Notes under the pieces: model-generated | Seen by the model: the letters and a program-made list of their open reading frames with translations, nothing else | The model's database searches: none | What the model was told of the DNA's origin: nothing | Shown: positions 1-64,000 of the stretch, one piece after another | Position numbering within the stretch: position 1 is the stretch's first letter | How the letters are laid out: each line of letters opens with the position of its first letter | Assembly (NCBI GenBank): GCA_028710895.1 | Contig: JAQTTH010000012.1 | Coordinates: 62,001-126,000, forward strand | Length of the DNA: 64,000 bases | DNA from: Paludibacter sp. | GTDB taxonomy: Bacteria > Bacteroidota > Bacteroidia > Bacteroidales > Paludibacteraceae | Reading direction: 5' to 3' | Position numbers and translations under genes: made by a program

Positions 1-201
1 CTGATTACTAAAAACGGTAAAGTCGAGCGTATCGAACTTTTGAAGATATTGAGCAACCTGAGCATTACCTGCAGTAAGCGTTTTGATTTGTGCACGTAAA
101 GCTACAATTTCTTTTTGACTTGCAGCGTTATTATTGCCAGCATTTATCGCCACCGAAATAAAAAGTGTTGCAACTATGGCAACAAGACTAAGTTTTTTCA
201 T
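1..201 (-). CDS. Partial secreted protein, possibly SnoaL/NTF2-like (N-terminal 67 residues)
   Basis: The reading frame opens at an ATG at 201 and runs off the left edge, so only the first 67 residues are visible. It begins MKKLSLVAIVATLFISVAIN, a typical Sec signal peptide without a lipobox Cys, then a short helical stretch (SQKEIVALRAQIKTLTAG) and the segment KFDTLDFTVFSNQ. The last segment reminds me of small secreted SnoaL/NTF2-like proteins of Bacteroidota, but with so little of the domain present this is a guess. A TATCTTTG -7 box lies 39 bp upstream. The AraC gene upstream is read in the same direction. Confidence 0.7.
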   Translation of the reverse strand, partial: MKKLSLVAIVATLFISVAINAGNNNAASQKEIVALRAQIKTLTAGNAQVAQYLQKFDTLDFTVFSNQ

Positions 202-239
202 TTGATTTTTGTTTTAAATTTTTGTTGATTATTATGATG

Positions 240-269
240 CAAAGATACAGCCACCGAAATAGTCGGTGG
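240..269 (-). promoter_or_regulatory. Promoter -7 box and adjacent inverted repeat
   Basis: TATCTTTG lies on the minus strand at 240-247, ahead of the partial gene starting at 201. Immediately upstream, at 251-269, is a perfect 7-5-7 inverted repeat (CCACCGA, 5 nt, TCGGTGG). A palindrome inside the -7/-33 spacer is well placed to act as an operator. The AraC-type regulator encoded just upstream is the obvious candidate binder (inference). Confidence 0.5.
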
Positions 270-298
270 TAACACTTTTCGGAAGAAGGGTGGTACTT

Positions 299-1120
299 TT
301 AGGAAAGAATTGTACGGGTCATCTCGCGAAATTCAGTCGGGGTAACAGAAAGTTTATTGCGAAACACACGTGTAAAGTAAGATTTTTCGTTGTAACCCAG
401 CTCATAACCTATTTCAGACACTGTCTTCTCAGTGTGAATCAACAGTTTTTTGGCTTCAATAAGTTTTCGGGTTTCGATAATTTCGGAAACGCTCTTTTGG
501 AAGTCATTTTTACAGATAATATTCAGATTACGCTCTGACATATTCATTTTTTCGGCGTAAAAACTAACACCCTCATCCCGACGGAAATTCTCCTCCAAAA
601 TTCGCAGGAAGTTATTGAAGGTTGCAATTTGCGAAGCTTTTACAGAGCTTTCAACCGGAATATTGCGCTTGCGCTCAGTCTCAATCATGGAAATAAGAGC
701 GGTGGTCAAATGGCGGATGGCCGACAAATCAGGATTTTCAAGCACAAACTCAGCGTTAATGATTTCGCAAAGACTAACAAACCGATTTACACAATCTTCA
801 ACGCCAAGCGGAACACTGGTAGAAGTAAAAAAATTAGAATAGAAATTAAGCTTTGAGTCTGGAATAAATTCATTCTGGAAATTGATAATCCAACCGCGCA
901 ACCCGTCGCGTTCAACAACCCGGTGCATCTTCCCCATCGAAACATAACTTGCTGCCGGAGCCTGAATCACTTCCATTTGGAAATCAATGTAGTGCTCCAA
1001 ACTACCTTCGGTTACAATTAGCAATTCTTCAAAATCATGAAAATGAGCCTCCTCACGCTTTGCACGAATTTGATCAACAAATTCCTTTGTAATTTTCACA
1101 ATTTTAAACGGTTGTTCCAT
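299..1120 (-). CDS. AraC family transcriptional regulator
   Basis: A 273-residue regulator with the usual AraC layout. The N-terminal half is a cupin-like sensing domain (HDFEELLIVTEGSLEHYI near residues 28-45). The C-terminal 100 residues carry the two-helix-turn-helix DNA-binding domain (SEIGYELGYNEKSYFTRVF, then a PTEFRE end typical of the family). Length is normal. It is followed by the partial secreted protein in the same direction, with a palindrome in between, so local control of that gene is plausible. The effector is unknown. A TAAATTTG -7 box at 1143-1150 precedes the start. The small forward ORFs inside this gene are shadows. Confidence 0.92.
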   Translation of the reverse strand: MEQPFKIVKITKEFVDQIRAKREEAHFHDFEELLIVTEGSLEHYIDFQMEVIQAPAASYVSMGKMHRVVERDGLRGWIINFQNEFIPDSKLNFYSNFFTSTSVPLGVEDCVNRFVSLCEIINAEFVLENPDLSAIRHLTTALISMIETERKRNIPVESSVKASQIATFNNFLRILEENFRRDEGVSFYAEKMNMSERNLNIICKNDFQKSVSEIIETRKLIEAKKLLIHTEKTVSEIGYELGYNEKSYFTRVFRNKLSVTPTEFREMTRTILS

Positions 1121-1142
1121 GCATCTGTTTATTTCTGAAATA

Positions 1143-1150
1143 CAAATTTA
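1143..1150 (-). promoter_or_regulatory. Promoter -7 box of the AraC gene
   Basis: TAAATTTG on the minus strand, 23 bp before the AraC start. It matches the Bacteroidota TAnnTTTG consensus; no convincing -33 TTG was seen. Confidence 0.4.
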
Positions 1151-1182
1151 GCATATTATACCGAAAGTGTTTAGTCATGAAA

Positions 1183-1213
1183 CAAAAAAAGACTCCCACA
1201 CGAGAATCTTTTT
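1183..1213 (-). terminator. Probable terminator after the SRPBCC gene
   Basis: Imperfect hairpin (minus strand AAAGATT-CTC, loop, GAG-TCTTT) followed by a run of T. It lies just past the stop of the gene ending at 1235. Confidence 0.4.
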
Positions 1214-1234
1214 CCTTTAAAATATCTAATTGAC

Positions 1235-1765
1235 TTATTTTTCACTGAGTGATTTCAATTTCCCGAGTCCATTATCCCAATCTTTACCCATCGATTTTTC
1301 CATGTTCATAAAAAGAACCATTATATTGAACGGATAAGGCATGGAGCCCGTCATTCCCCAAGTGGCTTTTGTTCCGGTACCTTCTTCGGCCAATTTTATA
1401 TAAGCCTCACCGTGGCTCTCATGTGGTTTTGTAAAGTCAAGCTTAGTTTCAAACAATGTCGGTTTTTGCACCGTTTTAATGGTCTGACTGCCAGAGCCAA
1501 CAATATCACTTTCCCAGCTTTGAATAGCACCAACAGTTCCATCGGCCCCTGAAGCTTCCTTTTTCATATTTGGATCGTGATCATTCCACGGACTCCATTT
1601 ATCAAGCGCTGCCAAACTGTTTGTGTAATCCCAAACACTGTCAATGGGAGCATTAATACTAACAGATTTTTCATACTTAAACGTTTTAGGAACAAATAGT
1701 GCAACAACCAAAACAATAAGAACTATAGCCAATAAGCCAAATCCAAGGTATTTCAATAATTTCAT
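1235..1765 (-). CDS. SRPBCC family protein with N-terminal membrane anchor
   Basis: 176 residues. Residues 6-26 form one hydrophobic segment (LGFGLLAIVLIVLVVALFV), which anchors or exports the rest. The remainder is a START/Bet v 1-like SRPBCC domain: SVSINAPIDSVWDYTNSL is the usual first strand-helix, and WSPWNDHDPNMK and GSGSQTIKTVQKP are characteristic of the polyketide_cyc2 group. These proteins bind small hydrophobic ligands or are lyases; the ligand here is unknown. It stands alone, between the AraC gene and a lipoprotein gene, both in the same direction but with wide gaps. Confidence 0.85.
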   Translation of the reverse strand: MKLLKYLGFGLLAIVLIVLVVALFVPKTFKYEKSVSINAPIDSVWDYTNSLAALDKWSPWNDHDPNMKKEASGADGTVGAIQSWESDIVGSGSQTIKTVQKPTLFETKLDFTKPHESHGEAYIKLAEEGTGTKATWGMTGSMPYPFNIMVLFMNMEKSMGKDWDNGLGKLKSLSEK

Positions 1766-1852
1766 AATAATGTTGTTTTAAGATGAATAAATATATTTAC
1801 TTGTATTTAAACACTTAGCAACAAAAAAAGTTGATAGGCCTGAAACAAAACC

Positions 1853-1886
1853 AGCAACCTATGGTTTTTCAGCATCTGAGGTTGCT
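1853..1886 (-). terminator. Probable terminator after the lipoprotein gene
   Basis: An 8-bp perfect stem (AGCAACCT / AGGTTGCT) with an 18-nt loop, 16 bp past the stop of the gene ending at 1902. The T-run after it is weak. Confidence 0.35.
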
Positions 1887-1901
1887 AAAAACTCAGAGAG
1901 A

Positions 1902-2843
1902 TTATTTCAGACTATATATCATACCCTTGATGTGGTAATTTTTCAGAATAGTTTGAGCCGCAGCAGCTTGTTTTTGCTTCAACGCATCATAATAAGGTAA
2001 GACATTTTTAGCAGTCTGCGAATCAGCGTATTTTGCCATCAGGTAATTATATGCATTCACATAAAAATCGGACAAATCACCAGTCTGACGATTAGAATAC
2101 AACGAAGTTTTTTCATATCCACACAACAAATAAGTCAGATAGGCTTTTTGATAATCCTTACAAGTTGAAATAAAAACAAATCCCGGATTTGCAGCAATAA
2201 ACTTCTCATACCACACATTTCGGTCAACAAGCAATCGCGGTGAAATTGTAATTACACCATCCATGGCAAATCCTTGTTTATTTTCAAGCTGAATTTCAGA
2301 TAGATAATCTTTCATAACCGGCGAAACCAGCGTGTAAAAATTCTTAGCTATAAAGTTTCTATCCTGCTCAATGTACGTCACTCCATCTGATGCTGATAAT
2401 TTAAACCCATTTAACGTCAAATTCTTACGATAATCCTTCAACGCTTTCGGAACAGCTGTCTGATCCTCGTATAAAAGTGGCTCATAATTCGTCGTGTCAC
2501 TCTGATGTTTAATGCTCAGATGCATTTCTAAACTATCATAAAGCGTTTGAAAAACCACAAATGCACTATCGCATAACAAAGCAGGTTGACCCGTGAAAAT
2601 GGCTTTATATTTTTCAGTGGCTTTGGCAACAGTTGTTATGTCAGAACTATCCAACTGCTCAATAAATGCTTTGAATTCGGTTATTTTGGGATTTTCCCAA
2701 ATAGCGTTGGCCGTATCCGTCAAATGGAAGGCATCTTCACCTGACGTTTTAAGTGGTTTCTCAGCAGTTTTCCCGCAGGAATTCATCATTGCTATAATTA
2801 CAAAACCAATCAAAGTACTGAATAATAATCTTTTATTTTCCAT
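1902..2843 (-). CDS. Uncharacterised lipoprotein
   Basis: 313 residues beginning MENKRLLFSTLIGFVIIAMM and then NSC-GK, a type II (lipoprotein) signal peptide with the acylated Cys at residue 23. The mature protein is hydrophilic and mostly helical, with an N-terminal stretch on target lengths (KATEKYKAIF, FVVFQTLYDSL) and a C-terminal helical region ending in NYHIKGMIYSLK. I recognise no domain or catalytic motif. It is probably anchored in the periplasm or outer membrane. A TATTTTTG -7 box lies at 2879-2886. It has no close co-directional neighbour. Confidence 0.8.
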   Translation of the reverse strand: MENKRLLFSTLIGFVIIAMMNSCGKTAEKPLKTSGEDAFHLTDTANAIWENPKITEFKAFIEQLDSSDITTVAKATEKYKAIFTGQPALLCDSAFVVFQTLYDSLEMHLSIKHQSDTTNYEPLLYEDQTAVPKALKDYRKNLTLNGFKLSASDGVTYIEQDRNFIAKNFYTLVSPVMKDYLSEIQLENKQGFAMDGVITISPRLLVDRNVWYEKFIAANPGFVFISTCKDYQKAYLTYLLCGYEKTSLYSNRQTGDLSDFYVNAYNYLMAKYADSQTAKNVLPYYDALKQKQAAAAQTILKNYHIKGMIYSLK

Positions 2844-2878
2844 TTTAGCTCATCTTTTAATTTCAAAAAACTGACTTG

Positions 2879-2886
2879 CAAAAATA
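2879..2886 (-). promoter_or_regulatory. Promoter -7 box of the lipoprotein gene
   Basis: TATTTTTG on the minus strand, 36 bp before the start codon at 2843. Confidence 0.4.
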
Positions 2887-3010
2887 ATCATTTCCAGCTG
2901 ATAAATGATTTATAATTCAAATTATAAGCATTCAATTTAAATCTTCCGAAAATCTACATTATTAATACATTTTTTTTTGAAAGAACATACATTTATACAG
3001 TCTAATTCAT

Positions 3011-3018
3011 TAAATTTG
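3011..3018 (+). promoter_or_regulatory. Promoter -7 box of the ACT-paaK operon
   Basis: TAAATTTG 43 bp before the ATG at 3061. Its position rules out the longer in-frame start at 2977, which would place the box inside the coding region. Confidence 0.5.
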
Positions 3019-3060
3019 TGGCTAGTTAATCTTACATTTTACTCACACAAATCTGATAGT

Positions 3061-3480
3061 ATGACAATTCGCCAACTTTCTGTTTTCCTCGAAAACAAAA
3101 CCGGCCACTTAAATGAGATTTTATCCATATTGGCCAAGAACAACATCAACATTGTGGCACTTACCATTGCCGATTCTACCGACTACGGCATTCTCCGCGC
3201 CATAGTTTCAGATCCAGAGAAAGCCATGCAGGCTTTACGGGCAGAGCACTACACCGTAAAAGTGCATGATATTCTTTCACTTGAAATGGCTGCTGCGCCC
3301 GGCTCCATGTCTCACATCCTCGATTTATTTACTGCAGCCGATATTTGTATCGAATATGTCTATGCTTTCAGCTTTGGCAGCAAATCTATCCTTATGATTC
3401 GCACCGACAATTGCGAAAAAGCATTTGAAATCATCAAAACCAATGGATTGAAACCAATTCGGGAATCTGATTTAAAGTAA
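3061..3480 (+). CDS. ACT domain protein (tandem ACT)
   Basis: 139 residues, taken from the ATG at 3061 because the -7 box lies downstream of the more upstream in-frame start. It has two ACT domains back to back: residues 1-70 (MTIRQLSVFLENKTGHLNEI, then ILAKNNINIVALTIADSTDYGIL) and about 72-139 (MAAAPGSMSHILDLFTAADI, then FSFGSKSILMIRTDN). ACT domains bind amino acids and act as allosteric switches. Stand-alone tandem ACT proteins are commonly found next to phenylacetate-CoA ligase in Bacteroidota and Firmicutes, as here. A role as an aromatic amino acid sensor for the downstream enzymes is inferred. Confidence 0.9.
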   Translation: MTIRQLSVFLENKTGHLNEILSILAKNNINIVALTIADSTDYGILRAIVSDPEKAMQALRAEHYTVKVHDILSLEMAAAPGSMSHILDLFTAADICIEYVYAFSFGSKSILMIRTDNCEKAFEIIKTNGLKPIRESDLK

Positions 3481-3562
3481 GGCATTATTAAGCAGAAAAA
3501 ACTAATTAGAAAACTCACACAAATAACGCCGCTATCACCCGGTGTAAATATCAGGTAATACT

Positions 3563-4861
3563 ATGATTTGGAATAAAGAAATTGAATGCATGGGTCGCGA
3601 AGAAATGCGCACTTTGCAAGGGAAAAGACTAAATGAGCTTGTTAATCGCGTTTATAACAACGTCGAATTTTACAAACTCAGAATGGACGAAATGGGTGTA
3701 AAACCTTCGGACATTGAAACAATAGACGATATTGTAAAATTACCATTTACTTACAAAACAGATTTACGTGATCATTATCCGTTTAATCTGTTTGCCGTAC
3801 CCATGAAAGACATTGTACGCATTCATGCATCGAGCGGTACAACCGGCAAACCAACAACGGTTGGCTATACAAAAAACGACATTGAAAACTGGCGCGAAGT
3901 GCTTGCGCGTTGTCTCACTATGGCTGGTATTTCCGACGAAGATATTATGCAGGTTTCATACGGTTACGGGCTGTTCACTGGTGGACTCGGTGTTCATTAC
4001 GGCGCCGAAACAGTTGGCTGCTCGGTCATTCCCATTTCGGGAGGCAACACGCGTCGCCAGTTGCAATTAATGACAGATTTTGGATCTACAGTTTTGGCCT
4101 GTACTCCTTCATATGCGCTCCATCTGGCCGATGCATTAGCAGAAAACGGATATTCACTTGCCGATATGAAACTAAAAATCGGGGTTTTCGGAGCTGAGCC
4201 ATGGACGGAGAATATGCGTTTGGAACTCGAAAAGAAATGGGGAATCAAAGCCTATGATATTTACGGACTTAGTGAAATTATGGGACCCGGCGTTGCCAAC
4301 GATTGCCCTGCCCATGCAGGTTTACATGTTCACGAAGATCATTTTTTCCCCGAAATAGTTGACCCGCACACCAAGCTACCTGTAGCCGATGGAGAAGAAG
4401 GCGAACTGGTTTTCACAACACTTACCAAAGAAGGAATTCCATTATTACGGTATAATACCCGTGATTTATCAACGCTGAACCGAGAAAAATGCAGTTGTGG
4501 CAGAACAACAGTCCGTATGAAAAAAATCACCGGACGCAGCGACGATATGCTTATTATCCGTGGTGTCAACCTGTTTCCGTCACAAATTGAACATGTATTG
4601 CTGGAAATGGGTGAAACCAGCGCTCATTATATGCTGTATGTCGACCGAGAAAATAACCTCGACACACTGGAACTGAAAGTTGAACTGGACGAAGCCAATA
4701 TGGTGGAAACTATCCGGGACTTGCAAATGCTTTCGCGCAAGATTGAACATGCACTCAACAGTGCAATTGGACTCAGCGTAAAAGTGACCCTTGTTGAACC
4801 TAAGACGATTGCCCGCAGTGAAGGAAAAGCAATTAGAGTGATTGATAACCGGAAGAAATAA
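3563..4861 (+). CDS. paaK: Phenylacetate-CoA ligase
   Basis: 432 residues, the usual length for PaaK. It is an AMP-forming acyl-CoA synthetase of the ANL family: the nucleotide-binding loop is HASSGTTGKPTTVGYT (residues about 90-105), YGLSEIMGPGV is the A5-type motif, and RSDDMLIIRGVNLFPSQIE is the hinge between the large and small lobes. The reaction joins an aryl acetate to CoA using ATP. With a tandem ACT protein upstream and an aminotransferase 6 bp downstream, the natural substrates are probably aryl acids from aromatic amino acids; the direction of use (oxidative, or reductive synthesis via indolepyruvate:ferredoxin oxidoreductase) cannot be told. No iorAB genes are in the window. Confidence 0.93.
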   Translation: MIWNKEIECMGREEMRTLQGKRLNELVNRVYNNVEFYKLRMDEMGVKPSDIETIDDIVKLPFTYKTDLRDHYPFNLFAVPMKDIVRIHASSGTTGKPTTVGYTKNDIENWREVLARCLTMAGISDEDIMQVSYGYGLFTGGLGVHYGAETVGCSVIPISGGNTRRQLQLMTDFGSTVLACTPSYALHLADALAENGYSLADMKLKIGVFGAEPWTENMRLELEKKWGIKAYDIYGLSEIMGPGVANDCPAHAGLHVHEDHFFPEIVDPHTKLPVADGEEGELVFTTLTKEGIPLLRYNTRDLSTLNREKCSCGRTTVRMKKITGRSDDMLIIRGVNLFPSQIEHVLLEMGETSAHYMLYVDRENNLDTLELKVELDEANMVETIRDLQMLSRKIEHALNSAIGLSVKVTLVEPKTIARSEGKAIRVIDNRKK

Positions 4862-4867
4862 AACAAC

Positions 4868-6166
4868 ATGACAATCAATAAAGAATTAGTCGACTCACTT
4901 TTTTCTCAGTTTGGTGAATCAGATATTACCCGTTTATCAATTCGTGAAGTTGGAAAACTGGTTTCGCAAATTGAGCAGGAAAGTGGTGAGGAATTTATTC
5001 ACATGGAAATGGGTGTACCGGGTCTACCCGCTTCCGCTGTTGCTATTGCTGCCGAAAAAGAAGCATTAGACATGGGCTTGGCTACTCAATACCCACATAT
5101 TGAAGGTATTCCATTTGCAAAAGCCGAGATCGCCCGCTTTGCAAAATTATTTATCAATGTGGATGTTACGCCACTAAATTGCGTTCCTACGGTTGGCGGT
5201 ATGCAGGGAAGTTTTGCTGCATTGCTGGCTGCAGCACGTACAAATTTTGAAAAACCTTACACCCTGTTTATCGATCCAGGATTTCCTGTCAATAAATCAC
5301 AGCTACAACTCATTGGGGTTCCGTTTAAATCGTTCGATATTTTACACTTTCGTGGTGAGAAATTGCGTGAAAAATTAGAATCATTTTTGTCCGAAAATAA
5401 TATTTGTTCCATTTGTTATTCGTCACCCAATAATCCTTCGTGGATAAGCCTGACCGAAAGCGAATTACAGATTATAGGTGAATTGGCAACAAAATATGAT
5501 GTAATTGTAGTGGAGGACCTTGCCTACTTCGGTATGGATTTCCGGCAACATTACGGACAACCGGGTATTCCGCCTTTTCAGCCAACGGTTGCACATTATA
5601 CGGATAATTACATTTTGTTGCTTTCAGCGTCAAAAATTTTCAGTTATGCCGGACAACGTATTGGCATGATGATTATTTCCGAAAAACTGCGCACCCGGCG
5701 ATATGCAAATTTAAAAAACTATTTCACCAACGATGTTCTGGGGCACTTCATTACCTATGGCGTACTTTATGTAACAACTGCCGGTACATCTCATTCGGCA
5801 CAATATGCACTGGCTGCAACATTAAAAGCCGTAAACGATGGTGAAATTGATTTCGTGAAGGGCTTACATCCATACGGCGAAAAGGCTAAAATCATGAAAG
5901 CTCTGTTTCTCAAATATGGTTTCTATATTGTTTATAAGGAGGAAAATGGTGATTTAGCCGATGGGTTTTATTTCACCATTGCCTACCCTGATATGACTGG
6001 TGCAGAACTTATGAGAGAATTCTTATACTATGGCATTAGCGCAATTTCGCTTGCTATTACCGGAAGTGAGAACCCCAATGGATTACGTGCTTGCGTTTCG
6101 TTTGTTCGTATGGATCAAATGGAAGTGCTGGAACAACGTCTAAAAGCATTTTCGGAATTACATTAA
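4868..6166 (+). CDS. Class I/II PLP-dependent aminotransferase
   Basis: 432 residues of the aspartate aminotransferase fold. The PLP lysine is in SASKIFSYAGQRIGMM, with the Asn and Asp of the cofactor site in YSSPNNPSW and VVEDLAYFGMD. The start is 6 bp after the paaK stop, so the two are translationally linked. The substrate is not readable. Given the ACT-PaaK context an aromatic amino acid is the best guess: it would make the aryl pyruvate from which the CoA ligase substrate is derived. Confidence 0.88.
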   Translation: MTINKELVDSLFSQFGESDITRLSIREVGKLVSQIEQESGEEFIHMEMGVPGLPASAVAIAAEKEALDMGLATQYPHIEGIPFAKAEIARFAKLFINVDVTPLNCVPTVGGMQGSFAALLAAARTNFEKPYTLFIDPGFPVNKSQLQLIGVPFKSFDILHFRGEKLREKLESFLSENNICSICYSSPNNPSWISLTESELQIIGELATKYDVIVVEDLAYFGMDFRQHYGQPGIPPFQPTVAHYTDNYILLLSASKIFSYAGQRIGMMIISEKLRTRRYANLKNYFTNDVLGHFITYGVLYVTTAGTSHSAQYALAATLKAVNDGEIDFVKGLHPYGEKAKIMKALFLKYGFYIVYKEENGDLADGFYFTIAYPDMTGAELMREFLYYGISAISLAITGSENPNGLRACVSFVRMDQMEVLEQRLKAFSELH

Positions 6167-6176
6167 ATCCCTCAAA

Positions 6177-6437
6177 ATGGAAATAGATCCAACCAGCTAT
6201 AACTTACCGGCACGAACTAAGTTGCGAGCCATTAGCCTAAATCATATTGGCATCGTAAAGTTGATTAAGAGTCGACTTATTCAGAAAGATGCGATCAGAA
6301 TTATAGAAACTTCGAAACAAATAAAGAATATTGAGCCAAATATAAACATATCATTAATTTGCACATCGAATATCTGTTCAAAATCTATCAAATTATTGCA
6401 AAAAGAAAATATTTCCATCATAACTGAGGAGTTTTAA
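6177..6437 (+). CDS. Small conserved-looking protein of unknown function
   Basis: 86 residues, starting 10 bp after the aminotransferase stop and followed by a hairpin terminator, so it looks like the last gene of the ACT-paaK operon. It starts MEIDPTSYNLPARTKLRAIS, is basic and helical in the first half, and has two Cys in LICTSNICSKSIKLL. I recognise no domain. Position, lack of overlap and the terminator behind it support a real gene. Confidence 0.6.
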   Translation: MEIDPTSYNLPARTKLRAISLNHIGIVKLIKSRLIQKDAIRIIETSKQIKNIEPNINISLICTSNICSKSIKLLQKENISIITEEF

Positions 6438-6458
6438 AATTTCTCAATCTTACGTCTG

Positions 6459-6502
6459 AAAAGCTAATCAAACCCTCAATTATGAGAATTGATTAGCTTT
6501 TT
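6459..6502 (+). terminator. Terminator after the ACT-paaK operon
   Basis: A 13-bp perfect stem (AAAAGCTAATCAA / TTGATTAGCTTTT) with a 17-nt loop, ending in T. Confidence 0.75.
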
Positions 6503-6503
6503 G

Positions 6504-6511
6504 TAAATTTG
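6504..6511 (+). promoter_or_regulatory. Promoter -7 box of the 178-residue protein gene
   Basis: TAAATTTG directly after the preceding terminator and 21 bp before the ATG at 6532, which implies a very short leader. Confidence 0.5.
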
Positions 6512-6531
6512 CACTTCAAAAAACAACGTAA

Positions 6532-7068
6532 ATGTCCAAAATTCAAATACAACTCACCGGTGTTGCAGCAGAACTTACCCTGGGTAGCTATATGCCAAAA
6601 GATGCAACAATTTTCAATAATTGGGAAGATTTTTATCATTTCAATGATTTGATTCACAGTTCTCAGTTATTAGTCGAACATATCTCGGAAATTAAAATTA
6701 CACAAGACGAACAAGTTATTTTTACCGGAAAAATTCCACTAACACAAATTCACCCGCAAAAAAGTTTTTGTCCGGTTTTACAACATCGTGCTTTATATTT
6801 GAGGACAGAGTGTGCAGAACAGGCTGTTTATCATTGTACATTTGAGATAGATAATTTCGACAAAATGAAACTTATCTTCGAAACTCAGGACTATGATTTG
6901 CTGTTCAAAGTGGGGCAATCATTTCTTTCCAAAATTCTTTATGATGGCATTGAACTAGATATAGAATGGACAAGTGGAAAACCTGTTGGAAACATTTGTT
7001 TACTCTGCCGCTTCGAAAATGGCTATTTGGTTCCCATATATGACGCTGTAAATAAATTGGCTAAGTAA
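6532..7068 (+). CDS. Hypothetical cytoplasmic protein
   Basis: 178 residues with no signal peptide or membrane segment. It starts MSKIQIQLTGVAAELTLGSY and looks like a compact alpha/beta protein with several Cys (FCPVLQ, TECAEQAVYHC, ICLLCRF). I do not recognise a family. It has its own -7 box and sits between two terminator or promoter features, so it is probably monocistronic. The coding frame is clean throughout. Confidence 0.75.
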   Translation: MSKIQIQLTGVAAELTLGSYMPKDATIFNNWEDFYHFNDLIHSSQLLVEHISEIKITQDEQVIFTGKIPLTQIHPQKSFCPVLQHRALYLRTECAEQAVYHCTFEIDNFDKMKLIFETQDYDLLFKVGQSFLSKILYDGIELDIEWTSGKPVGNICLLCRFENGYLVPIYDAVNKLAK

Positions 7069-7093
7069 ACTATTCAAAAAAAACAGAAAAATA

Positions 7094-7107
7094 TATCGCA
7101 TGCGATA
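7094..7107. promoter_or_regulatory. Perfect 14-bp palindrome upstream of the TonB receptor
   Basis: TATCGCATGCGATA reads the same on both strands. It lies 66 bp before the receptor start, where an operator would be expected. No matching regulator gene is adjacent. Confidence 0.35.
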
Positions 7108-7173
7108 AACTTTTTCAAATCATTCTTGTTATTAGTTACAAAAGTGAAATTATAGTAAAAAGTTGTATTGCTT

Positions 7174-9558
7174 ATGAAAAAGAATGTTCTATTTCTATTG
7201 GTTATTTTTCTTTCTATCCCTGCATTAGCTCAGAAAGGAAGCATAAAAGGTCGGATTTTCAATGCCAAGACTAATGCACCACTTGAGTTTGCAGCCATTT
7301 TGATTGAAGGAACTACAATTGGATCTACTTCCGATCTGGATGGTAACTTTATTTTTACGGGAATTGAGCCGGGATTTAAAAAGCTTATTGTTCAATCAAT
7401 TGGATTCGAGAAAACAGTTTCTTCTGAAATTCAGGTACAAGGTAATCAAACAGTATTTGTGGATATTCCTGTAAATGAATCTTCTGTTCAGTTGAATGAA
7501 GTAACGGTTCGCCAAAACCGCAACCTCAAAAGAATTGAAAGCCCAATCTCGGTGTTATCAGTTGGTGTTCAGGAAATTGAGAAGAGTGCAGGTGCCAACC
7601 GTGATGTATCTAAAGTGGTACAAGCATTACCGGGCGTTGGAGCTACTGATCCAAATCGTAGCGATCTGATTGTACGTGGTGGTGGCCCATCGGAAAACGT
7701 ATTTTATTTAGATGGGATTGAGATTCCTGTTATCAATCACTTTGCAACACAAGGTTCTTCAGGTGGTTCTGTTGGTATTATTAATCCTGATTTTGTACGC
7801 GAAATCAGTTTCTATACCGGTGCCTTTCCGGCAAACAGAACAAATGCGTTGAGCTCAGTGATGGAAATCAAGCAAAAAGATGGAAGTAAGGACCGAATTC
7901 ATAGCAAACTTTCAGTTGGTGCGTCCGATGCTGCATTAACTATCGATGGACCAATCGGAAAAAAATCAATCTTTATCATTTCAGCTCGTCAGTCATACCT
8001 TCAGTTTCTTTTTAAAGCAATTGGGTTACCCTTTTTACCTACATACAATGACTTTCAGCTAAAATACAAATATCAAATTGATAAAAAAAACGAGATTTCA
8101 TTTATTGGAATTGGTGCTATTGACGACATGGTTTTAAACACCGAATTGCAAAACACCGGCACTGAATCCCAAAAATACCTATTATCTTATTTGCCTACCT
8201 ATAAACAATGGAATTATACCGTCGGAACAGTGTATAAACATTTTGCAGATACGCACTTCGACACCTGGGTCTTGAGTAGAAACATGCTACGAAATGCAAA
8301 TTTCAAGTATTTAAATAACGATGAAACCCTGGCCAAAACATCTGATTACAACTCGGATGAAGCAGAAAATAAACTTCGGTTTGAGCGTAACTATCCAGAT
8401 TCACCTATCAAATTTTCGTTTGGTGGAGGGGTAAAATACTCTCATTACACAAACCATACTGAACGTCAACTGTTTTATAACAATTCAGTAAATAACCTTG
8501 TATACGATACACAAATCGGATTATTCGGCTATAATGCATTTGCACAGGCTTCAAAAAAATATTTAGATGATTTATTGAAATTATCATTAGGTATGAGCTT
8601 TACAGGAAACAATTACAATCAAAACATGATGAACCCGTTGAATCAGTTTTCTCCACGGTTGTCACTATCATACGCATTGACGGATAAAATTGATTTTAAT
8701 GCGAATATAGGACGCTATGCTATGCAACCGGCCTACACAACTCTTGGATATAGAAACCCGGCAGGTGATTTAGTAAACAAAACCGAAAACTTGCGTTTCA
8801 CAATATCGAATCAGGCAATAGCAGGTTTAGAGTATCGCCCGATGGACAATGTTCGTGTCACTGCAGAAGGGTTCTACAAACAATATCAATATTATCCGGT
8901 TTCAGTTACAGATGGATTGAGTATTGCCAGCAAAGGCACAAATTTTGGTCAAATTGGCGATGAAGAAATCGTGTCTACCGGGAAAGGACGAGCTTATGGA
9001 GTAGAATTTCTTGCAAAAGTAATGGAAATGAAAAACCTGAACATGACTGCTACTTACACCTTGTTTAGGAGTGAATTTACTGATATTACAGGTCAAACAT
9101 ATTTCCGTTCATCCTGGGATACACGAAGCCTGTTCAACCTTATTGCCAGCTACAAATTCAGGAAAAGTTGGAACGTAGCCATGCGTTGGCGCTATGTTGG
9201 TGGTGCTCCGTATTCACCCATAGATTCAATTTCGTATAACCGTGCTGCATGGAATATTACAAAACAACCATATTTGGATTATAAACGTTTCAATACATTA
9301 AGTTTACCGGCTGCACATCAACTGGACATTCGAATTGATAAAGAATTTTATTTCAAGAAATGGGTATTGAATCTTTATACCGATATTCAAAACGTATATA
9401 ATTTCAAAACTCAAAGTGCTCCGATTTATACAAATTTGGATACAAATGGTAATGTGATTCCGGACATAAATGGTGATACCAACAAACAAGGATTACGTAA
9501 TTTCGAATCATTTGGAGGAACAATTTTACCAACTATTGGAATAATAATCAAAATATAA
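7174..9558 (+). CDS. TonB-dependent outer membrane receptor with carboxypeptidase-like N-domain
   Basis: 794 residues from the ATG at 7174; the frame can be read from a TTG two codons earlier but the ATG starts a clean signal peptide (MKKNVLFLLVIFLSIPALAQ). Residues about 24-105 form a CarboxypepD_reg-like domain (GSIKGRIFNAKTNAPLEFAA), about 125-230 a plug domain (KVVQALPGVGATDPNRSDLI, then VRGGGPSENVFYLDGIEI), and the rest a 22-strand barrel. It imports a large or scarce substrate across the outer membrane using TonB energy. There is no SusD partner, so a siderophore, cobalamin or small metal complex fits better than a glycan. The next gene, 22 bp on, encodes a DUF2271-like protein and is probably its partner. 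Confidence 0.93.
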   Translation: MKKNVLFLLVIFLSIPALAQKGSIKGRIFNAKTNAPLEFAAILIEGTTIGSTSDLDGNFIFTGIEPGFKKLIVQSIGFEKTVSSEIQVQGNQTVFVDIPVNESSVQLNEVTVRQNRNLKRIESPISVLSVGVQEIEKSAGANRDVSKVVQALPGVGATDPNRSDLIVRGGGPSENVFYLDGIEIPVINHFATQGSSGGSVGIINPDFVREISFYTGAFPANRTNALSSVMEIKQKDGSKDRIHSKLSVGASDAALTIDGPIGKKSIFIISARQSYLQFLFKAIGLPFLPTYNDFQLKYKYQIDKKNEISFIGIGAIDDMVLNTELQNTGTESQKYLLSYLPTYKQWNYTVGTVYKHFADTHFDTWVLSRNMLRNANFKYLNNDETLAKTSDYNSDEAENKLRFERNYPDSPIKFSFGGGVKYSHYTNHTERQLFYNNSVNNLVYDTQIGLFGYNAFAQASKKYLDDLLKLSLGMSFTGNNYNQNMMNPLNQFSPRLSLSYALTDKIDFNANIGRYAMQPAYTTLGYRNPAGDLVNKTENLRFTISNQAIAGLEYRPMDNVRVTAEGFYKQYQYYPVSVTDGLSIASKGTNFGQIGDEEIVSTGKGRAYGVEFLAKVMEMKNLNMTATYTLFRSEFTDITGQTYFRSSWDTRSLFNLIASYKFRKSWNVAMRWRYVGGAPYSPIDSISYNRAAWNITKQPYLDYKRFNTLSLPAAHQLDIRIDKEFYFKKWVLNLYTDIQNVYNFKTQSAPIYTNLDTNGNVIPDINGDTNKQGLRNFESFGGTILPTIGIIIKI

Positions 9559-9580
9559 TAATCGATTTAAATTTGTTATT

Positions 9581-10312
9581 ATGAAAACAAAAATTATACT
9601 GGCTGCCCTATTGATAATAACCACGGGTATTTCAGGAAAAACAAAAAAAACACTGTTTTCTGAAGAAAATTATGGTATAAATAATACCGGAACCACTGTT
9701 ACTATTCAGTTTGAACAAGGAAAAGAGCATAACCACCCGTTATTTGCCATTTGGCTTGCCGATGAAAAAGGTAATTACATTCAAACTCTGTATGTGTCTG
9801 AAACTATTGGAAAAGGTGTTTTCAAACGGGCAAGCAGAAAAACAGGGCAATGGTTAGCAGGAGAAATACAGCGTCCAGCCGCTCTGCCTTATTGGGCACA
9901 TCAACGCAATGTTAAGAATGAATATGGGAACTATTTGCCAACTCCAAAACAGCCTGTAATTGATGCTTACACAGGTGCTACACCGTTAGCATCATTCATT
10001 TTGCATGCAAAAACAGAGAAACCATTGAATGGGAAATACAAGATAATGTTGGAATTGAACCAAACCTGGGATTGGAATGAGTTTTGGACAAACGATATGT
10101 ATCCAACTGAAAAAGAATATAGAACATCTTGTCAACCGGCATTAGTATATTCAGTTGATATTGACTCAAATATCTCTGAAAATGAATACTTTATGAAACC
10201 AATTGGGCATAGTCATTATTCAGGAGCAGATGGAAGTTTAAATCCTGACTTGAGCACAATTACCACAGCATTGCAAATAGCTAAAAAAATAATTGTGAAA
10301 ATCAGTAAATAA
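9581..10312 (+). CDS. Secreted DUF2271-like protein
   Basis: 243 residues with a signal peptide (MKTKIILAALLIITTGISGK). The segment NHPLFAIWLADEKGNYIQTL and the later TWDWNEFWTNDMYPTEKEY resemble DUF2271, a periplasmic family often found beside PepSY or TonB iron-uptake genes. The match is by eye. It starts 22 bp after the TonB receptor and ends before a strong terminator, so the two form an operon. A periplasmic role linked to the receptor substrate is inferred; the biochemical function is unknown. Confidence 0.7.
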   Translation: MKTKIILAALLIITTGISGKTKKTLFSEENYGINNTGTTVTIQFEQGKEHNHPLFAIWLADEKGNYIQTLYVSETIGKGVFKRASRKTGQWLAGEIQRPAALPYWAHQRNVKNEYGNYLPTPKQPVIDAYTGATPLASFILHAKTEKPLNGKYKIMLELNQTWDWNEFWTNDMYPTEKEYRTSCQPALVYSVDIDSNISENEYFMKPIGHSHYSGADGSLNPDLSTITTALQIAKKIIVKISK

Positions 10313-10320
10313 TTATATTT

Positions 10321-10370
10321 AAAAAGAAAACCCTCCAATCTGAAATTACAGATTGGAGGGTTTTCTTTTT
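10321..10370. terminator. Strong bidirectional terminator
   Basis: A perfect 22-bp stem (10321-10342 with 10349-10370) and a 6-nt loop, A-rich on one side and T-rich on the other. It serves the DUF2271-like gene and the convergent PgpH-type gene. Confidence 0.92.
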
Positions 10371-10381
10371 ATATTCCTTCA

Positions 10382-12412
10382 TCACTTTTTGAGTTCAGGA
10401 TAAACTATGCGTGAATGATAAAAACTCTTTATTTTTTCAATAAATACAGCTTTCACTGTTTCTACATCCTGAAAAGTAATTGGTGCATCTTTAAATTGTC
10501 CTTCGGCAATCTGTCCATCAATCATACTTTCTACCATTTCCCTGATTGTTTGGTCTGTATAAACACCCAAACTACGTGAACGCGCCTCTACTGCATCAGC
10601 CATCATTAGAATAGCAGTTTCCTTGTTATTAGGGAGTGGTCCAGGATAAGTAAAAATAGCATCATCCGGCTTCTTATCCGGATTAGCATTAATATATGAA
10701 TTGTAGAAATATTTTGTTTTACAAAAACCATGATGCGTGCCTATAAAATTGATAATCTGCTCCGGTAAATGATTTTTCTTGGCAATTTCAACCCCGTCAG
10801 TTACGTGATTAATAACTATTTTCGATGCCTCTTCAAAGTCAATGTCGGTTAATGGATTTTTTCCACCCAACTGATTTTCAATAAAATACTCCGGATGTTT
10901 CATTTTACCAATATCGTGATATAGAGCACCAGTACGTACCAACAAACTATTGGCATTAATTTTTTTTGCAGCCTCGGTTGCAAGGTTTGAAACCTGTAAT
11001 GAGTGTTGAAATGTCCCCGGTGCACGTTCTGAAAATTCCATCATTAAATCACTATTGATATTAGTGAGTTCAACCAATGTAACACTAGACAGCAAACCAA
11101 AAATCTTTTCATACAAATAAATTATAACATAGGCCATCAAAAGAAAAACACTGCTCACTGCAAAATACACAATAAACTGCCAGTTAATTCGCTGAACATC
11201 GCCCTCAGAGATACATTGAAATGCCAGAAACATCAAAACATAACTCAGAAATATATACAAAGCAGTCTGCGCTAACTGTGATCGTTGCGACATATCCTTT
11301 AAACTGGAAACTGCAGCCATCCCGATTGTAATCTGAAGCAGTATAAATTGGAAAGAATTATCAACCATAAATGATATCATCAACATGGTGATAATGTGAG
11401 CGAACAATGCTGTACGTGAATCGAAAAATACCCGGATTATTATAGGTAATAAGGCAAAAGGAACCATATAATAACTGAAGGCATTTATACGAATGGCTAA
11501 CGAGGTTAGGCCAACCATCAGGAGAATAAGAGATAAAATCAGAATCAAATTGCTTTTGCTATCATATATTCTTGGACGAAAAAGATTGATATACAAAAAT
11601 AGTAAAGTCATTAAACCTAATATCATAACAACCTCACCAACAACCACAACAGATGATTTTTGAATAGCTGTGTTGCGTTTTTCGGATTCAATTTTCAACG
11701 AATTAAGCACCTGATAACTTGTGTGAGTAACAATCTCTCCCCGATCGATAATGCGCTCGCCCACCTGAACCATCCCTGAAGTTAGCGAAAGGTTTTTCAA
11801 CATTTCTGATTTTGAAAGTGCAGATGTAGTGCTATCAAACCGCAAATTTTCAACCAAATACAAATTCAGGTTGTTAGATTTCAATGCAGTTGGTGCATTT
11901 TTCAATATTTCTTCATAAGCTGTGCGTGGAGTATATACACCTTCTATTGGCATGGTGTGAGTCACCCGATTAGGTAAAATACAGGAAATGTATTTCCTGT
12001 TATCTTTCAACAGTTTATTATATTCTTCTATTGAAATAATACCAACAGCATAAATTTCTTTAAATTTAGATTTAATATAATTCTGAATTGCAGGTTGACT
12101 CCCTTGATTTTTCTGAAAGTCAGCAATCATTTTATTGATTTGAATATTATTAGCGGTCGTATCCAGTTTATAATAGGGCGTGAAATCTTTTAGAATTTCA
12201 TCGCGCTCTTTGGATACTTGTTGATCATTTTTATAGATTGGGAAATCGAACGAAGCAGTAATAAGCTCATAGGTCCATGGTTTACCAACTTCAAAATGGT
12301 ATTTAAACTTATTTTCTTTCGGAAAAAGCACCACAATTATTGCTGCAACAAACAAAAAAAGGCTAATTCTTGAAATATGTTGTCGCTGTATCGGAGTCAG
12401 TTTTATTTGCAT
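10382..12412 (-). CDS. PgpH-type 7TM HD-domain phosphohydrolase
   Basis: 676 residues. One N-terminal membrane helix (residues about 16-30) is followed by an extracytoplasmic 7TMR-HDED domain (about 50-250), a block of about seven membrane helices (about 255-450) and a C-terminal HD domain with ALYHDIGKMKHPEYFIENQ as the metal-binding motif and later HHGFCKTKYF. This is the PgpH/YqfF architecture; characterised members hydrolyse cyclic di-AMP. In the Bacteroidota homologue the same activity is inferred. Length is close to the family norm. It stands alone between two divergent or convergent neighbours. Confidence 0.9.
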   Translation of the reverse strand: MQIKLTPIQRQHISRISLFLFVAAIIVVLFPKENKFKYHFEVGKPWTYELITASFDFPIYKNDQQVSKERDEILKDFTPYYKLDTTANNIQINKMIADFQKNQGSQPAIQNYIKSKFKEIYAVGIISIEEYNKLLKDNRKYISCILPNRVTHTMPIEGVYTPRTAYEEILKNAPTALKSNNLNLYLVENLRFDSTTSALSKSEMLKNLSLTSGMVQVGERIIDRGEIVTHTSYQVLNSLKIESEKRNTAIQKSSVVVVGEVVMILGLMTLLFLYINLFRPRIYDSKSNLILILSLILLMVGLTSLAIRINAFSYYMVPFALLPIIIRVFFDSRTALFAHIITMLMISFMVDNSFQFILLQITIGMAAVSSLKDMSQRSQLAQTALYIFLSYVLMFLAFQCISEGDVQRINWQFIVYFAVSSVFLLMAYVIIYLYEKIFGLLSSVTLVELTNINSDLMMEFSERAPGTFQHSLQVSNLATEAAKKINANSLLVRTGALYHDIGKMKHPEYFIENQLGGKNPLTDIDFEEASKIVINHVTDGVEIAKKNHLPEQIINFIGTHHGFCKTKYFYNSYINANPDKKPDDAIFTYPGPLPNNKETAILMMADAVEARSRSLGVYTDQTIREMVESMIDGQIAEGQFKDAPITFQDVETVKAVFIEKIKSFYHSRIVYPELKK

Positions 12413-12508
12413 ATTTTAAATAATAAGATTGATTCGATGAATCTGTTCTAAAAGTGCCGAAAATTACGAAAAAAATACCTAATTGAAGCGTTTTCAGCAA
12501 ACTTTCCT

Positions 12509-12516
12509 TATTTTTG
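12509..12516 (+). promoter_or_regulatory. Promoter -7 box with long leader
   Basis: TATTTTTG with a TTG at 12483-12485, 23 bp upstream. It implies a leader of about 145 nt for the NlpC/P60 gene at 12666. I saw no riboswitch fold in that leader. Confidence 0.4.
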
Positions 12517-12665
12517 CAATCAATAAGTATTATTTAGCTGGTAAACAGAAGAAAACGAAAATATCAGCATAAAACTGAACGAATACTTCATAAATTCACT
12601 CAATTTCAAAACAGCCTGCGAATCAGGAAAATCAATCAATTATTTATTCTAAAAATTGAAAAATC

Positions 12666-13439
12666 ATGAACGGAATTATTACACTTCCTCTTATTCCACT
12701 TCGCGCTGGCGAAAGTGATCTTAGTGAAATGACTTCGCAACTTTTGTTTGGCGAACGGGTGGAAATAATCGAATCAAAAGATAATTGGCTATTTATCAAA
12801 AATTCAAGTGACAATTATACAGGCTGGGTGAATCGAAAAATGGTAAAGCTACTCAGTGTTAAACAAGAACAGTCTTTGACTGATATTACTCCCTATTGCG
12901 TTTCGAGGCCTATATTAGTATGTCAAAATTCAGCCAATCAAGACATATATTTGCCCGGAGGAAGCTTGTTACCGGGTTACAAAAATGGAAAATGTACGAT
13001 TGGCAATGAAGTTTTTACTGTAAACTCTGATGAAGAAACTTTCTCAGAGAAAATTGATGGCGAGAAACTTGCAACAATTGCAAAACAATATTTAAATGCA
13101 CCCTACCTTTGGGGTGGAAAAAGCATACTCGGAATTGACAGTTCAGGGTTGGTTCAGGTAGTATATTCAATTGGGGGTATTCTGTTACCTCGCGATGCAG
13201 CAAAACAAGTTGATAGTGGTACAGTTATTGACTTCATTTCAGAAGCAAAAGCAGGTGATTTAGCTTTTTTTGAAAACGCAGAAGGTAATATCATTCATGT
13301 TGGTATTTTACTAAATCAAAACCAGATCATTCACTCGTCGGGATGTGTACACATTGAGACAATAGATTCTCAGGGAATCATTTCGTCAGAAACAGGAAAA
13401 TACACCCATAAACTAAGAGTAATCAAACGATTAGTTTAA
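12666..13439 (+). CDS. NlpC/P60 family protein with Cys-to-Ser change at the nucleophile
   Basis: 257 residues. The N-terminal 75 residues look like an SH3b domain (FGERVEIIESKDNWLFIKNS, GWVNRKMVKLL), and residues about 132-250 form an NlpC/P60 (C40 peptidase) domain with LNAPYLWGGKSILGIDSSGL. The family motif is DCSGL; here the nucleophile codon is AGT (Ser159), while His211 (IIHVGI) and His223 are present. Active members cut cell-wall stem peptides. This one is either inactive, perhaps a binding protein, or unusual. No signal peptide is visible. The reading frame is otherwise intact. Confidence 0.88.
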   Translation: MNGIITLPLIPLRAGESDLSEMTSQLLFGERVEIIESKDNWLFIKNSSDNYTGWVNRKMVKLLSVKQEQSLTDITPYCVSRPILVCQNSANQDIYLPGGSLLPGYKNGKCTIGNEVFTVNSDEETFSEKIDGEKLATIAKQYLNAPYLWGGKSILGIDSSGLVQVVYSIGGILLPRDAAKQVDSGTVIDFISEAKAGDLAFFENAEGNIIHVGILLNQNQIIHSSGCVHIETIDSQGIISSETGKYTHKLRVIKRLV

Positions 13440-13460
13440 CCCAAATCTCAATTAAACGAC

Positions 13461-13500
13461 GAAAGGTGTCTGGTTTTTATCAACCTGACACCTTTTTTTT
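13461..13500 (+). terminator. Terminator after the NlpC/P60 gene
   Basis: Stem GGTGTC / GACACC extended past one mismatch by GGTT / AACC, followed by eight T. Confidence 0.8.
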
Positions 13501-13563
13501 CAATGCCATGTAATAATATTTCAGTTTCAACGTCATACTTATAAACGGGATTCTTTTTAGAAT

Positions 13564-14082
13564 ATGGATTCAAAACAATTTAATACTCAAATACTCACAC
13601 TTTCCGACAAATTATTTCGATTGGCAAAATCGATACTTCGGAATGCTGATGCTGCCCAAGATGCAGTTCAGGAGTTAAGTATGAAATTGTGGGAAAAACG
13701 GGATCATCTTGATGAGGTTGAAAATGTGCCCGGATTCGCAATGAGAGCCATGAGAAATCATTGCCTGGACACCATACGGCAACAAAGAGATGAAGATGAA
13801 TTACCCGCTGAGTTTGAACAAAAAGAACTCAATCCACACCAACAAACCGAGCAAAAAGATATGGTTGCACGGGTTCGGATAATGATTGACAATTTGCCCG
13901 AGTTACAGCGGACAATAATCCGAATGAGGGATGTGGAAGGAATGGAAATTTCAGAAATTGCTTATATAACTACGCTAACAGAAAATGCAGTCACGGTAAA
14001 TCTGTCGAGAGCGAGGCAAAAAATAAGAGAAAAAATACTTAATGAACAAAAAAGAGTGGAGGAAACTGTATGGAAAGGATGA
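13564..14082 (+). CDS. ECF-type RNA polymerase sigma factor
   Basis: 172 residues, the usual ECF length. Region 2 is at about residues 10-75 (RLAKSILRNADAAQDAVQEL) and region 4 at about 110-165 (LPELQRTIIRMRDVEGMEIS, EIAYITTLTENAVTVNLSRA). It directs polymerase to a set of target promoters. The next gene overlaps its end by 13 bp and encodes a small membrane protein that probably acts as its anti-sigma factor, and a DUF4252 gene follows; this trio is a familiar Bacteroidota arrangement. Confidence 0.93.
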   Translation: MDSKQFNTQILTLSDKLFRLAKSILRNADAAQDAVQELSMKLWEKRDHLDEVENVPGFAMRAMRNHCLDTIRQQRDEDELPAEFEQKELNPHQQTEQKDMVARVRIMIDNLPELQRTIIRMRDVEGMEISEIAYITTLTENAVTVNLSRARQKIREKILNEQKRVEETVWKG

Positions 14083-14582
14083 ATGAATTATTGGAAAAAT
14101 ATTTCAGCGCGGCGACAACCCTTGAAGAGGAAAACGAGCTAAAACAATACTTTGCAAGTAAAAATATTGCTAAAGAGCATGAGCCGTATCGCACATTGTT
14201 TGTTGCATTCACAGACGAGCTTACAGAAAAAGCTACAGAACCACTAAAGAAAGTAGTGCCAAAACAGCGAAGCATCAAGCGTATTTGGATGAATGCATTT
14301 GCCTATTCAGGAATTGCTGCTACAATATTAATTGCACTATGGATACAGCGTCCAAATCAGACTGAAAACTATGCAGTAGTTGCCGGAAACAGAATAGAAG
14401 ATCCTGAATATGTACAGGAATATACTGAGAAAAAGCTGAACAAAGTAAATGCAATTTTACACCGTAGCATGCGGCCTACGAAAAGTATTGAAACTGTACG
14501 ACAAAGTTTGCAACCTATGCAAAAAATCGCTGAAACCAGACAGAGATTAGAAGAAATAGAAAATAATATTCAATTTAAATAA
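14070..14582 (+). CDS. Putative anti-sigma factor, single-pass membrane protein
   Basis: 170 residues. The ATG at 14070 overlaps the sigma gene by 13 bp and has GGAGGA just upstream, which favours translational coupling. Residues 1-70 are acidic and helical (LLEKYFSAATTLEEENELKQ), as in many sigma-binding domains; one membrane helix lies at about residues 76-92 (FAYSGIAATILIALWI), and the C-terminal part is periplasmic and helical. No zinc-binding HxxxCxxC motif is seen. Anti-sigma function is inferred from position and topology. Confidence 0.75.
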   Translation: MERMNELLEKYFSAATTLEEENELKQYFASKNIAKEHEPYRTLFVAFTDELTEKATEPLKKVVPKQRSIKRIWMNAFAYSGIAATILIALWIQRPNQTENYAVVAGNRIEDPEYVQEYTEKKLNKVNAILHRSMRPTKSIETVRQSLQPMQKIAETRQRLEEIENNIQFK

Positions 14583-14590
14583 GTACGAAA

Positions 14591-15118
14591 ATGAAAAAAA
14601 TGTTGACTTTAGTTGCTGCACTATTTATATTGGTAGCAGTAAATCAGGCTCAAACCCTTCAGAGTCTGTTCGATAAATATTCCGACGACGAACGTTTCGA
14701 ATATGTATCGATAGGTAAGGGAATGATGAATATGGCTTCAGCCTTTGGTGGAGTTGGCAAACACGGAAAAGAAATGATGGGGAAAATGAAAGGAATTAAA
14801 ATTCTAACTCTTGAAGCAAGTTCTGACTCCCCATTAATGAAATCGGTTGAACGTGATTTAAGACAGGTAATTGAAGATGGCGACTTTGAAACCGCCGTTG
14901 AGGCACGTGACAAAGGCGAGAGGGTACACATCTATTACCGTGTAAGTGGCAAAGACAATGCTGACATGCTCATTGTGACAAAAGAAAGAGGAGAATTAAG
15001 CTTAATTTGGATGAGTGGAAGAATGACCAAAGAAGAAATGATGAATTCATTCTCTAACACTGAGAATAAGGTGCATATTTATGGCAATCGTCGTAGCGAA
15101 GCAGATACTATTTCTTAG
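14591..15118 (+). CDS. Secreted DUF4252 protein
   Basis: 175 residues with a signal peptide (MKKMLTLVAALFILVAVNQA). The mature part matches DUF4252 by eye: LFDKYSDDERFEYVSIGKGM near the start and LIVTKERGELSLIWMSGRM near the end. The function of DUF4252 is not established. It starts 8 bp after the putative anti-sigma gene, so it is the third gene of the sigma operon and may be part of the envelope signal or its output. Confidence 0.85.
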   Translation: MKKMLTLVAALFILVAVNQAQTLQSLFDKYSDDERFEYVSIGKGMMNMASAFGGVGKHGKEMMGKMKGIKILTLEASSDSPLMKSVERDLRQVIEDGDFETAVEARDKGERVHIYYRVSGKDNADMLIVTKERGELSLIWMSGRMTKEEMMNSFSNTENKVHIYGNRRSEADTIS

Positions 15119-15140
15119 TTAGTAAAACATACATTTTGTT

Positions 15141-15160
15141 TGTTAATCTTCGGATTAACA
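15141..15160. repeat. UUCG tetraloop hairpin
   Basis: Perfect 8-bp stem TGTTAATC / GATTAACA closed by TTCG. It lies between the DUF4252 stop and the terminator and may stabilise the 3' end of the sigma operon mRNA. Confidence 0.5.
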
Positions 15161-15161
15161 G

Positions 15162-15196
15162 AAAAGCCAACCCGTTGAGATAATGAGTTGGCTTTT
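15162..15196. terminator. Terminator between the DUF4252 and LysE genes
   Basis: 10-bp stem AAAAGCCAAC / GTTGGCTTTT. The right arm lies inside a perfect 20-bp tandem duplication, so a second possible right arm follows at 15207-15216. Confidence 0.8.
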
Positions 15197-15220
15197 ATTA
15201 TAATGAGTTGGCTTTTATTA
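15181..15220. repeat. Perfect 20-bp tandem duplication
   Basis: TAATGAGTTGGCTTTTATTA occurs twice with no gap (15181-15200 and 15201-15220). It duplicates the right arm of the terminator, and the stop codon of the convergent LysE gene falls in the second copy. It looks like a recent replication-slippage event. Confidence 0.95.
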
Positions 15221-15841
15221 TTTTATCAAACTAAGAATTAACCCTACACAACCAATTAAAATAATAATAATACCGGTTATCTGATTGATTATTTTTAATT
15301 CCCGCATATTCAGTTTACTCTTAAAACGGCTAACCAAAAAGGTAAGCAAACTCCACCAAAGCAAAGCACCTCCCAAGATTGACAAAATCCCTGTAACAGA
15401 AACAAATAATGTCGTTTTATTTCCAATAAATTCAAAGCGGGCAAACAGGGCAATAAGAACAAAAAGTACCAATGGGTTTGAGAATGTCAGAGCAAAGGAA
15501 CTGAAGAAGTCGCCCAACAAACTATGTTTAACAGTTTCATTAGGCTTGGGTTGAGTTGCCGGGTTGCTTTTGAAAATATAATACCCAAAAAAAGCTACTA
15601 CCCCACTACCTGCCAGTTGTATTATAAAACGATGTAGTTCTATAAAATCCAACACGAAACTCAAAAAGAAAAGAGTAATGACCGTATATATTAAATCCGA
15701 GAAGGTAGCACCCAGCCCGGTAGCAATGCCGTATTTCTGTCCTCTATTAAGTGTTCGTTGTATGGTAAGCATACCAATCGGACCTAAAGGAACCGAAATA
15801 CACAATCCAATTAATATTCCTTTTATTATAATTTCAAGCAT
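15218..15841 (-). CDS. LysE family amino acid exporter
   Basis: 207 residues with about six membrane helices. The N-terminus carries the family signature (GLCISVPLGPIGMLTIQRTL and GLGATFSDLIYTVITLF). LysE/RhtB proteins export amino acids or related small molecules; the substrate here is unknown. The gene is read alone and ends inside the 20-bp duplication shared with the terminator. A TATCTTTG box at 15866-15873 is its likely promoter. Confidence 0.9.
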   Translation of the reverse strand: MLEIIIKGILIGLCISVPLGPIGMLTIQRTLNRGQKYGIATGLGATFSDLIYTVITLFFLSFVLDFIELHRFIIQLAGSGVVAFFGYYIFKSNPATQPKPNETVKHSLLGDFFSSFALTFSNPLVLFVLIALFARFEFIGNKTTLFVSVTGILSILGGALLWWSLLTFLVSRFKSKLNMRELKIINQITGIIIILIGCVGLILSLIK

Positions 15842-15865
15842 TAGCTGACTTTAATAATTGTAATG

Positions 15866-15873
15866 CAAAGATA
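15866..15873 (-). promoter_or_regulatory. Promoter -7 box of the LysE gene
   Basis: TATCTTTG on the minus strand, 24 bp before the start at 15841. Confidence 0.5.
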
Positions 15874-16027
15874 GTAGTTTTTGTTGTTTAACCTAGTAAG
15901 TGAATTTCAATGTTTATAGTTTATGATGAATTTCAACCATAATTTTTAGCAGTTTAAACATTTATTAATCCTTTTTTTCACCTGACTTTTACTCACTTCA
16001 AAAATCAACTATTGTAATCAGAATTCA

Positions 16028-16064
16028 GCAAAAAAGCCATCAGAATATTACTTCCAATGGCTTT
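16028..16064 (-). terminator. Terminator after uxaA
   Basis: 8-bp stem AAAGCCAT / ATGGCTTT read on the minus strand and followed by a T-run, 21 bp past the uxaA stop. Confidence 0.7.
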
Positions 16065-16085
16065 AAATATAGGATTTTCTATAAA

Positions 16086-17570
16086 TCAGAGTGTAACGCC
16101 CGATTTCCAGATTGCTATTTCACGGTAGTTTTTCTTTTCATTGTTTACCGGTTCGCCACTTGCCACTTTAATTATGTATTCTATAAAACTTTCATGGGTT
16201 TCTTCCATGGTTTTGTTTTCGAGAATAATACCGGCATTGAAGTCAATCCATCCCGGTTTGTTTTTAGCAAGATTTGAATTGGTAGAAATCTTCATGGTAG
16301 GGACGAAAGAGCCAAATGGTGTACCACGTCCTGTTGTGAAGAGAACAATCTGACACCCAGCAGAACCTAGCGCTGTAGCTGCCACTAGGTCGTTGCCCGG
16401 AGCGCTAAATAAGTTTAGCCCTTTGGTTTTGATGGTTTCGCCATACATCAATACGTCTTTTACCACCGATTTACCACATTTCTGCGTGCAACCAAGCGAT
16501 TTTTCTTCCAGAGTAGAAATACCACCGGCTTTGTTTCCCGGAGAAGGGTTTTCGTAGATTGGTTGTTCGTTTTTGATGAAGTAATCCTTGAAGTCATTAA
16601 TCAGATGTACTGTTTTATTAAATAAATCGGTTGATTCACAGCGGTTCATCAGGATGGTTTCGGCTCCAAACATTTCAGGCACTTCAGTCAGCACAGTTGT
16701 TCCGCCCTGAGCAACCAGAAAGTCGGAGAATACACCTAATAATGGGTTCGCTGTAATTCCGGAGAATCCGTCCGAGCCACCACATTTCAATCCAACTTTC
16801 AATTCGCTTAACGATACTTCGGTGCGTTCATCTTTAGAAGCAACTTCATATATTTCGCGCAGCAGTGACATACCAACTTCAAATTCATCGCTCACTTTCT
16901 GAGTTTCCATGAATTTTACACGCGCAGGGTCAAAATCGCCCAATAATTCGCGGAAAGCGGTCAACTGATTGTTCTCGCAGCCCAACCCGACTACCAAAAC
17001 TCCTCCTGCGTTGGGATGTTTTACGATATTCCTTAATATTTCACGTGTATTTTCGTGATCTGCTCCCAATTGCGAGCAACCGTAGTTATGCGGATAACCT
17101 ACAATAGCATCTACTCCTTCTCCATTAGTTTCGCGTTTAAGTGCATCCACTAACTGGTTTACAGTGCCGTTTACGCAACCAACAGTTGGGATAACCCAAA
17201 TCTCGTTACGGATACCCACATCGCCATTTTTGCGGCGATAGCCTTTGAAAGTAAGGTTACGGTTAGCAATTTCTGGATATTCAAGAGCTGGGGAGTAGTT
17301 GTAATCCAACAACCCATCCAGATTGGTTTTGATGTTTTTTTCGTTCACCAGGCCACCTTTGGCAATCGCTTCGCGGGCATGACCAATGGCGTAACCATAT
17401 TTCACCACAAAATCGTTTGCTTCAAAGGCTTTCAATGCAAATTTGTGTCCGGCAGGAATTTCGTTTTGCAACGTAATTTCATCGCCCGAAACGGTTATTT
17501 TTTCGCCCGAATCAAGCGTTTCAATAGCTACTGCTACGTTATCGGCGGGATTGATTTTTAGATATTTCAT
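16086..17570 (-). CDS. uxaA: Altronate dehydratase
   Basis: 494 residues, full length for UxaA. An N-terminal SAF domain (about residues 1-95) is followed by the large dehydratase domain with GYRRKNGDVGIRNEIWVIPT, the Cys-containing GYPHNYGCSQLGADHENT and the metal-site segment GLKCGGSDGFSGITANP. It converts D-altronate to 2-keto-3-deoxygluconate in galacturonate breakdown. It lies 47 bp downstream of the tagaturonate reductase gene, the previous step of the pathway, and a terminator follows, so the pair forms an operon. No uxaC or kdgK is in the window. Confidence 0.95.
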   Translation of the reverse strand: MKYLKINPADNVAVAIETLDSGEKITVSGDEITLQNEIPAGHKFALKAFEANDFVVKYGYAIGHAREAIAKGGLVNEKNIKTNLDGLLDYNYSPALEYPEIANRNLTFKGYRRKNGDVGIRNEIWVIPTVGCVNGTVNQLVDALKRETNGEGVDAIVGYPHNYGCSQLGADHENTREILRNIVKHPNAGGVLVVGLGCENNQLTAFRELLGDFDPARVKFMETQKVSDEFEVGMSLLREIYEVASKDERTEVSLSELKVGLKCGGSDGFSGITANPLLGVFSDFLVAQGGTTVLTEVPEMFGAETILMNRCESTDLFNKTVHLINDFKDYFIKNEQPIYENPSPGNKAGGISTLEEKSLGCTQKCGKSVVKDVLMYGETIKTKGLNLFSAPGNDLVAATALGSAGCQIVLFTTGRGTPFGSFVPTMKISTNSNLAKNKPGWIDFNAGIILENKTMEETHESFIEYIIKVASGEPVNNEKKNYREIAIWKSGVTL

Positions 17571-17617
17571 TGATTTATTTAACTATTGTCCGGTTATTGT
17601 TTATACTATACAGGATA

Positions 17618-19108
17618 CTATTCAAATACAGGAAGTTCAAAATCCATATTGACAGATAAGTTGTAGCGTTTTGAAACAATTGTTCTTACTGCTTCTTTCA
17701 TTCCGAATTCTTCAATTATTCTCAGATAGAATGTGAGTTTTTCAGTAAGTCCGGGTATTTCGTTCAAATTCTCGCCCCAGATAAATTCGGCAGACAAAAC
17801 TCCTCTTGCTACTACGGCAACGTCTTTCAGGCTCCAAAGAATTTTCAATAAGTCAACAATAGCTTTATCATCATTCGGAACGATTTCTGTGTTACCACGT
17901 TTTCCACCTTTATAGTAAGTGATAATGGCAGCAAGTCCTAAAACAAGTCCTGCAGGAAGTTCACCTTTTCGTGCCAAATAAGTTTTTAATCCCGGTAAAT
18001 CGCGGGTTTTGAATTTGGGGAACGAGTTAAGCATAATGCTTGTCAGAAAATGGTGAACGAATGGATTGTTGAAACGCTCCAATACATCATCAGCAAATTT
18101 CTGCAATTCTTTTTTAGGCAAATCCAGCGTTGAGATTAGTTCTTTAAACATTACCATGTAAATGAACTTTGAAATAACATCATCTCTCAAACTTTCTTTT
18201 ACAATATTTAATCCGGCTAAATATGCTACAGGAGCCAACACGGTGTGAGGTCCGTTTAACAAAGTAACTTTCCGTTCGTGATAGGGCTTTTCGTCTGGTA
18301 CAAAAAGAACATTCAGGCCGGCTTTGTCGGCAGGGAATTCTTTAGCAACGCTTTGAGGAGCTTCAATTACCAACAGGTGGAAAATTTCAGCCTGAACAAC
18401 CAAGTTATCTTCTAATTGAATTTTCTCCTGAATTTCAGCAATGGTTTCGCGTGGGAAGCCAGGTACAATGCGATCAACCAATGTGCTGTAAACGCCACAA
18501 GCAGTATCAAACCAGTTTTGGAAATCGGCTCCCAGGTTCCACAATTCAATATACTGATTGATTGTTTTTTTCAATTCGGTACCGTTGTGGAAAATCAATT
18601 CGCAAGGGAAAATAAGCAAGCCTTTGTCGGCAGCTCCATTGAATGTTTTAAAGCGGTGGTAAAGTAGCTGAGTTAGTTTGCCCGGATATGAACTTGCCGG
18701 AGCATCATCGAGTCTGCAGCAGTCGGCAAAAGCAATACCTGCTTCGGTAGTGTTTGAGAATACGAAACGCATCTCAGGCTGTTCGGCTAATTTCAGGTAA
18801 GCATCAAAATCAGTGTAAGGGTTCAACGAACGACTGATACAGTCAATCAATTCTAAGCTGTTTACAGTTACCCCTTTGTCTAGACCTTGCAGGTTCACGT
18901 GATATAGACCATCCTGCTCATTCAGCATATCAATCATACCTGTAGGAAGTGGCTGTACCACAACTACGCTCGAATTAAAATCTGCTTTTTGATTCATGTT
19001 ATGCACCATCCAATCGATGAATGCACGCAGGAAGTTACCTTCACCAAACTGGATAATTCTCTCGGGATAGCGCTTCGCGCTTACATTTTCTCTGTTTAAC
19101 TTTTTCAT
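17618..19108 (-). CDS. uxaB: Tagaturonate reductase (altronate oxidoreductase)
   Basis: 496 residues of the mannitol dehydrogenase family. The N-terminal Rossmann domain starts RIIQFGEGNFLRAFIDWMVH, and the family catalytic segment is at DKPYHERKVTLLNGPHTVLA-like KVTLLNGPHTVLAPVAYLAG (central region). It reduces D-tagaturonate to D-altronate with NADH. First gene of a two-gene operon with uxaA. A 17-bp palindrome at 19148-19164 sits 40 bp upstream of its start and may be an operator. Confidence 0.95.
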   Translation of the reverse strand: MKKLNRENVSAKRYPERIIQFGEGNFLRAFIDWMVHNMNQKADFNSSVVVVQPLPTGMIDMLNEQDGLYHVNLQGLDKGVTVNSLELIDCISRSLNPYTDFDAYLKLAEQPEMRFVFSNTTEAGIAFADCCRLDDAPASSYPGKLTQLLYHRFKTFNGAADKGLLIFPCELIFHNGTELKKTINQYIELWNLGADFQNWFDTACGVYSTLVDRIVPGFPRETIAEIQEKIQLEDNLVVQAEIFHLLVIEAPQSVAKEFPADKAGLNVLFVPDEKPYHERKVTLLNGPHTVLAPVAYLAGLNIVKESLRDDVISKFIYMVMFKELISTLDLPKKELQKFADDVLERFNNPFVHHFLTSIMLNSFPKFKTRDLPGLKTYLARKGELPAGLVLGLAAIITYYKGGKRGNTEIVPNDDKAIVDLLKILWSLKDVAVVARGVLSAEFIWGENLNEIPGLTEKLTFYLRIIEEFGMKEAVRTIVSKRYNLSVNMDFELPVFE

Positions 19109-19147
19109 TTATGTTGATTTTATATTTTGTCCAATAGTTAGTTGGAA

Positions 19148-19164
19148 TGTTGAAATTTTCAACA
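19148..19164. promoter_or_regulatory. 17-bp palindrome upstream of uxaB
   Basis: TGTTGAAA-T-TTTCAACA, a perfect 8-1-8 inverted repeat 40 bp before the uxaB start. Size and place fit a LacI- or GntR-type operator, but no such regulator is in the window. Confidence 0.45.
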
Positions 19165-19460
19165 AATGCTAATATGTAAATTATTTGAAATACTTTTGAA
19201 AAGAATATTCATACTTATTGGAAAAGATGTACTTCTTCCGTAAATTTCAGAATATGACGAATAGCCGTATGAATGACTATTTTGAAGTATTAGAGGAGGT
19301 TATTAATGAGCACAAAAGTACTCAAAATACAGGTAATCACAAGTGGAAAATTTGATATAATGCATGTAATAATTGACAGAATATGATTTATTTTGAGAAA
19401 TAAAGTATAGCGTGAATATGCTATTCGTATTTCAAAAAATCGTCAATCCCTGAATACAAA

Positions 19461-19494
19461 TTGGACTTTTCTTAATAGAAAAGACTTATCTTTG
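19461..19494 (+). promoter_or_regulatory. Promoter of the MATE gene
   Basis: TTG at 19461-19463, 23-bp spacer, TATCTTTG at 19487-19494. Leader of about 95 nt. Confidence 0.6.
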
Positions 19495-19597
19495 GATCCA
19501 AAAATAAAACCAAAATTGCAAAGTATAAGACTTTAAAATAAACCTTCGAAAACATACTCAGGTTTACGAACGTTCAATTGATTAAATTCCTCAAAAA

Positions 19598-20920
19598 ATG
19601 ACATCCAACAAAAATATATTTAAAATAACTTATCCAATATTCTTAACTCTGGTTGCACAGAACATTATCAATGTCACCAACACAGCATTTCTGGGGCGGG
19701 TTGGCGAAGTAGAACTGGGCGCTTCGGCCATTGGTGGGGTATTTTATCTTGCAATTTATATGGTTGGATTTGGTTTCAGTCAGGGAGCACAGATTCTCAT
19801 TGGCCGACGAAATGGTGAGAAAAACTTTGGGCAAATTGGTCCGATTTTCAATAATGGATTAATCTTTAATTTGCTGCTGAGCATTATTATCTTTGGATTA
19901 TCGGTGAAAGGTGTTCCCGTTATTATGAAATATCTCGTAAGCTCAGAGCATATTTACAAATCCTCCATTGCATATCTTGATTGGCGCATTTATGGCTTTT
20001 TCTTCGCATTTGTCAATGTAATTTTTCGTGGATTATACGTAGGAATTACACAAACGCGTATCCTGACGATTTCAGCTATTTTAACAGCAGTTACGAATAT
20101 ATTATTTGATTATGTACTGATTTTTGGCAATTTTGGTTTTCCCAAAATGGGCATTGAAGGTGCCGGTATCTCATCGGTGATTGCTGAAGCAGTTACAACA
20201 ATTTATCTTTTCTGGCATACAATCTATAGAACTGATCGAAAGCTGTACGGACTTTTTGAATTTAAAAAGGTTGAATTCAAAACTATTTTACAAATTCTTG
20301 AACTGTCTGTTTTTATTATGTTTCAGTACTTTATTTCCATCTCTACCTGGTTCATGTTTTTTATTTTTATCGAGCGAATGGGAGAACGACCGCTGGCAGT
20401 GACAAATATCGGACGAAGCTTGTACATTCTGCTTATGATGCCCGGCGCCGCACTCTCCACTACCGTCAATACACTGGTTAGCAACCTGATTGGTGCAGGA
20501 CGAAAAGAAGAAGTGCTACCATTTATAAGGAGGATTGTAGGAATGGTCACTTTGATTATTCTCCCCATACTGGCATTCACATTTGCTTTTCCCCAATTAT
20601 TTGCAGGCATTTACACCGATGATGCAGGGCTAATAGCCGCCTGCATTCCGGTAATGCGGGTAGTAGCAGTTGCAAATTTATTTTGCGCTGTGAGTAATAT
20701 CATTTTCAATGGCGTTTCGGGTACAGGAAACACACGCACAGCTTTTGCAATAGAATTTCTAACGTTATTCTTCTATCTTAGCTATGTTTATTACACAGCC
20801 ATCATCAATCCTCATCCTGTTGCGATTGTGTGGATGTCCGAATTTGTTTACTGGACTATTATTGGTGGATTAGGGTATTTATATCTACTGAAAGGCAACT
20901 GGAGAAAAAAAGAAATTTGA
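19598..20920 (+). CDS. MATE family efflux transporter
   Basis: 440 residues with about 12 membrane helices in two homologous halves, the standard MATE size. The first helix region (IFKITYPIFLTLVAQNIINV) and LGRVGEVELGASAIGG are typical, as is VSNLIGAGRKEEVLPFIRRI in the second half. It exports cationic drugs or metabolites in exchange for Na+ or H+. The substrate is unknown. Its own promoter precedes it. Confidence 0.92.
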   Translation: MTSNKNIFKITYPIFLTLVAQNIINVTNTAFLGRVGEVELGASAIGGVFYLAIYMVGFGFSQGAQILIGRRNGEKNFGQIGPIFNNGLIFNLLLSIIIFGLSVKGVPVIMKYLVSSEHIYKSSIAYLDWRIYGFFFAFVNVIFRGLYVGITQTRILTISAILTAVTNILFDYVLIFGNFGFPKMGIEGAGISSVIAEAVTTIYLFWHTIYRTDRKLYGLFEFKKVEFKTILQILELSVFIMFQYFISISTWFMFFIFIERMGERPLAVTNIGRSLYILLMMPGAALSTTVNTLVSNLIGAGRKEEVLPFIRRIVGMVTLIILPILAFTFAFPQLFAGIYTDDAGLIAACIPVMRVVAVANLFCAVSNIIFNGVSGTGNTRTAFAIEFLTLFFYLSYVYYTAIINPHPVAIVWMSEFVYWTIIGGLGYLYLLKGNWRKKEI

Positions 20921-21007
20921 TGATGTGATAATTCTTTGCTGTGATGATGAAAGTAATGAACCATATAATTGTTTTAAATTCGTACTAAGTTAATAGCATA
21001 TTTTTCT

Positions 21008-21015
21008 TACTTTTG
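21008..21015 (+). promoter_or_regulatory. Promoter -7 box of radA
   Basis: TACTTTTG, 49 bp before the radA start. No good -33 TTG was found. Confidence 0.35.
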
Positions 21016-21064
21016 TTTCTATAATCGTCACAAAACCACATCAACATATTATCACATTAATATC

Positions 21065-22438
21065 ATGGCCAAAACCAAATCAGTATACGTTTGTCAAAAT
21101 TGCGGTGTCGATTCTCCAAAATGGATAGGCAAATGCCCATCGTGTGGTGAATGGAATTCCTATGTAGAGGAAATTATCAGCAAAGAAAGTGGTGCCCCAA
21201 AATTTCAAATGGGAGGCGTAGAATTGGTAAAACAAAAACCGATACTCATTACTGAAGTAGAAACAAGCGAAGAAAGTCGTTTTGATACTAGCTCGAACGA
21301 ACTTAATCGCGTACTTGGTGGCGGACTCGTTCCCGGCTCATTGGTATTGATTGGTGGCGAACCGGGCATTGGCAAGTCTACTTTAGTACTACAAGTCGTA
21401 TTGAATCTAAAAGGGAAACGCACACTGTATGTATCGGGCGAAGAAAGTGTAAAGCAATTGAAACTTCGTGCTGAACGTCTGAAATTTGAGAATCCCGACT
21501 GCTATATCGTCAGCGAAACTTCGCTGGAGCAAATTTTTGTTCATATACAAAACATCCAGCCCGATGTTGTAATTGTCGATTCCATTCAAACGGTCTCGAC
21601 AGAAATGATAGAATCGTCGCCGGGTTCGGTTTCGCAAGTGCGTGAATGTGCCGCCAGCCTGCTGAAATTCTGTAAAACAACCGGTACGCCGGTGCTACTG
21701 ATTGGTCACATCAATAAAGAAGGCAGTATTGCCGGACCAAAAGTATTGGAACACATTGTGGATACAGTGCTTCAGTTCGAGGGCGACCAACATTATATGT
21801 ACCGCATTTTGCGCTCCATTAAAAACCGTTTTGGAAGCACTTCCGAAATGGGTATTTACGAAATGCAACAAAACGGCTTGCGCGAAGTAAGTAATCCTTC
21901 CGAGTTGCTGCTTTCGCAAAATCACGAAGGACTGAGCGGCGTAGCGATTGCATCTGCAATAGAAGGTGTACGACCATTTCTGATTGAAACACAGGCATTG
22001 GTTAGTTCTGCAGCCTACGGAACTCCGCAGCGCTCCAGCACCGGTTTCGATCTTCGTCGACTGAATATGCTGCTGGCTGTGCTCGAAAAGCGTGCGGGAT
22101 TTAAAATAGCTCAAAAAGATGTTTTCCTCAATATTGCTGGCGGCATCAAAGTAAATGATCCGGCTATCGATTTAGCAGTTATATCGGCCATACTGTCTTC
22201 CAATGTAGATATTGCCATCGAAAAACATGTTTGTGTGGCCGGTGAAGTGGGGCTTTCGGGAGAAATACGACCCATCAACCGCATTGAGCAACGCATACTC
22301 GAAGCCGAAAAACTGGGCTTTAAGAAAATGATTATCCCTGAATACAACCTGAAAAGCCTCAACCTGAGCAAACTGAATATTGAATTAGTTCAGGTAAAAA
22401 AAGTGGAAGAAGCTTTCAGAGTTTTGTTTAAGAAATAA
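21065..22438 (+). CDS. radA: DNA repair protein RadA (Sms)
   Basis: 457 residues, full length. N-terminal zinc finger CQNCGVDSPKWIGKCPSCGE, Walker A in GGEPGIGKSTLVLQ, the RadA signature KNRFGSTSEMG, and a C-terminal Lon-like domain (AGEVGLSGEIRPINRIEQRI). It promotes branch migration in recombinational repair. The HipA-like gene starts 12 bp after its stop, so the two are probably co-transcribed, although no functional tie is known to me. Confidence 0.97.
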   Translation: MAKTKSVYVCQNCGVDSPKWIGKCPSCGEWNSYVEEIISKESGAPKFQMGGVELVKQKPILITEVETSEESRFDTSSNELNRVLGGGLVPGSLVLIGGEPGIGKSTLVLQVVLNLKGKRTLYVSGEESVKQLKLRAERLKFENPDCYIVSETSLEQIFVHIQNIQPDVVIVDSIQTVSTEMIESSPGSVSQVRECAASLLKFCKTTGTPVLLIGHINKEGSIAGPKVLEHIVDTVLQFEGDQHYMYRILRSIKNRFGSTSEMGIYEMQQNGLREVSNPSELLLSQNHEGLSGVAIASAIEGVRPFLIETQALVSSAAYGTPQRSSTGFDLRRLNMLLAVLEKRAGFKIAQKDVFLNIAGGIKVNDPAIDLAVISAILSSNVDIAIEKHVCVAGEVGLSGEIRPINRIEQRILEAEKLGFKKMIIPEYNLKSLNLSKLNIELVQVKKVEEAFRVLFKK

Positions 22439-22450
22439 AACAACTATAAC

Positions 22451-23233
22451 ATGAATTTACGTACAGTAAATGTAACCCGCTATATCACCCCTTTGCGCGA
22501 GGGAGGTTCACTACCCGCTTTGGCTGAAGCCGATGACGACTTTAAGTATGTTGTCAAATTTCGTGGAGCCGGTCATGGAGCCAAAGCGCTAATTTCGGAA
22601 CTGATTGGTGGCGTTGTTGCTAAATTATTGAACCTCCGTGTTCCGGAGTTGGTTTTCATACAACTCGATGAAGCTTTCGGGCAAACAGAAGGTGACGAGG
22701 AAATTCAGGATTTGCTGCAAGGCAGTCGTGGATTAAATCTTGGCTTGCATTTTCTGTCGGGTGCTTTGACTTATGATCCTGTAACTACAAAGGTCGATGG
22801 CCGTACAGCTTCATTGATTGTTTGGATGGACGCTTTCCTGACCAATGTTGACCGCACTGTACGCAATACAAACATGCTTATGTGGCACAAAGACTTGTGG
22901 CTCATCGATCACGGCGCAACCTTGTATTTTCATCATTCTTGGACGAACCACGAAAAACAAGCGCTGACTCCGTTTTCCCTCATAAAAGATCACGTGTTGC
23001 TTCCTTTTGCCGATCAATTGGAAGAAGCAGATGCTGCATGTAAGAAAATTCTTACTAATGAAATTATCCGGGAAATCACCAATCTGATTCCCGATGAATG
23101 GACGGCTGACCTGGAAGTTGGTGAAACCAGCGAATCAATTCGCGAAGTATATTATCAGTTCCTGACAAACCGACTAAAACATTCCGAAAACTTTTTAAAC
23201 GAAGCTCTCCATGCAAGGAAAACACTTATTTGA
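22451..23233 (+). CDS. HipA-like kinase
   Basis: 260 residues, far shorter than HipA toxins (about 440). Kinase-like motifs are present: Lys36 in YVVKFRGAGHG, a catalytic-loop-like segment FLTNVDRTVRNTNML with Asp134 and Asn139, and a DFG-like LIDHG with Asp153. No HipB-type antitoxin is nearby. Instead the next gene, overlapping by 23 bp, encodes a DUF3037 protein, a pairing I have seen in other genomes. Substrate and role (phosphorylation, signalling or a defence/toxin function) are unknown. Confidence 0.85.
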   Translation: MNLRTVNVTRYITPLREGGSLPALAEADDDFKYVVKFRGAGHGAKALISELIGGVVAKLLNLRVPELVFIQLDEAFGQTEGDEEIQDLLQGSRGLNLGLHFLSGALTYDPVTTKVDGRTASLIVWMDAFLTNVDRTVRNTNMLMWHKDLWLIDHGATLYFHHSWTNHEKQALTPFSLIKDHVLLPFADQLEEADAACKKILTNEIIREITNLIPDEWTADLEVGETSESIREVYYQFLTNRLKHSENFLNEALHARKTLI

Positions 23234-23594
23234 ATACGCTGTTATTCGTGTTTTGCCTAAAGTGGAGCGCGAAGAATTTATCAATGTCGGTATTATTTTG
23301 TTCTCAAAACGGGCAAAATATATTCGTATGATGTATAAATTGAATGCTGAACGACTCAATGCATTTTCAACCGAACTGGATATTGATTTATTGGAAAACA
23401 CCTTGCAATCGTTCGGGAAAATTTGCAACGGAAAGAAAGATGCTGGGGTAATTGCACAACTAGACATACCGGAACGTTTCCGCTGGCTAACGGCTGTACG
23501 TAGTTCGTGCATTCAGACGTCACGTCCTCATCCGGGTTTTTCTGAAAATCTGGATTTAGAAGTGGAAAGATTATTCGATGAATTGGTTTTGTAA
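23211..23594 (+). CDS. DUF3037 protein, partner of the HipA-like kinase
   Basis: 127 residues matching DUF3037 by eye (YAVIRVLPKVEREEFINVGI near the N-terminus and a C-terminal GFSENLDLEVERLFDELV). The start overlaps the end of the kinase gene by 23 bp, so translation is coupled and the two products probably interact. Its function is not established. A bidirectional terminator follows and separates it from the leftward tRNA cluster. Confidence 0.87.
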   Translation: MQGKHLFEYAVIRVLPKVEREEFINVGIILFSKRAKYIRMMYKLNAERLNAFSTELDIDLLENTLQSFGKICNGKKDAGVIAQLDIPERFRWLTAVRSSCIQTSRPHPGFSENLDLEVERLFDELVL

Positions 23595-23611
23595 ATCACT
23601 GAATAAAATGC

Positions 23612-23652
23612 AAAAAAAAAAGGTTTCACTATGAAAGTGAAACCTTTTTTTT
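23612..23652. terminator. Bidirectional terminator between DUF3037 and the tRNA cluster
   Basis: 9-bp stem GGTTTCACT / AGTGAAACC flanked by ten A on the left and eight T on the right. The tRNA-like element begins at once on its right side. Confidence 0.85.
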
Positions 23653-23653
23653 G

Positions 23654-23728
23654 TGGGCGTTGACGGATTCGAACCGCCGACCCTTCCGATTGTATCGGAA
23701 TGCCCTGAGCCAGCTGAGCTAAAACTCA
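23654..23728 (-). pseudogene. tRNA-like pseudogene with broken acceptor stem
   Basis: 75 nt that align position for position with the two tRNA-Val genes. The T-arm and 3' acceptor strand are identical to those genes (minus-strand 3' end AACGCCCA). The D-stem (GCTC / GGGC) and anticodon stem (TTCCG / CGGAA) pair. But the 5' acceptor strand is TGAGTTT, which pairs with AACGCCC at only three of seven positions. The anticodon loop ATACAAT gives an ACA anticodon, which is not normal for a bacterial Cys tRNA. The first three nucleotides, TGA, are the stop codon of the GIY-YIG gene. It is most likely a tRNA gene whose 5' end was replaced. Confidence 0.75.
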
Positions 23729-23968
23729 TTTAGCTATCAGCTCCTCAATATACTTACGACTTTTCTGCGACTTAATGTATAATTCAGCCTGATATGCTTC
23801 AGATTTTGTTGCATACTCCTTCTGATAGACAACTACCCAAGGAATACCTCTTTTTGTAAAAGTACTTCTACCACCATTATGCCGATTCAGCCTATCAACC
23901 AAATTAGAAGTGGAGCCAACATAATAACAATCACATTTCTGTGAGAATAAAATATAAGTAACAAACAT
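23726..23968 (-). CDS. Small GIY-YIG nuclease-domain protein
   Basis: 80 residues, essentially one GIY-YIG domain of the UPF0213/YhbQ-like type: TYILFSQKCDCYYVGSTSNL holds the two Tyr/Gly strands, DRLNRHN the catalytic Arg, and EAYQAELYIK the metal-binding Glu. Such short stand-alone GIY-YIG ORFs are common in Bacteroidota and are often found beside tRNA or rRNA genes. Here it lies between a tRNA-Val gene and a degenerate tRNA, and its stop codon forms the first three bases of the latter. Whether it cleaves DNA, or moves like a homing endonuclease, is unknown. Confidence 0.88.
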   Translation of the reverse strand: MFVTYILFSQKCDCYYVGSTSNLVDRLNRHNGGRSTFTKRGIPWVVVYQKEYATKSEAYQAELYIKSQKSRKYIEELIAK

Positions 23969-23980
23969 GATATAGAGATG

Positions 23981-24013
23981 AAAAAAGGTCGAACAAATTA
24001 ATGATCGACCTTT
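23981..24013 (-). terminator. Terminator after the tRNA-Val pair
   Basis: 9-bp stem AAAGGTCGA / TCGACCTTT with a T-run on the minus strand, 5 bp past the 3' end of the downstream tRNA-Val. Confidence 0.8.
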
Positions 24014-24018
24014 GTTGG

Positions 24019-24093
24019 TGGGCGTTGACGGATTCGAACCGCCGACCCTCTGCTTGTAAGGCAGATGCTCTGAACCAGCTGAGCTAAACGCCC
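24019..24093 (-). tRNA. tRNA-Val (anticodon TAC)
   Basis: 75 nt with all four stems: acceptor GGGCGTT / AACGCCC, D-stem GCTC / GAGC, anticodon stem TCTGC / GCAGA with loop CTTACAA, and T-stem GGCGG / CCGTC. CCA is not encoded. Second gene of a pair transcribed leftward from a promoter at 24243-24272. Confidence 0.97.
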
Positions 24094-24125
24094 GAAAGTG
24101 TGTTTTTTGATATCGAAATTAAAAG

Positions 24126-24200
24126 TGGGCGTTGACGGATTCGAACCGCCGACCCTCTGCTTGTAAGGCAGATGCTCTGAACCAGCTGAGCTAAACGCCC
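24126..24200 (-). tRNA. tRNA-Val (anticodon TAC), identical copy
   Basis: Identical over its 75 nt to the copy at 24019-24093, from which it is separated by 32 bp. First gene of the tRNA transcript, 42 bp downstream of the promoter. Confidence 0.97.
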
Positions 24201-24242
24201 GAATTTTCATTCGGAGTGAAATGCCTTTCTCCAAAAGCGTTG

Positions 24243-24272
24243 CAAAGATACTGCTTTTTTTAAATTCTGCAA
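24243..24272 (-). promoter_or_regulatory. Promoter of the tRNA-Val operon
   Basis: TATCTTTG on the minus strand at 24243-24250 with TTG at 24270-24272, exactly 19 bp apart. This is a textbook Bacteroidota vegetative promoter. Confidence 0.8.
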
Positions 24273-24418
24273 GTGTCTGAAACGATATTTTGAAGAAAAG
24301 AGCTTGAATTTTTGCTTTCACATTAAGTATAAGCACTTTCGAATGTAACATCTTTGACAAATTAAATTCATATGACACCCTGTTACGACCAACATTTTAG
24401 CCTTCCAATTAAAAATCG

Positions 24419-24426
24419 TACCTTTG
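24419..24426 (+). promoter_or_regulatory. Promoter -7 box of der
   Basis: TACCTTTG, 98 bp before the der start. The 324 bp between the tRNA genes and der otherwise hold only the divergent tRNA promoter. Confidence 0.45.
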
Positions 24427-24524
24427 CAGCCAAAATATTTGCACCCGCTGGACTGAATTTGGGAAAATTCGGACAGAAACGAATAATGGAATGTAAATAT
24501 CTAACTTAATAGATATAAAAAACA

Positions 24525-25838
24525 ATGGGAAATATTGTAGCAATTGTGGGTCGCCCGAACGTGGGTAAATCGACCCTTTTCAACAGGCTCACTAAAAGTC
24601 GTAGAGCCATAGTAAATGATGAAGCTGGTACCACACGCGACCGCCAATACGGCAAAAGCGAATGGGAAGGCCGCGAATTTTCGGTAATCGATACCGGCGG
24701 TTGGGTTGTAAACTCGTCCGATGTATTCGAAGATGAAATTAAACGACATGTAGTTCTGGCTATTGAAGAAGCCGACGTAATCTTATTTATGGTCGACATT
24801 CAAAACGGAATTACCGATTATGATTTGGAAGTAGCACAGATTCTTCGTCGCTCAACCAAACCAATTGTATTGGTTTCAAACAAAGCTGATACGTTTGAAT
24901 GGCAATTTAATGCTGCAGAGTTTTATAAATTAGGCTTAGGCGAACCGTTGGTTGTTTCAGCAATCAATGGCCTTGGAAGTGGAGATTTATTGGATACCCT
25001 CCTCACCCACTTCAACCCCGATGCTAGTGAAGATGTCGAAGATGATCTTCCGCGTTTTGCGGTAGTTGGTCGTCCGAATGCCGGTAAATCTTCGATTGTA
25101 AACGCCTTTGTTGGCGAAGATCGCACCATTGTTACTGACATTGCCGGTACTACCCGTGACTCCATTTACACCCGTTTCAATAAGTTCGGCCATGACTTTT
25201 ACCTGGTAGATACTGCCGGGATACGTAAGAAAGCTAAAGTAAACGAGGATTTGGAATACTATTCTGTGGTTCGTTCAATCCGTGCTATTGAAAATTGTGA
25301 CGTTTGTATTCTGATGATAGATGCCACCCGTGGTATCGAAAGTCAGGATTTGAATATATTTTCGTTGATTCAGAAAAACAAAAAAGGATTTGTTGTCTGC
25401 GTAAACAAATGGGATTTGATTGAAAACAAAGAATCGAACGACATAAAAAAATACGAAGCTACCATTCGTGAGCGTTTGGCTCCATTTGTTGATTTTCCTA
25501 TCATTTTCACTTCGGCTGTGACCAAGCAACGTATTCTGAAAGTATTGGAAACTGCCGTTGAAGTATATGAAAACAAACAACGCAAAGTAGCTACAGCCAA
25601 GTTGAACGAATATATGTTGCCGTTGATTGAAAATTATCCACCACCGGCATTAAAAGGCAAATATGTGCGTATTAAATATGTAACTCAATTGCCCGGAACA
25701 CAGGTACCTACATTTGTATTTTTCGCCAATCTGCCACAATACGTAAAAGATCCGTACAAACGGTTTTTGGAAAACAAAATCCGCGCGAAATACGAATTTA
25801 CAGGAACACCTATTCAGATTTTTATCCGTCAGAAATAA
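24525..25838 (+). CDS. der: Ribosome biogenesis GTPase Der (EngA)
   Basis: 437 residues, full length. Two tandem GTPase domains: the first with [11 protein letters not shown] and DTGGW (residues 8-165), the second with [11 protein letters not shown] and DTAGI (about 178-350), then the C-terminal KH-like domain ([20 protein letters not shown]). It assists 50S subunit assembly. It has its own promoter and a terminator shared with the convergent Sua5-type gene. Confidence 0.97.
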
Positions 25839-25855
25839 CCGGATTACAAAACAGC

Positions 25856-25892
25856 AAAAACAGCCGCAACTTTAAAAGTTACGGCTGTTTTC
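25856..25892. terminator. Bidirectional terminator between der and the Sua5-type gene
   Basis: Stem AAAACAGCCG / CGGCTGTTTT, extended inward past one mismatch by AACTT / AAGTT. Located between convergent stops. Confidence 0.85.
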
Positions 25893-25910
25893 GTTTATTT
25901 CATGTTTGTT

Positions 25911-26516
25911 TTATTGTAGCTCCCCTGCTCCCTCTCTCACAATTTGTGGCTCGTCTTCTGTGCAATCAACAATGGTTGAGTGCTGCAAACCACCCATACC
26001 GCCATCGATCACTAAATCGACCTGATGACCATACTTTTCTTCAATCAGTTCAGGGTCAGTAATGTATTCAGTTGTTTTTTCGTCGGTAAAAATGGAGCTT
26101 ACCATGATTGGGTTACCCAGTTCACGTACAATCTCCAGTGGAATGATATTATCCGGCATACGAATACCCACCGTTTTTTTATTTTTGAAAAGCTTTGGAA
26201 GTTTGCTATTGCCGTTGAGGATAAATGTAAATGGTCCGGGTAAATTTCGTTTAATAAGCTTGAATGCCACGTCATCCATTTTGGCATACTCACTAATCTG
26301 ACTCATTTCATGGCAAATGAACGATAGATTTGCCTTTCGCATATCATGTTCTTTCAATTTGGCGATAAATTCCACCCCTGCAGCATTGAAAATACTGCAA
26401 CCAAAAGCATATACGCCATCAGTTGGAAAAATAATGATTCCGCCCTTGCGCAACACTTCAGCTACCCGGCGAATCTCGACAGGATTGGGATTTGTATCGT
26501 AAATTTTGAGTAACAT
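25911..26516 (-). CDS. L-threonylcarbamoyladenylate synthase (Sua5/YrdC/YciO family)
   Basis: 201 residues of the YrdC fold: GGIIIFPTDGVYAFGCSIFN near the N-terminus, then NLPGPFTFIL and VGIRMPDN. YrdC/TsaC makes threonylcarbamoyl-AMP for the t6A37 modification of ANN-decoding tRNAs. The short form without a C-terminal Sua5 domain could also be the YciO paralogue, so the exact role is left open. A promoter with TACCTTTG lies upstream at 26546-26573. Confidence 0.9.
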   Translation of the reverse strand: MLLKIYDTNPNPVEIRRVAEVLRKGGIIIFPTDGVYAFGCSIFNAAGVEFIAKLKEHDMRKANLSFICHEMSQISEYAKMDDVAFKLIKRNLPGPFTFILNGNSKLPKLFKNKKTVGIRMPDNIIPLEIVRELGNPIMVSSIFTDEKTTEYITDPELIEEKYGHQVDLVIDGGMGGLQHSTIVDCTEDEPQIVREGAGELQ

Positions 26517-26649
26517 ATATTTATACCACTAAGGCACTTAGAACACAAAGGTACACAAATTTTATTTTGCAAACCGATAATGAACTAAATGCCTTTGTAA
26601 ATAATTTAAACTTAGTGCTTCTAAGTGAACTTAGTGACTAAGTGGTAAA
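26517..26649. repeat. Intergenic inverted and iterated CTTAGTG repeats
   Basis: The left end (26524-26533, TACCACTAAG) is nearly the reverse complement of the right end. The right end (26611-26646) is an iteration of CTTAGTG / CTAAGTG at 8-10 bp spacing, four times. The repeats flank a promoter region and could form a long hairpin. It looks like a dispersed Bacteroidota intergenic element. Confidence 0.6.
26546..26573 (-). promoter_or_regulatory. Promoter of the Sua5-type gene
   Basis: TACCTTTG on the minus strand at 26546-26553 with TTTG about 16 bp upstream (26570-26573). Confidence 0.45.
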
Positions 26650-27405
26650 TCAAAATGCGTCGATAATAGCTTTGAAGTCGGCAACTTTCAATGAAGCACC
26701 ACCAATCAAACCACCATCGATATCTGGTTGAGCGAACAATTCAGGAGCGTTTTTAGCATTACAGCTACCACCGTAAAGAATTGATGTTCCGTCAGCAATT
26801 TCCTGTCCGAATTTTGCAGCAATAGCCGAACGGATAAAAGCCAACGTATCCTGAGCTTGCTCAGTAGAAGCAGTTACACCGGTTCCGATAGCCCAGATTG
26901 GTTCGTAAGCAATAACGATTTTTTTGAAATCATCAGCGCTCAGGTTGAATACAGTTTCGTCCAATTGATTTTTTACGAAAGCATTTTGTTCGTTAGCATT
27001 ACGAACGTCCAACGCTTCACCACAACAGTAAATAGGAGTCAAACCGTTGGCCAATGTCAACGCAACTTTTTCGTTCAGGATGGCACTTGTTTCGCCATAA
27101 TACTCACGACGTTCAGAGTGACCTAAGATTACGTATTCAGCACCTGTTGATTTTACCATCGAAGCACTGATTTCGCCTGTATAAGCACCTGATTCTTTGT
27201 TTGCACAGTTTTGAGCAGCAACGCCAATTACTTTTGTATCAACCGCAGCAACTACACTTGCAAGGTGAATAAACGGAGTTCCGATTACCACATCACAGTT
27301 TAATTTTGCACCAGCCAACGCTTCGTTCAATTCAGTTGCCAATGCCAACCCTTCCTGAAGGGTTTTGTTCATTTTCCAGTTTCCTGCAACAATGTTTTTT
27401 CTCAT
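26650..27405 (-). CDS. tpiA: Triose-phosphate isomerase
   Basis: 251 residues, full length. N-terminal NWKMN, catalytic His in [14 protein letters not shown], catalytic Glu in [13 protein letters not shown], and phosphate-binding [11 protein letters not shown] and [10 protein letters not shown]. It interconverts dihydroxyacetone phosphate and glyceraldehyde 3-phosphate. It is the last of three co-directional genes (DUF1599, DoxX-like, tpiA), a gene order conserved in Bacteroidales. Confidence 0.98.
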
Positions 27406-27516
27406 CTTTTTTATAGTTTGATAGTTATTTGCCCGAAGGCGTTATTTATATTTTGTTATTTGCTATGTGTTATTTATTTTCGACACTATTTATTGTTATT
27501 AAAACGTATCAGATCA

Positions 27517-28677
27517 TTATCGACTACCGATTTTCTCAAAGTTCCGCCAGCCCCATTTACCTGTAATTGTTCCCTTTTTAATCAATATCATTCCCGGATT
27601 AGCCCGAATTATTGTTTTCAAAGCCGTGCCATCTGTTTTACAGAATGGATAAGTGAGTTTGTTCTGTTGAATAAAATTCTGAATATCGGCATCGGCTGAT
27701 GCTGTAAGCGCGTAGAATTTTTGGCCAGAAGCAAGTGCTTTCTGGTATATTTCCTCTGCTTTGCGGGCACCCTCGGCCGAAGCGTTATTCACATCGTAGA
27801 TAACCATCAAATACGTTTCGCCTTCGTTGTAGAGCACATCCTCTGTAATATCTTCGAATTGTGCATTCACAATCGTAAAATCGTGAATCGGAGCTTTGTA
27901 GCCTTCATTCACCAACACGGTTTTCTGATCTACAAATTTCCAGGTAGAATCGCCTTTCGGATAATTCTCCAGGGTGAATTCTTTTTGAATATCGCCTTTT
28001 TTATAGATAAATGTGGTGGTGTACTCATCCTTTTTTGCACCTTCGGGCACAAGCATAGCATTTGGTATGTTCACTCCCACTTTATACGGAAGGAAATCGA
28101 TAAGCGGCAAATTACGGTAACAGTAAGTAGATAATCCGAAACCAAAAACAACGAATACGGCAAAGGCAATATTTTGAGCCTTGGTGGTAAAGATTGTCCG
28201 AAATTTTGTTTGATAAATCAGCACCAAAATTGCCAACGTGGAAAAGACAACGTTTTTGATGAAAGTAGCCCAATTGCTGATAACCAACGCATCGCCAAAA
28301 CAGCCGCAATCAGTTACAAGATCTTTTTTGAGGGCAATGTACAACGTGAGCGGTGTCATTACGGCCATAAAAGTCACAGCAGCCATGGCAGTCAGACGAA
28401 TTTGTACTTTGAGAATTAGATTCAACCCAATAACCAATTCGAGCGTAGAAAGTAATACCGCCAGCACAAATGAAACGTGTGTAAACATTTCGAATGCACC
28501 ACCAAAAGCCCGGAAGTAGTCGTCGAATTTATAGGTCGAGCCAAGAGGATCAATTGCTTTTACAAAGCCGGAAAAGACAAAAACACAGCCCAACAGGATA
28601 CGAGCAATTTGCAATAATACATTGGCAGTTTTTTGCCCTTTGGACAATTTACTAATATCGCGATGGTTGGTGAACAT
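27517..28677 (-). CDS. DoxX/MauE-type membrane protein with thioredoxin-like C-terminus (BT_3928 family)
   Basis: 386 residues. Residues 20-190 hold four membrane helices of the DoxX/MauE type (ILLGCVFVFSGFVKAIDPLG, VIGLNLILKV) with a Cys pair in TDCGCFGDAL. Residues about 210-386 form a soluble domain resembling a thioredoxin fold without a CxxC. It belongs to a Bacteroidales family named after B. thetaiotaomicron BT_3928 that keeps company with tpiA and DUF1599, as here. A redox or membrane-protein folding role is suggested by MauE similarity only. Confidence 0.85.
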   Translation of the reverse strand: MFTNHRDISKLSKGQKTANVLLQIARILLGCVFVFSGFVKAIDPLGSTYKFDDYFRAFGGAFEMFTHVSFVLAVLLSTLELVIGLNLILKVQIRLTAMAAVTFMAVMTPLTLYIALKKDLVTDCGCFGDALVISNWATFIKNVVFSTLAILVLIYQTKFRTIFTTKAQNIAFAVFVVFGFGLSTYCYRNLPLIDFLPYKVGVNIPNAMLVPEGAKKDEYTTTFIYKKGDIQKEFTLENYPKGDSTWKFVDQKTVLVNEGYKAPIHDFTIVNAQFEDITEDVLYNEGETYLMVIYDVNNASAEGARKAEEIYQKALASGQKFYALTASADADIQNFIQQNKLTYPFCKTDGTALKTIIRANPGMILIKKGTITGKWGWRNFEKIGSR

Positions 28678-28804
28678 GAGAATTAATTTATTGAGGTGAT
28701 GATTTGGTGATATGTTGATATGGTAATGGATTGATGTGCTGATTTCGGTATTAATTGAGGGATATATTCATATTATCACATCGTCATATTATTTCATCAT
28801 CATA
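28678..28804. repeat. Degenerate GATATG/CACATCA-type intergenic repeat
   Basis: The 127-bp gap between DUF1599 and the DoxX-like gene is made of loose repeats of GTGATATG and, at its right end, their complement (ATTATCACATCGTCATATTA). Similar text is found at 20921-21063 and 36361-36377. It can fold into a long imperfect hairpin. Confidence 0.5.
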
Positions 28805-29359
28805 TTATTCATTATTTTCTTCGCTAATTTTTATCAGTCCGAATACAGCGTAATTAATCATATCGAAATAATTAGCGTCGATTCCTTCCGATATCAAAGT
28901 CTTTCCCTGATTATCCTCAATTTGTTTCGTGCGATAAATCTTCATCAGAATGAGGTCGGTATATGATTCCATGCGCATTGTGCGCCAGGCTTCGTCGTAG
29001 TCGTGGTTTTTATCCATCATCAACTTCTTCGCTTCGTTCAGGCATTTCATGTATAGCTCTGAGCCTGCTTCGTAAGTCAAATCATCGGTATCGGCACTGC
29101 CTAATTCCAGTTGAATAAGTCCTATTATACCGTAGTTTACAATAGCAATAAGTTCGGAACGAATGCCCTCGTCGATTTTCGAAACACCTTTAGTCTCAAT
29201 GCTACGAATACGATTTGCTTTGATAAAAATCTGATCGGTCACTGATTTTGGTCGCAAAATACGCCACGAGCAACCATAATCTTTCATTTTTTTGAGGAAA
29301 ATATCGCTACAGGCAGCAACTACCTGATCAAATTGTTGGTTGGTATGGCTCATATACAA
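28805..29359 (-). CDS. DUF1599 protein
   Basis: 184 residues with two similar halves: MKDYGCSWRILRPKSVTDQI in the first and KNHDYDEAWRTMRMESYTDL in the second, each followed by IFIKANRIR or ILMKIYRTKQ. This is the duplicated DUF1599 unit, related to the MazG-like all-alpha NTP pyrophosphatases by general appearance. The function is not established. First gene of the operon leading to tpiA; a near-perfect promoter lies 100 bp upstream. Confidence 0.88.
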   Translation of the reverse strand: MYMSHTNQQFDQVVAACSDIFLKKMKDYGCSWRILRPKSVTDQIFIKANRIRSIETKGVSKIDEGIRSELIAIVNYGIIGLIQLELGSADTDDLTYEAGSELYMKCLNEAKKLMMDKNHDYDEAWRTMRMESYTDLILMKIYRTKQIEDNQGKTLISEGIDANYFDMINYAVFGLIKISEENNE

Positions 29360-29458
29360 TTAAAAATTTAGAATGAAGAATTGACAATTGCCAAACATTT
29401 GAAATTAAAAGTTTTGGCCAACAAGCGAAATGAATTCAATGCTTCAATTTTGGAGCAG

Positions 29459-29488
29459 CAAAGGTACAATTTTTAGTTGAAAAGACAA
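29459..29488 (-). promoter_or_regulatory. Promoter of the DUF1599-tpiA operon
   Basis: TACCTTTG on the minus strand at 29459-29466 and TTG at 29486-29488, 19 bp apart. Leader of about 95 nt. Confidence 0.75.
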
Positions 29489-29631
29489 AGAAAGAACAGT
29501 AGCAATGTCATGAAAGAAAATAGATGATATTTGCATCCTGAATTCAGCAGTTCAGGGCAAAATATGCTGAAAACCAACCCGTTTATTATACTAAAAAATG
29601 TGAATAGTCGGTTTCAAATCTAAAACGGGGC

Positions 29632-29661
29632 TTGGTTATTTCAATTATTTGGCTATTTTTG
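29632..29661 (+). promoter_or_regulatory. Promoter of rlpA
   Basis: TTG at 29632-29634 and TATTTTTG at 29654-29661, 19 bp apart, 21 bp before the start codon. Confidence 0.75.
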
Positions 29662-29682
29662 TAGCACAGTCGTATAAAAACA

Positions 29683-30150
29683 ATGAGAAAAACACACTTC
29701 ATATTGCTATTTATTTGTTCTATCTTTTCCGCTCTTTGGGCTCAGGAAAAAGGTAGCGCGACTTATTACAGCCCCAGACTTCAGGGTCGGCATACAACAG
29801 ATGGTAGCCGATATCACCCCGATAGTTTGACCTGTGCTCACAAATCGTATCCGCTGGGAACCTATTTATTGGTACGTAATCCGAAGAATAACCAACAAGT
29901 GGTTGTAAAAGTAACCGACCGTGGTCCATTCACCAAGCGCCTGATGATTGACCTTTCGTATTCGGCTGCCAAAACGCTCGATATTATCCGTCAGGGAGTG
30001 GCAACGGTGGAAGTTTCAAAATTCAATTTCCTGCCCGACGCTCTTTCATTGATTCCCATTCCCATTCCAACGTCTTACGTTCAAGTACAACAGCAAGTGA
30101 CTAAAGCTTCGAACGTGCTGAATAAGATTTTTAGCGACGACAAAAAATAA
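29683..30150 (+). CDS. rlpA: RlpA-like septal ring lytic transglycosylase family protein
   Basis: 155 residues with a signal peptide (MRKTHFILLFICSIFSALWA). The rest is a single double-psi beta-barrel: GSATYYSPRLQGRHTTDGSR, LGTYLLVRNPKNNQQVVVKV and the acid motif VTDRGPFTKRLMIDLSYSAA. RlpA proteins cut naked glycan strands at the division site, or bind there. There is no SPOR domain here, which is common in the shorter Bacteroidota forms. Own promoter and terminator: monocistronic. Confidence 0.9.
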   Translation: MRKTHFILLFICSIFSALWAQEKGSATYYSPRLQGRHTTDGSRYHPDSLTCAHKSYPLGTYLLVRNPKNNQQVVVKVTDRGPFTKRLMIDLSYSAAKTLDIIRQGVATVEVSKFNFLPDALSLIPIPIPTSYVQVQQQVTKASNVLNKIFSDDKK

Positions 30151-30167
30151 ATTAATTTCTCACATAT

Positions 30168-30206
30168 AAACAGCCGGATTGATTCAGTTCAATCCGGCTG
30201 TTTGCT
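30168..30206 (+). terminator. Terminator after rlpA
   Basis: Perfect 15-bp stem (30168-30182 with 30189-30203) with a 6-nt loop. Confidence 0.85.
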
Positions 30207-30272
30207 TATTGCCTGTTTCGATATAAAATTCAGTGATATTCAAAAATAATTAACCATTTTATTCGTTTAATA

Positions 30273-30303
30273 TTGTAAAAACAAAATATTTTTCTCACCT
30301 TTG
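30273..30303 (+). promoter_or_regulatory. Promoter of the DUF3857 protein gene
   Basis: TTG at 30273-30275, 20-bp spacer, CACCTTTG at 30296-30303; the first base of the -7 box deviates. Leader of about 65 nt. Confidence 0.5.
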
Positions 30304-30374
30304 CATACATGTTAATTCGCGTTATATCTCTCACATTAAGCAATCACATTACTCACAATTAATTAGTAAAAATC

Positions 30375-33300
30375 ATGGCAAAAAAGACTTTCATTTTAGT
30401 TTTAGCCGTTCAGTTCATTTTGAATCTGAGTTTTGTTTCCGGTCAACAGGCCTATGAGAATGGCTGGAAGGCATTTTCAAAAAACGATCGCACCGAAGCG
30501 CGCAAGTTGTTCAATGAGGCAATAGCCGAACCATCTACAAGTGCTGATGCCCTACTGAGTCTTAGTCTGCTCGAGTGGACCGAAAATAAATCGGATGCAG
30601 CATTTGACAATTTCCAAAAATTCTACAACATCTCACCCAATCCATATCCATACCTATATGCAATGAGTAGCCTACCGTACATGTACGAATCGGAGAATAT
30701 TCTTTCACCGGCAAAAGTGGCATTTTTCGATAAAATTTTAAACGATCCAAAAATCAATGGAACACTTAAAGCCATGATTTCGGAACGATTGGGATCTCAC
30801 TACGATAAAATAAATAATCCCAAAAAATCGACGGAATACTATTCAAAGATGGGTGCTTTGACCCATTGGCAAGCGCTCGGCAGCTTCGATAACACATCGG
30901 GAAGCGGTTATGCCAAAGATTGGGGCGTTGTGTCAAAACCCCTGGGTACCGACGTTTTCAAAAACAAAGTAGATGCTGATGTACATTGGTATTCGCCCAA
31001 ATATAACCGGGAAAATAACTGGTTTGCATTTGACTATTATTTTTATTTGAATAACGCCATCATGTATGCCCAAACGTTTGTTACGAGCCCTGCCGACCAG
31101 GAAGTATATTTGCGTGCCGGCACATCAGGTTCGCTTAAAATATGGGTAAACGATGCGTTGGTTTCAACAGTTCCCGAGGAAAGAAACTGCGATCTGGACA
31201 TTTATGCCTACAAAGTAAAACTAAACAAAGGCAATAACCGCATTCTTGTTCAGATTGGTATAAGCGAAATTGACCGGGCAAATTTTTTGGTGCGCCTTAC
31301 CGACGAAATTGCCAACCCGATTCCGAACTTAACTAACTCCGATACCTATGCCGATTACACAAAATCGACTGAGAAATACTCGTGCGAACAATTACCATTC
31401 TTTGCCGAAAAGTTCTTTACCGAAAAAGTAGCTGAGGCGAAAAACAATCCTTTAAACTATATTTTACTTTCGGAAGTATACCTGAGGAATGACAAATCGT
31501 ACGAAGCAACAAAAATGCTGAAAACAGTAGAAGAGCTTTCGGGAAAATCGACCCTGACTTCATATCGTCTATACGAAGCCTTTAACCGCGCTCAGAACCA
31601 AACTGATTACGACAAAGAAATGGAAACAATCAAAGCAACCGACCCCGATTGTTTTTTCAGTTTGCAAAGTAAATATGCCGAAGCAGTAAAATCGGAAAAA
31701 TACGACGAAGCAGCCGAGATTTGTAAGAAAGTAAAAACGCTGTACGGCGAAAGTTCAACAACCGATGAATGGGAAATAAATCTGTCATCCTATCAGAAAC
31801 GATACGATGATTTGATTGCGATGGCTAAACGGCTGTACAAAAAATACCCAAACCGGGCAGATTACATGCAACTCAATTATCAGATTGAGAAAAACGTATC
31901 CAAAAATCCGAAAGCAGCCATTGCCGTAGTTGAAGATTTCTGCCGAAACAACACAAACAACGATGTATTGAACTTGCTTGCAAAATCCTATCTCGAAATT
32001 GGAAATTCCGAAAAAGGACTAAACGTATTATACAAACGACTCGACAATAACCTGTATGCAACCGGATATTACGACAATTTGATATCAACGTTATTCGGCA
32101 TGCAACGGTACAACGAGGCACTGGCATTTTGCGAAAAAGGTCTGAACCTGGCTCCGTTTATCCCTAATTTTTACTCAACACGCGGGTATATTTACAAAAA
32201 CATGAATCTGACCGACAAAGCCATTGAGAGTTTCAAAAAAGCTATCTATTACAGCCCTACGAGCTACGACTCACGTACTCAGATACGACTTCTTGAAAAC
32301 AAAAAAGAAGTATACGATTTGTTTCCAAAAACCAATTTGAACGACCTGATAAGCAAAGCTCCCGGTGCAAAGGATTACCCCGAAGATAATTCGCTGGTAC
32401 TGCTCAACGATTATCAAATGGTTATTTATCCCGAAGGTGCCAAGGAATATCACTACGAGTTGGCTGCTAAAATTCTGAATCAATCGGGTATCGAAACATG
32501 GAAAGAGTATACCGTTGGATATAACAGCTACAATCAAAAACTGATTATCGACAAAGCCGAAGTAATAAAAGCCAACGGAAGTGTTGTGAAAGCCGAAACC
32601 AACGACGATAACCACATTGTATTTACCAACCTGGAAGTAAACGACGTGCTTCACCTTGTATATCGGATGCAGGATTTATCCACCGGAAAGCTGGCAAAGC
32701 AATTCTTCGATCATTTTCAGTTCCAATACACAATTCCTACCCTTGTGAGCCGATACAGTTTGTTGGTTCCCGAGGATAAAGACTTCAAATACGTGGTTGC
32801 AAACGGCAAAGTGGAACCCGAAGTAACAACTGTAGAGAACATGAAACTTTATAAATGGGAGTTAGACAATCAGCCTGCAGTGAAGGATGAACCTCACATG
32901 AGCACCCTGACAGATGTGGCTCCTACATTATTCTACAGCAGTTTCCCCGATTGGAAATACGTGAGCGATTGGTACAAAGACCTTACAACAAGTAAATTCA
33001 ATTCGGATTATGTGTTGAAAGAAACAGTTGGGAAATTATTGGGCGGTAAAGAAAACATCAGTAAACTGGAAAAAGCCAAAATTTTCTACAACTACATTCT
33101 GGAAAATATAACCTATTCGAGTGTCGACTTTTTGCAAAGTAACTACATCCCTCAAAAAGCCTCACGAACAATTACAACCCGTTTAGGCGATTGCAAGGAT
33201 TTATCAACATTGTTTGTGGCCCTGTGTCACGAAGTGGGAATAGATGCCAATCTGGTATTGATTCTTACCCGCGACAATGGAAATAATTCGTTGGTGTTGC

Positions 33301-34136
33301 CGGCCATCGAGTTCAATCACTGCATAGCACAGCTGAATATCGACAACAAAAAATATTACCTCGAGCTAACTGACAATACCCTGCCTTTCGGCTCGGCACT
33401 AAAATCTGATTTGAGCGCGCAAATTCTGCCAATTCCATTCGCAGCCGAACCGTTTGGCGATAAACTATTGTCGATGAACATGCCCGACAGACAACCTAAT
33501 ATTTCGGTGCGTAACCACAAAATAAACTTCACTAAAAACGATATGACCATTTATCGCGATCAGGTTTGCTACGGAGCAATGGCATCGTACCAACGTGGCG
33601 ATTTTAAAAACGTGGGAGCCGACGAACAATTGAAAAAGATAAACGAATCGGTTGCAAAAGAATTTGATGTGGCTACCAAAGTAAGTAACCTCAACTTCAC
33701 ACAACTTGACAATCTGGCCGACAGCGTAACCGTGGCTTACAAAGTGGATGTGAAAAATGCCATGCAGGATGTAGCCGGCATGAAAATCTTCCGTTTGCCA
33801 TGGACCGATACAAACTCGCTGGATATAGTGTCTGCCGAAACCCGGAAATACCCCATGGAATACTGGTCGTATCAAACCGAGGATAAAACTACCGAAAAAA
33901 TGACGGTGGAAATTCCGCAAGGCAAAAAACTGGCAGAGGTTCCGCAGAATCAAAAATTCGATTGTCCGGCTGCTTCGTATCAACTGACATTTGACACAAC
34001 AGTGCCCGGCAAACTAAAAGTTACACGGTATTTCGAACGTAAATCCGACCACATCAGCATTCAGGATTATGCGGCATTCCGCGAGTTCCTGAACAACGTA
34101 AGTGAATGGGACAGTAAACAATACGCGTTTAAATAA
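30375..34136 (+). CDS. Secreted TPR / DUF3857 / transglutaminase-like protein
   Basis: 1253 residues with a signal peptide (ending FVSGQQ). Residues about 25-640 are mostly helical TPR-like repeats interrupted by a beta region near 180-310 (a PA14-like segment with YLRAGTSGSLKIWVNDALVS). Residues about 670-830 match DUF3857 (YEDNSLVLLNDYQMVIYP-like text) and about 900-1005 a transglutaminase core with TRLGDCKDLSTLFVAL (Cys940), FNHCIAQLN (His982) and LTDNTLPFG (Asp1000), so the catalytic triad is intact. The C-terminal 250 residues resemble DUF3858. Periplasmic or outer-membrane location is expected. Substrate unknown; peptide bond or crosslink chemistry is inferred. Confidence 0.88.
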   Translation: MAKKTFILVLAVQFILNLSFVSGQQAYENGWKAFSKNDRTEARKLFNEAIAEPSTSADALLSLSLLEWTENKSDAAFDNFQKFYNISPNPYPYLYAMSSLPYMYESENILSPAKVAFFDKILNDPKINGTLKAMISERLGSHYDKINNPKKSTEYYSKMGALTHWQALGSFDNTSGSGYAKDWGVVSKPLGTDVFKNKVDADVHWYSPKYNRENNWFAFDYYFYLNNAIMYAQTFVTSPADQEVYLRAGTSGSLKIWVNDALVSTVPEERNCDLDIYAYKVKLNKGNNRILVQIGISEIDRANFLVRLTDEIANPIPNLTNSDTYADYTKSTEKYSCEQLPFFAEKFFTEKVAEAKNNPLNYILLSEVYLRNDKSYEATKMLKTVEELSGKSTLTSYRLYEAFNRAQNQTDYDKEMETIKATDPDCFFSLQSKYAEAVKSEKYDEAAEICKKVKTLYGESSTTDEWEINLSSYQKRYDDLIAMAKRLYKKYPNRADYMQLNYQIEKNVSKNPKAAIAVVEDFCRNNTNNDVLNLLAKSYLEIGNSEKGLNVLYKRLDNNLYATGYYDNLISTLFGMQRYNEALAFCEKGLNLAPFIPNFYSTRGYIYKNMNLTDKAIESFKKAIYYSPTSYDSRTQIRLLENKKEVYDLFPKTNLNDLISKAPGAKDYPEDNSLVLLNDYQMVIYPEGAKEYHYELAAKILNQSGIETWKEYTVGYNSYNQKLIIDKAEVIKANGSVVKAETNDDNHIVFTNLEVNDVLHLVYRMQDLSTGKLAKQFFDHFQFQYTIPTLVSRYSLLVPEDKDFKYVVANGKVEPEVTTVENMKLYKWELDNQPAVKDEPHMSTLTDVAPTLFYSSFPDWKYVSDWYKDLTTSKFNSDYVLKETVGKLLGGKENISKLEKAKIFYNYILENITYSSVDFLQSNYIPQKASRTITTRLGDCKDLSTLFVALCHEVGIDANLVLILTRDNGNNSLVLPAIEFNHCIAQLNIDNKKYYLELTDNTLPFGSALKSDLSAQILPIPFAAEPFGDKLLSMNMPDRQPNISVRNHKINFTKNDMTIYRDQVCYGAMASYQRGDFKNVGADEQLKKINESVAKEFDVATKVSNLNFTQLDNLADSVTVAYKVDVKNAMQDVAGMKIFRLPWTDTNSLDIVSAETRKYPMEYWSYQTEDKTTEKMTVEIPQGKKLAEVPQNQKFDCPAASYQLTFDTTVPGKLKVTRYFERKSDHISIQDYAAFREFLNNVSEWDSKQYAFK

Positions 34137-34159
34137 GCTTTAATTCGTACCCCTATCTC

Positions 34160-34194
34160 AGCGGCTGGCTTCCCTTTCGGAGTCAGCCGCTTTT
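34160..34194 (+). terminator. Terminator after the DUF3857 gene
   Basis: Stem GCGGCTG / CAGCCGC with a 16-nt loop and TTTT behind it. Confidence 0.7.
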
Positions 34195-34261
34195 CGTTTA
34201 TACTCACAGCTATATCTATCAGCACAAAATTGCATTTTTTCAAAAATAATTTCCATTCACA

Positions 34262-34293
34262 TTGTTTATTTTGTGAAATTATTTATATCTTTG
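34262..34293 (+). promoter_or_regulatory. Promoter of the beta-barrel protein gene
   Basis: TTG at 34262-34264, 21-bp spacer, TATCTTTG at 34286-34293. Leader of about 70 nt. Confidence 0.55.
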
Positions 34294-34367
34294 GCCTGTT
34301 AAATGAAAGATCTTATTCTTCGTATTTAAACTCCCCCAATAAATTACAAACACATTAATAAAAAATT

Positions 34368-35372
34368 ATGCATTTAAAGAAATTCTATTTAATCTGTATC
34401 AGCATTTTGAGTGTAGCTGGTATAAACGCTCAAGCAAAGTATGCTAAAATTGTGGTTTATCGTAACGAAAACAGCAAAGACAAAAGTGAAGAGGAATATA
34501 AGATATTTGCCAACGAAAACCTGACTACAAGTTTAAAAAATTATAACTTCGAAGAATTTTATATGCCCGATGGTAATTTCAAACTAAAAGTAAATGAGAT
34601 ATATGCTACAGTAAGAAAAGTTGAATGTGTTGCAGGTCGTACGTATTATTTTCGGATTTATCGTAATTTGAGTTTGCAGGATAAACCAATCACAATCGAT
34701 GCAATTGATAGTGTGACAGCAAATAATGATTTGAAATATCTGAAGAGTTCCTTCGTAAGCAAACCTAAGATTGCAGAAGTAATTCAAAAAAACGGCATTG
34801 GAATAATTATAGAACCATCTATAGGGTTAGAAAAAGTTGAAATGATAACTACTACAACTGGTACTGCAGTTATGCATAGTTTTGGTGGGGGTGCCTTATT
34901 TGGAGTAAGCTATAATCGTAAAGTGAGTGAATATTTCGGTTGGTCGGCAGAATTATCAGAGCAAAGCAGCATTCTGACACCACATATAACAAATGGTGAT
35001 ATAACATTTACACAAGGAGTTTTATCAGCAACTCCTTATCTTACAATCCCTCTAGCAAAAAAAGATGAGCAACGAATAAAACTCGGAGGCGGTGTTGATT
35101 ATCGATTCAACCCCATACTAAACATAGAAACCGAAAAAATAATTGGTGGAATAAATGATAAATGGACATATGGAAGTGTGTTTGGTTACCATTTAATAGC
35201 TTTTTTCGAGGCGAAATTGGGAGAATATATGCGGGGACATATAGGATTGAAATACAATGATGCCCGTTTCTCGTATCTTTTTGGGGAGAAATACCAATCT
35301 TATGATCCCTTACTCAGAAATCCACATGCAAACTCCATAGGAATTTCATTGGGAGTTGAATATTGTTTTTAG
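34368..35372 (+). CDS. Putative outer membrane protein with N-terminal DUF2846-like domain
   Basis: 334 residues with a signal peptide (LICISILSVAGINAQ). Residues about 22-125 resemble DUF2846 (AKIVVYRNENSKDKSEEEYK, then FYMPDGNFKLKVNE), a small beta domain found in lipoproteins and surface proteins. The C-terminal 190 residues alternate like a small beta-barrel and end in a terminal aromatic (GISLGVEYCF). No function is known. The FKBP gene follows 44 bp later and may be co-transcribed, which would fit a folding helper with its client. Confidence 0.75.
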   Translation: MHLKKFYLICISILSVAGINAQAKYAKIVVYRNENSKDKSEEEYKIFANENLTTSLKNYNFEEFYMPDGNFKLKVNEIYATVRKVECVAGRTYYFRIYRNLSLQDKPITIDAIDSVTANNDLKYLKSSFVSKPKIAEVIQKNGIGIIIEPSIGLEKVEMITTTTGTAVMHSFGGGALFGVSYNRKVSEYFGWSAELSEQSSILTPHITNGDITFTQGVLSATPYLTIPLAKKDEQRIKLGGGVDYRFNPILNIETEKIIGGINDKWTYGSVFGYHLIAFFEAKLGEYMRGHIGLKYNDARFSYLFGEKYQSYDPLLRNPHANSIGISLGVEYCF

Positions 35373-35416
35373 ACTATATATTTCATTTATCATTTTAAAA
35401 CCAGCACAATATCACC

Positions 35417-36301
35417 ATGAAAAAAAACATTAAAATCGTAATTGCATCCTTGATTTTTGCTACAACTTGTTTTGGTCAGACAGTAACAACACAAAATCAG
35501 ATTTTACTTCGTACACAGACCGACAGTTTAAACTATACACTAGGTGTAGCGAATGGTGACGGAATAAAAAACTATTATCTCAAAGATAAACCGTTAGAAG
35601 AATTTATTGGTGTTTTTATGAAATATCTTGATGCTGGTTTTGCAACCAATAACCAGTTTGTAAAACCTGATTCAACAAATAAATACGCCGACATTATTGA
35701 ACTTGGAAATAAAGTAGGAAATGCATTAAAAACACAGGTTAGTACCGGTTTAATGGGAAATCCAGGTTTAAATGTTGATTTGCAAATCATCAGAAAAGGA
35801 TTAGAAGATGGGTTAAGAAGTAATTTCAGTATCTTATCTGCTGAGGGTGCACAGAAATATTTACAAGAAACTATGATCAAAATTAGTCAGCAAAGTATTT
35901 CTCCGGAAGATAAACTAAATAAAACAGCGTGTGAAGAATTTCTGGCAAAAAACAAACTTCGAAAGGAAGTAATAACTACTAAATCCGGATTACAATATGA
36001 GATTTTGAAAAAAGGCAAGGGTTCATTGCCAACAGAAACAAGTAATGTAAAAGTTACTTACATTGGTACAAAAATAGATGGTACAGTGATTGATGACAGA
36101 TCAAAGCCGAAGCAAGCATTAGTTTTCAAATTGTCTGAAACAATTAAAGGTTGGATGGAAGCCATACAGCTCATGCCGGTTGGTTCGAAATTTAAAATAT
36201 ATATTCCACAAGAACTAGCTTATGGAATTGTGAAGAAGGATGAAATAAAACCATATTCTGCACTGATTTTCGAAATAGAATTACTTAGTTTTGAAAAATA
36301 A
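35417..36301 (+). CDS. Secreted FKBP-type peptidyl-prolyl isomerase
   Basis: 294 residues. Signal peptide (MKKNIKIVIASLIFATTCFG), then an FKBP_N dimerisation domain (about residues 30-185, DSLNYTLGVANGDGIKNYYL) and a C-terminal FKBP catalytic domain (about 195-294: VKVTYIGTKIDGTVIDDRSK, GWMEAIQLMPVGSKFKIYIP, ELAYG). It accelerates proline isomerisation in exported proteins in the periplasm, like FkpA or Mip. Some usual active-site aromatics are replaced, so the activity may be modest. Confidence 0.92.
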   Translation: MKKNIKIVIASLIFATTCFGQTVTTQNQILLRTQTDSLNYTLGVANGDGIKNYYLKDKPLEEFIGVFMKYLDAGFATNNQFVKPDSTNKYADIIELGNKVGNALKTQVSTGLMGNPGLNVDLQIIRKGLEDGLRSNFSILSAEGAQKYLQETMIKISQQSISPEDKLNKTACEEFLAKNKLRKEVITTKSGLQYEILKKGKGSLPTETSNVKVTYIGTKIDGTVIDDRSKPKQALVFKLSETIKGWMEAIQLMPVGSKFKIYIPQELAYGIVKKDEIKPYSALIFEIELLSFEK

Positions 36302-36326
36302 AAGAATCCGGCTGAATCTCTTTTTT

Positions 36327-36359
36327 ATTCACGGGGCGACTTGGAGTCACCCCGTGAAT
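36327..36359. terminator. Bidirectional terminator between the FKBP and qmoC-like genes
   Basis: 14-bp stem with one mismatch (ATTCACGGGGCGAC / GTCACCCCGTGAAT) and a 5-nt loop. The 17 bp that follow (36361-36377) resemble the CACATCA repeat family. Confidence 0.8.
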
Positions 36360-36377
36360 AGTACCCACATCACCACA

Positions 36378-37424
36378 TCATTTCTCTTTCAGCTTCGCAA
36401 AATACATAGCAAACGAACGGTACAAAAAGTGTGTCCATTTACCAAACGGAACAATAATTAATGCCCATTGAACCAATACGGTAAAATGGAGAATGTACAG
36501 CCATTTATTCGTTTCCAGTATGTTCAGGTCGATAAACAGGCGGGTCATAAAGGCAGTTAAGCCCATTAAGAACAACCAGATTACGAAGAACCAATCCGAA
36601 GGTTGCGAGTGCTTGTTCAACGCCTTTTTCTTCTTCATGCGACTGTTTACAAAGTCCACGGTAACGATAAACACGATAGCACTCATTACATATCCAAAAA
36701 TGTTTACAGCAAGGTATTGAGTCGAAAACCAGTCCATAAACACGGTGGTAAACAGTAGCGACAGATAGCCAATCACCAATATAAAATGTTCGAACCAACG
36801 GAAGCGGTTATCGTCGCAGTCCAATGCACGTTTCTGTACGAACATGGTTACGAAAAACTCACCCATACTGCTTACATATTTCTTGAAAGGCACTTTCGTT
36901 CCGGGTTTCACGATGGTGAAATACCACATACGGATAATGTTCGGCACAAAAATTACCACCATAATGCTGGCAATGGCAATGGCTTCAAACAAATGACCCA
37001 CGTGCATCATGTGCTCCAGGTCGAAATCAGCGTTGAACGCAAACGCCAGCACACCAACAAAAGTCAGTACAAAGGCAGCAATGCTCAACGGCAGCGATTT
37101 ATACATCAGTCCCGAAAGACCTGTCCAGTCGTACTTGGCAGTCAGCCACCTACGAAGCGACATCATCAACTCGCCCGGCTCTGCCTGACGCGGACATTCC
37201 GACGAACATTCGCCGCAGTAGTAACATTCCCATGGTTTCAGGGATGCTTTAATATCATCTTCCAACCCAAGGGTGGTGTAGCGAATCATTTCGCGTGGAA
37301 ACGAGCTGTCGGCAGTCGAAAGCGAACAGGTTGCCGTACAGTTTCCGCAATTGAAACAGGCGTTGAAGTCGCTCGACCCATATTTTGATAATTCAGTTGC
37401 AAATTTTGGATTTACTCTTGACAT
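36378..37424 (-). CDS. QmoC/HdrC-HdrE-like membrane iron-sulfur subunit
   Basis: 348 residues from the ATG at 37424; the more upstream ATG lies in the adjacent repeat and is not used here. Residues 15-80 are HdrC-like with two [4Fe-4S] motifs, CFNCGNCTATC (Cys23, 26, 29, 33) and CYYCGECSSEC (Cys67, 70, 73, 77). Residues about 105-340 hold about six membrane helices with several His, like the b-haem anchor of QmoC, HdrE and NarI. It should pass electrons between the soluble flavoproteins and the quinone pool. Last gene of the sulfur-redox run, 124 bp after the QmoB-like gene with a hairpin element in the gap. Confidence 0.88.
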   Translation of the reverse strand: MSRVNPKFATELSKYGSSDFNACFNCGNCTATCSLSTADSSFPREMIRYTTLGLEDDIKASLKPWECYYCGECSSECPRQAEPGELMMSLRRWLTAKYDWTGLSGLMYKSLPLSIAAFVLTFVGVLAFAFNADFDLEHMMHVGHLFEAIAIASIMVVIFVPNIIRMWYFTIVKPGTKVPFKKYVSSMGEFFVTMFVQKRALDCDDNRFRWFEHFILVIGYLSLLFTTVFMDWFSTQYLAVNIFGYVMSAIVFIVTVDFVNSRMKKKKALNKHSQPSDWFFVIWLFLMGLTAFMTRLFIDLNILETNKWLYILHFTVLVQWALIIVPFGKWTHFLYRSFAMYFAKLKEK

Positions 37425-37439
37425 ATTCTTAGATTTTAA

Positions 37440-37540
37440 GACCCCCAACCCCCAAATGGGGGCTAAAGAAATGCTTGATACACAAGTTACGATTTATGTC
37501 GTAGTTGAGTCTTAAAGCCCCCATTTGGGGGTTGGGGGTC
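37440..37540. repeat. REPIN-like element A
   Basis: Two perfect 25-bp inverted arms (37440-37464 and 37516-37540), each built on GACCCCCAACCCCCAAATGG, with 51 bp between them. The arms contain a near-palindromic CCCCCAAATGGGGG. The left arm is identical to the one at 43356-43380. Confidence 0.95.
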
Positions 37541-37548
37541 TGACTGAT

Positions 37549-39747
37549 TTATTTCACTTTATAATAATAGTACGTTTCCTTCGCATCCATTCCGGCCGGA
37601 ACAACCACACCGTAACGGTTCATGGTCATCAGGTGGAAAGTAACAAGTTCACTGGCCAGTTTCGAGTTGGTGGCAATCTCGGGAATAGTGTTTTTCTCGT
37701 CGGTCATACCGGCAAGGATTTCGCGCCAAACCTGTGGATATTCTTTCATGCCTACTTTGCCTTCTTCTTCCACCTCAACAGTTTTGCCTGCACCTTTTTC
37801 TTTGATGTCAAAATCCATCACAAATCCGTCAATCATCGATTCAATTTCGTTGTCGGTGTATTGAGCAATTTCAATGGCATTTTCAGGACAAACAGGAGCA
37901 CAAATTCCACAACCTGTACAAACCGCTTTGTTGACACCCGCCACATGTTTTTCGCCAAACAACACTTTTTTGATAGCCGTATAATCGCACACATCAGAGC
38001 ATTTTCCGCACCAGGTACATTTATCGGCATCCACACGAGCAATAATCGGGTCAACCGAAACTGTGCCGCTTTTAAGCAATGCTGTAATTTTAGAAGCACC
38101 CGCCAATGACGACTGAACCGACTCGCTTACATTCTTTGGCCCCTGACAGGTTCCGCCAATGTATACGCCTTTGATTACGGTTTCAACCGGTTTAAGTTTC
38201 GGGTGAATTTCGTTGAAGAATTTATCGCGACCAATCGGAATTTTAAACAGTTCCGAAATGGTCGTTGCATCTTCGCGAGCCACCATACTGGTTACCAATA
38301 CCACCAAATCAGCTTCAATTTCCATTTCTTTCTTTGCGGTCAGGTAATCTTTTACCTTCACAATCGTTGATTTGCCATCAACCGAAACAACGGGCATTTC
38401 TTTTTCTTCGTATTTGAAATACAAATCGCCTTGTTTTGACGATTCGGCATACATTAATTCCTGTTTGCCGTAAGTCCGAATATCGCGGTACAAATGGTAG
38501 GTCTGGATATCTTTGTATTTTTCTTTCAGTTGCAAGGATGTGTGAATCGTCGAAGTACAGCATTGGCGCGAGCAGTATTTATTATCGCCTTTGGTCTGAC
38601 GACTTCCAACACAATAAATAAATGCCAAACTCTTGATTTGCTTGCCGTTGTAAACCAATTTATCCGGATTCATTTCCATCAAACGGTTCAATTCGGGCAA
38701 AGTCACTACATTCGAAATGGTTTTATAGCCATACTCTCCTTCTTTGGGTTGATAATGGTCGTAACCTGTAGTTACCAACACCGAACCTGCAATCAACGAA
38801 AGTGTTTGCGCTTCTTCGTTTAAATTAAGCGTAGATGCAAATTTCCCTGTAAAGTCAGTGGCATCTTTCAATGCTTCAGCCACTACAACAGGCACATCGG
38901 GTAATGCTTCAGGATAATTTTTATAAATAGCCTTTCGCTCCACCAACCCTAGATTAAAATCATCGTGAACGTTCACCGGACATTCATCCATAGCACGTTT
39001 CACTGCTTTTTTGTCTGCATTCGGGTTGATATAACGTGGTTTCACCTTGATATCCACTGTGAAATTCCCCAAACTGCCCGATACTTTCTCCACCGTTGCT
39101 CCGGTAAATATGGTAATGTTCGGAAACTTCTTCATTTCGTTGTAAAGAGCTGCCACCACTTCTTTTCCATTCTGATTGGTAGGGAAAAGCGTTTCTTTCT
39201 GCGCAATGCGTCCACCGACAAAGAAATCTTTTTCAATCAGGAAAACTTCATTACCCGAACGGGCTAAATCGATAGCTGCTTTCATGCCCGAAACACCTGC
39301 ACCGATAACCAATGCTGATTTTTTTACCGACAATTCAATATTTTCCAACGATTCGGAATACGATACGCGGTTGATACCGGCGCGGATAAGTCCGGCGGCT
39401 TTCACGGTTGCTTCGCGTGGACGGTCGCTGTGCGGCCACGAACATTGCTCGCGGATATTCACCTGCACATAGTTCGACGGATTCAAACCCGCACGTGCAG
39501 CCACATTCTTAAACGTATGTAAATGCAATTTGGGCGAGCACGAGCAAACCACAATAGCATCCAGATTATTTGCTTGTATGTCAGCGACCATGTCTTTTTG
39601 GTTGGAGTCGGCACACGCAAACATCACATCTTTGGAGACAACTACGTTTTCCTCTTGATGGAACATTTTGCCCAACTCTTCCACATCCACGTAATCGGAA
39701 ATATTTCCGCCGCAATGACAAATATATACACCTATTCTTTGTTTCAT
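37549..39747 (-). CDS. HdrA/QmoB-like FAD iron-sulfur subunit
   Basis: 732 residues. An N-terminal HdrA domain (KQRIGVYICHCGGNISDYVD, VVCSCSPKLHLHTF) is followed by an FAD Rossmann motif (ALVIGAGVSGMKAAIDLARS), the HdrA Fe-S region (CVGSRQTKGDNKYCSRQCC) and a C-terminal pair of [4Fe-4S] motifs (CTWCGKCSDVC at 577-587 and CTGCGICAPVC at 610-620). This is the HdrA layout, closest in context to QmoB. HdrA proteins pass or bifurcate electrons at the flavin. It starts 6 bp after the other HdrA-like gene. No HdrB (CCG domain) gene is present, which is why Qmo is a better model than Hdr. Confidence 0.88.
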   Translation of the reverse strand: MKQRIGVYICHCGGNISDYVDVEELGKMFHQEENVVVSKDVMFACADSNQKDMVADIQANNLDAIVVCSCSPKLHLHTFKNVAARAGLNPSNYVQVNIREQCSWPHSDRPREATVKAAGLIRAGINRVSYSESLENIELSVKKSALVIGAGVSGMKAAIDLARSGNEVFLIEKDFFVGGRIAQKETLFPTNQNGKEVVAALYNEMKKFPNITIFTGATVEKVSGSLGNFTVDIKVKPRYINPNADKKAVKRAMDECPVNVHDDFNLGLVERKAIYKNYPEALPDVPVVVAEALKDATDFTGKFASTLNLNEEAQTLSLIAGSVLVTTGYDHYQPKEGEYGYKTISNVVTLPELNRLMEMNPDKLVYNGKQIKSLAFIYCVGSRQTKGDNKYCSRQCCTSTIHTSLQLKEKYKDIQTYHLYRDIRTYGKQELMYAESSKQGDLYFKYEEKEMPVVSVDGKSTIVKVKDYLTAKKEMEIEADLVVLVTSMVAREDATTISELFKIPIGRDKFFNEIHPKLKPVETVIKGVYIGGTCQGPKNVSESVQSSLAGASKITALLKSGTVSVDPIIARVDADKCTWCGKCSDVCDYTAIKKVLFGEKHVAGVNKAVCTGCGICAPVCPENAIEIAQYTDNEIESMIDGFVMDFDIKEKGAGKTVEVEEEGKVGMKEYPQVWREILAGMTDEKNTIPEIATNSKLASELVTFHLMTMNRYGVVVPAGMDAKETYYYYKVK

Positions 39748-39753
39748 GATTTC

Positions 39754-42531
39754 TTAGTTTTTTGCGAGAGTGAAACTTTTTTCCGTACTTTTCTCTCTCT
39801 TATTCAAATATCCCGCAACCTCAGACGCAGCAGCACCTGCCGATAAAATTGAATCAGGAATATCTTTTGGCCCAGAAGCCGCACCGGCTACATAAACGCC
39901 TTCGATACTTGTCAGTGAAGGACTTATCAGTTCGTCGGTTTGTTTTACGAAGTTGAATGCATCCAGTTCCAGCTTATCGCTTTTGAACATGTCAGGCACA
40001 TCTTTATTTGGAACAACGCCCACCGAAAGTACAACCATATCGTGTTTGGCTTCTTTTACAATGCCTTTAATAGTATCTTCGTAACGAAGAATCAAATCGC
40101 CACTGCCGTTTTCATTTTCATGGATTTTGGCTACTTTCCCCTTTACAAAGTTCACTCCCATCGATTTTGCTTCCATGAAAAATTCTTCATAACCCTTACC
40201 AAATGCACGGATATCCATATAATAAATGGTGATATCAGCCATTGGCAATGCACCCATCAGAAGTTGCGCTTGCTTAATGGAATACATACAGCAAATCTGC
40301 GAGCAAATCGGATTGTTTTCGCAATCGGCACCGCAACCGGAGTTCTCAATGGCCGAGTCGCGCGAACCGGTACAAAGCACATAAGCAATATTATCCGGCA
40401 CCTTTCCATCGCCCGGACGAAGTACATTATTGAACGGACGAGTTGGCGCAATGAGTCGGTCCATTTGCATGGAGTCAATTACGTTAGCATATTTGGTGTA
40501 ACCGTAGTTAGGCTTTCCACTTGGTGGGAAAAGCTTATATCCGGTTGTCACGATTACTGATTTTACAGAGGTGTTGATCATCTGTGTTTTCTGACTGAAA
40601 TCAATGGCATTCGACGGACAGGCAGCCACACATTGATGGCATTCGCGGCAATTACTGCAATCCAGACAGCGTTCGGTGCTGGCTTTCAACTCGGCTTCGG
40701 TGAATGTTTGTTCCACTTCTTCCCAACTTGTTGCACGTTGTGCTAATGGCATCATAGCATTTTGAATTGGGGCAGCGACAGTATATTTCTTGTTCAACAC
40801 TTTTGCTTTATCAATAGCCGGCAATTTGTCGCCATCCTGGAAATCCAGCATATTCAGACCACGTAGGTATTTATCCATGTAGAAAGCAGCTTTTTTCCCT
40901 TGTCCGGCAGCCTCAATAAGTGTTGTAGCTCCTGTTACGGTATCGCCACCGGCAAAAATATAGTCAATCGAGGTTTGCAGCGTTTTTTTGTCAGCTACAA
41001 TGGTTCTATTTTTATTCAAATCAATTTGTCCGGCAAATGGCGAAGTGGATGGTTTCAAGCCAATGGCTTCAATCACATAATCCACATTTTCGATATATTC
41101 CGAACCTTTTACTGCTTCCGGACTTCGGCGACCGCTGGCATCTTTTTCGCCCAACTGCATTTTTACCAACTGAACCTGTTTGATCGTTCCGTTTTCGCCC
41201 ATGTATTTTACCGGATTGCGGAGAATCATTATTTCAACGCCCTCTTCTTCAGCCTCGTGAATTTCGGGTGCAAAACAAGGCATTTCTTCACGGCTACGAC
41301 GGTAAACAACAATCACTTTTTCAGCACCAAGACGCAATGAAGTACGCGCCGCATCGATAGCAGTATTACCACCACCAATTACCATCACACGTTTACCTTT
41401 CAAGTCTTCTTTTTTACCGATATTCGATTCGCGAAGGAAATGGAGACAATCAACAACACCTTTCAAATCCGAGCCTTCTGTTTTTGAAGAAACTGCATCG
41501 TGTGTTCCGACTGATACAAAAACTGCGTCGTAACCTTCTTTTTTCAGAGCTTTTAAATCCGTAATCTTTTTGTTTACTTCAATCGTAACGCCAAGTACAG
41601 TAATGTTTTTCAAGTCGCGATCCACCACACTTTTGGGAGCACGATATTCCGGCAAAGCCAACCTCAACATACCACCGGCAGCAGGAGCAGCTTCGAAAAT
41701 AGTCACGGTATGACCTTTCAATGCCAAATGATAAGCGGCTGTAATTCCAGCAGGGCCTGAACCGATAACAGCGATTTTCTTATCCGTTTTATTTTTAATT
41801 TCCACTTCGGGAGCTTCGGGGTATTTTTCGTAATACCAGTCGGCAAAAAAGCGTTTTGTTTTGCGAATATCCACAGCACCTTCCAGACTGGCACGTGTGC
41901 AGGCATTCTGGCAAGGAGCGTAACAGGCACGACCCAGACTTCCGGGGAAAGGTATATCTTCGAGATGAAGCTTCATGGCTTCTTCGTACTGACCATTGCG
42001 GGCCAACGTAATGTATCCGTAAGGTTTCACACCACCCGGACATTCGTTGATACAAGGAGCCGAATGCCCCTGACGGTCGATGGTAGCAATACGCGGATTA
42101 GCGAGGTTGAATGGAATATAGGCCACTTTACGTCCGGCCAGATTGGCGTTATAATCATCGCTGCGTACTTCGGGGCAAACGGCTTCGCACTCGGCACAAC
42201 CGGTACAATCTTCCTGAATCACATAGCGGGCTTTTTTGGAAATCTGCACATTGAAATCATCACCAACTTTGGTAATTCCATCAATTTCGCTGTTCAGTGC
42301 AAGAGTAATATTGGGATGACGAGCCGTTTCCGACATCTTTGGAGTGGTGATACAGGCCGCACAGTCGAGCGTTGGGAAAACCTTGCTCAACTGAATCATT
42401 TTACCGCCAATCGATAAGGCTTTGTCCACCAACAATACTTCGTGACCCATATCAGCAAGGCTCAAAGCAGCTTCCTGACCGGCAATTCCGCCACCAATAA
42501 CGAGAGCGTCGTAGTTTTTATCTTGTTTCAT
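39754..42531 (-). CDS. HdrA/QmoA-like flavoprotein with inserted GltD-like NAD(P)H module
   Basis: 925 residues from the ATG at 42531; the upstream in-frame ATG would overlap the mvhD-like gene. Residues 1-125 are the first part of HdrA (VIGGGIAGQEAALSLADMGH, FPTLDCAACITTP, ferredoxin motif CTGCAECEAVC). Residues about 155-565 are a whole GltD-like unit: Fe-S Cys at 160, 164, 203, 207 and 211, FAD motif VIGSGPAGITAAYHLALKGH, NAD(P)H motif VIGGGNTAIDAARTSLRLGA, and the FAGGD end. Residues about 620-640 add a Cys-rich Fe-S motif (CLDCSNCRECHQCVAAC). Residues 655-925 complete the HdrA fold (CTGSRDSAIENSGCGADC, PICSQICCMYS). It may link NAD(P)H to the Hdr flavin. Confidence 0.85.
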   Translation of the reverse strand: MKQDKNYDALVIGGGIAGQEAALSLADMGHEVLLVDKALSIGGKMIQLSKVFPTLDCAACITTPKMSETARHPNITLALNSEIDGITKVGDDFNVQISKKARYVIQEDCTGCAECEAVCPEVRSDDYNANLAGRKVAYIPFNLANPRIATIDRQGHSAPCINECPGGVKPYGYITLARNGQYEEAMKLHLEDIPFPGSLGRACYAPCQNACTRASLEGAVDIRKTKRFFADWYYEKYPEAPEVEIKNKTDKKIAVIGSGPAGITAAYHLALKGHTVTIFEAAPAAGGMLRLALPEYRAPKSVVDRDLKNITVLGVTIEVNKKITDLKALKKEGYDAVFVSVGTHDAVSSKTEGSDLKGVVDCLHFLRESNIGKKEDLKGKRVMVIGGGNTAIDAARTSLRLGAEKVIVVYRRSREEMPCFAPEIHEAEEEGVEIMILRNPVKYMGENGTIKQVQLVKMQLGEKDASGRRSPEAVKGSEYIENVDYVIEAIGLKPSTSPFAGQIDLNKNRTIVADKKTLQTSIDYIFAGGDTVTGATTLIEAAGQGKKAAFYMDKYLRGLNMLDFQDGDKLPAIDKAKVLNKKYTVAAPIQNAMMPLAQRATSWEEVEQTFTEAELKASTERCLDCSNCRECHQCVAACPSNAIDFSQKTQMINTSVKSVIVTTGYKLFPPSGKPNYGYTKYANVIDSMQMDRLIAPTRPFNNVLRPGDGKVPDNIAYVLCTGSRDSAIENSGCGADCENNPICSQICCMYSIKQAQLLMGALPMADITIYYMDIRAFGKGYEEFFMEAKSMGVNFVKGKVAKIHENENGSGDLILRYEDTIKGIVKEAKHDMVVLSVGVVPNKDVPDMFKSDKLELDAFNFVKQTDELISPSLTSIEGVYVAGAASGPKDIPDSILSAGAAASEVAGYLNKREKSTEKSFTLAKN

Positions 42532-42536
42532 ATTAC

Positions 42537-42956
42537 TTAGTCTTCTAAACTGGCTAAAATTTTCCCGTAGTTTTCCATGTGGCTGGCAAATGGTTCGGCA
42601 CAAACCGAGCAAAGAGCCGCCATACGCACACGTCGGGGATTAATATTTTTCTCTTTCATCAACTCCTGTGAAGCTTCAACAATGGTGTTGGTGTGTTCGG
42701 CACAACGCGAGCTGTAGGAACATTCGTGCCCGTCGGCAGCTATAAAAACGCCGTCAAAACCATGTTCCAATGCGTGCAGAATCCATTTGGGTTTTATACC
42801 CGAAGAGCAGGGTAAACTGATAACGTAAACGGAAGGAGCGTAATGAATTTTACGCAAACCTGCCTGATCAATCCCAGGGTCGGAGATTTTATCGGTGGAG
42901 AAAACCAAAATCTTGGGCGATTTGGTTGCGGGTGATTGATTTATAGTAGTTGACAT
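42537..42956 (-). CDS. MvhD-type iron-sulfur protein
   Basis: 139 residues matching the small MvhD/FrhD family (annotated hydrogenase iron-sulfur subunit). Five Cys are spaced as usual for its [2Fe-2S] site: Cys50 (SLPCSSGIKPKWIL), Cys79 and Cys85 (GHECSYSSRC), and Cys116 and Cys119 (ALCSVCAEPF). In methanogens MvhD carries electrons into HdrA; in Qmo complexes the domain is fused to QmoB. No hydrogenase genes are nearby. Five bp separate it from the HdrA-GltD gene, so the two are coupled. Confidence 0.88.
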   Translation of the reverse strand: MSTTINQSPATKSPKILVFSTDKISDPGIDQAGLRKIHYAPSVYVISLPCSSGIKPKWILHALEHGFDGVFIAADGHECSYSSRCAEHTNTIVEASQELMKEKNINPRRVRMAALCSVCAEPFASHMENYGKILASLED

Positions 42957-43034
42957 AAGCTTATTTACGATTTATCAATTTACTTTTTACCATTAAAAAT
43001 CAATAGCTTGAGTAAACTGAACGGACATTTAAGA

Positions 43035-43078
43035 TACACATAGCAAATTACTATGTGTACCTAATGTGCCTAATGTGG
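43035..43078. repeat. Hairpin and doublet repeat between tusA-like and mvhD-like genes
   Basis: Perfect 9-7-9 inverted repeat (TACACATAG / CTATGTGTA, 43035-43059) followed by two direct copies of CTAATGTG (43061-43078). It fills much of the 131-bp gap and could act as an mRNA processing or attenuation element. Confidence 0.6.
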
Positions 43079-43087
43079 TTCAAAAAA

Positions 43088-43339
43088 TTATTCTTTGATT
43101 AAAAACAAGCGGCTGAAGCTATCTTCGTCGTAGAAACCAAGATATTCGTGACCTACTTTTTCGCACCAGCGTGGAATATCGTTTTTAGTACCTTCGTCAG
43201 CCGAAAGGATTTCCATGATTTCGCCTGATTCAAGTTCACCAATTGCCTTTTTGGCTGCCAAAAGCGGTCCGGGACAAGCTGTTCCACGGGCGTCTACTAC
43301 TAAATTCGATGTTACGTTTTTTAATTCTTCGGTTGTCAT
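43088..43339 (-). CDS. tusA: TusA family sulfur carrier protein
   Basis: 83 residues, the TusA/SirA fold. The family motif CPGP is at residues 22-25 (GTACPGPLLAAKKAIGELES), with Cys22 as the sulfur-carrying residue, and the rest (GEIMEILSADEGTKNDIPRW) is typical. TusA proteins carry persulfide between enzymes in the cytoplasm. Next to a DsrE2-like gene and Hdr/Qmo-type genes it most resembles TusA of dissimilatory sulfur pathways rather than the tRNA thiolation one. The gene-level name is a family call. Confidence 0.9.
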   Translation of the reverse strand: MTTEELKNVTSNLVVDARGTACPGPLLAAKKAIGELESGEIMEILSADEGTKNDIPRWCEKVGHEYLGFYDEDSFSRLFLIKE

Positions 43340-43355
43340 AATTGTTAGTTATTTA

Positions 43356-43469
43356 GACCCCCAACCCCCAAATGGGGGCTAAAGACCAAGTTTTTAATTA
43401 TTGTTTAAAAGTTGTATATTTTGTATTAAATAGTCAAATCTTTGATCCCCCATTTGGGGGCAGGGGGTC
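43356..43469. repeat. REPIN-like element B
   Basis: Left arm (43356-43380) identical to that of element A; right arm (43446-43469) is its diverged inverted copy. The spacer is 65 bp. The right arm reaches into the stop codon of the DsrE2-like gene. It fills the 128-bp gap before tusA. Confidence 0.9.
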
Positions 43470-44034
43470 AAATGAAAAGTTGCATTGCACTTTCCCCGGC
43501 ATCTGCCACAAAAGTGGCGGCTCCGGCATAGCGCAAATGTGGGTAATCAATCATTTCTTCGGCCTTGAAACCCATAAGTCCCATTGACATTTCGCAAATG
43601 GTAATTTCAACACCCAGTTCACCGGCTTGTTTGAACATTTCACCCAACGACATTACATTTTGCTTTTTCATGAGCATTTTTATCATCATTGGCCCCATAC
43701 CGCCCATATTCATGTTTGATAAAGACAGCTTGTCTTTTCCGGTCGGAAGCATCATTCCAAACATCTTAGAGATAAAATCTTTCCCTTTTGGATGTTTTTT
43801 CGGATCACGAAGTGCTGAAAGTGACCAAAAAGAGAAGAAAAGTTTTACCTGAGTATCCATAGCTGCAGCAGCTAACGAGATAACCATGGCAGCCAATACT
43901 TTGTCTAAATCGCCGGAAACAACAGCAATTGATAATTGATCTTTGCGGTTCTTCTCCAATTTTCCAACTTTCTTGGTTAATACGTCTACTTGTTTTTGGA
44001 GCATTTGTAGGGTAACTTCATTTGTGTTTTCCAT
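43468..44034 (-). CDS. DsrE2-like (DsrE/DsrF/DrsH family) sulfurtransferase
   Basis: 188 residues from the ATG at 44034, chosen because it starts the family-like N-terminus and lies 43 bp after the -7 box. Residues 8-30 form a short coiled coil (LQMLQKQVDVLTKKVGKLEK). Residues 32-188 match PF13686: LSIAVVSGDLDKVLAAMVIS, KLFFSFWSLSAL, a Met/Gly-rich loop, and the conserved Cys147 in ITICEMSMGLMG. DsrE2 proteins accept or pass sulfane sulfur and are usually coded with tusA, as here. Membrane association is often proposed. First gene of the leftward run. Confidence 0.9.
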   Translation of the reverse strand: MENTNEVTLQMLQKQVDVLTKKVGKLEKNRKDQLSIAVVSGDLDKVLAAMVISLAAAAMDTQVKLFFSFWSLSALRDPKKHPKGKDFISKMFGMMLPTGKDKLSLSNMNMGGMGPMMIKMLMKKQNVMSLGEMFKQAGELGVEITICEMSMGLMGFKAEEMIDYPHLRYAGAATFVADAGESAMQLFI

Positions 44035-44076
44035 ATCTATTAAATTTAAGTGAGTTTGATTACAGAAACTTTTCAG

Positions 44077-44109
44077 CAAATGTATTGCAGAAAAATTTAT
44101 TTATTCCAA
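44077..44109 (-). promoter_or_regulatory. Promoter of the dsrE2-tusA-hdr run
   Basis: TACATTTG on the minus strand at 44077-44084 with TTG at 44107-44109, 22 bp apart. The likely start point is near 44070, so the Crp-like palindrome is centred about 75 bp upstream, near a class I activator position. Confidence 0.55.
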
Positions 44110-44121
44110 ATAATCGCGTGC

Positions 44122-44133
44122 ATGTACGTACAT
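44122..44133. promoter_or_regulatory. 12-bp palindrome in the divergent promoter region
   Basis: ATGTACGTACAT is self-complementary and lies between the leftward promoter and the Crp-like site. It could be a second operator. Confidence 0.4.
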
Positions 44134-44137
44134 TATT

Positions 44138-44167
44138 TTGTGATATGCATCACATTGTATATATTTG
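44138..44167 (+). promoter_or_regulatory. Promoter of the Crp/Fnr gene
   Basis: TTG at 44138-44140 and TATATTTG at 44160-44167, exactly 19 bp apart. The TTG start at 44165 lies in the -7 box, so the true gene start is the ATG at 44195. Confidence 0.75.
44139..44154. promoter_or_regulatory. Crp/Fnr-type operator
   Basis: TGTGATATGCATCACA is a perfect palindrome and fits TGTGA-N6-TCACA exactly. It overlaps the -33 element of the crp-like gene (suggesting autorepression) and lies upstream of the dsrE2 promoter (suggesting activation). Confidence 0.75.
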
Positions 44168-44194
44168 CAGCTTATTCCTTCAAATCAATACAAT

Positions 44195-44872
44195 ATGCAA
44201 AACGATTGTAGAAATTGTCCTTTCAAAACCAAGGCCACATCCATGCTAAGTGAATGCAGTCTGGATCAACTGACATCAAATCACTTAGAACTTAAATTAA
44301 AGAAAGGTGATTCGATTATTAAACAGGGAACATACTCGACCAATGTAGTTTTTTTGCGAACCGGTTTGGCCAAAATTCACCTGGCAGGTCCTTATACTGA
44401 GCAAATTGTAAAAATGGTAAATGCGCCCAGCTACCTGGGATTGCCCACTACTTTCGGCAGCAAAATCAATCAGTATTCGGTTACAGCGGTTTCGGATGCC
44501 GAAGTTTGTTTTATTGATTTGGAAGTTTTTCAGAATATATTGGATGAGAATAAAGAATTTAACCGCGAAATAATTCAGGAATTTTGCAAAAACGAGCTTG
44601 AATCGTTTCATCGGTGTGCCAACCGTACGCAAAAGTTGATTCGGGGAAATATGGCAGATGCAATACTCGATTTTGCTGATAAAATTTTTAAATCGGATAC
44701 TTTTATGCTCCCACTTTCGCAAACAGAATTTGCAAATCTGGTGGATACAAGCCGTGAAAGTGTTAGTCGGGTTCTTACAGAATTCGACAAAGATGGCATA
44801 ATTAGTGTTAAAGGAAGACAAATAGAAATATTAAACAAGAAATCTCTGCAATTGATAAGCCAAAATGGTTAA
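44195..44872 (+). CDS. Crp/Fnr family transcriptional regulator
   Basis: 225 residues from the ATG at 44195. The N-terminus carries three Cys (Cys5, Cys8 and Cys21 in QNDCRNCPFKTKATSMLSEC), which could hold a redox or Fe-S signal. A cyclic-nucleotide-type beta-roll follows (about 30-140, IIKQGTYSTNVVFLRTGLAK), then a C-terminal HTH (FANLVDTSRESVSRVLTEFD). It is divergent from the sulfur-redox genes and a consensus Crp/Fnr palindrome lies in the shared region, so it most likely controls them and itself. Confidence 0.92.
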   Translation: MQNDCRNCPFKTKATSMLSECSLDQLTSNHLELKLKKGDSIIKQGTYSTNVVFLRTGLAKIHLAGPYTEQIVKMVNAPSYLGLPTTFGSKINQYSVTAVSDAEVCFIDLEVFQNILDENKEFNREIIQEFCKNELESFHRCANRTQKLIRGNMADAILDFADKIFKSDTFMLPLSQTEFANLVDTSRESVSRVLTEFDKDGIISVKGRQIEILNKKSLQLISQNG

Positions 44873-44958
44873 ATTTGCAACCCAAATAAACAGGACATAA
44901 ACTTGTGAAGAAATCAGTAAAAGTACTGACATAAATCACTCTAATTAAAACGTTTAGC

Positions 44959-46074
44959 ATGATTACAATCAAAGAAGCAATTACCAAAAAGGAAATGAAG
45001 AAATTCATTATGTTTCCTTTTGAACTTTACAAAAACGATAAAAACTGGGTTCCACCTTTGATTTTTGACGAATGGAATACATTCAGTCGTGAAAAAAATC
45101 CATCTTTCGAACATTGCGATGCAGCCTATTTGTTAGCGTATAAGGAGAATAAAGTGGTTGGTCGGATTGCTGTAATTATTAATCATAAAGCTAACGAACG
45201 TTGGAACGATAACAGAACACGTTTTGGTTGGATTGCTTTTATTGATGACCTCGAAGTGTCAAAAGCCTTGTTGGATGCAGCTGAAAAATGGGGAAATGAA
45301 CGTGGCATGAAAGGAATTCATGGACCATTGGGTTTTTCAGATCTTGATCCGGAGGGTATGTTGGTTGATGGATTTGAAAACGAACCATCAATTACAAGCG
45401 CTTATAACTATCCATACTTTCCCGAACACATGGAAAAACATGGTTTTAGCAAATCTGTTGATTGGGTACAAAGCAAAATCAAAGCAAATCAGCCAATTCC
45501 TGAGAAAGTAGCACGTATAAACAAGCTTATTGCTCAGAAATACAATTTAAAGATATTCATCCCTAAAACAAAAAAGGATGCTCTGCCATATGTTCCTAAA
45601 TTCTTCAATACGCTAAATACTGCATTTAAAAACCTTTATGGTTTTACCGAATTAAGCGAAAAGCAGATTAAATACTATACAAGTGCTTATTTTGGTTTTG
45701 CCCGTCCGGAACTTTTGTGTTTCATATTAGATGATAAAGATGACGTTGTTGCTTTCGGAATAATCTTCCCATCACTTTCAAAAGCATTTAAAAAAGCGAA
45801 AGGCAAATTATTTCCATTCGGTTTTATCCACATTTTGAGAGCATTAAGTAATTATGATACAATTGATTTATATTTCAATGGCGTTCACCCCGATTGGCAA
45901 AATAAGGGTATTCATTCACTCTACTATGCTGCCATGAATCAGGTAGCCATCGAAAGAAATATTCCTGTTGCAATCACTACAGGTCAACTGGAAACAAATA
46001 TTAATGCCGTTGGCATTTGGGACAATTACGAAAGAGAGGCATATTTACGGACTCGTTGTTATATAAGAAATTAA
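44959..46074 (+). CDS. GNAT-fold acyltransferase-like protein
   Basis: 371 residues with no signal peptide. The N-terminal region (PFELYKNDKNWVPPLIFDEW, then AYKENKVVGRIAVIINHKAN) and the C-terminal DLYFNGVHPDWQNKGIHSLY with the acetyl-CoA-like loop Q-N-K-G give two GNAT-like halves. Bacteroidota proteins of this layout are annotated as N-acetyltransferase domain proteins; the substrate is unknown. The TcdA-like gene starts 7 bp after its stop, so the two are co-transcribed. Confidence 0.8.
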   Translation: MITIKEAITKKEMKKFIMFPFELYKNDKNWVPPLIFDEWNTFSREKNPSFEHCDAAYLLAYKENKVVGRIAVIINHKANERWNDNRTRFGWIAFIDDLEVSKALLDAAEKWGNERGMKGIHGPLGFSDLDPEGMLVDGFENEPSITSAYNYPYFPEHMEKHGFSKSVDWVQSKIKANQPIPEKVARINKLIAQKYNLKIFIPKTKKDALPYVPKFFNTLNTAFKNLYGFTELSEKQIKYYTSAYFGFARPELLCFILDDKDDVVAFGIIFPSLSKAFKKAKGKLFPFGFIHILRALSNYDTIDLYFNGVHPDWQNKGIHSLYYAAMNQVAIERNIPVAITTGQLETNINAVGIWDNYEREAYLRTRCYIRN

Positions 46075-46081
46075 ATCGGAA

Positions 46082-46888
46082 ATGGGTATTGAAAAAGGTA
46101 TTTTCCAGCGCACGGAACTGCTTTTAGGAAAAAGTTTTATTGAGAAAGCATCTGAGAAACGGGTTATTATTTTTGGAATAGGAGGTGTTGGCAGTTGGTG
46201 TGCCGAAAGCCTTGTACGTTCGGGAATTCGTCATCTCACCATTGTTGATTCCGACCGGGTTTGCGTTACAAATGTAAACCGACAGTTAATGGCTACCACC
46301 AAAACTGTTGGTAAAGTAAAAACAGACGTTCTGCGGGATAGATTATTGGAAATTAATCCAAAAGCAGAAATCACCGCTTTGCAAAAAATTTACAGTCCGG
46401 AAACAAGTGAATCTTTTGACCTAGATTCCTACGACTTTATAATTGATGGTATCGATAGTCTTTCAAACAAAGTCCATCTGATACAAACAGCAACAAAAAC
46501 AAATGCTACTTTCTTTTCGTCGATGGGAGCTGCACTGAAAATGGATCCAACCCGCATAAAAGTGGCTGAGTTCTGGAAAGTGCAGGGTTGTCCGCTTGGT
46601 GCTGCCTTGCGTGGTCGACTAAAAAAACTGGGAGGAACAAGTAAAAAGTTCATGTGCGTCTACAGTGACGAAGTACTTAAGAACAAAGGTGAGAATGCAT
46701 CCTGTGGTACTGAAAAGTGTATGTGCCCAAAAGCCATTGAAGGGCCGGGCGACCCCGATCTTGTAAATCATGAATGGTGTAGTCTGAAAGCTCAGGTAAA
46801 CGGAACAACATCCTATATGCCTGCCATGTTTGGAATGACAATTGCTTCCCTTGTAATACAGGCAATTGAAAAAGACAATCAGTCGTAA
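46082..46888 (+). CDS. tcdA: tRNA threonylcarbamoyladenosine dehydratase (TcdA/CsdL family)
   Basis: 268 residues of the ThiF/E1-like fold. ATP-binding GIGGVGSWCAESLVRSGIRH, then DSDRVCVTNVNRQ, DGIDSLSNKVHL and the Cys-rich loop (ASCGTEKCMCP) all fit TcdA. It dehydrates t6A to the cyclic ct6A form in tRNAs. A Sua5-type gene for the t6A precursor is also in this window but not linked. Seven bp after the GNAT-like gene, with a terminator behind it. Confidence 0.9.
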   Translation: MGIEKGIFQRTELLLGKSFIEKASEKRVIIFGIGGVGSWCAESLVRSGIRHLTIVDSDRVCVTNVNRQLMATTKTVGKVKTDVLRDRLLEINPKAEITALQKIYSPETSESFDLDSYDFIIDGIDSLSNKVHLIQTATKTNATFFSSMGAALKMDPTRIKVAEFWKVQGCPLGAALRGRLKKLGGTSKKFMCVYSDEVLKNKGENASCGTEKCMCPKAIEGPGDPDLVNHEWCSLKAQVNGTTSYMPAMFGMTIASLVIQAIEKDNQS

Positions 46889-46955
46889 CAGTCGACAATT
46901 GAGCTAAATGTAAACCCAAAAGCTCCATAGCTATATTTTCTTAGAATAATTAGAT

Positions 46956-46995
46956 GAAAGACCCTGTTTTTTAATGGCGGTCTTTCTTTTTTTTA
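46956..46995 (+). terminator. Terminator after tcdA
   Basis: 8-bp stem GAAAGACC / GGTCTTTC with a 15-nt loop and a run of T. Confidence 0.85.
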
Positions 46996-47025
46996 TAAAT
47001 TTACCACGTAAAATACCACCTTATC

Positions 47026-50000
47026 ATGAAAGACTCAACTAATTCGCAGAACTCCAGCTCGCAGAATAAGGAAAATAATGAGCTGTCAAATAACGTTCAG
47101 GCTAAAGCAGACAACCAAAACTCAGAAAAAGAGCTTATTGCGCTCAACCAGACTCTTCTTTCGTCTCTACCATACCCAGCCATGTATGTAAGACGAAAAG
47201 ATCGTATTGTGTTGGCAACAAATGCAATTGCCTTACATTTCGGAGCCAAAATTGGCGAACATTGTTGGCGGGGATTTGGAAAATCAGAGTTTATATCGGA
47301 CACTAACAACAAGGTAGCTGTAGAATACCCAAGTCTCGTTCCAGATCAATTCAATGTCCAATGTAGCTTTTGTCAGGGCGATGAATGTATTTTAGCCACT
47401 CCGTGCCAAAATAATCCTGAAGTTAGAGCCTTTGGACGAATATGGGAAGTGTACTGGATAAAAGTGAGTGATGATGTTTTCCTTCATTATCTGGTAGATA
47501 TAACTGAAAGAAAACAATTAGAAGCTTCGCTGAAAGAAAATGAACTCTTCTTAAAGCATACTCAACAAATAGCAATGCTTGGAACTTACAAACTGGATAT
47601 TTCCTCAGGTAATTGGGAAAGTTCGGAAGTAATGGATAGTATTTTTGGAATAGATACATCCTTTGAAAAGACTATTGAAAGCTGGATTTCAATTATTCAT
47701 CCCGGTTGGCGTGAAACAATGACTGATTATTTTTCGAATGAGGTTATTGGAAAAAAAAGCAAGTTTGATAAAGAATATAAAATCATCCGCGTAAACGACA
47801 AGGCTGAATGCTGGGTTCATGGTCTTGGTGATTTAGTCTTTGATGATAATAATAATCCAGTAAAAATGATTGGTACTATTCGGGATATTACTGAACGAAA
47901 AGAAGAGCAATCAAGGATAATTCGCAACCTAAAACTAACTGAAGTTTTATTAGAGTCGATACCCATTCCTGTTTTCTTTTTGAATGCAAAGGGACAATAT
48001 ACCGGTTGTAACCAGGCTTTTACAACTCAATTAGGGGTATCCAATGATGAAATCAAAGGCAAATCGGTAATGGATTTATGGCCAGGTGAAGAATCAAGAA
48101 CTAACTATCAAAGCGACCTGGATCTCATTGCGAATAACGGATTTATAACCTTCGAAACCAAAGTTATTGATAAGGAGAATCAAATTCGCGATGTCATTTT
48201 TGTGAAAAATGTATTTTATGATGAACTTGGCAAGGTTGCCGGCCTGGTGGGAACCTATATTGACATTACAGACCGAAAAAAAACAGAAGATGCATTGCGC
48301 GAAAGCGAACAAATGCTTCTAACAATTTTGGATCATTTTCCGGGGGTAGTTTTTTGGAAAGATAGGAATTCGAATTATTTAGGTTCCAATGAAGCTTTTG
48401 CAAAAGGCGCCGGATTAAATAACTCATCCGAAATTGTTGGTAAAACCGATTTTGATTTACCATGGGCTGATACAGAAGCTGAAAATTATCGCGCCGACGA
48501 CTATCAGGTCATGCAAGAAGGCACAACAAAACTACACATAGTTGAAACTCAACATCAACAAGATGGAAAAATTATGTGGTTCGATACAAGTAAAATTCCA
48601 CTCACGACTCCCGATGGTGAAGTGTTTGGTGTTATTGGAGTTTCGAGTGACATTACTGACCGGAAACTTGCCGAGGATGCTTTAATTGAAAGTGAAGAAA
48701 AATACCGTACAATTGCAAACTTTACGGATGACTGGGAATACTGGCTCGACACAAATGACAAATTTATTTACTGCTCTCCTTCTTGTAAAAAAGTGACGGG
48801 CTATAGTTCTGATGATTTTATTCAGAATCCAAATCTCTTATTTGACATTATGCACTCTGACGATAAGGAGCTCTATTTAAGTCACAAACAAGACAGATTA
48901 TTGCACAGAAGTGGGGCTGAGTTACAATTTAGAATAATTCATTTAGATGGAGCCATAAAATGGATCGGACATGTCTGTCAACCTGTTTTCAACGAGGCTG
49001 GAGATTTTATTGGAATCAGAGGCAGTAACAGAGATATTACTGAAAGAAAAAGAACAGAGGAAAAACTAAAATACAGCGAACGTAAATATAAACTTCTATC
49101 TAAGAACATAACCGACGGTGTCTTTACATGCAGAAACGGCTATATTGAGTATCTCAACTACTCGATGAGTCGTATTTTCGGATATGAAGAGTTTGAACTG
49201 GAAGGAATGGAATTGTCTCAATTAATCACCCCCGATCGTCGCAGTGATTTTGAAACATTTATATCTGTTGAATCAACTACCAATCAGACCAATAATATCG
49301 ATATTGAGTGCGTTAGAAAAGACAATTCAACCGTATTTGTCGAGATGTTTCTTAATTATGTAGCCAGTGAAGGATTGATATATGGAGTTATACATGATAT
49401 TACTGAAAAAAGACAGATGCAGGAGAAACAAATTGTCAAAGCAATAATTCAGACAGAAGAAAAAGAACGGGCACATTTCTCGAAAGAGTTGCACGATGGC
49501 TTGGGTCCTTTATTATCGACTATTAAACTCTATCTACAATGGTCGCTACGCCCAAAAAGCAACCGCTCCCGCAAGGATATTATTCAAAAAGCAGAAGAAA
49601 TTCTCGAAGAAGCGCTTACAGCCGTGAAGGAAATATCAAATAAACTGAGTCCACACTTACTCACTAATTACGGATTAACTTCTGCCGTTCAAAGCTTTGC
49701 ACACAAACTGGAAGAAACAAACACGATTAAAATTGATCTTCAAAGTAATCTTACCCGTCGAATCGAACTTGAAATTGAAGTGGCTCTTTATCGTGCAATA
49801 ATCGAATGCGTAAACAATACAATTAAATATGCAAATGCTAAACGCATCTATATCAAGTTGAACGACGTTGGTAATCAAATACAGTTGCAATACAGAGACG
49901 ATGGAAAAGGTTTTGATATTGTAAAAATTCTATTAGAAAAGAAAGGGCTGGGTTTATTCAACCTGCAAAACAGGATTCAAACTATTGGTGGCGAGATTAA

Positions 50001-50058
50001 AATGTTCAGTAAACCCCGCGAAGGTGTGAACTACCACATAAACATCCCTTTAAAATAA
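47026..50058 (+). CDS. Multi-PAS sensor histidine kinase (HisKA_3 type)
   Basis: 1010 residues without membrane helices, so cytoplasmic. About six PAS/PAC units fill residues 40-800; each ends in DITERK- or DITDRK-type text. The first PAS has a Cys motif (CSFCQGDECILATPC) with HCW before it, a set seen in some other PAS kinases that might bind a metal. The HisKA_3 domain has the phospho-His in AHFSKELHDGLGP (about residue 823), and the HATPase domain is at about 915-1008 (DDGKGFDI, KGLGLFNLQNRI). It belongs to the NarL-type branch. The adjacent LuxR-type response regulator is its likely partner. Confidence 0.93.
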   Translation: MKDSTNSQNSSSQNKENNELSNNVQAKADNQNSEKELIALNQTLLSSLPYPAMYVRRKDRIVLATNAIALHFGAKIGEHCWRGFGKSEFISDTNNKVAVEYPSLVPDQFNVQCSFCQGDECILATPCQNNPEVRAFGRIWEVYWIKVSDDVFLHYLVDITERKQLEASLKENELFLKHTQQIAMLGTYKLDISSGNWESSEVMDSIFGIDTSFEKTIESWISIIHPGWRETMTDYFSNEVIGKKSKFDKEYKIIRVNDKAECWVHGLGDLVFDDNNNPVKMIGTIRDITERKEEQSRIIRNLKLTEVLLESIPIPVFFLNAKGQYTGCNQAFTTQLGVSNDEIKGKSVMDLWPGEESRTNYQSDLDLIANNGFITFETKVIDKENQIRDVIFVKNVFYDELGKVAGLVGTYIDITDRKKTEDALRESEQMLLTILDHFPGVVFWKDRNSNYLGSNEAFAKGAGLNNSSEIVGKTDFDLPWADTEAENYRADDYQVMQEGTTKLHIVETQHQQDGKIMWFDTSKIPLTTPDGEVFGVIGVSSDITDRKLAEDALIESEEKYRTIANFTDDWEYWLDTNDKFIYCSPSCKKVTGYSSDDFIQNPNLLFDIMHSDDKELYLSHKQDRLLHRSGAELQFRIIHLDGAIKWIGHVCQPVFNEAGDFIGIRGSNRDITERKRTEEKLKYSERKYKLLSKNITDGVFTCRNGYIEYLNYSMSRIFGYEEFELEGMELSQLITPDRRSDFETFISVESTTNQTNNIDIECVRKDNSTVFVEMFLNYVASEGLIYGVIHDITEKRQMQEKQIVKAIIQTEEKERAHFSKELHDGLGPLLSTIKLYLQWSLRPKSNRSRKDIIQKAEEILEEALTAVKEISNKLSPHLLTNYGLTSAVQSFAHKLEETNTIKIDLQSNLTRRIELEIEVALYRAIIECVNNTIKYANAKRIYIKLNDVGNQIQLQYRDDGKGFDIVKILLEKKGLGLFNLQNRIQTIGGEIKMFSKPREGVNYHINIPLK

Positions 50059-50088
50059 TAACTTCAACAATTCGGAAAATAACATATT

Positions 50089-50751
50089 ATGATTCAAAGT
50101 ATTAAAAGAAAACCAACATTAATCATTGTTGATGATCATCTCATTTTTCAACAGGGGTTAAAAGCGATGATTACTGCCGAAAACATTGCAACTGTTGTTG
50201 GAGAGGCATCTAACGGAATAGAATTTATCGAAATGCTTTCAGTTTGCAAACCCGACCTGGTATTAATGGACATTGATATGCCTGAAATGAATGGAATGGA
50301 AGCCACAAAGAAGGCAATTGAACTAATTCCCGATATAAAAATAATTGCGTTGACTATGTTTGGCGATGAAGAATATTATTACAAAATGATTGATCTTGGC
50401 GTAAAAGGTTTCATTCTAAAATCGACAGGCATTGCCGAAATCGAAAAAGCGATTAGGGATGTAATGCAGGGCGAAAGCTATTTCTCCAATGAACTTCTTC
50501 GAAAAATAATCATGAACTTTAGTCGTAACAACGAACAGAAAAAAAATGACCCTAAAAATCTTACGGAACGGGAAATAGAAGTTCTTCAGCAAATATGTTT
50601 GGGTAGCACTACCGACGAAATAGCTCAAAAACTAAATATTAGTCCTAAAACAGTCAAATCTCATCGCGCAAATTTGCTTGAAAAAACGGCCTGTAAAAAT
50701 ACTGCAACACTCATATTATTTGCCTTGCGAAATAAAATTATCGATTTGTAA
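50089..50751 (+). CDS. LuxR/NarL-type response regulator
   Basis: 220 residues. Receiver domain (residues 9-130) with acidic pair in IIVDDHLIFQQGL, phospho-Asp61 in LVLMDIDMPEMNG and Lys in FILKSTG. C-terminal LuxR HTH (LTEREIEVLQQICLGSTTDE, IAQKLNISPKTVKSHRANLL). It starts 30 bp after the kinase stop and is its obvious partner. A second receiver protein, very similar but without the HTH, is coded 250 bp downstream. Confidence 0.95.
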   Translation: MIQSIKRKPTLIIVDDHLIFQQGLKAMITAENIATVVGEASNGIEFIEMLSVCKPDLVLMDIDMPEMNGMEATKKAIELIPDIKIIALTMFGDEEYYYKMIDLGVKGFILKSTGIAEIEKAIRDVMQGESYFSNELLRKIIMNFSRNNEQKKNDPKNLTEREIEVLQQICLGSTTDEIAQKLNISPKTVKSHRANLLEKTACKNTATLILFALRNKIIDL

Positions 50752-51001
50752 GCCACTCCATTTTTTTTGTAATTCTACTTTCTGGCTCAAACACTCAGAC
50801 AAATACATAAAACTGTTTTTCAGCTAATTACATATAAGCCTGGTACTTTAGGCCTATATAAAACTACATACATATACCTACTAAAAATCCTCCTTAAGTA
50901 TAAATTCTTTGGTCCTTACAGCTGTTGTACAAGAATCTCAATTGCTCTACTTTAGTACCTGAAATAAGAGCAATCCATCTTAACACAATACAATTACAGC
51001 T

Positions 51002-51493
51002 ATGAAAACATCATTTTTTAAAAAACCGACAATTATTCTTGTTGATGATCATTTAATTTTCCGTCAAGGGCTGAAATCACTTATCACAGTCGAAAATTTG
51101 GGAAAGGTTATTGGAGAAGCATCGGATGGCAAAGAATTCATTGATTTACTGGCTCTACCGGCTCCCGATTTAGTACTTATGGATATCGACATGCCGCATA
51201 TGAATGGTATGGAAGCCACTCAAAAAGCGTTGGAATTATTTCCAAACCTTAAGATTATTGTTTTCTCTATGTTCGGGGATGATGAGTATTATAAAAAGAT
51301 GATTGAACTTGGAGTTAAAGGCTATATTTTGAAATCAACCGGTATTAACGAAGTTGAACAAGCCATTGCTGATGTAATGAATGGTAAAACTTATTTCTCC
51401 AATGTTTTGCCCAAAATTACAGTAAGTAAATTGAACTCAAAGAAAACGGAAGAAATAAAAGAAGAACCTAAAGCACCAATACCTTGGTGGTAA
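51002..51493 (+). CDS. Stand-alone receiver protein, paralogue of the preceding regulator
   Basis: 163 residues. The receiver domain is about two-thirds identical by eye to that of the upstream regulator, with Asp61 in LVLMDIDMPHMNGM and the same FGDDEYYKKMIELGVKGY text. Where the LuxR domain should begin the protein instead has a charged tail (SKKTEEIKEEPKAPIPWW) and stops. No HTH coding remnant was recognised after it. It may compete for phosphate from the kinase, act by protein contact, or be a decaying copy. A gap of 250 bp and its own leader precede it. Confidence 0.9.
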   Translation: MKTSFFKKPTIILVDDHLIFRQGLKSLITVENLGKVIGEASDGKEFIDLLALPAPDLVLMDIDMPHMNGMEATQKALELFPNLKIIVFSMFGDDEYYKKMIELGVKGYILKSTGINEVEQAIADVMNGKTYFSNVLPKITVSKLNSKKTEEIKEEPKAPIPWW

Positions 51494-51577
51494 AAAACCA
51501 AATACTATCTAAATACTTGAGAACAATGGCGTTTTGCACATTTAAATCTTAGTTTACATTTAAATTTTGTTTGTTAC

Positions 51578-51616
51578 AGTCGGAGTTCAACCCACAGGTT
51601 GCACTCCGACTTTTTT
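51578..51616. terminator. Bidirectional terminator before the alpha-2-macroglobulin gene end
   Basis: 9-bp perfect stem AGTCGGAGT / ACTCCGACT with a 16-nt loop and a T-run. It separates convergent stops at 51493 and 51620. Confidence 0.8.
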
Positions 51617-51619
51617 GCA

Positions 51620-54600
51620 TTATTTAATTTGAATTCGTTCTCCACCCGTATGACTTACAAACTCGGGGGCATACTGACATTGAATTGCTGCAATTCCACT
51701 TGTATATTCTCCCGCAGCGTTTACCCAGAGTCCGTATTCAAATACATAAGTTCCTTTTGGTAAGAATGAGAAGAAAAACTGCATAGAAGCATCTTTAGTT
51801 GTCTGATAATAACAAACATTTTCTTTCCATTCGCAACCTGACAATTGATTTACAGGTTCAAAACAGGAGGCCCGTAAATCTTTTAACGCCACAAATTCCA
51901 GGTTTCTATCAGTTGTAATAACCAACCGGGTAATCACTTTATCTCCCTTGTGCAGTTCCGCTTGTTCAATCGGCATCATTGTTTTTCCGGAAGCGGTCAT
52001 TTTCTCGACAAACAGTTTTTTGGTGATCTTCATCGGACCGCCTTGTCCCTGAATTTTGTCCAAATCCTGATAATATTGCCAGTACATTGCTCCCCAGCCA
52101 ATGCCTTTATCCGTTTTATTCACAGTCACTTTACCCATATCGGAGCGAACTTCTGCTACAGGTATCGTTTCCTTGAAGTATCCTGTTCCGGCTTCGGCAC
52201 TCACTGGTTGCAGGGTTTTATTTCCTGCTTTTATTTTCACCGAACCTTCGTTGGCCAGCCAATCGCTACCCTGATTTAGCAATGCATAAATAGCATCTAC
52301 GGTAGCCATGGGCGAATCCCAACGTTGGGTTTGTTTTTGCTTCAACAACCAGATTTTAAGCTCATCTATATCGGCTGTATTCTTTGTTATTTCAGTAAAG
52401 GCTTCAATAATGGCAGCCTGAACAGCAATCGGACGCTCATTCCAGAAATAACCCGAAGTGTTTTTGGCCCAATACATCCCAAACTCGTCAGTCTTCAATG
52501 CATTTTCTTTCAGTGATTTCAGAATATCGTTTGCCAACTGGGTTTTTCCATTTCTATTCGCAACAACAGCCATCATGGCTTTTCCATAAAGTGTAAAGTT
52601 TGTCCAGTCTTTTTCCGACTGAGCCGTATAGAATTTCACAGCTTCTTGTGCCGAAGCTACAACAGGAATAGCAGAAAATTCGGAACGCAAATGCAGGTAA
52701 AACAACTGCATATTGTCAACACACTCTTCATTCCGATAATTTGAATTGTATTTCTTCAGATTTTCAAAATCATGAGCCATTTCCAAATCCAGGTATCTCA
52801 ACGCAGAAGCAATTGCTGCTTGTTGATTTGCATCCGCCTTTCCGGTTAGTCGATTTAGTCGTCCCAGATTCAACAGAATTTCCTGCGTAATATATCGGCT
52901 TTCACTCATTCCCTTAAACCAGGTAAAACCACCCGAAGGCATTTGTAAAGCCAACAGTTTATCAAGATATTGCTGCCCCTGATTCTTTTGCATATTGATG
53001 TCGAACAACAATGCGATTTGTCGTTTCTGTTCTGTTTCGTCCTTAGCTGCCATTACCCAGGGTGTTTCTTCCAACAGCATATTTTTCAACTCGGCATTTT
53101 TTTCCAGGTTCGACAATAAGGCCTCACGACTTCCACCCGCCTTTTTCCAACGGTCAAAAGTTGCTGCTATTTTGGGATTCGAATTGGCAATAAAAGCCGC
53201 TAAACTATTGGCATAATAAGCCGTAAAATAATCCAACGCGTTGTCATCTTCCGGTGTCGAAATTGTTGGCAAAGCTTGTACGGCATACCAGGCCGGATTT
53301 GACGAAAATTCTACCGACAGGTTTTTAGTATCTACTTTCGAACCGTTTTTCAGTAGGCTTTCGAAGCTGAATGTGCGAGTCTGATTGCCACGAATTGTGA
53401 GCGGTAGACTCTCAGTCACTAATACTTTGTCAGGTAGCACAGGTAAATACTTCTGCTCACCATCACTAAAGTTTCCGGCTTGAGCAATTGCTTTACAGAT
53501 TACCAATTCGTATGGAGAAAATTCGGTTAGCTCCCACTCCACCGCTTTGGTTTCATTAGCAGCCAGTGTTACAGTTTTTGGTGCTGCGTCTTTCAATTTG
53601 ATAGATTTCTCGGTTGCCGGATCCATCATTTCGAACTGAACAGCAGCAGTAAGCGCTTTATCCGTGAGATTGATTACATTGGCACTCAATAACAATTTAT
53701 CCGAACGACGCACGAAACGTGGCATGTTCATCTGCACCATCAAATCCTTTTGCGTTACAACCTGCGCTTCACCCTGACCAAAATACAAATCCGGTGTATG
53801 TGCCAGCATCTTTACATTCCAACGTGTCAAACTTTCGGGAGCTGTAAATGTAAACTTCACATTACCGGTTGAGTCTGTGCGTAACTGGGGATAGAAAAAG
53901 GCTGTTTCGTTGAAATTGGTGCGGAGCTTTATTTTATCGGGATTAACCGACAGTGTTGCATCCGATTCTTCTCTGACTGAAGATGTTTCCACATCATCTT
54001 TCATAACTGGCGCGGTAAATTTCACCGAACTTCTTAAAGCAGGAGGAGGTTCAACTCCGGAGCTGCCCAGCAATGCCATATTGGTAACGTCAAGCCGACT
54101 GGATTTGACGCAGCTACGTTGCATATCACTATTCCTATCCATGACTTTAGTCATAGCCGTAACACCATACATCAAGCGAGGTGTTTCTCCACCCGCAGGT
54201 ATTCCGAACCAATTCAGTTGATCCAATTGAAAATCTTTCACCTCTTTGATCTCAGACCATTCGCTATAACCGAAATCGGATTGCGTAACGTTATAACTTT
54301 CCCATTCAGTTGCAGCAACTACATTCGGAAAATAGACCGGTTGAAAAAACCATTTATTACGAGCAATCTTATCCAAAGACGCATCGTACATTCCAACCAG
54401 TAATTCGGCTATGTGTTTCTTGTCCGTTCCAGGAATTTGCACCGTCCAACTCGTTTTTTCTCCAGGTTTTAGTTTGTCTCTGAAAACTGATAGTTTGGGC
54501 TCAAGCGTTCTCTCAACTGCATTTAGAACGATACTGGCTGACTGGGTATATATTTTACCATTTCTAACTAAGGTAAACATTGCAGTAACACCGTCACCAT

Positions 54601-57600
54601 ATTCTTTCAGGAAAGGAATTTCAAATGTTTTACATTCATTCGTAAGCCTAATCCAACTCTGTTTAATGACTTCAGACCCTTTGGATAGCTCATACAAAAT
54701 GTAGGCATCTTTGTTTGAAGTTCCAAACCGAACACGGGCAACATTGCCAACATTACAACCTATATTTTTATCTGTAAGCCAAGCATGTACTTTAACTGGT
54801 GGGCGCTTATCTTTATTTGAATAAAGTATAAACACTTCTTCAGTTTTCACTTCACGATTTTGAGAATCAGTGGTTTTCAGCACTAATTTGTATTGCCCCG
54901 ATTTCAATTGTTTTAGATTTAAAAATAGTTTCCCTGTTTTTGATTCGAAGCTACCATGAATAACTTCTTTGTCAATTGGAGGTACAGAATCAGAAACTAT
55001 ATCTTCATTGCAGCAACTATTTTCTTTTAGCCTATACAAGAAATAATTAAGTACCTTATTTACGGGCTCATCATTTATTGTCGCCGTGGTTACCTGAATG
55101 GTAAACGTATCTTTTTTAACCAGAGATGAAATATCCGTACTTATAAAAAGTGACTTATCTCCTACTGACAAAGATTGTTCCTCGTGTTGAGTCTCTCCTT
55201 TTGCATCTGTCACATCAACCATCAGGGTGTAATTAAAATATTGTTCTTCAATACTTTTTACTGATTGCTGTGATCTTTTAGGAATAAACGAAACATCAAA
55301 TATACCTTCTGCATTAGTTGTTGTAGTTCCAGTCTGAACTACTTCTTCAGGATAATATCCTTTGCATAAACGATGTGCAGAACGGGTAATGTTATATTTC
55401 ACCTTTGCTCCTGCAATTGAATAGCCAGAAAAGCCTTTCACAGATCCTTTGAAGTGTGTTGAATCTCCCCAAACCACTTCGGTTTTTGGTACTTCAATCA
55501 TTGTTTCAAGTGTTGGTCGTTTATATTCTTCCACAAAAATCTGTTTTGTACAGTAATCTCCGGCTTCAAGCGTATATTCTCCGTTCAGACCGTTTTCCGG
55601 CAAAATAAATTCACCTGAAAAAGATCCAAATTCATTGGTTGTAAACTTTTTAGATGACATCTGTTCATTATTCACATTTGTCAACTTTACTTCAATTGTT
55701 TTGTTCACTACAACTTCCTGCCTTAGCGGAGTAACTATATAAGCTATTCCTTTAAAGTAAACAGATTGACCCGGACGATAAACTACTCTGTCAGTAAGAA
55801 TATCTAATTTTAGCAAATCTTTGTTTGCCTCATCACCACTCCTCCAATTTGAACCATAATTAGTTATATTAATTGAATAGGCATTATCCATACCTTTATT
55901 CAAGAATAATACATAGTTACTTTCAGTCAAACTGTCGAACGAGCAATAACCGGACTTATCTGTAATACTGGTGGTTAAAGAGTCAACATGAGTAACATTT
56001 GTTTCGTAATCCCATTTAGATTTATATATACTAACTTTCACATCGGACAAAGGCTTGCCTGTAGCAAAATCCGTCACAAAAATTTCATGTCCTTTCTTAC
56101 TTTTATCTCTTTGCAGATGCATAAGGTTTGTCACACAAAATGAGTATATCGCTGATTCTTTTGCTCCATTAGCAGAAACAATCATTTCGTATTGTCCATA
56201 ATCGGATACTCTGAATTCATATTTTGTTTCCACCGTATTGAAATAATAATCTTTCTTCGGCACTACAATATCAGTACGCACCAACGTTCTATTTGGGTAA
56301 CTGGCTACATTTCTATTAGCCTGATGATACCTGAAGTAGTTTATAGCACTATCGTTTATTTTAAAAACCGATATTTTCAACGTGTCGACATTTGAAGTTC
56401 TAATGCTGGTAATAACACTAGAACCTGGTTTTGCGACATTGGGTACAGTTGCATCAATCGAACGATGAAGAATGATTGCTTTCAAATTATGAAGTAAATC
56501 GATTCTCTTGTATTTCGGAAACCGCCTTATCCCCTCTTCACAGATATTGTAGGCTATACGTTTAAACTTCGACTGCTGTTTAAGACTATCATTGAGTAAA
56601 AAATCATCAGCCACTTTCCGAAAACGATAATCATAGGTCTTAATCATGTAGAAGTTTGCTTTTAAGGCCAGCACCTCAATTACACTCTCAGAGTTAGTAT
56701 ATTCCTTTTCGAGTTTGTAGAGTCTACTTATATAGATTGAATCCCGGTTTTCGATATGTGAATGATTATGATTGAATTTAAGATAGCTTAATTCAGCATA
56801 CAGAGCCGCCGGATCATTATGTTGATTTTTCCGAAAGTCTATCAGCTCTTTATACGTTTTGTGTATTAATGTTTCAAAAATAGAACTTGTAGTATCAGGT
56901 GCTAATTGAGAATTTCTGAAACTAACATTTTGAGACTCAGGAAAATCAATTGATTCAATAGCAACACTATCTACAGCAATAGTATCTACTGTAACCGCAA
57001 ATTCATCTGTTGCAACAGTGTCAACTGCTATAAGAGAATCATTCATTACTATGGTAGAATCTGATAAGATCTCCTTGATATTGAAAATGTTATTATTGAA
57101 TGATTCGTTTAGCAGTGATGATAAAATATCAATCTTCCGATAACATAGAAAATCATACAACGTGGGCTGCAATTCCTTACTATCTTTACCTTTGATAAAT
57201 AATGTACTAAATTTCAGCGCATCTGTTTTCTGCAAGATCGACCGATTTTCAAGCGAAGCAGCCAAATGCCTGGTTATTTTATCAAAGTAGATATTCTTGG
57301 TCCACTCTTTCATATCCTCGGGTACCAAACCGGTTATTTCAGTTCGGTTATTGATTGTCCATTGATCTTTTTGGTAGTATTGAGCGTACAGCTCTGCTGT
57401 CATGGAATGGAGCAGAGCACGTTCGGCAGGGTCGGTACTTTTTAGGGTAAAAGCTTCGAAGTCTTTTATCAGGGCTGGTGCTTCATCGGGATTTTTTTCC
57501 AGCGCAAAGCGCATTTTATACACCATGGCTTTTATCACCTCAACAGAGTTTTTCTCTTTCCCGGCTTGCGCTAGAATAACTTCAACTTCTTTCAATGCCG

Positions 57601-57736
57601 ATTCAGGCAGTTGCTTTTCAGCCAGTTCGTTTACTTTCTCCCAACGTTTTGCCAACGAGATATCTTCTTTAGCGGCTAACATATAACCGGTAAAAATCAG
57701 CGAAATAAGAATTACAAATAAAATAGTTTTTTTCAT
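51620..57736 (-). CDS. Large alpha-2-macroglobulin family protein without visible thioester
   Basis: 2038 residues with a signal peptide (MKKTILFVILISLIFTGYML). The N-terminal 400 residues are helical; macroglobulin (MG) domains follow (KLDILTDRVVYRPGQSVYFK is the MG2-type start). The A2M core with ALTRWNVKMLAHTPD-like text (TRWNVKMLAHTPDLYFGQGE) is near residue 1300, and an alpha/alpha barrel near 1450-1800. The thioester motif CxEQ is expected just after the YAVQALPTIS segment; the sequence there is TPEDDNALDYF, without Cys or Gln. It probably traps or shields against proteases, or serves envelope defence. No penicillin-binding partner gene (pbpC) is adjacent. Confidence 0.93.
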   Translation of the reverse strand: MKKTILFVILISLIFTGYMLAAKEDISLAKRWEKVNELAEKQLPESALKEVEVILAQAGKEKNSVEVIKAMVYKMRFALEKNPDEAPALIKDFEAFTLKSTDPAERALLHSMTAELYAQYYQKDQWTINNRTEITGLVPEDMKEWTKNIYFDKITRHLAASLENRSILQKTDALKFSTLFIKGKDSKELQPTLYDFLCYRKIDILSSLLNESFNNNIFNIKEILSDSTIVMNDSLIAVDTVATDEFAVTVDTIAVDSVAIESIDFPESQNVSFRNSQLAPDTTSSIFETLIHKTYKELIDFRKNQHNDPAALYAELSYLKFNHNHSHIENRDSIYISRLYKLEKEYTNSESVIEVLALKANFYMIKTYDYRFRKVADDFLLNDSLKQQSKFKRIAYNICEEGIRRFPKYKRIDLLHNLKAIILHRSIDATVPNVAKPGSSVITSIRTSNVDTLKISVFKINDSAINYFRYHQANRNVASYPNRTLVRTDIVVPKKDYYFNTVETKYEFRVSDYGQYEMIVSANGAKESAIYSFCVTNLMHLQRDKSKKGHEIFVTDFATGKPLSDVKVSIYKSKWDYETNVTHVDSLTTSITDKSGYCSFDSLTESNYVLFLNKGMDNAYSINITNYGSNWRSGDEANKDLLKLDILTDRVVYRPGQSVYFKGIAYIVTPLRQEVVVNKTIEVKLTNVNNEQMSSKKFTTNEFGSFSGEFILPENGLNGEYTLEAGDYCTKQIFVEEYKRPTLETMIEVPKTEVVWGDSTHFKGSVKGFSGYSIAGAKVKYNITRSAHRLCKGYYPEEVVQTGTTTTNAEGIFDVSFIPKRSQQSVKSIEEQYFNYTLMVDVTDAKGETQHEEQSLSVGDKSLFISTDISSLVKKDTFTIQVTTATINDEPVNKVLNYFLYRLKENSCCNEDIVSDSVPPIDKEVIHGSFESKTGKLFLNLKQLKSGQYKLVLKTTDSQNREVKTEEVFILYSNKDKRPPVKVHAWLTDKNIGCNVGNVARVRFGTSNKDAYILYELSKGSEVIKQSWIRLTNECKTFEIPFLKEYGDGVTAMFTLVRNGKIYTQSASIVLNAVERTLEPKLSVFRDKLKPGEKTSWTVQIPGTDKKHIAELLVGMYDASLDKIARNKWFFQPVYFPNVVAATEWESYNVTQSDFGYSEWSEIKEVKDFQLDQLNWFGIPAGGETPRLMYGVTAMTKVMDRNSDMQRSCVKSSRLDVTNMALLGSSGVEPPPALRSSVKFTAPVMKDDVETSSVREESDATLSVNPDKIKLRTNFNETAFFYPQLRTDSTGNVKFTFTAPESLTRWNVKMLAHTPDLYFGQGEAQVVTQKDLMVQMNMPRFVRRSDKLLLSANVINLTDKALTAAVQFEMMDPATEKSIKLKDAAPKTVTLAANETKAVEWELTEFSPYELVICKAIAQAGNFSDGEQKYLPVLPDKVLVTESLPLTIRGNQTRTFSFESLLKNGSKVDTKNLSVEFSSNPAWYAVQALPTISTPEDDNALDYFTAYYANSLAAFIANSNPKIAATFDRWKKAGGSREALLSNLEKNAELKNMLLEETPWVMAAKDETEQKRQIALLFDINMQKNQGQQYLDKLLALQMPSGGFTWFKGMSESRYITQEILLNLGRLNRLTGKADANQQAAIASALRYLDLEMAHDFENLKKYNSNYRNEECVDNMQLFYLHLRSEFSAIPVVASAQEAVKFYTAQSEKDWTNFTLYGKAMMAVVANRNGKTQLANDILKSLKENALKTDEFGMYWAKNTSGYFWNERPIAVQAAIIEAFTEITKNTADIDELKIWLLKQKQTQRWDSPMATVDAIYALLNQGSDWLANEGSVKIKAGNKTLQPVSAEAGTGYFKETIPVAEVRSDMGKVTVNKTDKGIGWGAMYWQYYQDLDKIQGQGGPMKITKKLFVEKMTASGKTMMPIEQAELHKGDKVITRLVITTDRNLEFVALKDLRASCFEPVNQLSGCEWKENVCYYQTTKDASMQFFFSFLPKGTYVFEYGLWVNAAGEYTSGIAAIQCQYAPEFVSHTGGERIQIK

Positions 57737-57776
57737 ATCCCTATGGATTTGTATTTTTTTAGAATCAATGGAAAAA

Positions 57777-57784
57777 CAAATATA
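57777..57784 (-). promoter_or_regulatory. Promoter -7 box of the macroglobulin gene
   Basis: TATATTTG on the minus strand, 40 bp before the start at 57736. Confidence 0.45.
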
Positions 57785-57892
57785 GTACCAAAAAGCGGAT
57801 TAATAATTGAACCTGACCAATTATGATAAGCATTTATTCAGTTAAACGTAGAATGTATCATTTTATGATATAAAAGATTAATTAAATAGACC

Positions 57893-58241
57893 TACTCCAA
57901 CTTCCAAACTCCTTACTGCGAGTTCCAAACTTGCTACTGCAACTTTCAAATTAGTTACTGCGACTTCCAAACTCATTACTGCGAGTATCAAACTTGTTAC
58001 TGCAACTTTCAGAATCATTACTGCGAGTATCAAACTTGCTACTGCAAGTTCCAAACTCATTACTGCGAGTATCAAACTTGCTACTGCAAGTTCCAAACTC
58101 ATTACTGCGAGTATCAAACTTGTTACTGCGACTTCCAAACTCATTACTGCGAGTATCAAACTTGTTACTGCAACTTTCAAATTAGTTACTGCGAGTATGA
58201 AACTTGCTACTGCAAGTTCCAAACTTGTTACTGCGACTTCC
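57893..58241. repeat. 21-bp minisatellite, about 16.6 copies
   Basis: Every unit begins TACTGC (TACTCC in the first) and is exactly 21 bp, for example TACTGCGAGTATCAAACTTG plus one base. Two unit types alternate through the middle, giving a 42-bp higher-order period. Because 21 is a multiple of three, open frames run through on both strands and translate to heptads (SLELAVA on the minus strand). It lies between the macroglobulin and DUF4403 genes. Confidence 0.97.
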
Positions 58242-58295
58242 CCAAAACAAACCCGCCCAATCTGAAATCGAGAAATATCGCTTTTTTCCAAGAAT

Positions 58296-58330
58296 AAAAA
58301 ACCTCATAAGCAACAGCCTATGAGGTTTTT
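58296..58330 (-). terminator. Terminator after the DUF4403 gene
   Basis: 12-bp perfect stem AAAAACCTCATA / TATGAGGTTTTT with an 11-nt loop. Confidence 0.85.
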
Positions 58331-58350
58331 ATAGTTTTTAAATCCGATTC

Positions 58351-59742
58351 TTATAATTTCAAATCCTGTACTTTCAGTCCGATATTTCCTTTTACATTAG
58401 CTTGTACCCTAACTGCTCCCGGTACCAAACTCAGGCTGGTAACGCTTACACTATTCAGTTTTCCCTGAAGCGACACACCATCCATGATAGTATAATTACC
58501 AAGCATTTGATTTACATCTAACTTCATTTTGTCCAGGTTATCTTTAATGGAATAAGTCAGATAAGGAGTAAGTTGTTTCAAAATCATGCCATGCAACAAC
58601 CAACCGGCACTTTTTACCAATGCATTCGATGTTTTCACTTCAAATTCAGGTTCTGTAATTTCGACAGCCGTTTTTTCTGCGTTATACGTCATGTTACCGG
58701 TAAAATAAATACGCCCTTTGAGCGATCCAATCACATCGGCAATAAAAACTGCTTTACCCTCGCTTCCAAAAAGCGATAAATCGGTAATAGTGATTGCTTT
58801 GTTTCCCTGTGTAAAGGTTTTTCCCTGCAATTGTTTTTTGGCAATTTCGGCAATTTTGTCAAAAGTAACATCGGCACCAATATTCAGATTAAACTGTTGA
58901 GCCGGACGAGTCACGTATTTAAATGCAGGAAGAGCTACAGCGGTATTTGCTGCAGGTTGAGAACCCATAAACGATTCAATCTGCGCATAAAGTGCAACTG
59001 CCAGATTCAATTTATTGTTGGTGGTTGTAAATGGCGAAACATACACATCTTTGGGTGTAATGCGTAACCACACATTATTTTCGGTACTTACCTGACGTGG
59101 TTTTTGCGATTCGTTCCAGGCCTGATTTACATATTTCTTCAGGTCAACTGTTTCAGCCAGCGTTTTATCAATTTGAGCAGTAATCAGTTTATCGCATTGC
59201 GATAAAGCGAGACTTGCAACCGGTGTAACAGGCACATTCACTCCTACTACGCTCAATTTTGGCGTTTCCAACCATTCGTAACCCGATCCGGTAGTTTTTG
59301 CTATCAACTTCCAGTTTTTATCAATGCTGATTGTTGTTTTATACGTAAGCGCAATGCTTCCGTTGGCTTCGTAATTATCGCCAACCGAATAGCCAAACTT
59401 TTCAACTTTCCATGCAAAACGAGTCCAGAGCTTCAATGGAACACGGTATTCTATTACATTATTGTTGATAGTAAATGTAAATGGTTGAGCTTTCCATACT
59501 TTTACTGAAAGATCTTTGTCCGATAAATTCGAACCTTCGAAAATCAACCCATTCATTTTCTTATTGATAGATGCTTCCAGTTTTTTCACATCAAGTTCCA
59601 CTTGCAACGGAATTTCGGATACTGCCGGAGCGATATTGGAAGGCAAATAGGATTCTTTTGGTTTTTCTATCTGTAAGGTTTTACACGATGAAAAAAATAA
59701 CGCGACACACGTTAGCGACAAAATAAAATTTAGTTTTTTCAC
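58351..59742 (-). CDS. DUF4403 lipoprotein
   Basis: 463 residues from a GTG at 59742. An in-frame ATG at 59784 lies within the -7 box (59782-59789), so it cannot be the start, while the GTG gives a clean lipoprotein signal peptide (KKLNFILSLTCVALFFSSC with Cys at 20). The mature protein matches DUF4403 by eye: an N-terminal FEGSNLSDKDLSVKVWKAQP segment, YVSPFTTTNNKLNLAVALYA in the middle, and a C-terminal region with repeated lipid-binding-like beta segments. The function is unknown; outer-membrane association is expected. Confidence 0.85.
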   Translation of the reverse strand: MKKLNFILSLTCVALFFSSCKTLQIEKPKESYLPSNIAPAVSEIPLQVELDVKKLEASINKKMNGLIFEGSNLSDKDLSVKVWKAQPFTFTINNNVIEYRVPLKLWTRFAWKVEKFGYSVGDNYEANGSIALTYKTTISIDKNWKLIAKTTGSGYEWLETPKLSVVGVNVPVTPVASLALSQCDKLITAQIDKTLAETVDLKKYVNQAWNESQKPRQVSTENNVWLRITPKDVYVSPFTTTNNKLNLAVALYAQIESFMGSQPAANTAVALPAFKYVTRPAQQFNLNIGADVTFDKIAEIAKKQLQGKTFTQGNKAITITDLSLFGSEGKAVFIADVIGSLKGRIYFTGNMTYNAEKTAVEITEPEFEVKTSNALVKSAGWLLHGMILKQLTPYLTYSIKDNLDKMKLDVNQMLGNYTIMDGVSLQGKLNSVSVTSLSLVPGAVRVQANVKGNIGLKVQDLKL

Positions 59743-59781
59743 TTCAAAAAAATTTAAATTATTGTTTGAAAAATTCTGCTG

Positions 59782-59789
59782 CAAAATTA
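59782..59789 (-). promoter_or_regulatory. Promoter -7 box of the DUF4403 gene
   Basis: TAATTTTG on the minus strand, 39 bp before the GTG start. It decides the start against the ATG at 59784. Confidence 0.5.
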
Positions 59790-60173
59790 ACCCTTTTTAC
59801 CGAAATAATTGCCTAATGAAGTATAAAGAAAAATACTTTTTACAATACTTAGCTCCTTTTCCTAATAAAATAAGATTTGTTTATATATTTGCAGTATTCA
59901 TTGTGAATAAGAAACAAAACATTGGTTTCGCGTATTTAAATTGTTGGCTATACATAGGAATAACAAAGTTTGTGTTTCATGAATAATAACTGATTACAAA
60001 TCAGTATGAAATACACAAAGTAAAATAGTGAACAATTATAAAATTTAAGTGTTACAACACAGAATTGAAGTATGTAGGCTATGTAAATTCAGAAGTTCTT
60101 CGATTATTATCAATGCCATAAACTCAGCCGTTTATTATACAAAACATAAATTTCCGAATTAAAAAATCTATTT
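59785..60173. other. 389-bp AT-rich divergent intergenic region
   Basis: Between DUF4403 and the CotH gene. Holds the DUF4403 -7 box at its left edge and a TATATTTG box on the plus strand at 59884-59891, which would give the CotH mRNA a leader of about 280 nt. No small gene or structured RNA was recognised. Confidence 0.5.
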
Positions 60174-62759
60174 ATGAGAAAAAAACTACTCTTCGCATTT
60201 CTCCTTATAGTGCTTACTACCACAGCGCAGAATCTACCGCATTACAAACTCACGATTTCCGAAACAGATCTGGCATTAATGTATGCACGCCCTGAGGATG
60301 AAACCTATTACCCTGCAGTTTTTCAGGTAGATACATTTACCTATAATGTACAGGCAAGATTCAAGGGGTCAACAACTCTGTTTTACCCCAAAAAGAGCTG
60401 GGCAATTAAATTCAATAACAAAAAAAATTATTTCGGGGTATCCCGCATCAATCTGAATGCCGATTATAAGGATTACTCCAATCTCCGAAATTTTCTGATT
60501 ATGAGACTCTTTGATTATTTAGGAAGTCCGGCTTCTAAAATCAAACATGTAACGTACGAAGTCAATAATCAGCCCTATGGTATTTATACGCAAGTTGAGC
60601 AAATAAACGATGAGTATCTGGCAAGAAATGGTCGCGCGCCCATATCCATCTATAAAGCATTGAATCATGGTGCATTGATGGCACCAACTGTCAGAGACGA
60701 CTATTATTCAAATATCTGGCAAATTGAATTGGGTGGTGACCCATCTTTCAATGAATTGAGAAATTTATTCAATAAGACTTTATACTGGACAAAAAATGAT
60801 TTTGACGCACATGCATCTGAGATAATTGACGTGGATAATTTCCTCAACTTCTTTGCAGTGCACTTTGTGTTTCTTGATATGGATAATTTCACAAAGAATA
60901 TATTCATGAACAAGAACAGTCAAAACGTGAAATATGAATTATTACCCTGGGATAATGAAGGCTCATTCGGCAATTCGGCTGTAGGGGTTTTCGACTCTAC
61001 ATCTGTAACATACAATATGCGCGATGCGTTTACTCCCGAATATCAGGTAGTATTTCAACGATTATTAGAGAACCCAACCTACCGAACAGTTTTTAAAAGC
61101 AAGGTAAATAAAATAATCACTGATGGGTTCAGTTATCTGGACACATTGATTGACAATACATACTCAAAGATAAAGCAGGATGTATACCTTGATAACCGCA
61201 AAGAAGCAACAAATCAGCAGTTTGATAATGAGATACCAAAACTAAAATGGTTTTTAGCGCATCGTAAAACATTTCTACAAGCGAATAATATTCCTGAACG
61301 AAATGTATTGACAAACTTTTATTGTTCTAATCCTTTACCAACACCTTCAGATCCAATTATAAATTTCAGAATAACATCTCCAGTGGCACAACCGGTAAGA
61401 ATGTTTTTTGCCGATTCTGTCGATTTCAATAAATTTGGTCAGTCGTTCAAATTTAGTAGTTTGAGACTCTATGATGATGGTCTACATAATGATTTGCTAG
61501 CTAATGATTTGGTTTATGGCAATACGCTGGATGCTACAAAATTTGTGGGAAAACTTGTGCCGTTTGCACTCACAGGAGCTGAGCAAAATTATCCTGCAAA
61601 TGGCATATTTTACATCGATTATTATGGTTCCAAATCCTATGCTATTAATAAAGGCAACATAAATGCAAACCTTAGCAGTAGGTTGAAAATAGGAAACGTA
61701 TCTAAGTATAACAATCAGAATTATGTAGAAATAATAAATACTTCTTCTACTTTAAGCAGTGATTTATCTTATTGCCACTTGCGAACAAACGACCCTACGA
61801 ATGATTTTATGTTTCGTGATGGTATAGTAATTTTACCAAATGAAACTATTTATATAGCCCCAAGTCTGGCATTAGGCAATCAGTTTTTCCCAACTAAAAG
61901 ATCCTTCTTTACCTTGCCATACGCTATATCTACTACCGATTCACTGCATCTACTTTCTCCGGTGCTAACACCCATTGTTTCAACAAAGGTAAATGCTGTT
62001 CAAACACTTACAGCTAAAGGTTCTGACATAGTAATTAATGAAATAAATTACAAATCGGGAGCCGATAAGCCAACAGGGGATTGGGTTGAAATATACAATC
62101 AGGGGAATGTTGCCGTAGATATGTCGGGGTGGATTTTCAAAGATGGAGATAATCTGCATGGATTCCCATTCCCAAGTGGCTTTAGCCTGCCAGCTGATGG
62201 ATATGCTATAGTTACCGAGAATATAACGACATTTAAAGCTGTTTATCCGAACATGCCAAATGTATTTGGGAGCACAGGATTTGGACTGTCGAGTACTGGT
62301 GAAGCTGTCAGACTCTATGATAAACAAGGCGTATTAGTCGACTCAGTCGTGTATAGTTCTGTAGCTCCGTGGGCTCCCGAAGCTGCCGGCTCAGGACCTA
62401 CATTAGAGTTGAGAAACCCTGCACTTGACAACACCCTGGCCGAAAACTGGTATGCAGACACTTACAAGAGTGGATCTCCGGGTGCACCCAATTATTTGAA
62501 AGCTTCGGTTGGAAATCTATCGCAAGCTTCATTCAAATTATATCCAAACCCGGCCAAAGGAATGTTCTTTATAAATTCGGAATCCGGAGATTTGACTGTT
62601 GAACTGCTAACGCTTCAGGGATCCATATTGAAAACAATCCAAACACAGACAGGGTTAGAACCAGGTATTGATATAAGTTATCTGCCTAAAGGTATGTACC
62701 TGGTTAAGATTAGTACAAATACCGATAAATTACATGTAGAGAAATTAATTATCAAATAA
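60174..62759 (+). CDS. Secreted CotH kinase-like protein with lamin-tail and T9SS sorting domains
   Basis: 861 residues. Signal peptide (MRKKLLFAFLLIVLTTTAQN), CotH domain at about 20-380 (YNVQARFKGSTTLFYPKKSW, LNADYKDYSNLRNFLIMRLF, LLPWDNEGSFGN), lamin tail domain at about 620-745 (INEINYKSGADKPTGDWVEI), and a C-terminal T9SS type A sorting domain at about 785-861 (FKLYPNPAKGMFFINSE, GMYLVKISTNTDKLHVEKLI). CotH proteins are atypical secretion kinases. The C-terminal domain means export through the type IX system and likely surface attachment. Confidence 0.93.
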   Translation: MRKKLLFAFLLIVLTTTAQNLPHYKLTISETDLALMYARPEDETYYPAVFQVDTFTYNVQARFKGSTTLFYPKKSWAIKFNNKKNYFGVSRINLNADYKDYSNLRNFLIMRLFDYLGSPASKIKHVTYEVNNQPYGIYTQVEQINDEYLARNGRAPISIYKALNHGALMAPTVRDDYYSNIWQIELGGDPSFNELRNLFNKTLYWTKNDFDAHASEIIDVDNFLNFFAVHFVFLDMDNFTKNIFMNKNSQNVKYELLPWDNEGSFGNSAVGVFDSTSVTYNMRDAFTPEYQVVFQRLLENPTYRTVFKSKVNKIITDGFSYLDTLIDNTYSKIKQDVYLDNRKEATNQQFDNEIPKLKWFLAHRKTFLQANNIPERNVLTNFYCSNPLPTPSDPIINFRITSPVAQPVRMFFADSVDFNKFGQSFKFSSLRLYDDGLHNDLLANDLVYGNTLDATKFVGKLVPFALTGAEQNYPANGIFYIDYYGSKSYAINKGNINANLSSRLKIGNVSKYNNQNYVEIINTSSTLSSDLSYCHLRTNDPTNDFMFRDGIVILPNETIYIAPSLALGNQFFPTKRSFFTLPYAISTTDSLHLLSPVLTPIVSTKVNAVQTLTAKGSDIVINEINYKSGADKPTGDWVEIYNQGNVAVDMSGWIFKDGDNLHGFPFPSGFSLPADGYAIVTENITTFKAVYPNMPNVFGSTGFGLSSTGEAVRLYDKQGVLVDSVVYSSVAPWAPEAAGSGPTLELRNPALDNTLAENWYADTYKSGSPGAPNYLKASVGNLSQASFKLYPNPAKGMFFINSESGDLTVELLTLQGSILKTIQTQTGLEPGIDISYLPKGMYLVKISTNTDKLHVEKLIIK

Positions 62760-62791
62760 ATTTATCGAGCATTAAGCATTTCGACATAAAA

Positions 62792-62829
62792 AAAAACGCC
62801 TGCTGAATTTAAAATCAGCAGGCGTTTTT
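62792..62829. terminator. Bidirectional terminator between the CotH and lon genes
   Basis: Perfect 15-bp stem (62792-62806 with 62815-62829) with an 8-nt loop, A-rich left and T-rich right. Confidence 0.9.
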
Positions 62830-62840
62830 CATGTATTTAA

Positions 62841-64000
62841 TTATTTCAATAATGCCAAATCAATTACTTCCATGATATCTTTTACAAAATGAAATTTCAA
62901 TCCCTTTAAATAAATTGGTTTAATTTCATCAATGTCTTTTTCATTATCAACACAAAGAATGATGTCTGTAATTCCGGCACGTTTAGCAGCCAGTATCTTT
63001 TCTTTAATACCACCAACCGGAAGCACTTTTCCACGAAGGGTAATCTCACCGGTCATAGCCAGATTCTTACGAACTTTACGTTTTGTGAAAGCAGAAACCA
63101 AAGCAGTTGCCATAGTAACACCAGCCGACGGACCATCTTTTGGTATTGCACCTTCGGGTACGTGTATGTGTACATTCCAGTCTTCAAAAAGCTGACTATC
63201 TATTTTCAAATCGTCAGCATGTGCTTTGATATACTCCAACGCCAGCATAGCCGATTCTTTCATCACATCACCCAGATTTCCGGTAAGGGTAAGTCGGGGC
63301 GCTTTACTTTTGCTCAAACTCGATTCAATAAACAGTATTTCGCCACCAACCTGCGTCCAGGCCAATCCTGTAACAACGCCGTAATAATCATTTCCTTCGT
63401 ATTTATCTTTGCTGTAACGTGGAGCTCCTAAATAGGTTTTCAAATCATCTTCAGTCAATTCCAGGTTATACTTTTCATCGGTAGCCACTCGTTTCGCTAC
63501 TTTACGCATTACTCCTGCAATCTGACGATTCAACTCACGAACACCCGATTCACGTGTATACGATTCAATCAGTTTATTTAAAACTGGCTTAGGTAACGTT
63601 ATATCCGATTCCTTCAAACCATGATTTTCCAATTCCTTCGAAACCAAATGACGACGGGCGATTTCCAGTTTTTCTTCCTGCGTATAACCGCTCACTTCAA
63701 TCAACTCCATACGATCCAACAACGGACGTGGAATAGTACTCAGGTTATTGGCTGTTGCAATAAAAAGTACCTTCGACAGGTCAAAATCCACATCCAGATA
63801 ATTATCGTGGAATGCTGTATTTTGTTCCGGGTCGAGCACTTCAAGCAAAGCCGAAGAAGGATCTCCTTTATAGTCAGCAGTGATTTTATCTATTTCGTCC
63901 AACACAAAAACCGGGTTTGCCGTATCGGCCTTTTGTATATTTTGCATGATTCTTCCCGGCAAAGCACCAATATAGGTACGACGATGTCCGCGGATTTCAG
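62841..64000 (-). CDS. lon: Lon protease (endopeptidase La), C-terminal part, runs off the window
   Basis: About 386 residues are visible; the frame continues past 64000, so the N-terminal domain and Walker A are missing. Present are the Walker B region ([20 protein letters not shown]), sensor-1 ([20 protein letters not shown]), and the protease domain with the catalytic Ser in [15 protein letters not shown] and Lys in [15 protein letters not shown]. It degrades damaged and regulatory proteins in the cytoplasm using ATP. Convergent with the CotH gene. Confidence 0.97.

Follow-up and report, generated by a model that had tools for sequence, protein, structure and literature searches.

The locus raises the question of what a Qmo/Hdr-like redox complex, encoded together with the sulfur carriers DsrE2 and TusA, may do in a member of the Bacteroidota. 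The cassette is located in a 64,000-nucleotide stretch of DNA from Paludibacter sp. (hereafter the window), whose genome comprises 4.90 Mb and is 99.95% complete.

Composition of the cassette

Six intact leftward ORFs span positions 36378-44034, where the initial annotation had placed them, and the ORF check together with Pfam and NCBIfam matches confirmed its assignment of the genes to DsrE2, TusA, MvhD, two HdrA-like proteins and a QmoC-like subunit. Including a divergently oriented gene, the locus comprises the following features:

36378..37424, minus strand: QmoC-like subunit with an HdrC-type dicluster and a six-helix membrane part (348 aa from the ATG; a TTG start extends the gene to 37448)
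37549..39747, minus strand: HdrA_B, second HdrA-like flavoprotein (732 aa; NCBIfam HdrA2 576 bits)
39754..42531, minus strand: HdrA_A, HdrA/QmoA-like flavoprotein with a GltD/NfnB-like NAD(P)H insert (925 aa from the ATG)
to 42612, minus strand: longest ORF of HdrA_A (952 aa)
40666..42066, minus strand, approximate: GltD/NfnB-like insert in HdrA_A (ORF residues ~183-649)
42537..42956, minus strand: stand-alone MvhD/FlpD iron-sulfur subunit (139 aa; Pfam FlpD 93.3 bits)
43088..43339, minus strand: TusA sulfur carrier with CPGP motif (83 aa; Pfam TusA 74.6 bits)
43468..44034, minus strand: DsrE2-type sulfurtransferase (188 aa from the ATG; longest ORF to 44079; Pfam DrsE_2 148.0 bits)
44165..44872, plus strand: divergent CRP/FNR-type regulator (235-aa ORF; cNMP_binding and HTH_Crp_2)

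From the QmoC-like gene to DsrE2 the intergenic gaps amount to 124, 6, 5, 131 and 128 bases, followed by 130 bases to the divergent regulator, which lies inside the interval ending at 44872 that the initial annotation had delimited and went unmentioned there. Pfam domains for 4Fe-4S clusters and FAD/NAD binding were detected in the QmoC-like and both HdrA-like proteins.

HdrA_A is a fusion protein, whose HdrA/QmoA-like core is interrupted at the ferredoxin region by a module of Fer4_20 and Pyr_redox_2 (Pfam, ORF residues 183-571). In phmmer comparisons, residues 184-585, in some cases up to 663, match Nfn/GltD-type chains and residues 650-944 match HdrA; the coordinates of the insert were derived by hand from Pfam, phmmer and the alignment with insert-free relatives. 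Its closest solved relatives are 9bov, NfnA (9n5u), 8oh5, dihydropyrimidine dehydrogenase subunits, NfnI and glutamate synthase small chains. Within the insert, the GGGN loop and a YRR...MP stretch do not vary across 16 aligned HdrA_A sequences, and a YRR of this kind would mark NADP(H). This insert had been overlooked in the initial annotation. By its architecture, i.e., an HdrA fused with a glutamate-synthase-type domain and adjoining mvhD, HdrA_A corresponds to HdrL. The NCBIfam HdrA2 model assigns 576 and 459 bits to the two HdrA-like proteins (cut-off 1100), and the AlphaFold model of HdrA_A is weak (pLDDT 63.9, pTM 0.49).

In the selected homologues, the presumed cluster-, haem- and sulfur-binding residues of the cassette show little or no variation. 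This holds for the N-terminal cysteine set, the CxxxCC motif and the ferredoxin cysteines of HdrA_B (116 homologues with at least 45% identity) and, at a minimum identity of 50%, for Cys22 in the CPGP motif of TusA (93/93), the cysteine in the CEMSM stretch of DsrE2 (85/85) and five cysteines of MvhD (111/111). The QmoC-like subunit contains six TM-like segments, and its eight cysteines and His 221, 321 and 340 (numbering of the 356-aa ORF) are retained in all 109 homologues of 330-400 aa with at least 25% identity. The DsrE2 protein has the DsrE fold (AlphaFold pLDDT 84.4; best PDB match DsrE 3pnx, TMt 0.92) and the conserved transfer cysteine, yet it reaches only 63.5 bits with the NCBIfam model SulfCarrDsrE2 (cut-off 210). 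Likewise, TusA exhibits the CPxP motif, yet scores 46.8 bits with the NCBIfam TusA equivalog (cut-off 78), and the QmoC-like subunit stays with 154.9 bits under the cut-off of 300 for NCBIfam qmoC (NF038018). In the regulator, Cys15, Cys18 and Cys115 are conserved in all 79 homologues with more than 38% identity.

The reported absence of HdrB holds for the cassette, which contains no CCG protein; elsewhere in the window genome, the only one in which HdrB was sought genome-wide, we found a single stand-alone 240-aa protein with two CCG domains, which is LutA-like judging by its size, as we assume, and a possible HdrB partner. PF00384 is represented in the same genome by a single protein of 1240 aa, located near a NirB-like protein; it also has NAD(P)H-type and BFD domains, and we take it to be a nitrate reductase of the assimilatory type. 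The genome has no match to the YedE family transporter. Nine rhodanese matches were detected, including a flavin disulfide reductase of 763 aa that contains three rhodanese domains and possibly reduces persulfide independently of the cassette complex, and thioredoxin-like and flavin reductase genes are present as well.

Distribution, linkage and variants

The cassette occurs in at least 51 of the 294 other genomes sampled from the order, across 39 families (hand count; 295 genomes with our own). Among the matches listed, seven other genomes of the order harbor the full-length HdrA_A fusion (64-74% identity) and 44 more an insert-free HdrA_A (57-70%), some of which are cut by contig ends, so that their state is less sure. 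A phylum-wide search with HdrA_B matched 76 of 296 genomes including our own, outside of which the identity is only 33-40%; the order is thinly sampled in this set, and the weak matches were resolved by the order search with HdrA_A. A scan of named genomes retrieved 360 relatives, and the best 80 of them were analysed. They are mostly Bacteroidota MAGs, many of them called Bacteroidales, and also comprise Paludibacter (the nearest with 92-96% in the core), Proteiniphilum, one Mariniphaga, one Draconibacterium, the complete genome of Petrimonas sp. IBARAKI and two Candidatus Aminicenantes (62-63%). Both the order set and the named set were found via HdrA_A, and the latter is biased towards the form present in the window.

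The gene content is conserved in both sets, if loci lacking flank and the divergent contig-end fragment L068 of genome G444 are set aside. MvhD (44/44 order loci, 66/66 named loci), TusA (44/44, 65/65) and HdrA_B (50/50, 80/80) accompany HdrA_A throughout, and a QmoC with membrane part is found in all 43 order loci with enough flank and in 66 of 71 named loci. A DsrE-type gene, a term that takes in small or divergent DsrE, is present in 36 of 38 order loci (missing in L251 and L253) and in 60 of 60 named loci. Among loci flanked on both sides, 22 of the order set and 53 of the named set encode a DsrE2 of at least 40% identity, and nine and four, respectively, have nothing but a divergent DsrE. 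Next to the cassette, 30 of 37 order loci and 50 of 59 named loci encode a divergent homologue of the regulator. The flanking genes vary among the loci, and a shared neighbourhood alone is therefore insufficient to explain this gene order. Consistent linkage without aprAB had been set beforehand as a test of the proposed complex, and it was upheld by the presence of MvhD, TusA and HdrA_B in every order locus counted.

Three of the five named loci without QmoC are cut by contig ends (L085, L134, L149). The other two, L157 and L159, both carry the insert, and their QmoC is replaced by a dicluster (HdrC-like) protein of 100-101 aa followed by a CCG (HdrB-like) protein of 315-323 aa. L157, the one included in the phylogenetic tree, branches near the base of the cassette HdrA_A clade. 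The CCG domain handles disulfides in HdrB, and the CCG proteins of L157 and L159 fit disulfide or persulfide chemistry.

The distribution of the insert is patchy, with a presence in seven of 52 order loci and 71 of 80 named loci; two of the nine insert-negative named loci (L082, L095) are contig-end fragments, and insert-free HdrA_A ORFs have about 430-450 aa where complete. Two or more transitions between presence and absence are required to explain the insert on the tree. Since it is present in the basal rows of the clade (Aminicenantes L160, L150, L157), the insert may be an original feature that was lost on two occasions, given the tentative root. Its presence in only seven of 52 order loci shows that NAD(P)H cannot be the general electron donor.

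A desulfurase-DsrC-DsrK-like block is located directly upstream of the cassette in ten of 57 named and two of 36 order loci (counting loci that extend 5.2 kb or more beyond MvhD on its upstream side; the two sets share some genomes). It comprises an aminotransferase-V/desulfurase-like gene, DsrC, a small HmcE-like membrane protein, a CCG protein and a cysteine desulfurase family gene, and all nine unique block DsrC proteins retain both C-terminal cysteines. In L143, the cysteine desulfurase exceeds its cut-off (431.7 bits), the HmcE-like protein scores 37.8 bits (cut-off 275), and the CCG protein matches TmcB, HmcF and DsrK with 303, 301 and 262 bits, all under the cut-offs (400 for DsrK). The DsrM-like, DsrK-like and cassette QmoC proteins fall under the NCBI cut-offs for those names. 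A DsrC-membrane-DsrK-like-desulfurase block is found away from the cassette in L199-L203 and L207. Altogether, nine of 53 cassette genomes encode a DsrK-like protein, which adjoins DsrC in the eight loci inspected; it is absent from 25 other genomes of the order, hand-picked for having no core match among the matches listed, and present in two of two genomes of family f18 at only 31-32% identity. DsrC of any type occurs in 28 of the 53 order genomes. The window genome has neither a DsrC match nor a DsrK-like protein. In relatives with both proteins, DsrC may take over the persulfide and be the site of its reduction.

Separation from the Apr-linked Qmo complex

An ordinary QmoABC that serves APS reductase would be the most conventional reading, and the subunit types indeed match in outline, the qmoC model detects the membrane subunit of the window (154.9 bits) and AprA occurs in six of the 52 relatives. 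We rejected it for the window on account of the missing AprA and AprB, the separate clade and the QmoC score under cut-off. The absence noted for the window was borne out across the whole genome for AprA, AprB and DsrA: AprA (TIGR02061) yields one 22-bit match (cut-off 641.75) and DsrA (TIGR02064) one 40-bit match (cut-off 392.85), the latter to a protein of 840 aa whose domains are NirB-like. AprB (PF12139) has no match in this genome; it has none in 14 control genomes either, but the same model detects AprB in L193. An ordinary Qmo system elsewhere in the genome, which would have undermined the initial annotation, was thus not found by these models, and the argument holds unless AprAB is missing from the assembly.

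AprA exceeds the cut-off in six of 53 order genomes, a count that excludes our own from the six and includes G444 with its divergent fragment, and in three of 14 phylum genomes from other families, all three within the ten of family f18, which we assign tentatively to the Chlorobiaceae from size, DsrA and apr-qmo genes. DsrA exceeds its cut-off in none of the 53 order genomes versus nine of the ten f18 controls. Four of the six AprA genomes (L192-L195) harbor a second, aprA-adjacent qmoA, three of them also a QmoB with fused MvhD and a QmoC; the remaining two aprA loci stop at contig ends. In L193, AprB is encoded by the gene before aprA. These genomes are drafts, and a misbinning of the aprA-linked loci is possible.

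The Apr-linked QmoA, QmoB and QmoC share only 31-33%, 25-30% and 24-32% identity with the cassette proteins. The QmoC of L193 and of the f18 genome L197 attain 384 and 510 bits (cut-off 300) versus 155-221 bits for four cassette QmoCs (154.9 in the window; 185, 207 and 221). In a quick tree of 71 rows, which calls for caution about long branches, all cassette HdrA_A sequences form one clade (100*) and the Apr-linked QmoA and QmoB another (99*); the fragments L082, L149, L137, L230, L223, L246 and L250 and rows more than 82% identical to a kept row were left out. An Apr-serving function of the cassette is accordingly very improbable. The proposal of a separate, quinone-linked sulfur-carrier complex without a known terminal reductase stands with respect to the linkage without aprAB, the clade of its own and the second, aprA-linked qmo genes of four relatives; we infer its substrate and direction.

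Candidate function and known systems

The reading that we prefer, with a probability of about 0.42, is a reductive, NAD(P)H/menaquinone-linked complex that cleaves carrier-bound sulfane sulfur and provides an anaerobe with an electron sink. We infer complex formation, the persulfide substrate, the direction, the partners NAD(P)H and menaquinone, the control by oxygen and the site of S-S cleavage. HdrA_A, HdrA_B, MvhD and QmoC would form a membrane-anchored electron-transfer complex, and DsrE2 and TusA would take up cytoplasmic sulfane sulfur as protein persulfide. The complex would then cleave the persulfide and release sulfide, drawing electrons via the GltD-like insert from NAD(P)H and/or via QmoC from menaquinol, and the FNR-type regulator would place the cassette under putative oxygen control. 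Carrier-bound sulfane sulfur is the likeliest partner, because carriers with conserved cysteines are encoded in nearly every locus; menaquinone is a likely membrane partner because of QmoC, and the insert suggests NAD(P)H as partner for the form in the window. As the cassette of the window lacks HdrB, it has no recognised disulfide-cleaving site. The reductive direction is favoured because Petrimonas is called an anaerobic S0 reducer in the available text of PMC11664143, a statement about the genus and not about strain IBARAKI, because PF00384 is missing in IBARAKI and because no genes for a further oxidation were found. PF00384 is also missing in five others of the ten named genomes searched, and four have one. 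In the same text, the genus is also counted with the fermenters that sustain other S0 reducers. Further points speak against the reductive reading: DsrE/TusA together with Hdr-like genes are better known from sulfur oxidisers, the three-rhodanese flavoprotein of our genome could take care of persulfides on its own, and a YedE-type transporter match is missing there. The modest probability reflects that our argument combines genus-level physiology with absence. A doubtful extension would be a sulfur respiration of Bacteroidota free of molybdenum sulfur reductase, DsrAB and AprAB, in which persulfide accepts the electrons of an NAD(P)H/menaquinol-fed HdrL-HdrA-MvhD-QmoC complex, in some lineages via DsrC to a DsrK-type protein without DsrAB.

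The same genes could operate in the opposite direction, with TusA/DsrE2 persulfide being oxidised and the electrons passing via QmoC to menaquinone and to NAD(P)+, as in sHdr or the reverse Qmo of sulfur oxidisers. In four inspected cassette genomes, a flavoprotein that is presumably SQR-like is located near a TusE/DsrC-like gene, in L205 together with DsrE2, and DsrE/TusA with Hdr-like genes are described for sulfur oxidisers (PMC4175335, PMC6067878, available text). We nevertheless consider the oxidative direction unlikely: an oxidation to sulfite or sulfate is at odds with the absence over cut-off of AprA in 46 and of DsrA in all 52 relatives and of both in our own genome. About as unlikely is an NAD(P)H:menaquinone oxidoreductase, possibly bifurcating, for general redox balance, which DsrE2 and TusA would only mature or tune by delivering sulfur. 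The GltD/Nfn-type insert, the two HdrA flavoproteins and the quinone-type module of QmoC are in line with it, but the near-universal linkage of TusA (44/44, 65/65) and DsrE-type genes (36/38, 60/60) with their conserved cysteines goes beyond the needs of maturation, the insert is confined to seven of 52 order loci, and L157 and L159 encode a CCG protein. The frequent divergent regulator with its conserved Cys15, 18 and 115, as well as the nine rhodanese matches and the thioredoxin-like and flavin reductase genes of our genome, would suit a module for detoxification and sensing of persulfide or reactive sulfur, tied to the FNR-type regulator and not energy-conserving. This is improbable too, given that almost every locus encodes a membrane subunit whose histidines are conserved, which suggests respiratory coupling.

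Under the preferred reductive reading, the cassette may let anaerobes unload electrons on sulfur without the usual sulfate- and sulfite-reducing enzymes. Sulfur turnover in anaerobic Bacteroidota that would escape surveys of dsrAB, aprAB or psr/phs thereby gains a marker and a set of genes amenable to testing. Genomes that combine both systems, DsrC blocks lacking DsrA and the HdrC plus CCG variant would make it possible to examine the role of carrier-bound sulfur independently of sulfite reduction. Conversely, qmo or hdr matches in Bacteroidota are not in themselves proof of sulfate reduction.

The combination of genes, their spread in the order and their coexistence with Apr-linked Qmo are undescribed among the matches listed from open-licence PMC titles and abstract beginnings. 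The cassette is not shown in the available text on DsrL (PMC7596348), in which DsrL, related to GltD/Nfn, is the NAD(P)H partner of DsrAB, on type II DsrEFH (PMC13293266) or in a survey of disproportionation markers (PMC12998232), and PMC6085437 has no bearing on it. The suggestion of a new type is softened by the precedents of HdrL and type II Qmo; the insert, the FNR-type regulator, the DsrC block and the HdrC plus CCG replacement were not foreseen by the initial annotation. HdrL of Desulfobacterium autotrophicum is a predicted fusion of HdrA and glutamate synthase adjoining mvhD (PMC2702500; HdrL is also named in PMC12142623). The cassette resembles it in architecture; the available text describes HdrL as soluble, names no QmoC, TusA or DsrE2 as neighbours and lets dsrABC follow one copy. 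A precedent for Qmo-like complexes without an assigned role is type II Qmo, which occurs both with and without Apr/Dsr (PMC10504309). The cassette is only putatively distinct from type II QmoAB(C): the available text of this source contains neither a TusA/DsrE2 linkage nor a GltD insert, and its main text lacks the string 'Bacteroid-'. DsrC with DsrK/TmcB/HmcF-type proteins is sometimes joined to the cassette in relatives, with no DsrA over cut-off in the 53 genomes; our own has neither DsrC nor the DsrK-like protein. The cassette shares with sHdr the association of Hdr-like genes with TusA/DsrE carriers, and DsrE2/TusA relays near Hdr-like genes are reported for sulfur oxidisers (PMC4175335, available text), but the cassette of the window lacks HdrB. 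Like type I QmoABC, it combines two HdrA-like flavoproteins with an HdrC/six-helix quinone-type subunit, from which it differs by a separate MvhD, fused to QmoB in the Apr-linked complex, and by the presence of TusA and DsrE2 in the operon.

Forms and replacement of the membrane subunit

The QmoC of the cassette, an HdrC-type dicluster and six-helix membrane subunit, occurs in two forms with 56-98% versus about 29-39% identity to the QmoC of the window (L126, L132, L143 and L148 are among the loci bearing on this distinction). These two identity classes point to a possible exchange of the membrane subunit. At two cassette loci of the named set, the place of QmoC is taken by a short HdrC-like protein and a protein with CCG, the domain of HdrB and DsrK:

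L157:13114-14405, HdrC-like and CCG proteins
L159:6647-7909, HdrC-like and CCG proteins

This replacement represents a natural variant, and it hints at disulfide-type chemistry. HdrC-like, CCG and HdrA-like genes also occur together at two further loci:

L065:15935-18790, genome G319, downstream of the cassette
L068:172-3274, the divergent fragment of genome G444

An inverted element within the cassette

The short element CCCCCAACCCCCAAATGGGGGCT is present in four copies in the window, three of them exact and one with 3 mismatches, which form two inverted pairs; shuffled sequence contained no match (n=100 shuffles).

37442-37464 and 37516-37538, QmoC-HdrA_B gap
43358-43380 and 43445-43467, TusA-DsrE2 gap

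Other sulfur and redox gene clusters

A second cluster of cassette genomes lies at about 8.7-12.6 kb in L204, L205, L206 and L208. It comprises a CRP-type regulator, a 409-412-aa protein that we take to be SQR-like (Pyr_redox_2 in L205), a 190-222-aa protein (none seen in L206), a protein of the DsrC family whose first cysteine is missing in L204 and L205, and a gene of 166-167 aa assigned to DsrE2 by Pfam in L205. The rhodanese loci in the own genome of the window include:

L276:8478-10769, contig C15, a flavin disulfide reductase of 763 aa that contains three rhodanese domains, with a rhodanese-like gene upstream
L279, contig C8, cluster with one rhodanese match, thioredoxin-like ORFs (ORFs judged by eye), a DUF1847 protein and two Pyr_redox_2 proteins, one of them fused to thioredoxin

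In four cassette-bearing genomes of the same order (L192-L195), aprA adjoins qmoA, accompanied by qmoB and qmoC in three of them. A profile search of these genomes retrieved no DsrA over the cut-off, and APS chemistry without DsrA is possible in them.
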